Source of the DNA: Alphaproteobacteria bacterium
GTDB taxonomy: Bacteria; Pseudomonadota; Alphaproteobacteria; Bin95
Assembly (NCBI GenBank): GCA_022826185.1
Contig: JAJDVH010000158.1
Span: forward strand, 1-48,490
Reading direction: 5' to 3'
DNA length: 48,490 nucleotides
Both the position numbers and the translations under genes were made by a program. This document shows positions 1 to 48,490 of this stretch, in pieces (within the stretch, counting starts at the first letter, position 1; each line of letters begins with the position of its first letter). A model generated the notes under the pieces. It was not told the DNA's origin, did not search any database, and saw nothing but the letters and a program-made list of their open reading frames with translations.

Positions 1-122
1 CGTGCGCACCAATCTCATGCACAGAAAGCGCATCGACCGCCTCATCGCACACAACATCCCACCCCCAAAATGCAACAGCCAAACCGCCTTTCAATGGACC
101 CAAACCTAAACCGGACAGCAGT
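1..122. other. Left-edge stretch without a clear gene
   Basis: No convincing gene is seen. A short open frame on the plus strand (positions 2-109) runs in from the window edge and ends in TAA. It could be the last 35 codons of a gene starting outside the window, but nothing in its translation is recognisable. Downstream lies a palindromic repeat and then the leader of the MaoC gene. Confidence 0.3.
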
Positions 123-200
123 GGACTTGTTCCGGGCATCCATGCGGCCGTCCGGGGGAAGCGGTGAAGGGAGAGGCCCGGAACAAGTCCGGGCATGACG
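123..200. repeat. Palindromic intergenic repeat, family A (copy 1)
   Basis: Two perfectly complementary 15-nt arms lie at 123-137 (GGACTTGTTCCGGGC) and 176-190 (its reverse complement). The right arm continues with GGGCATGACG to 200. The first 28 nt of this copy are identical to 48428-48455 at the other end of the window, where the outer part of the left arm (CGTCATGCCC) is intact. Here the outer left end is degenerate. Read through, the arm encodes the peptide DLFRASMRP, which recurs as spurious translation in alphaproteobacterial genomes. It is probably a non-autonomous repetitive element capable of forming a long hairpin. Confidence 0.75.
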
Positions 201-282
201 ATATGGGGGCCGGGGCTGACGGAGAGGGGCGTCGGAATCGGGACACCGGTTGAGACAAGCACGACAGGGAGGGAATGCGGCG

Positions 283-738
283 ATGGCCGGCCTTTGGTAT
301 GAGGAATTCGAGATCGGGAGGGAGTGGAAGCACCCGATCACCCGCACGGTGACGGAGATGGACAACATCCTGTTCACGGCGCTCACCCACAATCCGCAGC
401 CGCTGCATCTGGACGAGGAATTCGCGAAGGAGAACTCGCAATTCGGCCAGCGGATCGTGAACTCGATCTTCACGCTCGGCCTGATGATCGGTGTCTCGGT
501 GGAGGAAACCACGCTCGGCACCACGGTCGGCAATCTCGGCATGACCGACTGCGTCTTCCGCAGCCCCGTCTTCCACGGCGACACCATCACCTCCTTCACG
601 AAGGTCCTCGACAAGCGCGAGAGCCGGTCCCGCCCGGAGGTCGGCATCGTCACCTTCGAGCACTGGGCGGTGAACCAGCGCGGCGAGGAGGTCGCCCGCT
701 GCAAGCGCCAGGGCATGATGAAGAAGCGCCCGTCATGA
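283..738 (+). CDS. MaoC-family (R)-specific enoyl-CoA hydratase-like protein
   Basis: A 151-residue single hot-dog-fold protein of the MaoC dehydratase family, which hydrates enoyl-CoA type substrates in the cytoplasm. The start ATG at 283 follows a good Shine-Dalgarno (AGGGAGGG, about 267-274); an in-frame upstream start at 250 would place that signal inside the gene. The family hydratase motif is seen as the segment D-N-I-L-F-T...N-P-Q-P-L-H-L-D near residues 29-45, with the Asp and His expected of this superfamily. It overlaps the next gene by four bases (ATGA), so translation is coupled. Pairing with a CitE-like lyase suggests successive steps on a branched acyl-CoA, such as a mesaconyl- or malyl-CoA-type substrate. 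That substrate is inference; dedicated mesaconyl-CoA hydratases are about twice this length. Confidence 0.85.
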   Translation: MAGLWYEEFEIGREWKHPITRTVTEMDNILFTALTHNPQPLHLDEEFAKENSQFGQRIVNSIFTLGLMIGVSVEETTLGTTVGNLGMTDCVFRSPVFHGDTITSFTKVLDKRESRSRPEVGIVTFEHWAVNQRGEEVARCKRQGMMKKRPS

Positions 739-1625
739 GCGCGGCGCTCCGATGCTTCCTGTTCGTGCCGGGCGACAGCGCGCGCAAGTTCGAGAAGGCG
801 CGCGGGGCGCCGGCCGACGCGCTGATCCTCGACCTTGAGGACTCGGTGGCGCAGGCCAACCTGCCCGTCGCGCGGCAGATGGTGCGGGAACGGCTCGAAG
901 CCAGCCGGGACGACCGCGCCCAGCAGCTCTGGGTGAGGATCAACCCGCTCGACACGGACCTCGCGCTGCCGGACCTGGCGTCCGTCATGTCCGGCGCTCC
1001 CGACGGCATCGTGCTGCCCAAGACCTTCTCCGCCGCCGAGGCGGTCCGGCTTGACCACTATCTCTCGGCGCTGGAGGCGCGGGAGTGGGTCGCGCCCGGC
1101 TCGACGCAGATCCTCGTCGTCGCCACCGAGACGGCGCGCTCGCTCTTCACCATGGACAGCTTCACCGGCGCCAGCCCGCGCATCTACGGCATGACCTGGG
1201 GCGCGGAAGACCTCTCGGCCGCGCTCGGCGCCTCCACCAACCGCGCGCCGGACGGGCAGTATGAGGACGTGTACCGGCTGGCCCGCGCGCTCTGCCTGGC
1301 GGCCTGCAAGGCGGCGGGAACGGAGCCGGTGGATTCGGTCTATCCCGATTTCCGCGACCTCGACGGCCTGCACGCCGAGGCGCTGCAGGGCCGCCGGACG
1401 GGCTTCACCGGCAAGGTGGCCATCCACCCCGCCCAGGTCGATCCCATCAACAGCGCCTATGCGCCGACCGCAGACGAGATCGCCCACGCCCGCCGCGTCG
1501 TCGAGGCGATGGAAAACGCCGGCGGCGCCGGAACCGTCGGCCTCGACGGCAAGATGCTCGACATGCCCCACCTCAAGGCCGCCCGTCACGTGCTGGCGCT
1601 GGCCGAGCGGACGGGCGCGGGGTAG
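735..1625 (+). CDS. HpcH/HpaI aldolase, CitE-like CoA ester lyase
   Basis: A 296-residue TIM-barrel protein of the citrate lyase beta subunit/malyl-CoA lyase family, which cleaves or forms C-C bonds of CoA esters using a divalent metal. Family marks are the N-terminal R-C-F-L-F-V-P-G-D, the acidic strand LILDLEDSV near residues 30-38, a later VVATETARS segment with the metal-binding Glu, and the MTWGAEDLSA motif. The frame stays open upstream to 324, but that part overlaps the hydratase in another frame; the ATG at 735 overlapping its stop is the sensible start. No alpha or gamma citrate lyase subunits are present, so true citrate lyase is unlikely. Substrate unknown. Confidence 0.87.
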   Translation: MSAALRCFLFVPGDSARKFEKARGAPADALILDLEDSVAQANLPVARQMVRERLEASRDDRAQQLWVRINPLDTDLALPDLASVMSGAPDGIVLPKTFSAAEAVRLDHYLSALEAREWVAPGSTQILVVATETARSLFTMDSFTGASPRIYGMTWGAEDLSAALGASTNRAPDGQYEDVYRLARALCLAACKAAGTEPVDSVYPDFRDLDGLHAEALQGRRTGFTGKVAIHPAQVDPINSAYAPTADEIAHARRVVEAMENAGGAGTVGLDGKMLDMPHLKAARHVLALAERTGAG

Positions 1626-1664
1626 GGCGGGGGGCACGCGCAGCCCCATTTCCTATGCCAATGA

Positions 1665-1706
1665 TTGACTTTTCGGTTTCACATATGCAATTAGTTGAAA
1701 CTGAAA
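1665..1706 (+). promoter_or_regulatory. Promoter and palindromic operator of the RES-Xre module
   Basis: The sequence shows a TTGACT -35-like box at 1665-1670 followed by an inverted repeat: TTTCGGTTTCA at 1671-1681 and TGAAACTGAAA at 1696-1706, 10 of 11 positions complementary around a 14-nt spacer. Each arm itself holds two TTTC half-sites. The -10 is weak by eye. Position just before the Xre antitoxin gene fits autorepression by the toxin-antitoxin complex, which is usual for this class; the operator role is inference. Confidence 0.6.
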
Positions 1707-1752
1707 GGAGCCGCCGGGCCGGGTGGTTCCGGGCTTTGGAGGAGGGTGCGCT

Positions 1753-2121
1753 ATGAACCGGGCGCAGGCGGAGGACCGGACGGGGGCAAAGCCCGTCGCG
1801 CAGTTCATCCGGAGATTGCAGGACGCCGGTGGCCTGAAAGGGACCGACATCGCCAATTTCGCCGGCGTGTCGAAGGCTACCGTCTCGCGCTGGTCGAGCG
1901 GCCGGAAGGCCCCCCATCCGAAAACGCAACTCATTATGTCGGACCTGTCCTATGTGGCGATGCGGCTCGGCGAGTATTACTCCCGGGAGGAAGTGCGGGC
2001 CTGGCTCCACGCTCCGCATCCCCAACTAGACGGCGAGCGGGCGGTCGACCTGATCCATAACGGCCGCACGGAGGAAGTGATCGCTATCCTCGACCGCCTC
2101 GATGCGGACGCCTATCTCTGA
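1753..2121 (+). CDS. Xre/MbcA/ParS-type antitoxin (RES-Xre module)
   Basis: A 122-residue protein with an N-terminal helix-turn-helix (about residues 29-55, with G-V-S-K-A-T-V-S-R-W-S-S-G) and a C-terminal toxin-binding segment of the Xre-MbcA-ParS type (about 81-122: V-R-A-W-L...N-G-R...A-I-L-D-R-L). It should neutralise the RES toxin encoded two bases downstream and repress its own promoter. ATG at 1753 is chosen because GGAGGAGG lies 8 nt upstream; an in-frame GTG at 1723 has no such signal. An inverted repeat precedes the gene. Confidence 0.87.
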   Translation: MNRAQAEDRTGAKPVAQFIRRLQDAGGLKGTDIANFAGVSKATVSRWSSGRKAPHPKTQLIMSDLSYVAMRLGEYYSREEVRAWLHAPHPQLDGERAVDLIHNGRTEEVIAILDRLDADAYL

Positions 2122-2123
2122 CT

Positions 2124-2696
2124 GTGGCTGCAGGGAACGGTCCGGGACCCCGCCGGCCGATCCGCGATCCGCGCCTTCTGGATGCGCTGGATGCGCTGGA
2201 GCGGGAGCCTTATAGTGGAACCGTCTGGCGTTCGGTGCGCGAGGGTCGGGACCCGTTGGCCTGCTGGCGTTCCGGCGGCCGCTGGGACGACGGCACGTTC
2301 GATGTCCTCTACACCTCGGAAACGCGGCAGGCCGCCATCGACGAACGATGGTTCCACCTCTACCGGGGCCAGCCGATCGTCCCGTCCAGGGTGCAGTACG
2401 AGCTTTTCGAGTTGCAGGTGTCTCTGGAGGCGGTAATGCGCTTCCCCACGCTCGACAGCCTGGCGGCGCTGGGCCTCGACATCCGCAGCTACGGGAAGCT
2501 CTCCTGGGTCGAGCGGGCGCAGGAATATCCCCGTTCGCAGGAGGTCGCGGAAGCCTGCGCCTTCCTGGGCGCCGACGGCATCCTCGCGCCGAGCGCGCGC
2601 ACGCCGGATGCGAATAACCTCGTGGTCTTCTGCGAACAGGATACCCGGATCGAAAAGGAGATCGTCCGCAACCACGGCGTCGTCGATTTCCGCTAG
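2124..2696 (+). CDS. RES-domain toxin (NAD+-degrading type)
   Basis: A 190-residue RES-domain protein, partner of the preceding Xre antitoxin. Family members degrade or use NAD+ and arrest growth. The conserved residues that name the domain are present: Arg36 in V-W-R, G-G-R-W at 51-54, Tyr63, Glu74, and Ser157 with Asn164/165 in the late A-P-S...N-N-L-V-V-F segment. The enzyme therefore looks intact. The start is GTG at 2124, two bases after the antitoxin stop, which keeps toxin translation coupled and probably low. The next gene lies on the opposite strand and converges on it. Confidence 0.87.
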   Translation: MAAGNGPGPRRPIRDPRLLDALDALEREPYSGTVWRSVREGRDPLACWRSGGRWDDGTFDVLYTSETRQAAIDERWFHLYRGQPIVPSRVQYELFELQVSLEAVMRFPTLDSLAALGLDIRSYGKLSWVERAQEYPRSQEVAEACAFLGADGILAPSARTPDANNLVVFCEQDTRIEKEIVRNHGVVDFR

Positions 2697-2775
2697 GCCC
2701 CCCTCTCGCGTACGAAGCCTCCGCTCGGACGATGGCTGCGCCGTTGGCTTCCTTCCGCCGGCCCTGCCCCGCCCG

Positions 2776-3195
2776 CTATCCGTTCCTGCCCAGGCGAGCG
2801 CGCCGCGCTCGCCGCTGCCTGCGTTGCAGGCCGTTGAGTTTCAGGAAGCGCGCCACTGTGGAGAGGCTGACAGCGACGCCCTCGGCGGCGAGCGCGGCGT
2901 GGAGGCCGCGGGTGCCGATCTCCGGGTGCTTCTCCAGGACGCGGAGGACCCGCGCGCGCTCCGCTGTTATGAGCGACGGGCGGCCGCCGTCCCGGTCCGC
3001 CCGGACATGGCCGCGCGCCCGGAAGCGCCCGAGCCATCGCCACACGCTGCCGGCGGCCACATCGTATTTCCGCGCGGCGGCGCGGATGGTCATGCCGCGC
3101 TCCAGCACTGCCGCCACCGCCCGGCGCCGCAGGTCCTCGCTGACCGCCTTGCCCTGCCGCGAGCCTCCCAGCCCGCCCACTGCGGCTTCCGTCAT
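2776..3195 (-). CDS. Orphan IS630-type helix-turn-helix ORF (transposase N-terminal part)
   Basis: A 139-residue basic protein resembling the N-terminal DNA-binding part (OrfA) of IS630-family transposases: S-E-D-L-R-R-R-A-V-A-A-V, then R-A-A-A-R-K-Y-D-V-A-A-G-S-V-W-R-W, then a second winged-helix part with G-V-A-V-S-L-S-T-V-A-R-F-L. The start at 3195 follows GGAGGAGGG; the frame is open to 3264 without an equal signal. No DDE catalytic ORF follows: only about 80 nt separate it from the convergent RES toxin. It is either a decayed insertion sequence or a retained DNA-binding protein. No terminal inverted repeats were found. Confidence 0.65.
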   Translation of the reverse strand: MTEAAVGGLGGSRQGKAVSEDLRRRAVAAVLERGMTIRAAARKYDVAAGSVWRWLGRFRARGHVRADRDGGRPSLITAERARVLRVLEKHPEIGTRGLHAALAAEGVAVSLSTVARFLKLNGLQRRQRRARRARLGRNG

Positions 3196-3570
3196 CCCTC
3201 CTCCCGGCCGCTTTGTGCGCGGCTTCCGTTTCAGGTGTTTTCGATTTCCAGCGTCGTCCGTCACGCGCCCGGCCGCCCGCCGGACGCACCTGTCCCGTTG
3301 GGCGGCCGCCGGCCTCCGCCCCCGATAGGCATGGGGGTGCCCGTCGGGCGCTGGCGCGCGCCCCGGGCCGCATTCAGGTCATCGCTTCGCTCGCTTGCCG
3401 GGTGGTGTAAGAGTGGGGGTATATAGGGAACAAATGGGCCGATCCCAAGCCTGAAAGGGGAAAATATCCTGTTTTGTGCTTTTGCCCGGAGCGCGAGCCA
3501 TGTCCGGGGCGACGAAGAACCAGGCAGGCCGGGAGAGGGTCTCGCGGCTTGTGCGGCCGCCCGACAGGGC
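3196..3570. other. Gene-free stretch upstream of the orphan HTH ORF
   Basis: About 375 nt with no supported gene. It holds the ribosome-binding site of the minus-strand HTH ORF, very GC-rich tracts (3270-3370), and a short AT-richer patch (about 3418-3475) with TATATA and GAAAATATCC that could hold a promoter. The string TTTTGTGCTTTTGCCCGG at about 3475-3490 loosely resembles TTTTGTCATGTTTTTGCCCGG-like sequence near 24001-24020, hinting at a shared decayed element. Confidence 0.4.
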
Positions 3571-4956
3571 CTAAAGCGGCTCCAGGCGCCAGATTTGGGC
3601 GTCGTTCTCGTCCAGCAGCAGGTAGATCAGGCCGTCCGGGCCGGTGCGCACGTCGCGTATCCGGTTGCCGAAATCCGTCAGCAGACGCTCTTCGTGGACC
3701 ACCCTGTCGCCGTCCAGTTCCAGCCGGACGAGGAGTTGGGCGCGGAGCGCGCCGACGAAGAGGTTGCCGTCCCAGCGGGGAAACCTGCCGCCGCGATAGA
3801 CCGTCAGCCCCGACGGCGCGATGGGGGGCGTCCAGTAGGTCGCGGGCTGCTCCATGCCCGGCCGGGCGGTCTCGTCGGTAATCTTCGTGCCGCTGTAATT
3901 GCGCCCGTAGGTGATGACCGGCCAGCCGTAGTTCCGCCCGCGCCGGACGAGGTTGACCTCGTCGCCGCCGCGCGGCCCGTGCTCCTGCGACCACAGCCGG
4001 CCGGTGGCGGGGTCGAAGGCGAGGCCCTGCGGGTTGCGGTGCCCGTAGGACCAGATCTCCGGCAGCGCTCCGGCCCGTCCGGCGAAGGGGTTGCCGGGCG
4101 CCGCCGCGCCGTCGGGATCGAGCCTCAGGATCGCGCCGGCGTGGGTGCCGAGGTCCTGGGCGCTCGGCCGGTAGCCGCGGTCGCCGATGGTGACGAACAG
4201 CCTGCCGTCACTGGATAACCGCAGCCGCGAGCCGAAATGCCGGCCACCGCGGGCCGCCGCGCGGGCGGTGAAGACGGTCTCGAACCCGTGGAGCCGGCCG
4301 CCGTCCAGCCGCGCCGTGCTGACCGCCGTCGTCCAGCCGTTGGCCGTGTCCGCGATGTGGCTCAGATAGAGCCGCCGGCTGGCCGCGAAGCTTGGGTCGA
4401 GCGCGATGTCCATCAGCCCGCCCTGGCCGTAGACCTCGATACGGGGCAGGCCCGGAAGCGGGTCCGACGGCTTCCCGCCTGTCTCAAGGAGGCGGAGATT
4501 GCCGTCCAGCTCCGTCACCAGCATGCGTCCGTCGGGCAGGAATGCCATGCCCCACGCCTGGTCGAACGGGCCGCCGACCGGAACGAGGCGGAAGGCGTGC
4601 TTCTCGGAGCGGTATTCGCGCGGTTCGGCGGCCTGCGCGAGACCGCCCGGAATTGCGCCGAGACAAAGCAGGGCGGCGAGCGCGGCCGCCCGGATACGGC
4701 GCGCGAAGGACCCGGATTTGTCGGGTGTTGTGCTGTCCGTCCTACGGGAAACAGCCCCGGCCTGCTCCAAACCGTCACCCCGGACTTGATCCGGGGTCCA
4801 TCCCGGACCATCTGCGCTCGCCGCAGCCGTTCGAAACCAGACGGGACCGCCTGCGCCCGCCGAGAAAGCCGGAGTTGGACCCCGGATCAAGTCCGGGGTG
4901 ACGGCGTTTGCCTGTCTTCGTCCCGTTTCGACACGAAAAATGTCCACTCCGTTCAT
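3571..4956 (-). CDS. PQQ-dependent sugar dehydrogenase-like beta-propeller (YliI/Asd family)
   Basis: Secreted beta-propeller of the glucose/sorbosone dehydrogenase family, which oxidises sugars using PQQ in the periplasm. Marks include W-G-M-A-F-L-P-D-G near residue 134, G-G-L-M-D-I-A-L-D-P, Y-G-H-R-N-P-Q-G-L-A-F-D-P, and W-S-Q-E-H-G-P-R-G-G-D-E. A hydrophobic signal sequence ending A-Q-A lies unusually far in, near residues 84-109. The region before it is encoded partly by a palindromic repeat (4773-4903). ATG at 4956 has a good GGGAG signal, but a TTG at 4770, just past the repeat, would give a normal signal peptide. Either the repeat entered the coding region or the true start is near 4770. 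No PQQ synthesis genes are in the window. Confidence 0.8.
   Translation of the reverse strand: MNGVDIFRVETGRRQANAVTPDLIRGPTPAFSAGAGGPVWFRTAAASADGPGWTPDQVRGDGLEQAGAVSRRTDSTTPDKSGSFARRIRAAALAALLCLGAIPGGLAQAAEPREYRSEKHAFRLVPVGGPFDQAWGMAFLPDGRMLVTELDGNLRLLETGGKPSDPLPGLPRIEVYGQGGLMDIALDPSFAASRRLYLSHIADTANGWTTAVSTARLDGGRLHGFETVFTARAAARGGRHFGSRLRLSSDGRLFVTIGDRGYRPSAQDLGTHAGAILRLDPDGAAAPGNPFAGRAGALPEIWSYGHRNPQGLAFDPATGRLWSQEHGPRGGDEVNLVRRGRNYGWPVITYGRNYSGTKITDETARPGMEQPATYWTPPIAPSGLTVYRGGRFPRWDGNLFVGALRAQLLVRLELDGDRVVHEERLLTDFGNRIRDVRTGPDGLIYLLLDENDAQIWRLEPL
4773..4903. repeat. Palindromic repeat, family B (28-nt inverted arms)
   Basis: Perfect 28-nt inverted arms lie at 4773-4800 (starting CGTCACCCCGGACTTGATCC) and 4876-4903, separated by 75 nt. 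The structure parallels family A at the window ends (CGTCATGCCCGGACTTGTTCC), so the two are probably related. On the minus strand it is open in the sugar dehydrogenase frame, giving T-P-D-L-I-R-G-P and W-T-P-D-Q-V-R-G-D, peptides familiar from repeat-derived translations in alphaproteobacteria. Confidence 0.88.
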
Positions 4957-4984
4957 CCGCCGGGCTCCCGGCGGCTTTCGCCGG

Positions 4985-7300
<2,316 letters not shown>

Positions 7301-7307
7301 CGACCGG

Positions 7308-7634
7308 CTACTCCTTTTCGAGCGTCAACTGCAGCGGGTGTTCGTGCCGCCTCGCAAAATCCACCACCTGGGTGACCTTTGTCTCGGCGACCTCGTAGGT
7401 ATAGACGCCGCAGACCCCGATTCCCCGCTGGTGGACCATCAGCATGATCTTCGTCGCCTCCTCGCGGCTCTTGTGGAAGAAGGCCTGCAGGATGTGAACG
7501 ACGAATTCCATCGGCGTGTAGTCGTCATTGAGCATGATGACTTTGTATAGCGAAGGCTTCTTCGTCTCCGGCTTGGTCCTGACGAGCACGCCCGTATTCG
7601 GGCCTTCGTCTCCGCCTCGCCGTTCGTCGCTCAT
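7308..7634 (-). CDS. clpS: ATP-dependent Clp protease adaptor ClpS
   Basis: A 108-residue N-degron adaptor that delivers substrates to ClpA. The core shows [11 protein letters not shown] (substrate pocket), then [21 protein letters not shown] flexible N-terminal tail precedes it, as in the family. The start at 7634 is chosen for its GGGAGAAG signal; the frame extends to 7706 but without one. First gene of the clpS-clpA unit, divergent from the carboxypeptidase at 7806; the 171 nt between them should hold both promoters. Confidence 0.95.
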
Positions 7635-7805
7635 CCACTTCTTCTCCCGCACGGGGACCGTATCCGCGAGACTAGCATAACCGGTATCGAAGTAGGAGTA
7701 AGCCACGGGCGTTCAAGGGCGGGCGCCAGACCCTCGGCCGAGGAAAAGACGCCCTGCGGCATTGCAGCGGAACCGGATTGACTCTATGTCGGCCGGGGAG
7801 GGCCC

Positions 7806-9308
7806 ATGAAAGCGATTCCCGCTGTCCTGCTTCTGGTCGCACTTGTGTTCGCGGCCGATCCCGCGCCGGCGGCGCGCTACGCTGCGGTTGTCGTGGACGC
7901 CGACAGCGGCGCCGTGCTCCACGGAGAACGGTCCACGGCGCGCCGCTATCCGGCGTCGCTGACCAAGATGATGACCCTGTATCTCATCTTCGAGCGGCTC
8001 CGAAGCGGCAAGTACAAGCTCACGACCCGCATGAAGGTCCCGCACCGCGCGACATTGCAGCCGCCCTCCCGGCTCGGCGTCAAACGCGGTTCGACCATCA
8101 CCGTGCGCGACGCGATACGCGCGCTCGTCGTCAAGTCGGCCAACGATGTGGCGACGACGGTCGCCTACCATATCGCCGGCAGCGAGCGGAAGTTCGCAAG
8201 GGTGATGAACCGCAAGGCCCGGCAGCTCGGCATGCACCGCACCTCGTTCCGGAATGCGTCGGGTCTCTGGCATTCCCAGCAATGGACCACGGCCCGCGAC
8301 ATGGCTCGCCTGGCGCGCGCCCTCATGAGGAATTTCCCGCAATATTACAGCTACTTCTCCTTGAAATCGTTCAAGTTCAGGGGGCGCACATACCGTTCCC
8401 ACAACCGTCTGCTGCGCCGCTATTCCGGGGCCGACGGGCTCAAGACGGGCTACATATCCAAGTCGGGTTTCAACCTGGCCTTCTCTGCCGTCCGCAAGGG
8501 GCGCCGCCTGATTACCGTGGTCATGGGAGGGCGCACGGCCCGCTCGCGCGACCGCCATGTCGCGAAGCTGACGGACCGCGTCTTCGCCCGGTTGAAGCCG
8601 CGCCGGGCCGTTGACGAGCGCGGGCCCGTCTGGGCGGTGCAGGTGGGCGCGGTGCGGAACAAGGCCGCCGCCCGCAGGATGGCGCGCACCGCGGCGGAAA
8701 AGATAGGCGTTCCAAGCGGAGGCGCCTGGGGCGCATGGCCCAAGGCGCGGCGCAACGGAGGCACGGTGTATCGGGCCCGGCTCGTGGGTTACGGAAAGAG
8801 CGATGCTTTCCGGGCCTGCCGCAAGCTGAAGACCCGGCGTATGGACTGTTTTGTCATCCGCCACGGCAAGGCGCCGGTCCTCGCGCCGCCGCCGGTGCCT
8901 GCGCCCCGGATTGCCAAAGCCCCGTCGGCCTCGCCGGTTCCGGCGCCTTCGGGCGCGCAGCCGCCCGCTGCGAAATCGAAACTGCCGGCCATCGCAGCGA
9001 TACCGGAATTGCCACCGCAAGTCTCCGCAGCCGATGCCGGCGACTACGCTGTCCAGGTAGGCGTCTATGCCAGCCGGAAAACGGCGCGAAAGCAGGCCCA
9101 GGCCGCGGCGGGACTGCTGCGCGGATTGCCTGATGGGGTCTATGCCGGCGCCTGGCCGATGAGAGCCTCCAGCGGGCGCAAGCTCTACAGGGCCCGTCTC
9201 GCCGGTTTCGAGGAAGACGCCGCCAGGCGAGCCTGCGCCGACCTCAAGCGCAAGAAGCGCGACTGCCTGGTCCTGCTCCACCTCAAGGGACGCAGGGCGC
9301 GGGCGTGA
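7806..9308 (+). CDS. D-alanyl-D-alanine carboxypeptidase with two C-terminal SPOR domains
   Basis: A 500-residue periplasmic low-molecular-weight penicillin-binding protein that trims peptidoglycan stem peptides. It has a signal peptide (about 1-22) and the three active-site motifs: S51-L-T-K54, S111-A-N113 and K213-T-G215. After the catalytic domain come two SPOR repeats, W-A-V-Q-V-G-A near 276 and Y-A-V-Q-V-G-V near 415, each ending in an R-A-R-L...C...L-K-x-R-x-x-D-C-(F/L)-V pattern, separated by a Pro/Ala-rich linker. SPOR domains bind denuded glycan and direct proteins to the division site. The GTGA overlap couples it to the hydrolase downstream. Confidence 0.93.
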   Translation: MKAIPAVLLLVALVFAADPAPAARYAAVVVDADSGAVLHGERSTARRYPASLTKMMTLYLIFERLRSGKYKLTTRMKVPHRATLQPPSRLGVKRGSTITVRDAIRALVVKSANDVATTVAYHIAGSERKFARVMNRKARQLGMHRTSFRNASGLWHSQQWTTARDMARLARALMRNFPQYYSYFSLKSFKFRGRTYRSHNRLLRRYSGADGLKTGYISKSGFNLAFSAVRKGRRLITVVMGGRTARSRDRHVAKLTDRVFARLKPRRAVDERGPVWAVQVGAVRNKAAARRMARTAAEKIGVPSGGAWGAWPKARRNGGTVYRARLVGYGKSDAFRACRKLKTRRMDCFVIRHGKAPVLAPPPVPAPRIAKAPSASPVPAPSGAQPPAAKSKLPAIAAIPELPPQVSAADAGDYAVQVGVYASRKTARKQAQAAAGLLRGLPDGVYAGAWPMRASSGRKLYRARLAGFEEDAARRACADLKRKKRDCLVLLHLKGRRARA

Positions 9309-10219
9309 GCGCCGGGAACGGAGCGGCTGCCGTCCCCCGAAGGAGCGCGCGGCCGCCGGTCCTGCCGCCGCCTGCGGTCGCCGAGGCGATTCGCGCGGTG
9401 GAGACCGAGGCTGCGGTCAGGACATCGCCCTGCGGCGACGGCGAGATGGTCTGGCGCGTCTTCGGCGAGCCGGGTGCGCCACCGCTCATGCTGATGCATG
9501 GCGGCTACGGCTCCTGGTGGCACTGGTTCCGCAATGTCCGGTCCCTGGCGCGCGACCGCCGGGTCTATGCCTGCGACACGCCCGGGCTCGGCGAATCGGC
9601 CCCGCCGCCGGACCGGCGGGATATCGACTCGATCGGGCGGATCGTCGCCGACGGCCTGCGTCATGTCCTTGAGGAGCGCGGCCAGCGGGTCGATCTCGTC
9701 GGGTTTTCCTTCGGCGGCATCGTCGGCGGCCATGCGGCGCCCTACCTGCCGGACCTGCTGAACAGCTTCACCATGGTCGGCGTCGGCGCGATGGGACTGC
9801 GGCGGGCGCGGGGACCGGCGTTGGAGCGCTTCCGGCGGGACATGACCCCGGCCCAGTTGAAGAGCCTGGCGAGGCGCAACCTCGAAATCCTGATGCTGGC
9901 GGACCCGCGCGCCGTCGACGATTTCGCGGTCCACATGCAGGTCACCAACACGATGCGGGCCGTCACCAAGAGCCGCTGGGTGAGCGCCACGCCTGCGCTC
10001 CGCGACCGCCTGCCGCTGATCGAGGCGCCGCTGGCCGCGATCTGGGGCGAATGGGACTGGACCGCCTGGCCCTTCTTCCGCGAGCGGGTCGCCGCCATTC
10101 GCGCCATCCGGCCGGCGACCCGGATCGCCATGGTGCCGCGCGCCGGCCACTGGGCCATGTACGAACGGCCTGAAGCCTTCGAGCAGGCGCTTGGAACCGT
10201 TCTGCCCGAACGGCGGTGA
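9305..10219 (+). CDS. Alpha/beta-fold hydrolase
   Basis: A 304-residue cytoplasmic alpha/beta hydrolase. The oxyanion motif H-G-G-Y-G-S-W-W-H-W, the nucleophile elbow G-F-S-F-G-G, and the C-terminal catalytic His in R-A-G-H-W-A-M-Y-E are all visible. The start is a GTG overlapping the stop of the carboxypeptidase (GTGA), so the two are cotranslated. Residues 1-25 are Pro/Ala/Arg-rich and may be dispensable. The substrate cannot be told from sequence; overall pattern resembles the C-C bond hydrolase/esterase branch. A tRNA gene follows on the other strand. Confidence 0.88.
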   Translation: MSAGNGAAAVPRRSARPPVLPPPAVAEAIRAVETEAAVRTSPCGDGEMVWRVFGEPGAPPLMLMHGGYGSWWHWFRNVRSLARDRRVYACDTPGLGESAPPPDRRDIDSIGRIVADGLRHVLEERGQRVDLVGFSFGGIVGGHAAPYLPDLLNSFTMVGVGAMGLRRARGPALERFRRDMTPAQLKSLARRNLEILMLADPRAVDDFAVHMQVTNTMRAVTKSRWVSATPALRDRLPLIEAPLAAIWGEWDWTAWPFFRERVAAIRAIRPATRIAMVPRAGHWAMYERPEAFEQALGTVLPERR

Positions 10220-10238
10220 AGCTGGTTTGGGGAGGGTC

Positions 10239-10313
10239 TGGAGCGGGAGACGAGATTTGAACTCGCGACCCTCACGTTGGCAACGTGATGCTCTACCTCT
10301 GAGCTACTCCCGC
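10239..10313 (-). tRNA. tRNA-Gly (GCC anticodon)
   Basis: Reading the minus strand gives a full cloverleaf: acceptor GCGGGAG (10313 downward) pairing with CTCCCGC, D-arm AGCTC-AGAGGTA-GAGC, anticodon arm CACGT-TGCCAA-CGTG with anticodon GCC, and T-arm with GTTCAAATC. The 3' CCA is encoded (10239-10241). Length 75 nt. It lies alone between two plus-strand genes. No attachment-site duplication was seen next to it. Confidence 0.97.
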
Positions 10314-10392
10314 GTCAGGCAGCGCAACATAGGCGAAATCGGGCAGGGCGCAAGCGCAAAGTCCGGAGGTCGCCGGGCATGGTCGCGGGATA

Positions 10393-10421
10393 CTGACTCT
10401 TCGGGCGGGGACTGATATAGA
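10393..10421 (+). promoter_or_regulatory. Possible promoter of the liv-type operon
   Basis: CTGACT at 10393-10398 and TATAGA at 10416-10421 are separated by 17 nt, a plausible sigma-70 arrangement 33 nt before the substrate-binding protein gene. Both boxes match consensus at four of six positions, so this is only a candidate. Confidence 0.35.
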
Positions 10422-10453
10422 GTTGCGGACAGGGCAAGACCGGGAGGGGTGCC

Positions 10454-11767
10454 ATGAAATTCAGGACAATCGCGCGCGGCCTGGCGGCCGGCGTGGCAGC
10501 GCTGGCGTTCGCAGTGTCGGCGCAGGCGGTGGACAAGACGATCAAGATCGGCGTCATCTACGACTATACAGGGCCGCTGGCCGGCGGCGGGTCGGAGCTG
10601 CAGGCGCGCGGCGCCAAGATCATGATCGACTACATCAACGCCCAGGGCGGCGTCGAGGGCTACAAGATCGAGCCGATCTACGCGGATGCGCAGTCCAAGC
10701 CCGACGTGGCGATCAACGAGGCCGTCCGCCTCATCGAGCAGGAAAATGTGGACATGCTGCTCGGCTTCTACAGTTCGGCCCAGTGCGTGCCGGTGGCCGC
10801 CCGCGTCGAGCAGCTCAAGAAGTTCATGTGGATCACCACCTGCATCTCGCCGGCGGTGCTCCGGGACCGGAACCTGAAATATGTGTTCCGCCCGCAGGTG
10901 CATGGCGGCATGTTCGGCACGTCTTCGACCGACTTCCTGGCCGCCTATTCCAAGGAGAAGCTCGGCATCGAACCGTCGGACCTCAAGGTTGCGATCATCC
11001 ATGAGGACGGCCCTTACGGCTCCGGCGTCGCCGCAGGCAATGAGGCCGGCTCGGAGCAGCATGGCTTCGATATCGTGCTGAAGGAAGGCTACGCCACGAC
11101 GGCGCCCGACCTTTCCTCGCTGGTCACGAAGCTGAAGCGCGCCCGTCCGGACGTGATCCTGCACACCGGCTACAACCCGGACATCAGCCTGTTCCTGCGT
11201 CAGGCCCAGGAGCAGGGCCTGCGCTTCCGCGCCTTGATCGGCCATGGCGCCGGCTACGGCGTGCCGGACAAGCTTTACGAGGCCCTTGGCGATGCCGCCA
11301 ACCACATCTTCAACGTCGATCCGGTCGCTATCTGGCTGCTCGACCCGGCATCCCTCGCGCCCGGACTCGGCGACGTGACCGAAATGGTCGGCAGGGAATA
11401 CGCCAAGGCCGCGGGAACGCCGGACATGGACCTGAAGCGGATTTCCGCGCATGTCGGCATGGCGGCGTCCAACGCGCATGTTTTCTTCACTGATGTGCTG
11501 CCGCGCGCAATCCGCGACCATGGCGGCATCTCGGCCGATGCGCTCAGGGCCGCGGCTCTCGAAACCGATATACCCGTCGGCGGAACGCTGCTCGGCTTCG
11601 GCGTCAAGTTCCCGGAGCCCGGCAGCGCGATGGACGGCCAGAATACCGAGGCCTTCCCGGTCGTCGTCCAGTATGTGGACCGGGACATCAAGGTCGCCTG
11701 GCCGAAGGCGCTCCAGACCATCGACCCCGTTCTGCCGCTGCCGGACTCGTCCCCCTACGCGAAGTGA
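10454..11767 (+). CDS. ABC transporter substrate-binding protein, branched-chain amino acid (LivJ/K) type
   Basis: A 437-residue periplasmic binding protein, first gene of a complete HAAT-family importer. It has a signal peptide (1-25, ending S-A-Q-A) and the type I fold pattern: I-K-I-G-V-I-Y-D-Y-T-G-P-L-A-G-G, A-K-I-M-I-D-Y-I-N-A-Q-G-G, then V-D-M-L-L-G-F-Y-S-S-A. A strong GGGAGGGG precedes the ATG. No lipobox Cys is seen. The ligand may be an amino acid, amide or aromatic acid; the sequence does not decide. Gene order is binding protein, two ATPases, two permeases. Confidence 0.9.
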   Translation: MKFRTIARGLAAGVAALAFAVSAQAVDKTIKIGVIYDYTGPLAGGGSELQARGAKIMIDYINAQGGVEGYKIEPIYADAQSKPDVAINEAVRLIEQENVDMLLGFYSSAQCVPVAARVEQLKKFMWITTCISPAVLRDRNLKYVFRPQVHGGMFGTSSTDFLAAYSKEKLGIEPSDLKVAIIHEDGPYGSGVAAGNEAGSEQHGFDIVLKEGYATTAPDLSSLVTKLKRARPDVILHTGYNPDISLFLRQAQEQGLRFRALIGHGAGYGVPDKLYEALGDAANHIFNVDPVAIWLLDPASLAPGLGDVTEMVGREYAKAAGTPDMDLKRISAHVGMAASNAHVFFTDVLPRAIRDHGGISADALRAAALETDIPVGGTLLGFGVKFPEPGSAMDGQNTEAFPVVVQYVDRDIKVAWPKALQTIDPVLPLPDSSPYAK

Positions 11768-11808
11768 CGATCCGCGCATCGACACGAACCGGGGGAGGGG
11801 GCTGAGCC

Positions 11809-12555
11809 GTGCTGGCCGTCGAACATCTCTTCAAGCGTTTCGGCGGCTTCACGGCCGTGAGCGACGTCTCCTTTCATGTCGAGCAGGGCGAAATACTGGG
11901 GCTGATCGGGCCTAACGGCTCCGGCAAGAGCACGATCTTCAACATGCTCGCCGGGGCCTTCCCGCCGACGGCCGGGTCAATCCGGTTCGAGGGCCGGGAG
12001 CTGGCGGGCCTTATGCCGCACCGGATCGTGCATATGGGCATCGGGCGCACGTTCCAGATACCTCGGCCTTTCCGGCGCCTGTCGATCCTCGAAAATGCAG
12101 CGCTCGCGGGATATTACGGGCAGGACCATGTCTCCCGGGCGGAGGCCTGGGAGGCGGCCGAGGAGGCGCTGGAAATGGTCGGGCTGCCAACCGACCCCAG
12201 GGCCGAGACAAGCAGCCTGGGCGCAGCCGGTCTCAAGAAGCTGGAGCTCGCCAAGGCGCTGGCAACGAAACCCCGGCTGCTGCTGGCCGATGAAAGCCTG
12301 GGCGGCCTGGACGACAGCGAGATGGACCAGGCAGCGGACATGCTCGGCAAGATCCGCGCCGAGAAGGGGATCACGGTGATCTGGGTCGAGCACATCATGG
12401 GGGTGCTGATGCGGGTCGTGGACCGCGTGATGGTGCTGGACCACGGCGAGAAGATCTCGGAGGGATCGCCTTCGGAGGTAGCGAACGACCCGCGCGTGAT
12501 CGAAGTGTATCTCGGCACGGATATCGTCGATACCGGCGCTGCGGCGGACGCCTGA
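11809..12555 (+). CDS. ABC transporter ATP-binding protein, LivG type
   Basis: A 248-residue ATPase of the HAAT importer. Walker A G-P-N-G-S-G-K-S lies at 34-41; Walker B L-L-L-A-D-E-S carries Ser where Pro is usual; the LSGGQ-type signature is the divergent S-L-G-A-A-G, as LivG subunits often vary there. The long insertion after the Q-loop (E-N-A-A-L-A-G-Y-Y...) is typical of LivG. The start is GTG at 11809, after a GGGGGAGGGG run. It pairs with the LivF-type ATPase downstream. Confidence 0.9.
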   Translation: MLAVEHLFKRFGGFTAVSDVSFHVEQGEILGLIGPNGSGKSTIFNMLAGAFPPTAGSIRFEGRELAGLMPHRIVHMGIGRTFQIPRPFRRLSILENAALAGYYGQDHVSRAEAWEAAEEALEMVGLPTDPRAETSSLGAAGLKKLELAKALATKPRLLLADESLGGLDDSEMDQAADMLGKIRAEKGITVIWVEHIMGVLMRVVDRVMVLDHGEKISEGSPSEVANDPRVIEVYLGTDIVDTGAAADA

Positions 12556-12583
12556 AGCAGGCAAGGCGGAACGCCCGAACCCG

Positions 12584-13288
12584 ATGCTGACACTCTCCAA
12601 TGTCGATGCCGGATACGGCACGTTTCAGGCGCTGTTCGACTGTACGCTGGAAGTCAATGCCGGAGAGGCGGTCGCCGTGATCGGGCCGAACGGCGCCGGC
12701 AAGACCACCCTGATGCGGGTCATCTCCGGCCTCATTCCCGCGCGCGGCGGCCGCATGGACATGGAGGGGCGCGACCTTGTGGCCACGCCCCCGCACCGGA
12801 TCGTCGATCTCGGGATTGCGCATGTGCCGGAGAACCGGCGTCTCTTTCCCCGCATGTCGGTGGAGGACAATCTGCGCATGGGGGCATTCGTCCCCTCCGC
12901 CCGCGCGGCGTTCTCCCGCCGGCTCGAATTCGTCTATGACCTGTTCCCGCGCATGAAGGAGCGGCGCCACCAGCTCGCCGGCACGCTCTCCGGCGGCGAG
13001 CAGCAGATGTGCGCTATCGGGCGCGCGCTGATGAGCGAACCCAAGCTGTTGCTGCTGGACGAACCCTCCGCCGGTCTCGCGCCGGTCATCGTGCAGCGCA
13101 TTTTCGAATTGGTGCGGGTCATTCGCGAGCAGGGGCTGACGGTGCTGATCGTGGAGCAGAACGTGCAGCAGGTGCTGCGCGTCGTGGACCGTGCCTATGT
13201 GCTGGAGGCGGGTTCCATCCGGATGAGCGGCGCGGCCGAGGAACTGGCCGCCAGCGACGAGATACGACGCCTCTATATGGGCCTTTGA
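12584..13288 (+). CDS. ABC transporter ATP-binding protein, LivF type
   Basis: A 234-residue second ATPase of the importer. Walker A G-P-N-G-A-G-K-T, signature L-S-G-G-E-Q-Q-M, and Walker B L-L-L-D-E-P-S-A-G-L-A-P are all canonical. The segment V-P-E-N-R-R-L-F-P-R-M-S-V-E-D-N-L is the LivF form of the Q-loop region. Start ATG at 12584; only 28 nt follow the LivG-type gene. Confidence 0.92.
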   Translation: MLTLSNVDAGYGTFQALFDCTLEVNAGEAVAVIGPNGAGKTTLMRVISGLIPARGGRMDMEGRDLVATPPHRIVDLGIAHVPENRRLFPRMSVEDNLRMGAFVPSARAAFSRRLEFVYDLFPRMKERRHQLAGTLSGGEQQMCAIGRALMSEPKLLLLDEPSAGLAPVIVQRIFELVRVIREQGLTVLIVEQNVQQVLRVVDRAYVLEAGSIRMSGAAEELAASDEIRRLYMGL

Positions 13289-13318
13289 GGCCTGGCGCTT
13301 CGGGAACGGGGAACGGGA

Positions 13319-14293
13319 ATGGGCAGGATCGATACCCGCGTCTGGCTGATCGTAATCGCGGCAGGGCTGTTCGTGTGCCTGGCCTATGTGCCCGCGATCA
13401 TACGGGAAGGCAATCTCGGCTTCGCGGTTTCAGACGTTTTTCTCTACGAGGCGATGATAAACGGGCTGCTCCTCGGCGGCGTGCTGGCGCTGCTGTCGCT
13501 TGGCCTGAACCTGATCTTCGGCGTCGTGGACGTCGTCTGGATCTGTTACGCCGAGATCGTGATGCTGGGCATGTACGGCATCTACTATCTGCACAGCTTC
13601 TACGGCGTGCCGCTGCTGCTTGCCATGCCGGCGGGCATCCTCATAACCGCCATTATCGGCTATGCCGTGCACGAACTGGTCATCCGCCACCTGCTGGACT
13701 CGGCGCCGATCAACCAGCTTCTGGCGACCGGGGGCCTGCTGTTCTTTTTCCAGAGCGTCGCAACGCTCGCCTTCGGCATCGATTTCCGCAATCTGGGCGT
13801 CTCGCTCGGCTCGTTTCCGCTGACCGAGGACATCTACATCTCGTGGTCTCGGCTCGCGGCCTTCGTCACCGCCGCCGCCTGCGTGGCCGGCCTCTACCTG
13901 TTCCTCACGCGCACCTTCATGGGCACGGCGATCCGCGCCATCAGCCAGGACCGGGAAATCATGACGCTCATGGGCGCGGCCCAGGGCCGGCTCTACCTGA
14001 TTTCGAGCGCCATCGGCGGCGGTCTCGCCGGCCTCGCGGCGTGTCTGCTGGTGCTGCAATACGATGTGCATCCTTTCGTCGGGCTCAGCTTCGGGCCGAT
14101 CACTTTCATGATCTGCGTGCTCGGCGGCCTCGGGAACATGGTGGGCGGCTTCATCGCCGCCTTCATCCTCTCGGAGCTGATTGCGCTCGGCGGCTACCAC
14201 TTCGATCTCGAGTGGGGCTATGTGTTCGCCTTCGCCTTCTTCATCGCGATGATGTTCGTGCGGCCCGAGGGCATCATGGGGCGGCGGTCATGA
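13319..14293 (+). CDS. ABC transporter permease, LivH type
   Basis: A 324-residue inner-membrane permease with about eight hydrophobic helices and the LivH marks L-L-L-G-G-V-L-A-L-L-S-L-G-L-N-L-I-F-G and, late, C-V-L-G-G-L-G-N-M-V-G-G. The cytoplasmic coupling segment I-R-A-I-S-Q-D-R-E is present. It overlaps the next permease gene by ATGA and should form the heterodimeric pore with it. Confidence 0.92.
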   Translation: MGRIDTRVWLIVIAAGLFVCLAYVPAIIREGNLGFAVSDVFLYEAMINGLLLGGVLALLSLGLNLIFGVVDVVWICYAEIVMLGMYGIYYLHSFYGVPLLLAMPAGILITAIIGYAVHELVIRHLLDSAPINQLLATGGLLFFFQSVATLAFGIDFRNLGVSLGSFPLTEDIYISWSRLAAFVTAAACVAGLYLFLTRTFMGTAIRAISQDREIMTLMGAAQGRLYLISSAIGGGLAGLAACLLVLQYDVHPFVGLSFGPITFMICVLGGLGNMVGGFIAAFILSELIALGGYHFDLEWGYVFAFAFFIAMMFVRPEGIMGRRS

Positions 14294-15291
14294 ACAGTCT
14301 CGCCCTGCCGATCGTCTTCGCCGCGCTGCTGGTGGTCGCGGCGCTCGTCGGCATCCCCTCCTATCCGCTGCATATCATGATCGTCATCCTGATCTGGGCA
14401 TTCACCTATACGGGCTGGTCGCTCATGGGGCGCTTCGGCCTCGTGTCGCTCGGGCACGGCGCGTTCATGGGCCTCGGCGCCTACGCGACGGCGCTGCTCT
14501 GGAACTATGCCGGCATGACGCCCTGGCTCGGCATTCCGATAGCGCTCGCTCTCGCGGCCCTGCTCGCCGTGATCGTCGGTTATCCCTGCTTCAAGTTCCG
14601 GATCACCGGACACTATTTCGCGCTCGTCACCCTGGCGCTGACGGAGGTAGTCCGCCAGACGGTGATCGCCACCCGCGACCATACCGGCGGCTCGCTCGGC
14701 TTTACGCCCACGCCACGGGGCAACGACGATACCCCCAGCATCGTCGCGCTCCAGTTCGAGGACAAGGAAACCTGGTTCCTGATCGCCGTTGTCGTGTGGC
14801 TGGTCGGCCTGCTGATCTGGCGGGCGGTGGACCGCTCGATGGTCCGTCATGCGCTCGACGCCGTCAGCGAGGACGAGGACAGCGCGGCCGCGGCCGGCAT
14901 CAACGTCACCTGGGAAAAGCTGAAGATCACCGTGCTCTCCGCCGTGATGACGGCATTCGGCGGCGCGATGTATGTGCAGTACCAACTGTTCGTCGCTCCC
15001 GACACGGTGAGCGGTATCGGCATTTCCCTGCAGATTGTCTTCGCCGTGGTCGCGGGCGGGGTGTTCACGCAGTTCGGTCCGACCTTCGGCGCGATCATCA
15101 CGCTCCTGCTGGCCGAGTTGCTGCGCATCTATATCGGCACCGACGCGGTCGGGCTCGACAATGCGATCTACGGTGTGGCGCTGGTCCTGTTCATCGTCTT
15201 CCTGCCCAAGGGCATTCTCGGCAGCATCGAAGACGCCGTGCGTCGTCGATTGGACAGGCAGGAACGGAGCAGCGTGACTTCGAGCGCCTAG
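14290..15291 (+). CDS. ABC transporter permease, LivM type
   Basis: A 333-residue inner-membrane permease, last gene of the importer. It has about nine hydrophobic helices; LivM marks include G-W-S-L-M-G-R-F-G-L-V-S-L-G-H-G-A-F-M-G, a coupling segment H-A-L-D-A-V-S-E-D-E, and G-G-V-F-T-Q-F-G-P-T-F-G-A. The frame is open far upstream (to 13009), but that part is antisense to nothing real and overlaps LivH; the ATG at 14290 in an ATGA overlap is the start. Confidence 0.92.
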   Translation: MNSLALPIVFAALLVVAALVGIPSYPLHIMIVILIWAFTYTGWSLMGRFGLVSLGHGAFMGLGAYATALLWNYAGMTPWLGIPIALALAALLAVIVGYPCFKFRITGHYFALVTLALTEVVRQTVIATRDHTGGSLGFTPTPRGNDDTPSIVALQFEDKETWFLIAVVVWLVGLLIWRAVDRSMVRHALDAVSEDEDSAAAAGINVTWEKLKITVLSAVMTAFGGAMYVQYQLFVAPDTVSGIGISLQIVFAVVAGGVFTQFGPTFGAIITLLLAELLRIYIGTDAVGLDNAIYGVALVLFIVFLPKGILGSIEDAVRRRLDRQERSSVTSSA

Positions 15292-15306
15292 TCGGACGAT
15301 CGAAGA

Positions 15307-15344
15307 TATTTAATTGTTGACTATTTAATATATATAACTATATT
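15307..15344 (+). promoter_or_regulatory. AT-rich promoter and candidate operator of the PIN toxin-antitoxin pair
   Basis: TTGACT at 15317-15322 and TATATT at 15339-15344 with a 16-nt spacer form a strong sigma-70-type promoter about 35 nt before the antitoxin ATG. A direct repeat TATTTAAT (15307-15314 and 15322-15329, 15 nt apart) flanks the -35, and AATATA/TATATT (15328-15333, 15339-15344) form an inverted pair over the -10. These repeats are candidate sites for antitoxin autorepression. The local base composition differs sharply from the GC-rich surroundings. Confidence 0.6.
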
Positions 15345-15378
15345 CCATCGCGTCTCATTGGCGGCAGGTTGCAACAAG

Positions 15379-15915
15379 ATGGCTATCAAGATTGCAGACG
15401 CTGTATGGATAGCGACGGCCACGCTTCATCGCGCAAACCCGCACCGGGCGGATTTCCCGGTCGCGGAAATCGTCGCACAGGTTGCGGCGGAAAACACAGG
15501 AGCAGGCGAGATGCACGCTCCCAGCGTCCAGGCGCATGTGTCAGTTCATTGCGTAGCCGGCAAGAAACCCCAGCCCAACCGCATGAAAATGCTGACCGAA
15601 ACATCAAGAGGGCGCCGGCGGCTGTACCGGCCGGGCGACGATTGCCACCCGGGCCGGCTTTCCGGCGCGTCGTTTCCCGACCGGGAGGCGCTGCCGCCGG
15701 CCTGTCGGGAACTGCTCGACTGGTACCACCAGGACTATCTGGCATCGGCATCGGGCGCCGCTGGCGATCCGGAATATTCATTGAGGGAGGCGGACATGGC
15801 GTGGCCCGTTGCGGCGGCGGACCCGATTCTGGCCTTGGAGGGCAGCGGCAGGGAAATCTGGGCGAACGAGGACGCTGACGCCTATGTCAGCCGTCTTCGC
15901 GAGGGCTGGGAGTGA
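15379..15915 (+). CDS. Putative antitoxin with large N-terminal domain, partner of PIN toxin
   Basis: A 178-residue protein not assigned to a named family. Residues about 1-125 form a compact domain (I-K-I-A-D-A-V-W-I-A-T-A at the start, then H-R-A-D-F-P-V-A-E-I-V and H-V-S-V-H-C-V-A) that could be a winged helix. The tail (about 148-178: D-P-I-L-A-L...G-R-E-I-W-A-N-E-D-A-D-A-Y-V) resembles the toxin-binding tails of VapB/Phd-like antitoxins. It overlaps the PIN gene by GTGA and follows a strong AT-rich promoter. ATG at 15379 is chosen over an upstream TTG at 15358. The antitoxin role is inferred from context and tail. Confidence 0.65.
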   Translation: MAIKIADAVWIATATLHRANPHRADFPVAEIVAQVAAENTGAGEMHAPSVQAHVSVHCVAGKKPQPNRMKMLTETSRGRRRLYRPGDDCHPGRLSGASFPDREALPPACRELLDWYHQDYLASASGAAGDPEYSLREADMAWPVAAADPILALEGSGREIWANEDADAYVSRLREGWE

Positions 15916-16334
15916 GCCGGATATTCTGGGATACGAACCTGTTCGTCTATCTCTTCGAGGGTCGGAGTCTGGAGACCGAACAGGTTCGCGCCCTCCGCAG
16001 GCGGATGCTTGAACGCGGGGACGAATTGCTCACCTCCGCACTCACGCTCGGCGAGCTTCTGGTCAAGCCGGTCGAAGCCGGACACGAAGAACTGGCGCAC
16101 CGCTATGAAAGGGCGATCGCGGAGGCGGCGACAGTGTTGCCGTTCGACCTTCGGGTCGCGCCCAGATTCGCAGAGATTCGCCGGGACCGCTCCATCCGTC
16201 CGCCCGACGCGATCCAGCTTGCGTGCGCGGCGGCGGCCGGCGCGAACCTCTTCATCACCAACGACAAGCGCCTGCGCCGCAAACAGGTTCGCGGCATCGA
16301 CTTTATCCAGTCGCTCGCCGAGGCGGCGATTTAG
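15912..16334 (+). CDS. PIN-domain ribonuclease toxin (VapC-like)
   Basis: A 140-residue PIN-domain protein, expected to be a magnesium-dependent RNase. All four acidic residues are visible: Asp7 in W-D-T-N, Glu48 in T-L-G-E-L, Asp99 in P-P-D-A-I-Q-L-A, and Asp118 in I-T-N-D. It begins with GTG in a GTGA overlap with the putative antitoxin gene. It is full length for the family and shows no sign of decay. The tRNA, rRNA or mRNA target is unknown. Confidence 0.88.
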   Translation: MSRIFWDTNLFVYLFEGRSLETEQVRALRRRMLERGDELLTSALTLGELLVKPVEAGHEELAHRYERAIAEAATVLPFDLRVAPRFAEIRRDRSIRPPDAIQLACAAAAGANLFITNDKRLRRKQVRGIDFIQSLAEAAI

Positions 16335-16401
16335 GCGAGCCGGCGACAGCTTCGCCTCGCGGAGCCTTGCCAAAGCCGCAGGCGGCGTCCATCTTGACCG
16401 T

Positions 16402-16500
16402 TCCACTCGGGGGAGCTGCGTTCAACGCGGCTGAGAGGTCCCGCCAACGGGACGACCCCAGGAACCTGATCCGGTTAGTACCGGCGGAGGGAGCGTGTGG
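16402..16500 (+). promoter_or_regulatory. TPP riboswitch (THI element)
   Basis: The conserved thiamine pyrophosphate aptamer elements appear in order: CTCGGGGG (16407-16414), GGCTGAGAGG (16429-16438), a variable GTCCCGCCAACGGGAC hairpin, GACCCC, GAACCTGATCCGG (16462-16474), TAGTACCGG and GCGGAGGGA (16484-16492). The only ribosome-binding sequence of the next gene, GGAGG, lies inside the aptamer's last conserved block, and CCAC at 16403-16406 can pair with GTGG at 16497-16500, which includes the GTG start codon. Ligand binding should therefore block translation initiation of the transporter. Confidence 0.93.
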
Positions 16501-17213
16501 GCGGGACCGCATCGGACATAGAGTTTGCCGTCGATATACGCGGAGCCGCGCTCTCCTATGGCGGCGCGCCGCTGTTCGACGGGCTGGACATCCGCCTCGA
16601 AGCCGGGCTCTGGACCTGCCTGCTCGGGCCAAGCGGGGTGGGCAAGACGAGCCTCCTTCGGCTGATCGCCGGGCTGGACGGCGCGGCCGCGGGCCGGGTG
16701 CGCACCGGGCCTGTCGCCTATATGGGCCAGAGCGACCTTCTGTTGCCCTGGGCCAACGCCCTGGAAAATGCGGTGCTGGGCGCGCGTCTGCGCGGCGAGC
16801 GGCCGGACTTCGACCGCGCGCGCCGGCTGTTGATCGAGGTCGGGCTCGGAGACGCCGTCCGGGCACTGCCGGCGACGCTCTCAGGCGGCGAGCGCCAACG
16901 TGTCGCGCTGGTGCGCACGCTGATGGAAGACCGTCCCGTCGTGCTGATGGACGAGCCCTTCAGTAGCCTGGACGCCATTACCCGACACGCGGCACAGGAC
17001 CTCGCCGCGCGGATGCTGGCGGGGCGGAGCGTGCTGCTCGTGACCCACGACCCGCTGGAGGCGCTGCGCCTCGGGGATCGGGTCCATGTCATGACGGGGC
17101 GGCCGGCGGCGCTGGAATCGCAGCCGGTGCCGGACCTTGCGCCGCCGCGCGATGTTCGCGACCCGGCGGTGCTGGCGGCGCAGGGCGAGCTGCTCGCAAG
17201 GCTTGCGGCATGA
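16497..17213 (+). CDS. thiZ: Thiamine-precursor ABC transporter ATP-binding protein ThiZ
   Basis: A 238-residue ATPase of the ThiXYZ pyrimidine-precursor importer. Walker A G-P-S-G-V-G-K-T, Q-loop A-Y-M-G-Q-S-D-L-L-L-P-W, signature L-S-G-G-E-R-Q-R-V and Walker B V-L-M-D-E-P-F-S-S-L-D are intact. The GTG start lies directly after a TPP riboswitch, so the whole unit should be shut off when thiamine pyrophosphate is plentiful. It overlaps thiX by ATGA. Confidence 0.92.
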   Translation: MGGTASDIEFAVDIRGAALSYGGAPLFDGLDIRLEAGLWTCLLGPSGVGKTSLLRLIAGLDGAAAGRVRTGPVAYMGQSDLLLPWANALENAVLGARLRGERPDFDRARRLLIEVGLGDAVRALPATLSGGERQRVALVRTLMEDRPVVLMDEPFSSLDAITRHAAQDLAARMLAGRSVLLVTHDPLEALRLGDRVHVMTGRPAALESQPVPDLAPPRDVRDPAVLAAQGELLARLAA

Positions 17214-17989
17214 AGGCGGCGCTGCGCATGGCGGCGGTCACGGCCGGCCTGCTGATCTTGTGGCAGGCGGTCGTGTGGGCGACGGGCGCGCAGCCATTCA
17301 TCCTGCCGGGGCCGCCGGCCGTGCTGGCGGCGCTTGCGAGCCACTCCGGGCTGCTGCTGACCCACGCCGGCACGACCCTGGCGGAGATTCTGCTCGGCCT
17401 CGGAATCGGTGCGGTGCTCGGCGCATTTTCCGCCCTGGTCATAGCCCATCTGCGCCCCGCGCGGTTGTGGCTGCTCCCGGTGCTGGTCGCGAGCCAGGCC
17501 GTTCCGGTGTTCGCGATCGCGCCGGTGCTTGTGCTCTGGCTCGGCTACGGCATGGCGTCCAAGGTCGCGATGGCGGTGCTCATCATCTTCTTCCCGGTGA
17601 CCGCCGCCTTCTATGACGGCCTGTCCCGCACGGACCCCGGCTGGCTCGACCTCGCGCGCAGCATGGGCGCCTCGCGCTGGCGCCAGCTTCTTCGCCTGCG
17701 CATTCCCGCGGCCTTGCCGGCCTGCGCGTCCGGTCTGCGCGTCGCAACGGCCGTAGCCCCCATCGGCGCTGTCGTCGGCGAGTGGGTCGGTGCGTCGGCC
17801 GGGCTCGGCTACCTCATGCTGCACGCCAATGCGCGGATGCAGGTGGACCTGATGTTCGCCGCGCTGGTCGTCCTCGCGGCGATGGCGCTCATCCTCTACT
17901 TCACCGTCGACCGCCTGCTTCGCCTCGCGGTGCCCTGGCAGGTCGACACTTTGTGGCAAGAGCAGGAAAAGGAGCCTGTAGAACCATGA
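17210..17989 (+). CDS. thiX: Thiamine-precursor ABC transporter permease ThiX
   Basis: A 259-residue BPD-type inner-membrane permease with about six helices. The EAA-like coupling loop is seen as D-L-A-R-S-M-G-A-S-R-W-R-Q-L-L-R-L-R-I-P. W-L-G-Y-G-M-A-S-K-V and G-A-V-V-G-E-W-V-G-A-S-A-G-L-G-Y are typical of the nitrate/taurine/thiamine-precursor permease family. Overlaps both neighbours by ATGA; function is set by riboswitch and ThiY context. Confidence 0.92.
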   Translation: MKAALRMAAVTAGLLILWQAVVWATGAQPFILPGPPAVLAALASHSGLLLTHAGTTLAEILLGLGIGAVLGAFSALVIAHLRPARLWLLPVLVASQAVPVFAIAPVLVLWLGYGMASKVAMAVLIIFFPVTAAFYDGLSRTDPGWLDLARSMGASRWRQLLRLRIPAALPACASGLRVATAVAPIGAVVGEWVGASAGLGYLMLHANARMQVDLMFAALVVLAAMALILYFTVDRLLRLAVPWQVDTLWQEQEKEPVEP

Positions 17990-18927
17990 AACCCCGCCTT
18001 CCGGCGCTTGCCGTTGCCTGTCTGCTTGCTGCCCATCCCGCAGCGGCGGAAGAGAAACTCACCGTGTTGCTCGACTGGTTCGTCAATCCGGACCACGGGC
18101 CGCTCTATGTGGCGCAGGAGCGCGGCTATTTCGCCGAGGCCGGCCTGTCGGTGGAATTCGTGCCGCCTGCCGACCCGAACGATCCGCCGAAGATCGTGGC
18201 GGCCGGCAAGGCGGACCTCGCGGTCTCCTACCAGCCGCAATTGCACATGCAGGCGGCTGCGGGCCTGCCGCTGGTGCGCATCGCCACCCTGGTGGCCACG
18301 CCGCTCAACACGATCGTGGTGCTTGAGGACAGCCCGATCCGCACGATCGCCGACCTCAAGGGCAAGCGGGTGGGCTATTCCGTGGCGGGGCTGGAAGACG
18401 CCCTGCTCGAAGGCGTGCTCCAGCCCCACGGGCTCACGATGGACGATATCGAGAAGGTGAACGTCAACTGGTCGCTCTCGCCGTCGCTCATTGCAGGGCA
18501 GGTAGATGCGGTGATCGGCGCTTTCCGCAATTTCGAGCTGAACCAGATGGATATCGTGGGCCATCCGGGCCGCGCCTTCTATCTGGAGGAAGAGGGTGTG
18601 CCGCCCTATGACGAACTGATCGTCGTCGCCCACAAGGACACGCTCGACCGTCCCGCCTACCGCGCCTTCGTGGACGCGGTCGAGCGCGGCGTCCAGTACA
18701 TGGTCAACCATCCCGAGGAGTCCTGGGCGCTGTTCATCGCCGGCGACCGCAAGGACCTCGATGACGAACTCAACCGCCGGGCCTGGCGGGACACGCTGCC
18801 TCGCTTCGCGCTCAGGCCGGCGGCGCTGGACCGGCGGCGCTACGAGCGGTTCGCAGAGTTCGTCGTGGAGCGCGGCCTGGTGGACTCCCTGCCGCCGGTG
18901 GAGACCTATGCGGTGGAGCTGCAATAG
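17986..18927 (+). CDS. thiY: Thiamine-precursor ABC transporter substrate-binding protein ThiY
   Basis: A 313-residue periplasmic protein of the NMT1/THI5-like family; characterised ThiY binds formylaminopyrimidine, a thiamine breakdown product salvaged for HMP. Signal peptide about 1-22 (ending A-H-P-A-A-A). The strongly conserved L-D-W-F-V-N-P-D-H-G-P-L-Y segment, P-A-D-P-N-D-P-P-K-I-V-A-A-G-K and S-Y-Q-P-Q are all present. Last gene of the riboswitch-controlled unit; no tenA or thi biosynthesis gene follows, so the salvage enzymes must lie elsewhere. Confidence 0.93.
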   Translation: MKPRLPALAVACLLAAHPAAAEEKLTVLLDWFVNPDHGPLYVAQERGYFAEAGLSVEFVPPADPNDPPKIVAAGKADLAVSYQPQLHMQAAAGLPLVRIATLVATPLNTIVVLEDSPIRTIADLKGKRVGYSVAGLEDALLEGVLQPHGLTMDDIEKVNVNWSLSPSLIAGQVDAVIGAFRNFELNQMDIVGHPGRAFYLEEEGVPPYDELIVVAHKDTLDRPAYRAFVDAVERGVQYMVNHPEESWALFIAGDRKDLDDELNRRAWRDTLPRFALRPAALDRRRYERFAEFVVERGLVDSLPPVETYAVELQ

Positions 18928-18940
18928 CCGGCACCGCCGC

Positions 18941-19576
18941 TCAGACCGTCGTCTTGCCCTTGAAGCCGCAGAGATCGGCGACCGCGCAGGCCGGGCAGTC
19001 GGGCTTCCGCGCCTTGCAGACATAGCGCCCGTGCAGGATGAGCCAGTGGTGGGCATGCAGCTTGCGGTGCGCCGGCACGCGCCGCTCGAGCTTCTTCTCC
19101 ACCTCCAGCGGCGTCTTGCCGGGCGCGAGGCCGGTGCGGTTGCCGACGCGGAAGATATGTGTGTCCACCGCGATGGTCGGCCGGCCGAAAGCCGTGTTGA
19201 GGACGACATTGGCCGTCTTGCGGCCGACGCCGGGCAGGCGTTCCAGCGCCTCCCGGCTCTCCGGCACCGCGCCGCCATGCTCCTCCACCAGGATCCGCGA
19301 GAGCCCGATGACATTGCGCGCCTTGGCGTTGAAGAGGCCGATGGTGCGGATATGGCGGCGCACGCCGTCCTCGCCGAGCGCCAGCATGGCTTCCGGCGTG
19401 TCGGCCTCGGCGAACAGCGTCTTCGTCGCCTTGTTGACGCCGACATCGGTCGCCTGGGCCGACAGCACGACCGCGACCAGCAGCGTGTAGGGGTTGACGT
19501 AGTGCAGCTCCCCCTGCGGCTCCGGCAGGGCGGCCGCCAGGCGGTCGAAGAAGGTCTCGATCTCCGCCTTCTTCAT
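18941..19576 (-). CDS. nth: Endonuclease III
   Basis: A 211-residue base-excision repair glycosylase/AP lyase that removes oxidised pyrimidines. The helix-hairpin-helix L-P-G-V-G-R-K-T-A carries the catalytic Lys120, Asp138 lies in A-V-D-T-H, and the iron-sulfur cluster ligands are Cys187, Cys194, Cys197 and Cys203 in the C-x6-C-x2-C-x5-C spacing. The start ATG overlaps the end of trpS by four bases, so the two are coupled. It converges on thiY with only 13 nt between stops. Confidence 0.97.
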
Positions 19577-20589
19577 GCGCCGCGCCGGGGCGTCAGGAAG
19601 CCGACGATCTCCCTGATCTCGCTCATCGTTGCAGAAGCGATGGCGTCCGCCCGCGCCGCCCCGTCCGCCAGCACGCCGTCGATATAGCCCGGGTCGGCCG
19701 TCAGGCGGCGCATCTCGGACGTGACCGGGGACAACACCTCCACGGCCAGTTCGGACAGCGCGGCCTTGAAGTCGGAGAAGCCGCGTCCGCCGAACTCGCG
19801 GCAGACCGCCGCTTCATCCACTCCGGCAAGCGCGGCATGGATGCCGATGAGATTTTCGGCCTCCGGCCGGCCTTCCAGCCCCTCCGGCTCGCTCGGCAGC
19901 GCCTCGGGATCGGTCTTCGCCCGGCGGATCTTTTGCGCGATCGCGTCGGCGTCGTCCGACAGGTTGATGCGGGAATTGGCCGAGGGGTCGGACTTGCTCA
20001 TCTTCGCGTTGCCGTCGCGCAGGCTCATCACCCTGGTCGCGGCGCCGAAAATGCGCGGCTCCGGCAGCACGAACGCTTCGCAATAGTAGTGGCGGTTGAA
20101 TGCGCCCGCGACATCCCGCGCGAGCTCCAGATGCTGCTTCTGGTCCTCGCCGACCGGCACGTCGCTGGCGCGGTAGAGCAGGATGTCGGCGGCCATCAGC
20201 ACCGGATAGGCGAAGAGCCCGACCGCGGCGGCGTCGCGGCGCTTGCCCGCCTTCTCCTTGAACTGGGTCATGCGGTTGAGCCAGCCCATCGGCGCATGGC
20301 AGTTGAGCACCCAGGCAAGCTCGGCGTGGCCCGACACCATGCTCTGGTTGAAGATGATGCAACGCTCCGGGTCGATCCCGGACGCGATATAGGCGGCGGT
20401 CACCTCGCGGGTGTTGGCGGCCAGTTCAACGGGGTCCTGCGGCACCGTGATGGCGTGCAGATCGACGATGCAGAAGATGCAGTTGAAGTCGAAGTCGCGC
20501 TGCATCCCCACCCAGTTGCGGATGGCGCCCAGATAGTTCCCGAGATGCAGGTTTCCGGTCGGCTGGATGCCGGAGAAAATTCGCTTCAT
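19573..20589 (-). CDS. trpS: Tryptophanyl-tRNA synthetase
   Basis: A 338-residue class I synthetase that charges tRNA-Trp. The HIGH-equivalent [10 protein letters not shown] and the KMSKS loop [12 protein letters not shown] are present. The start at 20589 gives the typical [12 protein letters not shown] beginning; the frame is open to 20646 but that adds an unconserved tail. Divergent from grxC across 107 nt. Confidence 0.96.
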
Positions 20590-20696
20590 GGTCCACCGTT
20601 CCATAATCGGCGGGCGGTTTATCCGCACGGGAAGGCCGGGGGTCAAGGGCGTCGCCGTCTCGACGGGGCAGGCGGGCGCGGCTATATGGTGAAGCC

Positions 20697-20963
20697 ATGA
20701 CCAGGGTCGAGATGTACTCCAGCTCGTGGTGCCCCTTCTGCCACCGGGCGAAACGGTTGCTCAAGAGCAAGGGCGTCGCGTTCACCGAGATCAATGTGGA
20801 CGGCCAGCCGGGGCTGCGCAGCGAGATGATGGGCCGGTCCGGCGGCCGCCATACCGTGCCGCAGATCTTCATCGGCGGCGCCCATGTCGGCGGGTCGGAC
20901 GAGCTTGCGGCGCTGGAGCGGGCAGGGCGCCTCGACCCGTTGCTGCAGGGAGCGGCGTCATGA
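20697..20963 (+). CDS. grxC: Glutaredoxin 3
   Basis: An 88-residue dithiol glutaredoxin with the active site C12-P-F-C15, the cis-Pro loop T-V-P-Q-I-F-I-G and the glutathione-binding G-G-S-D-E-L. It reduces disulfides with glutathione in the cytoplasm. The stop overlaps the start of the amidase gene (ATGA), an arrangement common in alphaproteobacteria. Confidence 0.96.
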
Positions 20964-21862
20964 GCGCCTTCACGGTCGCCTGCCTGCAGAACACGGCGGA
21001 ACGGGACACGGAACCGACGCTGGCTGCGCTCGGCGACATGGTCCGCCGGGCGCGCGACATGGGCGCGGACTTCATCGCCGCGCCGGAGGTCTGCTCCTAT
21101 CTGGAGCCGCGCCGGCGCCTCGTGCTGGAGAAGGCGGAGCCGCAGGACGGCCACCGCGGCCTTGCGGCCTTCCGGGAATGGGCGCGGGAGACCGGCGCCT
21201 GGCTGCTGGCGGGCTCGATGGTCACGCGCACCGAAGAGGAGCGCCTTGCCAACCGTTCCTACCTGCTCGACCCGTCCGGCGAGGTCGCCGCGACCTATGA
21301 CAAGATCCACATGTTCGACGTGGATATCGGCGAGGGCGACCGCTACCGGGAAAGCCGGACCTACCGGCCCGGCAAGAGCGCGGTGACGGTCCATACGCCG
21401 CTGGCGGTGCTGGGCCTCACGATCTGCTACGACATGCGCTTCCCGGCGCTTTACCGGGCGCTGGCGCAGGCGGGGGCGGAGGTGATTACCGTGCCGTCGG
21501 CGTTCACGGTGCCCACCGGCCGCGCGCACTGGCATGTGCTGCTGCGCTCCCGCGCCATCGAGACCGGCTGCTTCATCGTCGCGCCCGCTCAGGTGGGCGA
21601 GCATGCGGAGGGGCGCAAAACCTACGGCCATTCGCTGATCGTCGCGCCCTGGGGCGAGGTGCTGGCGGACGGAGGCGAGGAACCGGGCATCGTGACCGCC
21701 GGTATCGACACGGCGCGCGTCGCGGAGGCCCGGGCCCGCGTGCCCTCCCTTTCCGGTGACCGCCCGTTCGACCTGCCGGCGGGCGGCTATTCGAGGGCTG
21801 GCCGCCGAGTGAGCGTGGTGGATGTACTTTCTGTTGATTCGCGAACAACTAACGAAAATTGA
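20960..21862 (+). CDS. Nitrilase-family carbon-nitrogen hydrolase (Nit1/omega-amidase-like)
   Basis: A 300-residue amidase with the Glu-Lys-Cys triad at Glu43 (A-P-E-V-C-S-Y), Lys115 (Y-D-K-I-H-M-F-D) and Cys156 (I-C-Y-D-M-R-F). Coupling to grxC suggests a deaminated-glutathione amidase, a metabolite-repair role, though this is inference. The last 15-20 residues (after about R-A-G-R-R) are unusual and are encoded as base composition drops into the AT-rich island, so the 3' end may have been altered by the insertion that brought the TIR-like gene. In related genomes a DUF1178 gene usually follows here. Confidence 0.9.
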   Translation: MSAFTVACLQNTAERDTEPTLAALGDMVRRARDMGADFIAAPEVCSYLEPRRRLVLEKAEPQDGHRGLAAFREWARETGAWLLAGSMVTRTEEERLANRSYLLDPSGEVAATYDKIHMFDVDIGEGDRYRESRTYRPGKSAVTVHTPLAVLGLTICYDMRFPALYRALAQAGAEVITVPSAFTVPTGRAHWHVLLRSRAIETGCFIVAPAQVGEHAEGRKTYGHSLIVAPWGEVLADGGEEPGIVTAGIDTARVAEARARVPSLSGDRPFDLPAGGYSRAGRRVSVVDVLSVDSRTTNEN

Positions 21863-21874
21863 AAGCGTGAGCAC

Positions 21875-22285
21875 ATGGTAGTTTACAATTTGTTCATTAG
21901 TCATTCGTGGACTTATAGCGATGCCTATGAGCGTTTGCTCGGCCTGTTGAAGCCAAAATCAAGATTTCACTTCAAAAATTATTCTGTTCCCAGAGATAAT
22001 CCAATACACAATGCAAATTCTGCGGCCGCTCTTCGTGTCGCCATTAAATCGCAAATGCAATCTGCTAGTGTTGTGTTAATATTAGCAGGCGTATATGCGA
22101 CTTATAGCAAGTGGATTAATGAGGAAATCCGATTGGCAAAAGAAGGGTTTCCGTATGCGAAGTCAATCGTTGCTATTGAACCATGGGGAAGTGAACGGAC
22201 ATCTTCGATAGTGAAACAAAACGCAGATGAAATAGTAAAGTGGAATACTGATAGTATAGTCAATGCGATACGGAGAGCAGCATGA
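21875..22285 (+). CDS. TIR-like (DUF1863/Thoeris ThsB-type) protein
   Basis: A 136-residue protein that looks like a stand-alone TIR-like domain. The N-terminal strand Y-N-L-F-I-S-H-S-W is the family hallmark; the segment A-S-V-V-L-I-L-A-G-V-Y (64-74) is a core strand; and S-K-W-I-N-E-E-I-R-L-A (78-88) carries the likely catalytic Glu84. Thoeris ThsB proteins of this type make a cyclic ADP-ribose-like signal from NAD+ on phage infection. Base composition and codon use are clearly AT-rich compared with both flanks, which indicates transfer. It overlaps the membrane-protein gene by ATGA. Ribosome-binding signal weak; catalytic activity is inferred. Confidence 0.82.
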   Translation: MVVYNLFISHSWTYSDAYERLLGLLKPKSRFHFKNYSVPRDNPIHNANSAAALRVAIKSQMQSASVVLILAGVYATYSKWINEEIRLAKEGFPYAKSIVAIEPWGSERTSSIVKQNADEIVKWNTDSIVNAIRRAA

Positions 22286-22731
22286 CCACAAATAACGATC
22301 ATGAACTTATCGAAATATACAAAATTCATGTGGAACTGGCTGACCGAGTTAGCCAAAGACGCGAAGGGGCAAATAAGTTATACGTTAGCCTGTTGTCGGC
22401 TATTGCCGTGCTTATAGGGATATTGACAAGATTCGACAGCAATAGTCTTCCTCAAGATATTTTGTTGCCGTTTATGGGAATTATGGGACTTATAATTTCA
22501 TTTTCTTGGTGGATCGTTATACGTTCTTACAAGCAACTTAATTCGGGAAAATTTGATATGCTGCATGAGATCGAGGAAAAGCTCTCGTATCAGCCATTCA
22601 AAAGGGAATGGCATTTCCTGCGTGAAGGGAAGGATTTGAAGGTATATTCGAAGCTGACTACTGTTGAGAGCATTTTGCCGGCCTCGTTCGGAATCGGCTT
22701 TGCCTTTTTGATTATCTATTTCGTTTTCTGA
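22282..22731 (+). CDS. Small membrane protein, RipA-like, partner of the TIR-like protein
   Basis: A 149-residue protein with three predicted membrane helices (about 34-52, 59-83 and 132-149). A charged N-terminal helix (E-L-I-E-I-Y-K-I-H-V-E-L-A-D-R-V-S-Q-R-R) and a central cytoplasmic part with S-Y-K-Q-L-N-S-G-K-F and F-K-R-E-W are conserved-looking. From memory this resembles the family annotated as RipA octameric membrane proteins, named after Francisella RipA. The four-base overlap and shared AT-rich composition tie it to the TIR-like gene. A membrane effector switched by a TIR product is the natural hypothesis, not shown by sequence. Confidence 0.75.
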   Translation: MTTNNDHELIEIYKIHVELADRVSQRREGANKLYVSLLSAIAVLIGILTRFDSNSLPQDILLPFMGIMGLIISFSWWIVIRSYKQLNSGKFDMLHEIEEKLSYQPFKREWHFLREGKDLKVYSKLTTVESILPASFGIGFAFLIIYFVF

Positions 22732-22811
22732 GTTTTGTATGAAGCCTGAGTGATGCCGGATTTCCCGTTTTTTGATCTTCCAAATGGTCAACAGTCTGGA
22801 GGCGCGTCCCC

Positions 22812-23852
22812 ATGAAGCTGGGTCTTTCAATCGGTTACTCGGGCGCCCGGCTCGATTTCCCGACGGAGCTGGTGAAGCTCGCCGACAGGCTCGGCTATGA
22901 CACGGTGTGGACGGCCGAGTCATACGGCACCGACGCCATGACGCCGCTCGCCTATCTGGCGGCCGTCACGGAGCGGATCAAGCTCGGCACCGGCATCATC
23001 CAGCTTGCCGCGCGCACGGCGGCCAATGCGGCGATGCAGGCCCAGACCATCGACGCGCTTGCCGGCGGCGGGCGGATGATCGTCGGCATCGGCGTTTCCG
23101 GGCCGCAGATCGTCGAGGGCTGGTATGGGGAACCCTGGGGCCGGCCTTACTGGCGGATCAAGGACTATGTCGCGATCATGCGGAAGATCTTCGCGCGCGA
23201 GGAGCCCGTGACGCATCAGGGCCGCGAAATCTCGCTCCCCTACGAGGGCGAAGGCTCCGCCGGCATGGGCAAGCCGCTCCGCATGATCCTGCATCCCAAC
23301 CCGGACATCCCGATCTATCTCGGCACCGGAGCCGAGTCGACGGTGCGCCTGACGGGCGAGATTGCCGACGGCTGGCTGCCGCTCGGCTTCGTGCCCGGCT
23401 CGCTCGACGAATACCGCCCCTGGCTGGAGCAGGGCTTCGCGCGGGCCGGCAACGGCAAGGGCTTCCACAATTTCGAGATCGTCGCCTCGCCGCATGTCAT
23501 TCTGGGCGACGATGTGAAGGCGGGGCTGGCGTCGCTCAAGCCGCGCGAAGCGCTCTATGTCGGCGGCATGGGGCATCGGGACAAGAACTTCCACAACCAG
23601 ATGATGCGCCGCCGGGGCTTCGCCGACGCGGCCGAGCGCATCCAGGAACTCTACCTCGACGGCCGCAAGGAGGAGGCGGCCGCGGCCGTGCCGGACGAGT
23701 GGGTGGACATGAAGGCGCTCATCGGCCCGCCGGCGCGCATCAAGCAGCGTTTCCGCGCCTGGGCCGACAGCGGCGCCACCGCCATCACCGTGCGCACCCG
23801 CAGCGAGGAGGCCGTCCACGTCATCGGGGAGGCCGCCCGGCTGAACCGGTAG
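22812..23852 (+). CDS. LLM-class flavin-dependent (F420-type) oxidoreductase
   Basis: A 346-residue luciferase-like TIM-barrel oxidoreductase. Family marks: K-L-G-L-S-I-G-Y at the start, L-A-D-R-L-G-Y-D-T-V-W-T-A-E-S-Y-G, T-E-R-I-K-L-G-T-G-I-I-Q, and G-E-I-A-D-G-W-L-P-L-G-F. The cofactor may be F420 or FMN; sequence alone does not settle this. SD GGAGG lies about 12 nt before the ATG. GC content returns to normal from about 22795, marking the right edge of the island. Confidence 0.88.
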   Translation: MKLGLSIGYSGARLDFPTELVKLADRLGYDTVWTAESYGTDAMTPLAYLAAVTERIKLGTGIIQLAARTAANAAMQAQTIDALAGGGRMIVGIGVSGPQIVEGWYGEPWGRPYWRIKDYVAIMRKIFAREEPVTHQGREISLPYEGEGSAGMGKPLRMILHPNPDIPIYLGTGAESTVRLTGEIADGWLPLGFVPGSLDEYRPWLEQGFARAGNGKGFHNFEIVASPHVILGDDVKAGLASLKPREALYVGGMGHRDKNFHNQMMRRRGFADAAERIQELYLDGRKEEAAAAVPDEWVDMKALIGPPARIKQRFRAWADSGATAITVRTRSEEAVHVIGEAARLNR

Positions 23853-23993
23853 GGCGCCATCCGCTCCGCCGCCCGGGTCCCGGGCCGGGGCGACAGCGGG
23901 GCGCTCCCCCTCGTCCCATACCGTACGCCGGACGACGGAACCCTCATCCCGAATAGCAGCGCCGGCCGCGTATCGAGGGACCCCTGCGGGGAT

Positions 23994-24065
23994 GTCACGT
24001 TTTGTCATGTTTTTGCCCGGCGGCCCTCCGGTAATGTCATGTTTTGTCATGTTCCGTCATGCGGC
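23994..24065. repeat. Five decamer repeats GTCAYGTTNN in two clusters
   Basis: Two tandem copies lie at 23994-24013 (GTCACGTTTT, GTCATGTTTT) and three at 24036-24065 (GTCATGTTTT, GTCATGTTCC, GTCATGCGGC), separated by 22 nt. Spacing of one helical turn per copy is typical of arrayed protein-binding sites. On the minus strand they read as repeated M-T-K-H-D-like codons. Confidence 0.6.
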
Positions 24066-24320
24066 GCCGTCTCCGCCGGGCTGTGCGGCCAGGGCGGTGC
24101 GGGGTCGGTTGCGGTCATCGGTGCCTCCTTCCAGGCAAAGGGCGGGACAGGGGTGTCCCTGTTTTGCGCGCGTTTCGCGTGCGGGCGCGGGCGGGTGTCG
24201 GCGCCGGCGCGGTTCGCGCGCCTGATTGCGCGCGCGAGACGGCGCACGCACCTCTCGCGCTTGCTCACGCCGGGGGCTTTTTTCGGCTCCCAGCCGGTCG
24301 CTTTGTGCAGAAACGCCGAA

Positions 24321-24341
24321 AGGCGGCCCCGGGAGCCGCCT
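24321..24341. terminator. GC-rich hairpin, possible terminator
   Basis: AGGCGGC and GCCGCCT form a perfect 7-bp stem with loop CCCGGGA, followed on the plus strand by the pyrimidine-rich TCTCTCTACTTTC. It could end transcripts crossing the gene-poor region. There is no pure T-run, so the call is tentative. Confidence 0.4.
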
Positions 24342-24635
24342 CTCTCTACTTTCATTCTACACCATACCGCCAAATGTCAAGCCCGCATGGGAACAAAAAA
24401 TGAAACTATCGGGGAATTTTCATGGAATGCCGGCGACGGGAACCGGAGCGGAGCCGTTTCGGACTGCCTGGCATTCCGGGCCGGGGCGACGGTCGGTTCC
24501 GGTCAACGACCGTCGGCATGAATCCGGCAATGCCGGGCGGTAGGGGAGAAGACCGAACGCCCTCAACATGAGTCCTGAATCGCGACCGCTGGTATAAGGT
24601 AGCGCTGGAACGAATCCGGCAGGGGAGGGCGGCCG

Positions 24636-25418
24636 ATGGCCGAGGCAAGACGGCTTCAGGGCAAGGTGGCGATGATTACCGGCGGCGCGTCGGGCATCGG
24701 GGCGGCAAGCGCGCGCCTGTTCGCCGAGCATGGCGCGAGCGTGGCGGTCGCCGACATCAACGACAATCTCGGCCCGCTCGTGGTCCGGGACATCGAAGCG
24801 GCCGGCGGCGCGGCCTGCTATCTCCATCTCGATACCGTGGACGAGGACCAGTGGCGCGAGGCGGTGCGGACGGCGGTCGAACGCTTCGGGCGCCTCGACA
24901 TCATGCTGAATGCCGCCGGCGTCTCCGGCCGGATGCCGGACGGCTCGGCGGCGCCGCGCATCGGAGAAGCGGATCTTGGCAACTGGAACCGCATCATGGA
25001 TGTGAACTCCACCGGCGTCTTTCTCGGCACCAAGCACGCCATCGCGGCGATGCAGGCGGCCGGCGGCGGCTCGATCATCAACATCTCGTCGATCTACGGC
25101 ATTGTCGGCTCGGTCCACAACGCCGCCTATCATGCGTCCAAGGGCGCCGTCAGGACGTTCACCAAATCCGCCGCCGCGCAATATGCGAAGGACGGCATCC
25201 GGGTGAACTCGGTCCATCCGGGCTATGTCGACACGCCGATGACGGAAGCGGTCCACAGCAACCCGGAACTCGCCCGCCCCCGGCTCGAGGAAACGCCGAT
25301 GGGCCGCTTCGGCAAGCCGGTCGACATCGCCAATGGCTGCCTGTTCCTGGCGAGCGACGAGTCGGGCTGGATGACGGGCGCGGAACTGGTGATCGACGGC
25401 GGCATGACCGCCGTTTGA
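24636..25418 (+). CDS. Short-chain dehydrogenase/reductase (SDR)
   Basis: A 260-residue classical SDR. The nucleotide-binding T-G-G-A-S-G-I-G lies at 15-22, N-A-A-G at 92-95, and the catalytic Ser151/152, Tyr165 and Lys169 are in I-N-I-S-S and Y-H-A-S-K. Asp40 (V-A-D-I-N) at the end of the second strand favours NAD(H). The D-G-G-M-T-A end is typical of glucose-1-dehydrogenase/cyclopentanol-type members; substrate unknown. It converges on the flavin oxidoreductase with 11 nt between stops. Confidence 0.92.
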   Translation: MAEARRLQGKVAMITGGASGIGAASARLFAEHGASVAVADINDNLGPLVVRDIEAAGGAACYLHLDTVDEDQWREAVRTAVERFGRLDIMLNAAGVSGRMPDGSAAPRIGEADLGNWNRIMDVNSTGVFLGTKHAIAAMQAAGGGSIINISSIYGIVGSVHNAAYHASKGAVRTFTKSAAAQYAKDGIRVNSVHPGYVDTPMTEAVHSNPELARPRLEETPMGRFGKPVDIANGCLFLASDESGWMTGAELVIDGGMTAV

Positions 25419-25429
25419 CTGCGCGGCGG

Positions 25430-26827
25430 CTATCTGCCGGTCAGAATGCGCTCGAAGAGCTGCTTGACGGTCGGGACGAAGCCGTTCGCATAGAAGGGGT
25501 CCGACCGGAAGCGGTAGGCGTTGTGGCCGGAGAACATCAATTGCTCCTCGACCGAGCCGCCGTGGCTGATCTGCTGCAGGGTCTTCTGAATGCAGAAGGA
25601 CCGGGGGTCCGCCTTGCGGCCGGTGGTGCCGGCCTCGTTCTGCGACCAGTTGCTGAACTGGCAGGCGGACAGGCAGCCCATGCATTCGATCTGGTCCGTC
25701 AGGATCTGCCGCCGGCGCTCCGGCGTCACGAACACCAGGGTCGAATCGGGCGTGCGCATGGCCTCCGAAAAACCGGCGCCGATCCAGCCCTCGGCGCGCA
25801 GCTTGTCGTCGCCGGCGACATAGACGGGCCGTCCGCGCGGGCCGACCGGGAAAGCGACATCGTGGCCGCCCACCGGCTCCGTCGAGAATGCGATCTGATG
25901 CTCCGCGCGTTCCCGCAACTCGTCCAGGAAGGCGTTGCGCACGGCTGAGGAATAGAAGCCGGTGGGGCTGAAGCGGTTGAGGAAAACATCGCCTTCCCTG
26001 AGCGTCAGCAGCTTGCGCTTCCACTCCTCGGAGATCGGGCTCTCCTGCGTCAGCAGCGGCCGGGTGCCGAACTGGAAGGCGACCGGCGCGATGTCCGGAT
26101 CCTCGATCCAGTGGGACCACTCGTCCAGCCACCAGACGCCGCCCGCCATGATGATCGGGACATGCGCAAGGCCGACCTCCGTCATCTGCTGGCGTAGCTG
26201 GACGACCCTCGGGCGGGGGTCTTCCGGCCGGTTCGGGTCCTCGACATTGGAGAGGCCGTTATGCCCGCCCGCGCGCCAGGGGTCCTCATAGACCACACCG
26301 CCGAGCAGGTTCGGAAACTTGCGGTAGGCGCGTTTCCAGAGCGCGCGAAAGGCGCGCGCCGAGGAAATGATCGGGTAGTAATGGACGCCGAACCGGGCCG
26401 CGAGCTCCGCCAGCCGGTACGGCATGCCGGCCCCGCAGGTAATGCCGTGGATCAGGCCCTTGGCGCCTTCCATGACGGAATTCAGGACGCGCTCCGCGCC
26501 CGCCATCTCCCAGAGCACGTTCATGTGGATGCGGCCCTGGCCGCCCGCGCTGTCATACGCGATGCGGGCCTGGTGGATGGCGCCCCGGATCGCGTGCGCC
26601 AGCAGCTCCTCGTGCCGTTCGCGCCGGGTCTTGCCGTAGTAGTTCTGGACGATAGCGGTGCCGTCTTCGCGGAAGCTGTCGGCGTTGACGCCCGAGAAGG
26701 TGCCGACGCCGCCGCAGGCGGCCCATGCGCCCGAACTCTCCCCGTTGGAGATCGCGATGCCCTTGCCGCCCTCGATGAGCGGAAAGACCTCGCGGCCGGA
26801 GAAGAGGACCGGGCGCACGACCGCCAT
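25430..26827 (-). CDS. NAD(P)H-dependent flavin oxidoreductase (nitronate monooxygenase-like)
   Basis: A 465-residue FMN TIM-barrel protein of the 2-nitropropane dioxygenase-like superfamily. Marks: G-G-V-G-T-F-S-G-V-N near residue 40, P-I-I-M-A-G-G-V-W-W, and F-Q-F-G-T-R-P-L-L-T. Toward the C-terminus a Cys cluster C-M-G-C-L-S-A-C, with another Cys about 27 residues later, could bind an iron-sulfur centre or metal. The ATG at 26827 lies five bases after the pnp stop; the open frame upstream is a shadow of pnp. Cotranscription with pnp is likely. Confidence 0.85.
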   Translation of the reverse strand: MAVVRPVLFSGREVFPLIEGGKGIAISNGESSGAWAACGGVGTFSGVNADSFREDGTAIVQNYYGKTRRERHEELLAHAIRGAIHQARIAYDSAGGQGRIHMNVLWEMAGAERVLNSVMEGAKGLIHGITCGAGMPYRLAELAARFGVHYYPIISSARAFRALWKRAYRKFPNLLGGVVYEDPWRAGGHNGLSNVEDPNRPEDPRPRVVQLRQQMTEVGLAHVPIIMAGGVWWLDEWSHWIEDPDIAPVAFQFGTRPLLTQESPISEEWKRKLLTLREGDVFLNRFSPTGFYSSAVRNAFLDELRERAEHQIAFSTEPVGGHDVAFPVGPRGRPVYVAGDDKLRAEGWIGAGFSEAMRTPDSTLVFVTPERRRQILTDQIECMGCLSACQFSNWSQNEAGTTGRKADPRSFCIQKTLQQISHGGSVEEQLMFSGHNAYRFRSDPFYANGFVPTVKQLFERILTGR

Positions 26828-26832
26828 CAGCG

Positions 26833-28947
26833 TCAGTCCGCCGCTGCCGTCAGGTCCGCCCCGGTTTCCTGGTCGACGGACTTCATCGAAAGGCTCACCT
26901 TGCCGCGGTCGTCGACGCGCAGCACCTTGACCTTCACCTCGTCGCCCTGTTCCACGACATCGCCCACGGTCTTGACCCGTTGCGGGGCAAGCTCGCTGAT
27001 ATGGACGAGTCCGTCGCGGCTGCCGAGGAAGTTCACGAAGGCTCCGAAATCGACGATCTTGACCACCTTGCCGGTATAGATAGCGCCGACTTCCGGTTCG
27101 GCAACGATCCCCTTGATCCATTCGATTGCGGCCTCGGAAGCCTTGGGATCGACCGAGGAAACCTTGATCGTGCCGTCGTCGTCGATGTCGATCTTGGCGC
27201 CGGTGGTGTCGACGATCTCGCGAATGACCTTGCCGCCCGAACCGATGACTTCGCGGATCTTGTCGCGCGGGATCGACATGGTGGTCATGCGCGGCGCGAA
27301 GTCGCTCACATCGTCGCGCGCCGTGTCGAGCGCCCTGGCCATCTCCGCGAGAATGTGCATCCGGCCCTGCTGCGCCTGCTCCAGCGCGGTGCGCATGATG
27401 TCCTCGGTGATCGAGGTGATCTTGATGTCCATCTGCAGCGAGGTCACGCCCGCCTCGGTTCCGGCGACCTTGAAGTCCATGTCGCCCAGATGGTCCTCGT
27501 CGCCGAGTATGTCCGAGAGCACTGCGAACCGGTCGCCTTCCTTGATGAGGCCCATCGCGATGCCGGCGACCGGACGCTTCAGGGGCACGCCCGCATCCAT
27601 GAGCGACAGCGACGCGCCGCAGACGCTCGCCATCGAGGACGAGCCGTTCGACTCCGTGATCTCCGAAACCACCCGGACGGTGTAGGGGAAGTCCTCCTTC
27701 TTCGGCAGCAGCGGCCGGACGGCGCGCCATGCGAGCTTGCCGTGCCCGATCTCGCGCCGGCCCGGCGCACGCAGAAACTTCGCCTCGCCGGTGGAGTAGG
27801 GCGGGAAGTTGTAGTGGAGCATGAAATGCTCGCGATATTCGCCGTCCAGCGCGTCGACGATCTGCTCGTCCTGCGAGGTGCCGAGCGTGGAGACCACGAT
27901 CGCCTGCGTCTCGCCGCGGGTGAACAGCGCGCTGCCATGCTGGCGCGGCAGGATGCCGACCTGGCAGTCGATGGGGCGCACCGTGTCCAGGTCGCGGTCG
28001 TCGATCCGCTTGCTCGTGTCCAGAATGGCGCCGCGCACGATGTCGCGCTCGAGGTCCTTGAAGAACGGGGCGGCCAGCGCCGCGTCCGTGCCGGCCTCTT
28101 CCAGCCTGGCGAGAGCCTCCGTCTTGGCGGCCGAAATCGCCGTCTGGCGGGCCTGCTTCTCGCGAAGGGCGTAGGCCTCCGCCATCGGGCCGCGCGCCAT
28201 GTCATAGACCTTTGCCTTCGCCTCCTCGGCGCCGGCCTCGGGGTCGGGCAGGTCCCACGGGTCCTTGGCGCATTCCTCCGCCATGTCGATGACGGCGTCG
28301 ATGACCGGCAGGAAGCCCCGATGGCCGAACATCACGGCGTCCAGCATCTGCTGCTCCGGAAGTTCCTGCGCCTCCGACTCCACCATGAGCACGCCTTGAG
28401 AGGTGCCCGCGACCACAAGGTCGAGGGTCGAAGACTGCATTTGCTCCGTTGTGGGGTTGAGGACGAACTCACCGTCGACGACGCCGACCCGCGCGCCGGC
28501 GATGGGGCCGAGAAACGGGATTCCGGAAAGCGTCAGGGCGGCCGAAGTGCCGACCAGCGCCACGATGTCGGGATCGTTCTCCAGATCGTGGCTCATCACC
28601 GTGCAGATGATCTGGGTTTCGTTGCGGAAGCCCTTGGCGAACAGCGGCCGGATCGGCCGGTCGATCAGCCGGGAGGTCAGGGTCTCCTTTTCGCTCGGCC
28701 GCGCCTCGCGCTTGAAGAAACCGCCGGGAATCTTTCCGGCGGCATAGGTTTTTTCCTGGTAGTTGACGGTCAGAGGGAAGAAATCGAGGCCGGGCCGCGG
28801 GCTCTTTTCCGCGACCACGGTGCACAGCACCGCCGTTTCTCCGAGGCTTGCCATGACGGCGGCGTCGGCCTGGCGCGCGATGCGGCCGGTCTCCAGGACC
28901 AGCGGGCGTCCGCCCCAGTCGATCTCCCTGCGGACGATATCGAACAT
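26833..28947 (-). CDS. pnp: Polyribonucleotide nucleotidyltransferase (PNPase)
   Basis: A 704-residue phosphorolytic 3'-5' exoribonuclease of the RNA degradosome. Two RNase PH domains are visible (N-terminal start [13 protein letters not shown]; second one around [12 protein letters not shown]), followed by KH ([10 protein letters not shown]) and S1 ([19 protein letters not shown]) domains. The ATG at 28947 is chosen because AAAGGA lies just upstream; the GTG at 28968 would overlap it. A perfect hairpin at 29011-29032 lies in its leader. Confidence 0.98.
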
Positions 28948-29010
28948 ATCGGATGCAATCCTTTCCACGGCCGCGACCCGGACGGTGCGGCCCTTTGCAT
29001 GTTTTCTTTC

Positions 29011-29032
29011 GGACGCCGGCCGTCCGGCGTCC
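29011..29032 (-). promoter_or_regulatory. Perfect hairpin in the rpsO-pnp intergenic leader
   Basis: GGACGCCGG and CCGGCGTCC form a 9-bp perfect stem with a 4-nt loop, in the 91 nt between rpsO and pnp. On the transcribed strand it is followed by GAAAGAAAAC, not a T-run, so it is not a rho-independent terminator. In Escherichia coli a stem in the same place is cut by RNase III for pnp autoregulation. A similar job here is inferred from position. Confidence 0.65.
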
Positions 29033-29038
29033 CGGTCG

Positions 29039-29308
29039 TCAGCGGCGCAGGCCGAGGCGTTCGATCAGCGACCGGTAACGCCCGTTGTCCTTCCCGCGCA
29101 GATAGTCGAGCAGACCGCGGCGCTGGCCGACCATGACCAGCAGGCCGCGGCGCGAGTGACGGTCTTTCTTGTGGGTCTGGAGGTGCTCGGTCAGATTTCG
29201 GATGCGTTCCGTGAGGATCGCCACCTGCACCTCCGGCGATCCCGTGTCGTCGTCGTTCGTGCGGAACTCCTGGATGAGTTCGCTCTTCCTTGCGGCGGTA
29301 ATCGACAT
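29039..29308 (-). CDS. rpsO: Ribosomal protein uS15
   Basis: An 89-residue 30S subunit protein that binds 16S rRNA early in assembly. It starts [12 protein letters not shown] and carries the conserved [16 protein letters not shown] and H-S-R-R-G-L-L. The frame is open to 29392 into truB, but the family start and the GAGCAAC(AG) region place the ATG at 29308. Confidence 0.98.
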
Positions 29309-29330
29309 CTGTTGCTCTCGTTCCTTGCAG

Positions 29331-30260
29331 TTATGGATTGACAACCCGCACGGGCCGAACCGTTCCGGACTCGTACCGCGCCACGGCGACAAGATCCTCG
29401 CCCATCCGGGCGCGAATCGTCATGCCGTCGTGAAACCCGGCGATCCGCGAAAGATCGGCCGCGCCAAACAGCCGCAACGCCTGTCCATTCCTGAGCGCAG
29501 CGGCCTCTTGCTCCGAGACGGACAGAGCCGGGATGTCGGCCAGCGACCTGTCCGTCGGCAGCAAGAATACACTCTCCGGCCCTATATGGGCCAGAGTTTC
29601 GAGTTCTTCCAGCGTAATGGCGTCCTCCGCGCAAAACGGGCCGACGCGCAATCGCCGCAGCGCGGAGACATGCCCGACCGTGCCCAGCATGGCGGCAAGG
29701 TCGCGCGCGATTGCGCGGACATAGACCCCTTTGCCGGTTTCCGCCGTGAACTCCGCCAGATCGTCGCCGAGCCGGCGTTCGAGGCGCAGATCGATCACAT
29801 CGACGGGGCGGGCGGGCAGGTCGGGCTCCTCGTCGGCGCGCGCCATATTGTACGCCCGCTTGCCCCCCACCTTGACCGCGGAAAATCGCGGCGGCACCTG
29901 CATGATCCGCCCGGTAAAGGCGGGCAGGGCATTTCGCACGGCGTCGTCATCCGGCCTGACGGCGCTGGTTTCCGTAACCTTGCCGTCGGCGTCGTCCGTA
30001 TCGCGGGCCTCGCCCCAGCGCAGCGTGAAGCGGTAAACCTTGCTGCCTTCCATGACCCAGGAAACCGTTTTCGTCGCCTGCCCGAGCGCGATCGGCAATA
30101 CGCCGGTGGCCAGCGGGTCGAGCGCGCCGCCATGCCCGATCTTGGCGCCGCCGCTCAGCCGCTTGATCCGGTTGCAGACTGCGGTGGACGTCAGGCCGGC
30201 AGGCTTGTCCACGACAATCCAGCCATTGAGGTCGGGGCGCTTCGAGCGTCTACGAGGCAT
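29331..30260 (-). CDS. truB: tRNA pseudouridine(55) synthase TruB
   Basis: A 309-residue enzyme that makes pseudouridine 55 in the T-loop of tRNAs. The catalytic Asp48 lies in [15 protein letters not shown]; the more usual form is G-H-A/G-T-L-D. The N-terminal [13 protein letters not shown] and the PUA-like C-terminal part are present. The start overlaps the end of rbfA by 11 bases. Confidence 0.97.
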
Positions 30261-30618
30261 GCCGGTTCCGCCGGATCAGGGCTTCGATCCTGTCCGCTTC
30301 CTCGAAACTGCGGTCGCGCTGGAAACGGAGCCGGGGGGTGAACTTGGCATCGAGCATGCGCCCGAGCTCGCCCCGGATATGGCCCGCCGCGCGGTTGAGC
30401 GCCGCCACCGTGTCGTCCATGTCGTCCCGACCCAGCATCGAGACGAACGCCGTCGCCTGCTTGAGGTCCGGCGACATGACGACCTCCGAGACGGTCACCA
30501 GGTCGAGCTCCTGCAGGTCGGGGTCGCGAAAACTTGCGCGGGCGAGGATCCTGGCCGTCGCATGGCGGACCGTCTCGCCCATGCGCAGCCTCCGCGGCCC
30601 GTTCCGGTCCGGCTTCAT
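30250..30618 (-). CDS. rbfA: Ribosome-binding factor A
   Basis: A 122-residue KH-fold protein that helps mature 16S rRNA of the 30S subunit. Visible marks: R-M-G-E-T-V-R-H near the start, [17 protein letters not shown], and late [17 protein letters not shown]. It overlaps infB by four bases (ATGA) and truB by 11, typical of the nusA-infB operon. Confidence 0.96.
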
Positions 30619-33248
30619 GGCAGCGTGCGCTGCACTTCCTCGGTTTCGAAACACTCGATGACGTCGCCCATCTGAATGTCCTGGTAGGACTCGAACGACA
30701 TACCGCACTCGAAGCCTTCGCGAACCTCGCGCTGCTCTTCCTTGAACCGCTTGAGGGTCGCGAGGCGGCCTTCGTGGATGACGATGTTGTCGCGCAGCAG
30801 CCTCACGCCGGCGCCGCGCCGGACCACGCCCTCGATAACCCGGCAACCCGCCACCTTGCCGACGCGGGTGATGTTGAAGACTTCCCGGATGTCGGCCCGG
30901 CCGATCTGGCGTTCGCGCAACTCGGGCGCCAGCTTGCCGGCCATCGCCTCGCGGATATCGTCGATCAACTCGTAGATGATCGAGTAATAGCGGATATCGA
31001 CGCCATGCTGCTGCGCGGCAAGGCGGGCAGGGCTTGCGGCGCGCACATTGAAGCCGAGGATGAACCCGCCGGAAGCGTGCGCGAGTGTGACGTCGCTCTC
31101 GGAAATGCCGCCCACGCCGCTGTGCAGGATATCCACCTGCACCTCATCGCTGCCGAGCCTGGTGAGCGCGCCGACGATCGCCTCGACCGATCCTTGCACG
31201 TCCGCCTTCACGACCAGCGGCACCTTCTCGGTCCTGCCGGCGGCAAGGCTCTTGAAGATTTCGTCTATCGAACCGCGCCGGACCGGAGCCGCCTGAGCCT
31301 CCCGGTCCCGCCGGACCCGGTATTCGGTGACCTCCCGGGCGCGCGCCTCGCTCTCCACGACGACCACTTCGTCGCCGGCGACAGGCGGGCCGGACAGGCC
31401 GAGCACTTCGACCGGCACCGAGGGACCGGCGGACTTCACCCTTCCGGTCCGGTCGTCGACCATTGCCCGGACTTTGCCCCATTCGCCGCCCGCAACGACG
31501 ATATCGCCGACCCTGAGCGTGCCGTTCTGGACCAGCACGGTCGCCACGGCGCCGCGGCCGCGGTCGAGCTGCGCCTCGACGACGATGCCGCTCGCGCGGC
31601 GGTTCGGATTCGCCTTCAGCTCCATCAGGTCGGCCTGGAGCAGAATGGCTTCTTCAAGCGTGTCGAGACCGGTCTTCGCCGTCGCCGAGATCTCGATCAT
31701 CTGCACGTCGCCGCCGAATTCCTCCGCGACCAGCTCGTGCTGCAGCAGGTCGTTCCGGACCCGCTGCGGATCCGCTTCCGGCCGGTCCACCTTGTTGATG
31801 GCGACGATGATCGGCGCCTCCGCCGCTCTTGCGTGCGCAATCGCCTCGATCGTCTGCGGCTGGACGCTGTCATCCGCCGCGATCACCAGAATGACGATAT
31901 CGGTCGCGCGGGAGCCGCGGGACCGCATCGCCGAGAAGGCTTCGTGGCCGGGCGTGTCGAGGAAGGTGATGTCGGCGCCCGACGGCGTCCCCACCCTGTA
32001 TGCGCCGATATGCTGCGTGATGCCGCCGGCCTCGCCGCCGACCACATCCGTCTTTCGCAGCGCGTCGAGAAGCGAAGTCTTGCCGTGATCGACATGGCCC
32101 ATCACGGTGACCACCGGCGCCCGGGGCTCGAGATCGGTTTCATCGTCCGGCAGCCCGGCGAGGCCTTCCTCCACGTCGCTTTCCGCGACGCGGATGACGC
32201 GGTGGCCGAATTCCTCGACCACGAGCTCCGCGGTATCGGCGTCGATCGTCTGCGACGGCGTGGCCCGGATACCGTTCTGCATCAGGACGCGGATCACATC
32301 GACGGCCCGCGTCGCCATCCGGTTGGCCAGTTCGCTGATCAGGATGGTCTCGGGCACGATGACTTCGCGCTGGATGAACTGCTGCCCCTGCCCGGACGCC
32401 TGCCTCTGGCGCTCACGCTCGCGGGCCCGGCGCACCGACGCCAGGGAGCGCTGCCGCTCCTGTTCGACTTCTTCATCCAGCGCCTGGACGATGGTGAGCT
32501 TTCCGGCGCGCCGGCGCGGGTCGGTGCGGCGCTGCTGCGCGGCAGGCCGCTTGTCGCCGCGGCGCCGTCCGCTGCGGTCCTCTTCGTCCCGTCCGCCGCT
32601 GCGCCGTCCGCCCGGGAGTTCGACGGGCGCAACCGGAGCCTCGGGCGTCCGCGTCGAGGGCCGGCCCGTCGTGCGTGGCCGACGGGATGCCGGGTCGGCA
32701 GGCCGGCGGGCGGCGCCGCCGCCCGGCTGACGTTCGCCTTGCGCGGATTCGGTCCTGCGGGCCGCATCGCGGCGCGCCTCCTCGGCGGCCCGCTTCTTTT
32801 CTTCCTCTTCCTGGCGCCGCGCCTCGATTTCATCCTGCTTGCGCTGCTCTTCGGCGTTGGCGGCGTTGAGTTCCGCAAGCTCCCGCGCCCGCTGTTCGGC
32901 GCGGAGTTCTTCCGGGCTCTGCGGGGGCGGGGGAGGCGGGGGCGGCGCTTCAGCAGCCGGTTCGGGGGCGGCCGCTGCGGCCGGCGGGAGTTTCGGGCGT
33001 CCCTGCAGGGCCCGGGCGCGCGCTGCGCGTTCTTCGGTGCTCAGCCCGCCAGCCTTCTGCTGGGCCTCCTTGCCGGGCTTTTCGGTAATGATCGTGCGCT
33101 TGCGCTTGACCTCCACCGTGACCTGTTTCGACCGGCCGTGGGAAAAACTCTGGCGAACCTTTCCGGCGCCCACCCTTTTCTTCAATTCCAGCTTGCCCGG
33201 ACGGGACAGGCTGAGCTTGCCGCTGTCGCGATCGCCGCTTTCGGTCAT
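30615..33248 (-). CDS. infB: Translation initiation factor IF-2
   Basis: An 877-residue GTPase that places initiator tRNA on the ribosome. Residues 1-280 are low-complexity and charged, with a Pro run near 102-109 and long Arg/Glu stretches. The IF2-N part near 300 is followed by the G domain: G1 G-H-V-D-H-G-K-T at 384-391, then D-T-P-G-H and N-K-V-D. The C-terminal domains end with the conserved [14 protein letters not shown]. Overlaps both neighbours by four bases. The large plus-strand open frame over it is a GC-rich shadow. Confidence 0.98.
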
Positions 33249-33853
33249 CCTTGTCTCCCGTCCGCCTTTGCTTTGCGGAAACCGGCAAGCCGTCCGGCTT
33301 CCAGGGCGAAGCGCTCCGCCAGCCGACCCGGACCTAGCACCGCATGGACCGTAAAGTCACGCCCTATTGCCGCGCCCATTTCGGCTGCGGTCAAAACCGA
33401 CACCGCAGGCAGGCCGCGCGCCAGGCCGGCCAGCGCCCGCCTTCCGTTCTCCGCGCCGTCCAGAGCTTCGACCAGAAGCGCGCCGCGGCCCTCCCGGAGC
33501 CACTCGCATACGCGGTCGAATCCCGCAGCAAGCTGGCCCGACCGGCGGGCCAGCCCGAGAAGGTTGCAACAACACTGCGCGAGGCCGGTTTCGACGCGAA
33601 ATCCAAGATCTTCGGGAACGGTGAGCTTCCGCCGCGCGGCGCGCTGGAATGCCCGTCCGCGCTGCGCGGCCTCCAGGCTCTGCGCGTCGGCGCCCACCCA
33701 GATTCCGCGTCCGGGCAGCTTTTCCCCGAAATCGGGCGCCAGACTGCCATCCGGTCCGACGACGAAGCGGATCAGCTCCCGCCGCGGCCTGCTTTGCCGC
33801 GTCGCGACGCATCGGCGCATCCCGCCGTCGTCTTTCGTTGCCGCCCTGGCCAC
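33245..33853 (-). CDS. YlxR (DUF448) / L7Ae-like fused RNA-binding protein
   Basis: A protein of about 202 residues combining an N-terminal YlxR domain (R-R-C-V-A-T-R-Q and L-P-G-R-G-I-W-V) and a C-terminal L7Ae/L30e-like domain ([15 protein letters not shown]). Such fusions lie between nusA and infB in alphaproteobacteria and are thought to bind RNA; YlxR may influence RNase P or transcription. GTG at 33853, 16 nt after nusA, gives the usual V-A-R-x-x-T-K-D-D-G start. The frame stays open to 33919, which would overlap nusA by 50 nt. Confidence 0.88.
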
Positions 33854-33869
33854 CGTTCCGCCTGTCTCC

Positions 33870-35489
33870 TCACGACTGGTCGTCTGCGTCTGCCGGCTCT
33901 TCGCCGGCAGGTTCGTCATCGAACCAGTGAGCGCGCGCCGCCATGATCAATGCGTCTGCGGCGTCCACGTCGAGCACGCTCGCGCCCAGCCCGGCTTCGA
34001 GCGTTTCCTCGTCGAGCGCCGCGATCGCGTCGAGGTCGCGGCCTTCGTGCATCGGGCTCGCGATAAAGCGCAGCTCGTCGCTTGAGAGATCGGCGAAATC
34101 GTCGAGCGACGAGACGCCGGCATGCCCGAGCGCGACCACGATATGACCATTCAGGCCGTCGAGTTCCGCGACATCGTCCGAGACGCCGAGTTCGATGCGC
34201 TCGCTGTCCAGACGCGCCGCCTGCTGTTCAAGGAAGTCCTGTGCGCGGCGTTGCAGTTCCTCTGCGATCTCCTCGTCGAAGCCCTCGATCTCCATCAGGT
34301 CTTCGATGCCGACATAGGCGACTTCCTCAAGGGTGGTGAACCCTTCGGTGACCAGCAGTTGCGCGATGACCTCATCGACATCGAGCGCGTCGATGAACAG
34401 CGCCGAACGCTGCCGCATTTCCTCCTGGCGGCGTTCCGACTCCTCGGCTTCCGTCAGGATGTCGATGGACCAGCCGGTAAGCTGGCTCGCGAGGCGCACA
34501 TTCTGCCCCCGGCGGCCGATCGCCTGGCTCAGCTGATCGTCAGGCACCACGACCTCGATGCGCCCGTCCTCCTCGTCGAGCACGACCTTCACCACTTCCG
34601 CAGGCGCGAGCGCATTGACGATGAAAGTCGCCGGGTCCTCGGACCAGGGAATGATGTCGATCTTCTCGCCGTGGAGCTCGCTCACCACGGCCTGGACGCG
34701 GCTGCCTCGCATGCCCACGCAGGCGCCTACGGGATCGATGCCCGGGTCGTTGGAGATAACTGCGATCTTGGCGCGGCTGCCCGGGTCGCGGGCCACGGCG
34801 CGTATCTCGATGATGCCGTCATAGATTTCCGGCACTTCCTGGGCGAACAGCCGCACCAGGAATTCGTTGCGCGTGCGCGACAGGAAAATCTGCGGGCCCC
34901 GCGTTTCTTCCCGCACTTCGTGGATCAGGGCGCGAACGCGCTCGTTGCGGCGCGGATGCTCTCGCGGAATGATCTCGTCCCTGCGGAGCACCGCCTCGGC
35001 CTGGCCGAGGTCGACGACCACATGGCCGAATTCATTGCGCTTCACCAGGCCGTTGACGATCTCCCCGACCCGGTCGACGAATTCCCGATACTGGCGCGCA
35101 CGCTCGGCCTCGCGCACTTTCTGGACGATGACCTGTTTCGCGGACTGGGCGGCGACGCGCCCGAAGTCGATCGGCGGCAGGTCGTCGATCATCATGTCTC
35201 CGACCTTCGCGGAAGCGTTGTAGCGCTGCGCGTGGCTCAGTCGGAGTTGCGCGAACTCGTCCTCGATTTCCGCATCTTCCTCGACCACCTCGCGGTAGCG
35301 CGCCAGCCGGATTTCCCCGGTGCTGCGGTCGATCGACGCCCGGATGTCGTGCTCAAGGCCGTATTTGGACCGGCCCGCCCGCTGGATCGCCTGCTCCACG
35401 GCAATGATGACTTCGTCGCGGTCAATGCCCTTTTCGCGCGCCGCGCTGTCCGCGATTTGCAGGAGTTCCGGCCCGAGAATGTTCACCAT
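33870..35489 (-). CDS. nusA: Transcription termination/antitermination factor NusA
   Basis: A 539-residue RNA polymerase-associated factor. Order: N-terminal RNAP-binding domain (1-130, after [11 protein letters not shown]), S1, two KH domains ([14 protein letters not shown] and [10 protein letters not shown]), then two acidic repeats with helix-hairpin-helix character near 350-520 and a very acidic tail. Start at 35489 is the conserved Met; the frame is open to 35549. Follows rimP by 19 nt. Confidence 0.97.
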
Positions 35490-35508
35490 GGCAGGGTCGT
35501 CCTCGTCT

Positions 35509-35979
35509 TCACTGGATTGCGTGGTCGGCCGCAGCCGCCAGCAACGCATCGGTCATAACCAGTTTGGCCGTCTTGACGGCGGCCAGCGGTATCTGGGTCT
35601 CGCCCTGTTCGGTCTGCAGCCGCAGGGCCTCGCCGTTCAGGCCCTCCAGCCGGCCCCGGAAGCGGCGCTGGCCCGAGATTCCATCCTCAAGCTCAATTCG
35701 CGCCTCGAAGCCGGCAAAGCGCTCGAAATCGCTCCGCCGCGTCAGCGGCCGGTCGATTCCGGGGGAGCTCACCTCCAGGGAATAGGCTTGCGGGATCGGG
35801 TCTTCGACATCGAGCAATGCGGAAAGCGTCCGGCTCGCCTCGGCGCAATGGTCCACGGTCATGTCGATTCCGTCCTGCCGTTCGACCATCACTTGCAGCA
35901 CCGGCGTGCTGCCGCCGAACCGGACGCGCACGAGGTCGTAGCCCAGGCCTTCCAGCGCGGGCGTCACGAGGTCGGCCAC
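35509..35979 (-). CDS. rimP: Ribosome maturation factor RimP
   Basis: At least 156 residues; needed for 30S assembly. Conserved L-E-G-L-G-Y-D-L-V-R-V-R-F near the start, V-S-S-P-G-I-D-R-P-L in the middle, and a C-terminal SH3-like half. The coordinates use a GTG at 35979, but that leaves the N-terminus some ten residues short of the family norm. A strong GGGAG lies at 36026-36030, and the frame stays open past it; no ATG, GTG or TTG falls at a suitable distance, only an ATT at 36006. The true start may be that rare codon. Confidence 0.92.
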   Translation of the reverse strand: MADLVTPALEGLGYDLVRVRFGGSTPVLQVMVERQDGIDMTVDHCAEASRTLSALLDVEDPIPQAYSLEVSSPGIDRPLTRRSDFERFAGFEARIELEDGISGQRRFRGRLEGLNGEALRLQTEQGETQIPLAAVKTAKLVMTDALLAAAADHAIQ

Positions 35980-36034
35980 GCGCCGCGTGGCTGTGTTGTC
36001 GGCAATCGCTACGGCCGTCGGTCTTCTCCCAACG

Positions 36035-36057
36035 AAAAAAGGCGGCCCGAAGCCCCC
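36035..36057 (-). promoter_or_regulatory. rimP leader hairpin with T-run (terminator/attenuator)
   Basis: On the minus strand, GGGGGC-TTCG-GGCCGCC (36057 to 36041) forms a short GC stem with UUCG loop and one bulge, followed at once by TTTTTT (36040-36035). It lies between trmB and rimP, just before the rimP ribosome-binding site. A rimP-leader element with a terminator-like stem is known in other proteobacteria. It may end metK-trmB transcripts, attenuate the rimP-nusA operon, or be a target of NusA autocontrol; which one is inference. Confidence 0.6.
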
Positions 36058-36127
36058 ATACGCTTCCCACTGTCAAGAATGAGCAGCCTGCACCCAAGAC
36101 AAGCAGGCAAGCAGGCGGACTATACCG

Positions 36128-36825
36128 TCAGGCGGAGGAAACCGCAATGGCCCCGCGGCGTGCGAAACGCAGGTATGTCGATTTGACGCCCGCTGCTCGG
36201 GCCTTGGCCTCATATCGGGTTTCCGGCCAATCGGCCGGACGCTGCCGCCAGTCGTCGGCGCATGCCGCCATCCAGACGAATGCGGGATGCGCGGTGAGCC
36301 GCTCCAGCATCCAGTCGAGATAGCCGGTATGGTCCGTTGCCAGGCGCAATTCCGCGCCGCCGCGCATCAGCCGCGCCAGCCGGTCCAGCACCGGGTCCGC
36401 GACGATGCGCCGGTGCCGGTGCCGCGTCTTGGGCCACGGGTCCGGGAACAGGATGAAGACCTTTCCCAGGGTGTTTTCCGGCAGCCGGTCCAGCACGTCC
36501 GTCGCGTCGTCGCAGTGAACGCGGAGATTGCCGAGGCCGTCCGCGTCGGCGCGCGCCGCCAGGCTCGCGACTCCGTTCATGTAAGGCTCGGCGCCGATAA
36601 AGCCTATGCGCGGATGCCGCACGGCCTGCCATGCCAGGTGTTCGCCCGCTCCGAAGCCGATCTCGAGCCACAGGTCCTCGATATCGAAGTCGAACAAGGA
36701 TGCCGGGTCGAGCGGCCCGTCGGGAAGCCGGAGCGCCGGCAGAACCGTTTCCAGCGCTCGCCGGCGTCCGGGATTGAGAGGCCGGCCGCGCCGCCGGCCG
36801 TAGAAGCGGTAATCGGTCGGCTCGT

Positions 36826-36829
<4 letters not shown>
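36128..36829 (-). CDS. trmB: tRNA (guanine-N7)-methyltransferase
   Basis: A 233-residue SAM-dependent enzyme that methylates G46 of tRNAs. Marks: [10 protein letters not shown] (SAM site), I-G-A-E-P-Y, and [14 protein letters not shown], the family signature. The best start is TTG at 36829, overlapping the metK stop as TTGA and preceding [12 protein letters not shown]. No ATG fits. Coupled to metK, whose product is its methyl donor. Confidence 0.94.
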
Positions 36830-38016
<1,187 letters not shown>

Positions 38017-38049
38017 GGGGCGGGCGCTCCCTGACCAGGTCATCATACA

Positions 38050-38079
38050 GGCCCGCCAAACGATGCGGGTTGACGGGCC
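38050..38079 (-). promoter_or_regulatory. Hairpin in the lnt-metK gap
   Basis: CGGGCC (38074-38079) and GGCCCG (38050-38055) form a 6-bp GC stem around an 18-nt loop, in the short gap before metK. On the transcribed strand an ACAACGGC string precedes the first arm, reminiscent of SAM/SAH riboswitches, but the rest of that consensus does not fit. Significance unknown. Confidence 0.3.
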
Positions 38080-38105
38080 GTTGTCGCAAGCCGGAGCCGG
38101 GAGGG

Positions 38106-39605
38106 TCAAGTGTGTTGGCGTCGCACGGTCCGGCTTCGCCATGCGGCGAAGGCGGCGAGCAGAACGAGGCCCCCGAAGAAGGACAGGTCGCCCAGGCGGC
38201 CGTAAGGCGTGTTCGTCAGCGGTACAGGGAGGCGGATGTCGAGGCTGCCGGTGGCGCCCAGTTCCAGTCTGCCCAGGCGCCGTCCGTATCCGTCCACCGC
38301 GCCGCTGATGCCGGTGTTGGCGACGCGCACGACCGGGAGGCCCGTTTCGATGGCGCGCATCCGCACGATTTCGAAATGCTGGTGCGGCCCGGCCGTTTCC
38401 CCGAACCAGGCGTCGTTCGTGAGGTTCAACAGCCAATCCGGCCGCTTGTCGGCCGCCACCGCCTCGCCCGGAAAAATGGCTTCGAAGCAGATCAGCGCGC
38501 CGAACGGCGGCAGGCCGGGCAGAGTGAGCGTGGAAGGTCCCGGCCCGGCCGTGAAGTCCTTCCGCCCCACGGTCAGCTTCGCCATGCCGAGCAGGCCGCG
38601 TAACGGCACATATTCGCCGAAGGGCACAAGGTGGGCCTTGTCGTGGCGCCCCTGCAGCCGGCCCTCGCGGTCGATGGCGAGGATACTGTTGTAGTAGCGG
38701 CCGTCTTCCCTCCAGGGCGCTCCGGAGATCAGCCCCTGGCGACTCTGCACGCTGCGGCCCAACGCCGCGACGATCGGCGATTCGGAATGCAGCAGGCGGG
38801 CAACCGCCGTCTCCGGCCAGATGACGGCGTCGGGCTCGGGACCTTGCGCCCCGAGGCGTACCAGGCGCTGCAAATGGGCTGCGGCTTCCTCCCGGCGCCA
38901 TTTCTCGGATTGGGGGACATTCGGTTGGACGAGGCGCAGCAGCGGCCCATTGGCGATTTCCACCGGAGGCGCGCGGCCGAGGCGCATCTCGCCGTAGGCG
39001 AACATCGCTGCGAACGCCAGTGCTGCCGGCGTCCAGGCGCGCCAGTCGGCGACCGACAGGAGAAGGCAGATCGTGAGCGTTACCAGCCCGACCCCGTATA
39101 TGCCGACCGCCGCCGCCGCCTGCTCGACGGCCGGCACATGCAGCCAGGCATAGCCGAACAGGTTCCAGGGAAAGCCGGTAAGCAGATGCCCGCGCAGCCA
39201 GTCTCCCAGGCCGAGCGCAGCCGCCAGCGCCAGCGCCCGGCCGATGCCGGGGTGCGTCAGGCGATGGGCGACCGCGGCCGGAAACGCAAGAAAGCAGGAC
39301 AGCAGCGCCGCGAGACCGAGAACGGCTGCCGGCCCCCCTGCGGCGGTTGCGCCGCCGACCACGAAGAAGGAGGCGGCAACCCAGTAGAGGCCGGCAGTGA
39401 AGAACCCGAAGGCGAAGGCGAAAACGGTCAGAAAGGCGTCCCGCAGGCGCGCCGTTCCGTCCAGCAGCCAGGCCAGCGCCACCAGGCCCGCAGCCAGGGC
39501 CGGAGTCGCGCCCGATGGCGGCATGGCCAGCGTGGCGGCAATTCCGGCCGCCGCCGCCGCGAGAAGCCGTCTCCGGCCCGCCAGACCGGCGAGCCGCGCC
39601 CTCAT
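38106..39605 (-). CDS. lnt: Apolipoprotein N-acyltransferase
   Basis: A 499-residue inner-membrane enzyme that adds the third acyl chain to lipoproteins. About seven N-terminal hydrophobic helices (to about 200) precede a nitrilase-like domain with the triad Glu265 (I-W-P-E-T), Lys323 (H-D-K-A-H) and Cys373 (L-I-C-F-E-A). Overlaps corC by ATGA. In related genomes a small Xre-type regulator often lies between lnt and metK; none is present here. Confidence 0.96.
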
Positions 39606-40471
39606 CCGGCCGCGGGCAGATTGCGCACCCGCAAGCGCTTCAACCGGCGCGGGTCTCCGTCCAGCACCTCGAATTCCACGCCCGATGGGTGCGATACCAG
39701 CTCGCCCCGGCTCGGGACCCGCCCGACCAGATTGAAGACGAGGCCGCCCAGAGTGTCGATGTCCTCGCGCTCGCCGTCGGACAGCACGTCGCCGACCGCC
39801 GCCTCGAAGTCCTCCAGCGTGGCCCGGGCATCGGCGACCAGCGTGCCGTCCGGCCGCGTCTCCAGTAGCGGCGATTCCGCGATATCGTGTTCGTCTTCGA
39901 TATCTCCGACGATCTCCTCGACCAGGTCCTCGATGGTGGCGAGACCGTCGATGCCGCCGAACTCGTCAACGACCAGCGCCATGTGCGTGCGCTTGAGCCG
40001 CATGTCGAGCAGCAGGTCGAGAACCAGCATTGCCGGCGAGACGAAGAGCACTTCGCGGGCCAGGTCCCTGAGCGGAGGCGCGTCCGCCTTGCCGATATGG
40101 GCCAGCACGTCCTTCACGTGAATCATGCCGACGGTCTGGTCCAGATCCTTTTCGTAGAGGGGCAGGCGCGAGTGGCGCGATTGCTCGACCGCTTCAACGA
40201 CTTCCCCGAGCGCCGCCCCGGCCGAAACGGCCACGATGTCCGCGCGCGGCACCATCACGTCCTCGACCGTCATGCGGCGCAGTTTGAGGGTGTTTTCCAG
40301 CAGGAACCGCTCAAGCGGGTCGATCGGCGTTGCGTCCTCATTGTGCTGCGCCGCCAGGTCCGAAAGGGTCTCGCTTATCGAGCCTTCATTGCTTCGCCTG
40401 CCCGCAAGCCGGCGCCAGAGCCCCCGCAGCCGGCCTCCGTTGCCGTTCGGCGTATGGGCGGGCGTATCCAC
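39602..40471 (-). CDS. CBS-domain protein, HlyC/CorC family
   Basis: A 289-residue soluble protein with paired CBS domains ([11 protein letters not shown] near 72, [10 protein letters not shown] near 113) and a C-terminal CorC_HlyC FAD-like domain ([12 protein letters not shown]). No membrane helices. It is linked to divalent-ion efflux; its place between ybeY and lnt is conserved in proteobacteria. Confidence 0.93.
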
Positions 40472-40477
40472 GACCGG

Positions 40478-40954
40478 TCAGCCCCGGTCCCCGTAGGGAT
40501 CGGCTATCGACAGCGCTTCGAGGCAGCGGGCTTCCAGCCGCTCCATCCGGACGGCTTCCTCGTCCGTCCGGTGATCGAAGCCCAGGAGGTGCAGCGTGCC
40601 GTGGACGACCAGATGGCAAGTGTGGTCGTGAAGCGTCTTTCGCTGGGCGGCCGCCTCCCGCCGCACCGTCTCCCCTGCGAGCGCAATCTCCCCCAACGGC
40701 AGCGGTCCGCCGGGCCAGGGTCCGCCGCCGGCAGGAAAGGAGAGCACGTTCGTCGGGCGGTCCAGGCCGCGGAAGCGGCGGTTCAACTCCCGGATTTCGG
40801 CGTCGCTGCCAAGCAGCACGGAAATCTCCGCAGGCTCCGTCCGGCCGGCGCCGGCGAGCGCTGCGCATGCCGCGCGGCTGCACCAGTCGGCGGCCTCTTC
40901 GCCATCGGGCCACTCGCCTTCGCCGAGCGACACATCGACCGTCCAGCTATCCAT
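40478..40954 (-). CDS. ybeY: Endoribonuclease YbeY (rRNA maturation)
   Basis: A 158-residue metallo-RNase acting in 16S rRNA 3'-end maturation and ribosome quality control. The zinc triad is His118, His122 and His128 in H-G-T-L-H-L-L-G-F-D-H; the R-P-T-N-V-L-S-F-P motif is present at 66-74. ATG at 40954 overlaps the phoH stop by eight bases; a frame start at 40981 adds an unconserved tail. Confidence 0.96.
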   Translation of the reverse strand: MDSWTVDVSLGEGEWPDGEEAADWCSRAACAALAGAGRTEPAEISVLLGSDAEIRELNRRFRGLDRPTNVLSFPAGGGPWPGGPLPLGEIALAGETVRREAAAQRKTLHDHTCHLVVHGTLHLLGFDHRTDEEAVRMERLEARCLEALSIADPYGDRG

Positions 40955-41927
40955 CGCGGCGCGCCCTGGCGGCGGCGTCATAGGCGTCGACGATGCGCGT
41001 CACGACCGAATGGCGCACCACGTCGCGGGAGGTGAAACGCACAATGCCGACCCCGTCCACCCCGTCCAGCACATCGATGGCCTCGGTCAGCCCGGAGCGG
41101 ACCCCGCCCGGCAGGTCGACCTGGGAGAGGTCGCCGGTCACCACCATCCGCGAGCCTTCGCCGAGGCGGGTGAGGAACATCTTCATCTGGGTAGGCGTGG
41201 TGTTCTGCGCCTCGTCGAGGATGACGAAAGCCCGCGCCAGCGTGCGCCCGCGCATGAACGCAAGCGGCGCAATCTCGATCTCGCCATTGCCGATCTGGCG
41301 CATCACCCGGTCGCCGGAGACCATGTCGTGCAGCGCATCGTAGAGCGGACGAAGGTAGGGGTCGACCTTCTCGCGCAGGTCGCCCGGGAGGAACCCGAGG
41401 CGCTCGCCGGCCTCCACTGCGGGGCGCGACAGCACGATGCGCTCGACTTCTCCGGCCGTCTGCATCGAAACCGCCGCCGCCACGGCAAGATAGGTCTTGC
41501 CGGTGCCTGCGGGGCCGAGGCCGAAGACGACGTCGCGCTCCCGGATCGTTTTCAGATAGAGCGCCTGGTTGGGCGAGCGGGGCGCGATCCGGCGCCGGCG
41601 GGTCTCGACGGTTTCGCTGTCGATCCCGAACAGGTCGCCATTGGCGCCCGGCAGCTTCGCAATGCCGGCGACCTCGGCCAGCCGCGCTGCGCCGTCCACC
41701 TCGCCCGGATCGATTTCCAGCCCCCGCCTTGCGCGGTCGTAGAGCAGGTCCATGGCCGAGCGCGCCGCCGCCACGGCGCTCTCCGGACCGGCAATGGCCA
41801 GCTCGTTGCCGCGGGCGCGCATCGAAACGCCGAATTTCTGCTCCAGACGCGCCAGGTTGCGGTCATGCGCGCCGTAAAGGGCCGGCAGGAGGCTGTTGTC
41901 GTCGAACTGAAGACGCGCTTCGCTCAA
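40947..41927 (-). CDS. PhoH-like ATPase (YbeZ)
   Basis: A 326-residue P-loop protein with Walker A G-P-A-G-T-G-K-T at 138-145 and Walker [10 protein letters not shown]. The N-terminal KH-like part is present. It is thought to act with YbeY in RNA or ribosome metabolism. Overlaps miaB by ATGA and ybeY by eight bases. Confidence 0.95.
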
Positions 41928-43282
41928 ATTGCGGGGCTCCCGCCGGAGAGGCTGTTGGGCCCGGCCGCCATGATTTCGACCTCCGCGAGGTCGCCGATCC
42001 GCGCGGGGCCGGCCTCTGCATGGACCGCCTGCATGTAGGGAGACCGCCCGACAAGCTGGCCGCGCCGCCTGCCGGGCCGTTCGAACAGGACCGGGACCCG
42101 CTTCCCGACACAGCTTCGGTTGAATGTCCGCTGTTGGCTGTTCAGCAGTTCCTGCAGGCAGGCCAAGCGTTCGCCCTTGGCCGCTTCCGGCACCTGCAGG
42201 GGATCGGCGGCGGCCGGCGTGCCCGGCCGGGCGCTGAACTTGAACGAGTAGGCCTGGGCGTAGCCGACATCGCGGACCAGCTTCATGGTCTGCTCGAAAT
42301 CGCGGTCGCTTTCCCCCGGGAACCCGACGATGAAATCGGAAGCGAGCGCGATATCCGGCCGGGCCGCCCGCAGGCGCTCGACGATGCGCCGGTAGTCCGA
42401 GGCCCGGTGCTTGCGGTTCATCCGTTCGAGCACGCGGTCGGAGCCCGCCTGGACGGGCAGGTGCAGGAAGGGCATCAGCGCCGGGACCGCGCCATGCGCC
42501 TCGATCAGGTCGTCGGACATGTCGCGCGGGTGCGAGGTCGTGTAGCGGAGCCGATCCACGCCTTCCACTTCCGCCAGCGCCCGGATCAGGCGGGCCAGGG
42601 TCCAGTCCCGGCCTTCCGGCCCCTCACCCCGCCACGCATTGACGTTCTGGCCGAGCAGCACGATTTCCCGCGCGCCCCGCTTTGCGAGTTGTTTCGCCTC
42701 GGCGATGACCGCCGCCGCCGGGCGCGAATATTCGGCGCCGCGCGTGTAGGGGACGACGCAGAATGTGCAGAATTTGTCGCAGCCCTCCTGGATCGTCAGA
42801 AAGGCGCTCGGTCCCGCCGGCCGCTCGGGGACGGGAAGCTCGTCGAACTTCGCCTCCGGCCGGAAATCCACATCGACGATCCCGGCGCCGCCCCGCGCCC
42901 TCTCGGCGCGCGCCAGCATCTCGGGCAGGCGGTGGTAGGCCTGGGGACCGACGACGATATCGACCGACGGCGCGCGGCGCATCACCTCGCCACCCTCGGC
43001 CTGGGCAACGCAGCCGGCAACGGCGATCAGCATGTCCGGCCGCCGGCGCTTCAGGGCGCGCAACCGACCGACCTCGGAATAGACCTTCTCCGCAGCCTTC
43101 TCGCGGATGTGGCAGGTGTTGAGCACCACGAGGTCCGCGTCGTCGGGGGCTTGCACGGCTTCGTAGCCGACGGCCGCCAGCATTTCCGACATCCGTTCGG
43201 AGTCGTACATGTTCATCTGACAGCCGTATGTCTTGACGAAGAGCTTCTTGGGCAATGCCTGCCTTGTCGGTCTCTCGAGCAT
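41924..43282 (-). CDS. miaB: tRNA-2-methylthio-N6-dimethylallyladenosine synthase
   Basis: A 452-residue radical SAM methylthiotransferase acting on A37 of tRNAs. N-terminal UPF0004 domain with K-T-Y-G-C-Q-M-N, radical SAM motif C-D-K-F-C-T-F-C, and a C-terminal TRAM domain. The start is uncertain: Met at 43282 is used; in-frame alternatives are 43303 and a TTG at 43321. None has a strong ribosome-binding sequence. Confidence 0.94.
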
Positions 43283-43317
43283 CGTTGTGCTTGAAGCTAG
43301 CATCCGGCGAAGGCGCG

Positions 43318-44112
43318 TCAACCGCTTGCGATGCGGCCCGCCAAAGCCCGCTCGACGCCGCCCGCGACCGTCTCATGGCATATTTGCGCCATTTCCCGGC
43401 GATTGGCGAACTCCGCGAAGCTTGTAGGACGGTGCAGCACTATGTCCACCGATATGCGTCCCAGTCCCAGCGCATTCCAGATATGTCCGGCCATTCCCAT
43501 GTCGCCATACCAGGCGATGCGCGGCATATGCGCCCGGCCGGTCGGCAGGCCGTCAATGGCGGAATAGGCGACGGAAACGGGCTGCACCACCAGCGGCTCG
43601 CCGTTGACTTCGCGTTCCGCGACGCTGAACAGGGCGCTCTTGAACGGCAGCACCCGGATGCCGTCGCTCGACGTGCCTTCCGGGAAGAGGATCAGATTGT
43701 CGCCGCTTTCCAGGCGCATCTGCATGGCGTCGCGCTGGCCGGCGGTGGACCGCGGCCGGCGGTCCACGAACACGCTCCTTTGCAGCTTGGCGAGCAGCCC
43801 GAAGAAGGGCCAGCCGGCAACCTCAGACTTGGCGACGAAGGAAGCGGGCAAGGTCGCGCCCAGCGTCACGATATCGAGATAGGTGGCGTGGTTGCAGACG
43901 AACAGGGTCGGGCGCGCCGTGCTCAGCGTTCCGTGGGTTCTGAGCTGGAAGCCCAGAAGCCCGGCGCAGCGCCTGTGGTAGGCAAGCGGCAGGCTGACGG
44001 TGAACGGCAGCCTGAAAAGCACGCCGAGAGCCTGCACCGGCATCAGCGGCAGTGTGTAGAAGACGTAGGCCAGAAGGCGCCCGAGCGCGCGCAGCGGCGA
44101 GTGCCGGATCAC
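43318..44112 (-). CDS. Lysophospholipid acyltransferase, probably OlsA (PlsC family)
   Basis: A 264-residue membrane-associated acyltransferase. The N-H-A-T-Y-L-D catalytic motif and F-P-E-G-T-S-S-D-G acyl-acceptor motif are clear. GTG start overlapping the stop of the OlsB-like gene (GTGA). Because of that partner it more likely converts lyso-ornithine lipid to ornithine lipid than making phosphatidic acid, though PlsC activity cannot be excluded. Confidence 0.85.
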
Positions 44113-45053
44113 GAGGCCAGGGCCTCCCGCGTGACTTCGCCGTCGCGGCTGTAGCGGCGCATATAGCGGTCGGTTACGCCGTCCGGGCGCACGACGATGC
44201 ACACGTCGACTGTGTCGAATTCGCGGTCGATCACCGCGCCTTCGCCCACTCCGCCTCCAAGGCGCAGATACCCCTTGATGAGCGGCGGCAGGGCGGCCAG
44301 CGCCTTCCTTTCGTCGATCTCCTCGCGGGCCATTCGCCGCATCTCGACATGGCGGGAACGCAGCGCCTTCGGCCGGAGCGCAAGTGGCGCCAGGTGCTTG
44401 TAATGCAGGTAGGAGAGCGGCAGGGCATGCGCCTCCGGATCGGCGCCGGGAAAACTGCCGCAGCCGAACAGCAGCTTGACATTGTAGTGCAGCACGTAGC
44501 GCGCAATGCCGCGCCACAGCATCTGCATGGTGTGGTGGCGGCGATATTCCTGGTGGACGCAGGACCGGCCGAGTTCGAGGATTTGCCTGCCGCCGCGCAG
44601 GAGCTTGCGGATGTTGTATTCGTCCTGGGTGTAGAAGCGTCCGATGCGGGCGGCTGCGTCCCGCCGCATCAGCCGGTAGGTGCCCACGATGGCGGCGGAC
44701 CCGCCTCCGAGGCGGCGGTCCAGCACGATGAGGTGGTCGCAATAGGGATCGAAACGGTCGAAGTCGCGCTCGGCCGCAGCAATTGCCGGGCTCGGCTGCG
44801 CCGTCATCTCTTCGTAGAAGACCTTGAAGCGCAGGGCCTGCGCGGCGTCGATATCCGCGTCCGTCTGGGCCAGCCGGACAACGAGGTCGCCCGACTCGAC
44901 GATGAAGGGGCTGCGTTGGTTGACCGGGATGGCGCGGCGGTGGCGGCGGGCGGCCGGGCCGAAGAACGGCACGATGAGGCCCCGTTTGCCGGGCGGCGTC
45001 ACCCGCCGTCGCGGAACGACCCGGCTGACTGCCTTCTTTACCTTGAGAGCCAC
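44109..45053 (-). CDS. GNAT-type L-ornithine N-alpha-acyltransferase (OlsB-like)
   Basis: A 314-residue protein of the OlsB/hemolysin-like GNAT family, which acylates ornithine with a 3-hydroxy fatty acid. Marks: L-R-F-K-V-F-Y-E-E-M, D-Y/F-D-P-x-C-D-H-L-I-V (here D-P-Y-C-D-H-L), and L-E-L-G-R-S-C-V-H-Q-E-Y-R. It has an unconserved basic N-terminal 40 residues. The GTG start follows GAGGGAAAGG. Coupled to the OlsA-like gene, giving an olsB-olsA pair. Confidence 0.88.
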   Translation of the reverse strand: MALKVKKAVSRVVPRRRVTPPGKRGLIVPFFGPAARRHRRAIPVNQRSPFIVESGDLVVRLAQTDADIDAAQALRFKVFYEEMTAQPSPAIAAAERDFDRFDPYCDHLIVLDRRLGGGSAAIVGTYRLMRRDAAARIGRFYTQDEYNIRKLLRGGRQILELGRSCVHQEYRRHHTMQMLWRGIARYVLHYNVKLLFGCGSFPGADPEAHALPLSYLHYKHLAPLALRPKALRSRHVEMRRMAREEIDERKALAALPPLIKGYLRLGGGVGEGAVIDREFDTVDVCIVVRPDGVTDRYMRRYSRDGEVTREALAS

Positions 45054-45149
45054 CGCAACGCCTTTCCCTCGCGCTCCGCAGTCTACTCCGCCGGGCCCGG
45101 TGCGCCTAGCCCGGCTGGCGCATGCCCGGCCTTCGGGCCCGCACCTTCC

Positions 45150-45563
45150 TCAACTGCGGGGACCGCGGCGGCCCAGACCGATCTTCTTGGCGAGCTCGCT
45201 GCGCTGCGCTGCATAATCGGGCGCGACCATCGGATAATCGGCCGGCAGGTTCCAGCGTTCGCGGTATTCGTCGGGTGTCATGTTGTAAGCCGTCTTGAGA
45301 TGGCGGCGGAGCATTTTCAGCTTCTTGCCGTCCTCGAGGCAGACAATGTGGTCCGGCATCACCGACCGGCGGATGGGAACCGCCGGAACCGGGCGCTCCG
45401 GGTGCGCCTGCGACGGTTCATTGAGGGTCGCGAGAGTCCTGTAAACCTGCCTGATGAGCTCCGGAAGGTCGCCGACCGGAACCGTATTGTTGGAGACGTG
45501 CGCCGCAACGATCCGCGAAGTCTGCTCCAGGAGATCCCGGCGGCTTTGCGTCTCGTCGCTCAT
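45150..45563 (-). CDS. MucR/Ros-family transcriptional regulator
   Basis: A 137-residue DNA-binding protein. The zinc-finger region has Cys75 and His88, but the second Cys is Asp78 (C-L-E-D-G) and the last His is missing (H-L-K-T-A-Y). Some MucR-like proteins are known to fold without a full set of zinc ligands. The rest matches well: M-T-P-D-E-Y-R-E-R-W-N-L-P-A-D-Y-P-M-V-A-P. MucR proteins act as global, nucleoid-like repressors at AT-rich sites. The divergent spacer to the dioxygenase gene could be its target. Confidence 0.93.
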   Translation of the reverse strand: MSDETQSRRDLLEQTSRIVAAHVSNNTVPVGDLPELIRQVYRTLATLNEPSQAHPERPVPAVPIRRSVMPDHIVCLEDGKKLKMLRRHLKTAYNMTPDEYRERWNLPADYPMVAPDYAAQRSELAKKIGLGRRGPRS

Positions 45564-45879
45564 TTCGGACGGTTTTCCTTTCGGCCGGGCGCGCGCCTGC
45601 GCTCCGGAATCTAGCGCGGAGCCTGTGCCGGGCAAGAGCGCCTGGCCGCGCGCACCGGCGCTTTTTCCGCCCCGAGGTCGCATCCGGGCTTCTGGGCGGT
45701 CGCATCGCGACAAGAGTTGCCCCTCCGGCAGGAACGATCCTGTCCGAAGCACCGACAACCGGCGCCGGCGGTCAGATGCCGGGCCGTTGCGGGAGGTGGA
45801 ATCGTCATGTCGCTGTTCGTCGGTTCCGGTCGCCCCGTTCGGTCGTTCCAGACACACTCGCGCGCACGGAGGCCTGACG
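45564..45879. other. Divergent spacer between mucR and dioxygenase gene
   Basis: 316 nt carrying both promoters. No clear -35/-10 pair was found. A short plus-strand frame (45807-45905, 32 codons, ATG preceded by GGGAGGTGG) overlaps the dioxygenase start and could be a leader peptide. The translated sequence is Arg-rich without known similarity. Confidence 0.45.
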
Positions 45880-46971
45880 ATGGACGCCTACGCGATCACG
45901 CATGACGACCTGGACCTCGAGGTCCGCTGGCCCAGCGGCGAGTCGACGCGCTTTCCCTGGATCTGGATGCGCGTGAACGAACCGGGAGCGTTCGATCCCG
46001 TCACGCGGGAGAGACGTTTCGATCTGGCCGGAGTCGCGCCGGATATTCGCCCGGAGGGAGTCGAACTCAGCGGCAATATTCTGGTCCTGCGCTGGCCGGA
46101 CAGCGACGGCGCCAGCCATGTGCCGCTTGCCTGGCTGGAGGCCCGCCGGCCGGAGGCGCCGGAGCCTGCCGACCCTGCGGCGGTCGTTCCCGAACGCTGG
46201 GATGCATCCCTTGCGGAAAGATTGCCCCGCCACCGGGCGGACGGAGACCTCAGGGCGTTCCTTGTCGACCTGAAACGCTGCGGGCTCGCACTGGTCGAGG
46301 GGTTGGGCGACGACCCCGAGGCGGGCGCCGCGTTCGGCTCGCGCATCGCCTATATCCGGGAGACCTATTTCGGCCGCATCTTCGAAGTCTACACCCATCC
46401 CAAGCCGAACAGCCTGGCCTATACGGCGCATGCGCTCGCGCCGCACACCGATCTTCCCTACCTTGAAACGCCGCCGGGCGTGCAGTTCCTGCATTGCGTG
46501 CGCAACGGGGCCGTCGGCGGCGCAAGCCTGTTCGTGGACGGTTTTCGCGCCGGGCAGGTCCTGCGGGAAGAGTCGCCGGCGGATTTCGACCTCCTCAGCC
46601 GGCAGGCAATGCCCTACCGCTTCATCGACGATGTGTCCGACATGCGCTATCGCCGCCCGGTCCTTGGCCTCGACGAAAACGGCGAGCTCGGCGAAATAGC
46701 GCTCAACCCGGCACTGGCGGACGAGATGCGGCTGGGCGCGAACCCGGAGACCACGAGACGCTACTACGCCGCCTACAGGAAGCTGATGACGATCACGCGC
46801 CGGCCGGAACTCATGCTGCACATGCTGCTTGAGCCCGGCACCATGGTCGCGTTCGACAACCGCCGCGTGCTTCACGGGCGCGATGCGTTCGACCCGTCGA
46901 CAGGAGAGCGCTGGCTGCGCGGCTTCTACATCGACTGGACGGACATCAACAGCCGTCTCCGCCGCCTGTAG
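45880..46971 (+). CDS. TauD/gamma-butyrobetaine hydroxylase-like Fe(II)/2-oxoglutarate dioxygenase
   Basis: A 363-residue dioxygenase with N-terminal DUF971-like domain (about 1-90) and a TauD-type catalytic domain. Iron ligands: His189, Asp191 (A-P-H-T-D) and His332 (V-L-H-G-R-D-A); R-W-L-R-G-F-Y near 344-350 holds the 2-oxoglutarate Arg. The zinc-binding Cys residues usual in the N-terminal domain of BBOX are absent. ATG at 45880 has CGGAGG upstream. Carnitine-type or other substrate unknown. Confidence 0.88.
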   Translation: MDAYAITHDDLDLEVRWPSGESTRFPWIWMRVNEPGAFDPVTRERRFDLAGVAPDIRPEGVELSGNILVLRWPDSDGASHVPLAWLEARRPEAPEPADPAAVVPERWDASLAERLPRHRADGDLRAFLVDLKRCGLALVEGLGDDPEAGAAFGSRIAYIRETYFGRIFEVYTHPKPNSLAYTAHALAPHTDLPYLETPPGVQFLHCVRNGAVGGASLFVDGFRAGQVLREESPADFDLLSRQAMPYRFIDDVSDMRYRRPVLGLDENGELGEIALNPALADEMRLGANPETTRRYYAAYRKLMTITRRPELMLHMLLEPGTMVAFDNRRVLHGRDAFDPSTGERWLRGFYIDWTDINSRLRRL

Positions 46972-47046
46972 CGGAGCCGCCCCTGCTTTGGCGGCAGGCC
47001 GGGGCAGGGGGTATGCTACGCCTTTCCCGGCGAGGAGGCGGCGGAC

Positions 47047-47823
47047 ATGGACACGATGGCGGACGGCAGGCCCCTGGGCATGAGCGTGGAGGAGTGGCAG
47101 GCGCGGTGCGATCTGGCCGCGGCCTACCGGCTTTGCGCCCTATACGGCTGGACGGACCTCAACAACACCCACATTTCGGCGCGCCTGCCGGGCACGGAGG
47201 ATTCCTTCCTGCTGAACCCCTTCGGCATGTTCTTCGAGGAGATTACCGCCTCCTCGCTGATCGTGGTGGACCGGAACGGCACCGTGCAGAGCGAGACGGG
47301 ACACGGCGCCAACCTTGCCGGATTCGTCATCCACGGCGCCATCCACACCGCCATGCCGCACCTGCACTTCATCATGCACACCCACTCGCGATACGGCGTT
47401 GCGGTGGCGATGCAGGACCATGGCCTGCTGCCGGCGAGCCAGAAGGCGCTGACCGTCATGGGCTGGCTCGGCTATCACGATTTCGAGGGCACGGCGACCG
47501 ACAAGGGCGAGCGGCCGCGGATCGTGCGCGACCTGGGCGACAGGCGCATCCTGATGTTGCGGAACCACGGCCTGCTGACGGTCGGTGAGACGATGGGCGA
47601 GGCGTTCGTGTGGATGTACCGGATCGAGACCGCCTGCCGCCACCAGATCGACGCCCAGTCCGGCGGCGGGGCCCTGCGCGAAATCTCGCCTGCGACCCAG
47701 GAGAAGACCATCGCGACGGGCAAGTCGATGTACGGCCCCGGCGGCTTCATCGAGGTCGGCAAGGAATGGCCGGCCCTGCTGCGCCAGCTCGAACGCGCCG
47801 GCATGGACGACTACCGACGCTGA
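47047..47823 (+). CDS. Class II aldolase/adducin-family protein
   Basis: A 258-residue zinc-dependent aldolase-like protein. Zinc ligands are in H-T-H-S-R-Y and in R-N-H-G-L-L. N-N-T-H-I-S-A-R-L and L-N-P-F-G are also characteristic. GAGGAGG precedes the ATG. This branch often lacks a known sugar substrate; some are aldolases or decarboxylases. Possibly cotranscribed with the dioxygenase (75 nt gap). Confidence 0.9.
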   Translation: MDTMADGRPLGMSVEEWQARCDLAAAYRLCALYGWTDLNNTHISARLPGTEDSFLLNPFGMFFEEITASSLIVVDRNGTVQSETGHGANLAGFVIHGAIHTAMPHLHFIMHTHSRYGVAVAMQDHGLLPASQKALTVMGWLGYHDFEGTATDKGERPRIVRDLGDRRILMLRNHGLLTVGETMGEAFVWMYRIETACRHQIDAQSGGGALREISPATQEKTIATGKSMYGPGGFIEVGKEWPALLRQLERAGMDDYRR

Positions 47824-47845
47824 TCCCGCCCGGCGGTGTGCTCCG

Positions 47846-48295
47846 TCAGCCGGACGTGGGAGACGCTGGCGTTTTGTCGGCCGGCGGGTGCCCGGCGATA
47901 GCCGGGCTGGGGGATGCTGTCTTCCTGTAACTGCGAGCTTTCCTTCTCACAACTGCGACGCCTGTCAATCCCTTTGCGATGATCCCTTTGCGTTTCTCCA
48001 TCTCGTCCTTCCGCTGCTGCTTCTTTCCTGCTTGTTCCTCGCGACGACGCGCAGCATTTTCAGCCTTACGCTTTGCCTCCGCCGCCTTGGCAGCTCTACG
48101 ACGCTCAGCCGCACATTTTACCCTCTCGGCCTTAGCGGCCTTGATAGCTTCACGCTTCTCTTTCTGGATCGCGGCAAACCGGTCCTGCCCCGCGACCCTT
48201 GCCATTTTTGGTGACTTCTTTGATTTTCCAAAACTGAACCAACCGGAGCGAGGACCCACGACAGTGGAGCCTCCGAGATAGCCTCCCCGTCCCAT
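47846..48295 (-). CDS. Hypothetical basic coiled-coil protein
   Basis: A 149-residue unrecognised protein. Residues 1-30 are Gly/Ser-rich (G-R-G-G-Y-L-G-G-S), 35-105 are a continuous Lys/Arg/Ala/Glu-rich helix likely to form a coiled coil, and the tail is Pro/Ala-rich. GGAGGTCAAG directly before the ATG supports that it is translated. Base composition is lower in GC than its neighbours, as is its upstream region (48296-48417), which suggests a recent arrival. No function is proposed. Confidence 0.6.
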   Translation of the reverse strand: MGRGGYLGGSTVVGPRSGWFSFGKSKKSPKMARVAGQDRFAAIQKEKREAIKAAKAERVKCAAERRRAAKAAEAKRKAENAARRREEQAGKKQQRKDEMEKRKGIIAKGLTGVAVVRRKARSYRKTASPSPAIAGHPPADKTPASPTSG

Positions 48296-48417
48296 CTTGA
48301 CCTCCGCATTATCTCCAGCATCCCAACCTTATATGGACTGAAGGAATCGATCCATGCTGTCACGCGACGTCGATAATTTATACCAACGGCTTCGACTTGG
48401 GACTCATGTCTTCTTCT

Positions 48418-48490
48418 CGTCATGCCCGGACTTGTTCCGGGCATCCATGCGGCCGCTTGGCCGGACGGAAACGGTTGAGGGAGATGCCCG
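48418..48490. repeat. Palindromic intergenic repeat, family A (copy 2, cut by window end)
   Basis: The intact left arm CGTCATGCCCGGACTTGTTC begins at 48418 and is followed by GCGGCCG and a spacer like that of copy 1. The right arm begins at about 48485 (GCCCG) and would continue past the window. The 28 nt at 48428-48455 are identical to 123-150. Confidence 0.8.

Follow-up and report, generated by a model that had tools for sequence, protein, structure and literature searches.

A VapBC/FitAB-like gene pair with a candidate DUF7669-like winged-helix antitoxin head in an alphaproteobacterium

In VapBC systems the C-terminal tail of the antitoxin VapB wraps the toxin VapC, and an arginine of the tail contacts residues of the active site; a similar contact is described for FitAB in the accessible part of PMC3384007. 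The antitoxin heads named in the accessible text of a review (PMC4803016) are HTH, RHH, AbrB and Phd/YefM. Winged-HTH-type heads, namely DUF433 and MerR-like ones, had already been predicted for PIN antitoxins by Makarova et al. 2009 (PMC2701414), as far as the accessible portion of that paper goes. The gene pair considered here is placed with modules of the VapBC/FitAB type by sequence similarity of the tail and the toxin and by gene order. Its predicted head is different.

The window (the whole stretch of DNA analysed, 48,490 nucleotides from an alphaproteobacterium) contains two genes forming one operon with the antitoxin gene first. The antitoxin gene (15379..15915, + strand) encodes a protein of 178 amino acids with an N-terminal head, a conserved helical segment, a variable linker and a C-terminal tail. 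The predicted toxin gene (15912..16334, + strand) starts with GTG and encodes a protein of 140 amino acids containing a PIN domain (PF01850, E 3.7e-20, 73.2 bits against the Pfam cut-off of 23.6). The original prediction of a 178-residue antitoxin candidate and a PIN protein was confirmed for both reading frames. The stop codon of the first gene and the start codon of the second overlap by 4 nt, and this overlap suggests coupled translation in which the antitoxin would be made first. Across alleles the antitoxin has 161-178 residues, above the usual length for antitoxins of the PIN group. Both genes are under purifying selection: pairwise dN/dS values are well below 1, about 0.12-0.36 for the antitoxin and 0.07-0.29 for the toxin, for pairs with computable dS, several dS values being large or not computable.

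The gene upstream of the pair, ending at 15291, presumably encodes a LivM-type permease, as recognised by reading the sequence. Downstream of the toxin gene, a TPP riboswitch (16399-16509, RF00059, 66.1 bits) is followed by an ABC-transporter gene, which we take, again by reading, to encode the ATPase. The riboswitch adjoins the pair in all four loci of the genus that were read with both (L046, L048, L049 and L050).

Judging from its family, the PIN protein is most likely a toxin acting as a metal-dependent RNase. The residues D7, E48, D99 and D118 are invariant in all six aligned PIN proteins; from knowledge of the family, we take them to be candidate catalytic acids. The closest solved sequence is the toxin VapC 7by2 (E 0.05 with the single sequence and 0.0034 with the profile). 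The same genome encodes two further, distant PIN proteins (E 3.4e-5 and 0.003), and no relatives of the toxin were found in plasmids.

The pair was found in other genomes as well. Ten distinct loci encode the full antitoxin: the window, L004-L008 (from public genome contigs), L012, L013, L018 and L019. Three more matches, L009, L010 and L011, have the contig coordinates of L004, L005 and L007, and so were not counted. Every one of the ten loci has a PIN partner with the identical 4-nt overlap, and the upstream gene was not found to be widespread without such a partner, a finding that would have spoken against the original prediction. The pair is present in six of the eight genomes of the genus. 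One of the remaining genomes, G007 (rated 100% complete), has a livM fragment preceding its riboswitch-transporter locus and no pair; in another, G006, the locus ends at the riboswitch, so that the site of the pair cannot be judged there.

The distribution is narrow. Full relatives of the antitoxin occur in 6/14 genomes of the family and in three of the 289 genomes of a class sample (G000, which is the window's genome, G290 and G297). Those three genomes are also the ones of the sample with close relatives of the PIN protein (E<=1e-20); within the family of G290, the count is one genome of 11. No antitoxin relatives were observed in plasmids, phages or viral contigs, and a wide distribution was rejected on these counts. 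The search of the phylum with the N-terminal domain gave matches in 7/398 genomes, six of them weak (E 0.0016-0.0085). The weak matches (L023-L028) were treated as chance; of these, the three loci inspected, L023, L026 and L027, have no such pair. Further weak antitoxin matches in the window's own genome have E values of 0.18 and 2.8. The G197 genome (L020), a fourth match in the class sample but by its tail alone, contains an orphan tail with neither a head nor a PIN gene in the stretch read, and it was excluded from the count of full antitoxins.

The alleles appear to be mosaic, as the antitoxin and toxin trees conflict. L006 is placed beside the window and L004 in the antitoxin tree (support 100/99), but beside L005 and L007 in the toxin tree (100/99). 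When the alternative grouping was forced, the AU test rejected it with p 0.0002 on the antitoxin data and 0.010 on the toxin data, for groups chosen after seeing the trees. Identities by block place the switch in L006 near the gene boundary. In L007 the switch is inside the antitoxin: the first 240 alignment columns are similar to L012 (88-95%), the next blocks are similar to L005, and the promoter sequence is common to L007 and L012. One possibility is that such a pattern may be caused by assembly chimerism in metagenome bins. However, the blocks are about 75-95% identical, not near-identical, and this favours old recombination. The L006 contig (VXPS01000076.1) is labelled Chloroflexi, and both the pair and its flanks, the upstream stretch and a downstream riboswitch-like sequence, are similar to those of the window's genus. 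Hence the contig has probably been mis-binned, rather than the pair transferred to Chloroflexi.

The C-terminal tail (residues 148-178, positions 15820..15912, + strand) is a predicted PIN-binding peptide. Fifteen of its 31 columns are invariant in an alignment of ten tails, which takes in the orphan tail from G197. Between the head and the tail, alleles of 176-178 amino acids contain about 15-17 residues more than alleles of 161-162 residues. The original prediction had described the tail as typical of toxin-binding peptides, and it does resemble the tail of a FitA-like antitoxin encoded beside a related PIN gene (L056, in genome G079). The profile of the tail scores 20.0 bits against this protein, a score reached by none of 20000 shuffles, the best of which had 11.7 bits. 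The L056 antitoxin has 76 amino acids and a FitA-like RHH head (PF22513, 41.4 bits, cut-off 27); the PIN gene directly downstream of it encodes a protein 36% identical to the PIN protein of the window. This match (E 0.0036) was picked from a noisy search that, at E<=0.5, gave hits in 61 of the 299 genomes, and of the five loci inspected (L056, L064, L063, L061 and L066) it is the only convincing one. No tail matches were found in the PDB or in plasmids. The tail also contains conserved arginines, Arg172 and Arg174, which by analogy with VapB may make a like contact with the active site of the PIN protein.

The head is the unusual part. The N-terminal domain (residues 1-93, positions 15379..15657, + strand) has predicted helices at residues 5-19, 28-38 and 44-55 and a strand at 79-81. 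The antitoxin has no matches above the curated cut-offs in Pfam and NCBIfam, and no matches whatever in PADLOC or PHROGs. Head families of the RHH, AbrB and Phd types were not found on it in Pfam and NCBIfam up to E 10, nor were DUF433 or MerR in Pfam, and its best match among PDB sequences has E 1. A listed VapB head (RHH, AbrB or Phd) was not taken as required, as heads vary within the VapBC/FitAB group.

A weak match to DUF7669 (PF24706) was observed, with 13.8 bits for the whole protein and 15.0 bits for the N-terminal domain alone against a cut-off of 23, and only one of nine N-terminal domains gives this match in Pfam at E<=1. Comparison of profiles with hhalign gave P 2.8e-5 and a probability of 74% for the N-terminal domain against a set of DUF7669 domains, consisting of ten proteins or pieces from other contexts with L034 left out. 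The DUF7669 HMM was also run on the nine N-terminal domains, and each score was reached by 0 to 33 of 9000 pooled shuffles. In the reverse direction the test is weak, the antitoxin HMM setting only two of the ten DUF7669 proteins clearly apart from their shuffles. Against three DUF7669-HicB proteins alone, the antitoxin profile has a probability of 1.2%. In the profile alignment, the segments F..EIV, H...HC and GRRRLYRPGD occupy like positions in the N-terminal domain and in DUF7669.

In structure prediction of the antitoxin alone, the full-length model is poor (pLDDT 44.7). The model of residues 1-93 (six sequences) has a mean pLDDT of 61.3, about 77-80 for residues 11-40, and a pTM of 0.55; its three helices and short strands fit the H1-H2-H3 plus beta wing topology and make it winged-helix-like. 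A Foldseek search with this model gave no significant matches (best E 0.49), its first three rows being forkhead domains. Among the matches listed by VIA, Z was 5.4-7.2 and none had Z of at least 8; nearly all of them are winged-helix chains, judged by reading their titles. None of the 50 rows listed is an antitoxin, which is no evidence of absence. A further indication comes from a response regulator (L033), where the DUF7669 model aligns within the Trans_reg_C domain (158-231), at residues 174-221, with 22.2 bits, just under the cut-off, and 23.7 bits in the genome search. The Trans_reg_C domain is a winged helix.

Thus the antitoxin head is likely, although not proven, to be a winged helix with a remote relation to DUF7669. 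With a score below the cut-off and profile homology that is only remote, it is called DUF7669-like here, not a member of DUF7669. The original prediction had treated an N-terminal domain of about 120 residues as one that could not be placed; it is placeable after all, as a probable DUF7669-like winged helix, while full membership in the family does not hold.

DUF7669 itself scores above the cut-off in 4/14 genomes of the order and 6/398 genomes of the phylum, the window's genome being counted in both. The contexts are three proteins with HNH_2, two with NucS_C and one response regulator. Scans of viral contigs for DUF7669 proteins were fruitless. Of the plasmid proteins, one is annotated as a GIY-YIG nuclease and one as a NucS-domain protein. 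The latter, a DUF7669-NucS protein of a Pseudomonas aeruginosa plasmid (NZ_OX638702.1, L044), has as neighbours an IS21 transposase and a protein annotated as abortive-infection family, and this neighbourhood might be a part of a defence island.

DUF7669 was also observed at the head of another antitoxin. In four of the eight genomes of the genus, among them that of the window, a HicB-like protein headed by DUF7669 adjoins HicA. The copy in the window's genome (L014; G000 contig C156, about 18462-18584, - strand) overlaps the HicA gene, and L015-L017 are arranged alike. In the G003 copy, the DUF7669 head scores 26.4 bits, which is over the cut-off, and the adjacent HicA matches HicA_toxin with 49 bits (cut-off 27). 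The HicB-like part of these proteins has 26.1 bits with PF24113 and 17.1 bits with PF21748, each under its cut-off. Taken together, L014 and the PIN antitoxin mean that one genome has a DUF7669 head and a DUF7669-like head on two antitoxins. Searches of the open-licence literature gave no published antitoxin with DUF7669.

The upstream region of the pair is AT-rich. The 90 nt preceding the ATG codon have 37% GC, the window being mostly 61-73% GC, and the corresponding regions of all ten loci have 37-49%. A probable sigma-70-type promoter, TTGACT-16-TATATT (15317..15344, + strand), agrees with the consensus in ten of 12 positions and is partly conserved in L004 and L006; one match of this type was observed against 0.3 +/- 0.6 in shuffles. 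The original prediction suggested that spaced direct repeats and an AATATA/TATATT pair in this region form a distinctive DNA-binding site. Both are present: there are two copies of TATTTAAT upstream of the antitoxin gene, and AATATA occupies 15327-15332 and TATATT 15339-15344. However, TATATT is the -10-like hexamer of the promoter, an 8-mer direct repeat arises in 118/2000 dinucleotide shuffles of 15300-15350, and 56/200 shuffles of the 90 nt preceding the ATG contain a perfect inverted repeat whose arms are at least 6 nt long. Two relatives have a related promoter: L004, from which both copies of TATTTAAT are missing, and L006, which has only the first. The repeats were therefore rejected as a special operator, being at chance level and poorly conserved. 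No conserved operator was found among the ten loci, and the best inverted repeat of the window is chance-like. Stronger inverted repeats were observed in three of the ten loci tested, the shuffle counts being uncorrected for the number of loci: L018 with 9-nt arms (1/200 shuffles), L013 with 8-nt arms (8/200) and L012 with 7-nt arms (14/200).

We consider it probable that the pair is a VapBC/FitAB-like toxin-antitoxin module of type II. In such a module the PIN protein would be toxic, and the last approximately 31 residues of the antitoxin, with Arg172 and Arg174, would be laid over its active site and neutralise it; this is suggested by the resemblance to the tail of the FitA-like antitoxin and by the published VapB and FitA structures. 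The winged-helix head, standing where an RHH or AbrB domain is usual, would bind the AT-rich promoter of the operon and repress it, and the gene overlap would couple translation. The toxin-antitoxin reading of the original prediction is supported by the pairing in ten of ten loci, the invariant acids in all six PIN proteins and the FitA-like tail. The role of the head is where another reading has some weight: the N-terminal domain of the same pair could serve for dimerisation, stability or protein interaction, the promoter not being autoregulated through it. This is possible but markedly less probable. It would agree with the failure to find a conserved operator, with the remoteness of the homology to DUF7669 and with the presence in the fold list of protein-binding winged helices (the cullin WHB domain and ESCRT-II). 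On the other hand, HNH and NucS nucleases contain relatives of DUF7669, the DUF7669 model coincides with Trans_reg_C in the response regulator, and longer inverted repeats precede the genes in L012, L013 and L018.

The same nucleases bear on a reading that departs further from classical toxin-antitoxin logic, namely that a PIN nuclease and a DNA-directed regulator form, say, a device for stress or defence, the winged helix releasing the nuclease upon sensing DNA that is foreign or modified. The occurrence of DUF7669 in HNH and NucS nucleases, one of the latter beside the annotated abortive-infection family protein, is in line with this; the antitoxin, however, has no counterpart in PADLOC and is absent from the phages and plasmids searched, the neighbouring genes appear to encode transporters, and in gene order, overlap and tail the pair matches a VapBC operon. 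We regard such a device as improbable. Finally, the orphan tail of G197, with neither N-terminal domain nor PIN gene, could be taken to mean that the pair is a decaying remnant, or its upstream frame a mis-called ORF encoding no functional antitoxin. With all ten full loci intact and dN/dS well below 1 for both genes, this is very unlikely. Returning to the type II module, a broader and rather speculative extension may be offered, which we hold to be doubtful. The DUF7669-like winged helix could be a portable DNA-reading module, mounted on a FitA/VapB tail, on a HicB-like domain and on several nucleases. In antitoxins it would read both the promoter and a signal of foreign, modified or damaged DNA that releases the toxin, with promoter-plus-head blocks and toxin blocks exchanged by recombination.

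Elsewhere in the window, a low-GC island of two genes was observed at 21875-22731 (46% GC for 22001-23000). It encodes a ThsB-type TIR protein (PF08937, E 4e-16; PADLOC ThsB, E 3e-12), and the TIR gene overlaps a gene for an 8xMP membrane protein (PF24838, E 2.1e-34). These two genes are possibly a Thoeris-like defence pair; ThsA was sought in the adjoining ORFs only. No paper describing 8xMP together with Thoeris was found in the open-licence literature.

If the preferred reading of the PIN pair is right, DUF7669, a Pfam family of unknown function, would gain a role as a winged-helix DNA-binding head, and would count among antitoxin heads, serving within a single genome against toxins of two unrelated families. 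The natural mosaic alleles, such as L006 with a window-like antitoxin and a toxin similar to those of L005 and L007, are suited to asking how far the tail determines which toxin an antitoxin recognises. What is generally understood of type II systems is unchanged, winged-HTH-type heads of PIN antitoxins having been predicted earlier (PMC2701414). The novelty is modest: the new element would be the DUF7669-like head, on a tail of the ordinary toxin-blocking type in a system of a very common kind.

Among known systems, FitAB of Neisseria gonorrhoeae, which is of the VapBC type, similarly combines a PIN toxin with an antitoxin tail expected over the active site, according to the accessible parts of PMC3384007 and PMC4803016. 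However, the head of FitA is a ribbon-helix-helix, whereas the window encodes an antitoxin of 178 amino acids with a winged-helix-like head. The G079 pair is arranged in the same way, the antitoxin gene being directly followed by the PIN gene, and has a related tail and a PIN protein 36% identical; its antitoxin, on the other hand, has only 76 amino acids and the PF22513 RHH head instead of a DUF7669-like domain. The predicted DUF433/COG2442-PIN and MerR-like-PIN systems, as presented in the accessible part of PMC2701414, share with our pair a PIN protein and a predicted winged-HTH-type antitoxin head, but these heads are DUF433 or MerR-like, and the antitoxin of the window matches neither. 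The HicAB pair of the same genome comes close, with a DUF7669 head on an antitoxin whose gene is directly upstream of the toxin gene, whereas its toxin is HicA and its neutralising domain is HicB-like, both unrelated to the PIN protein and the tail of the pair described here.
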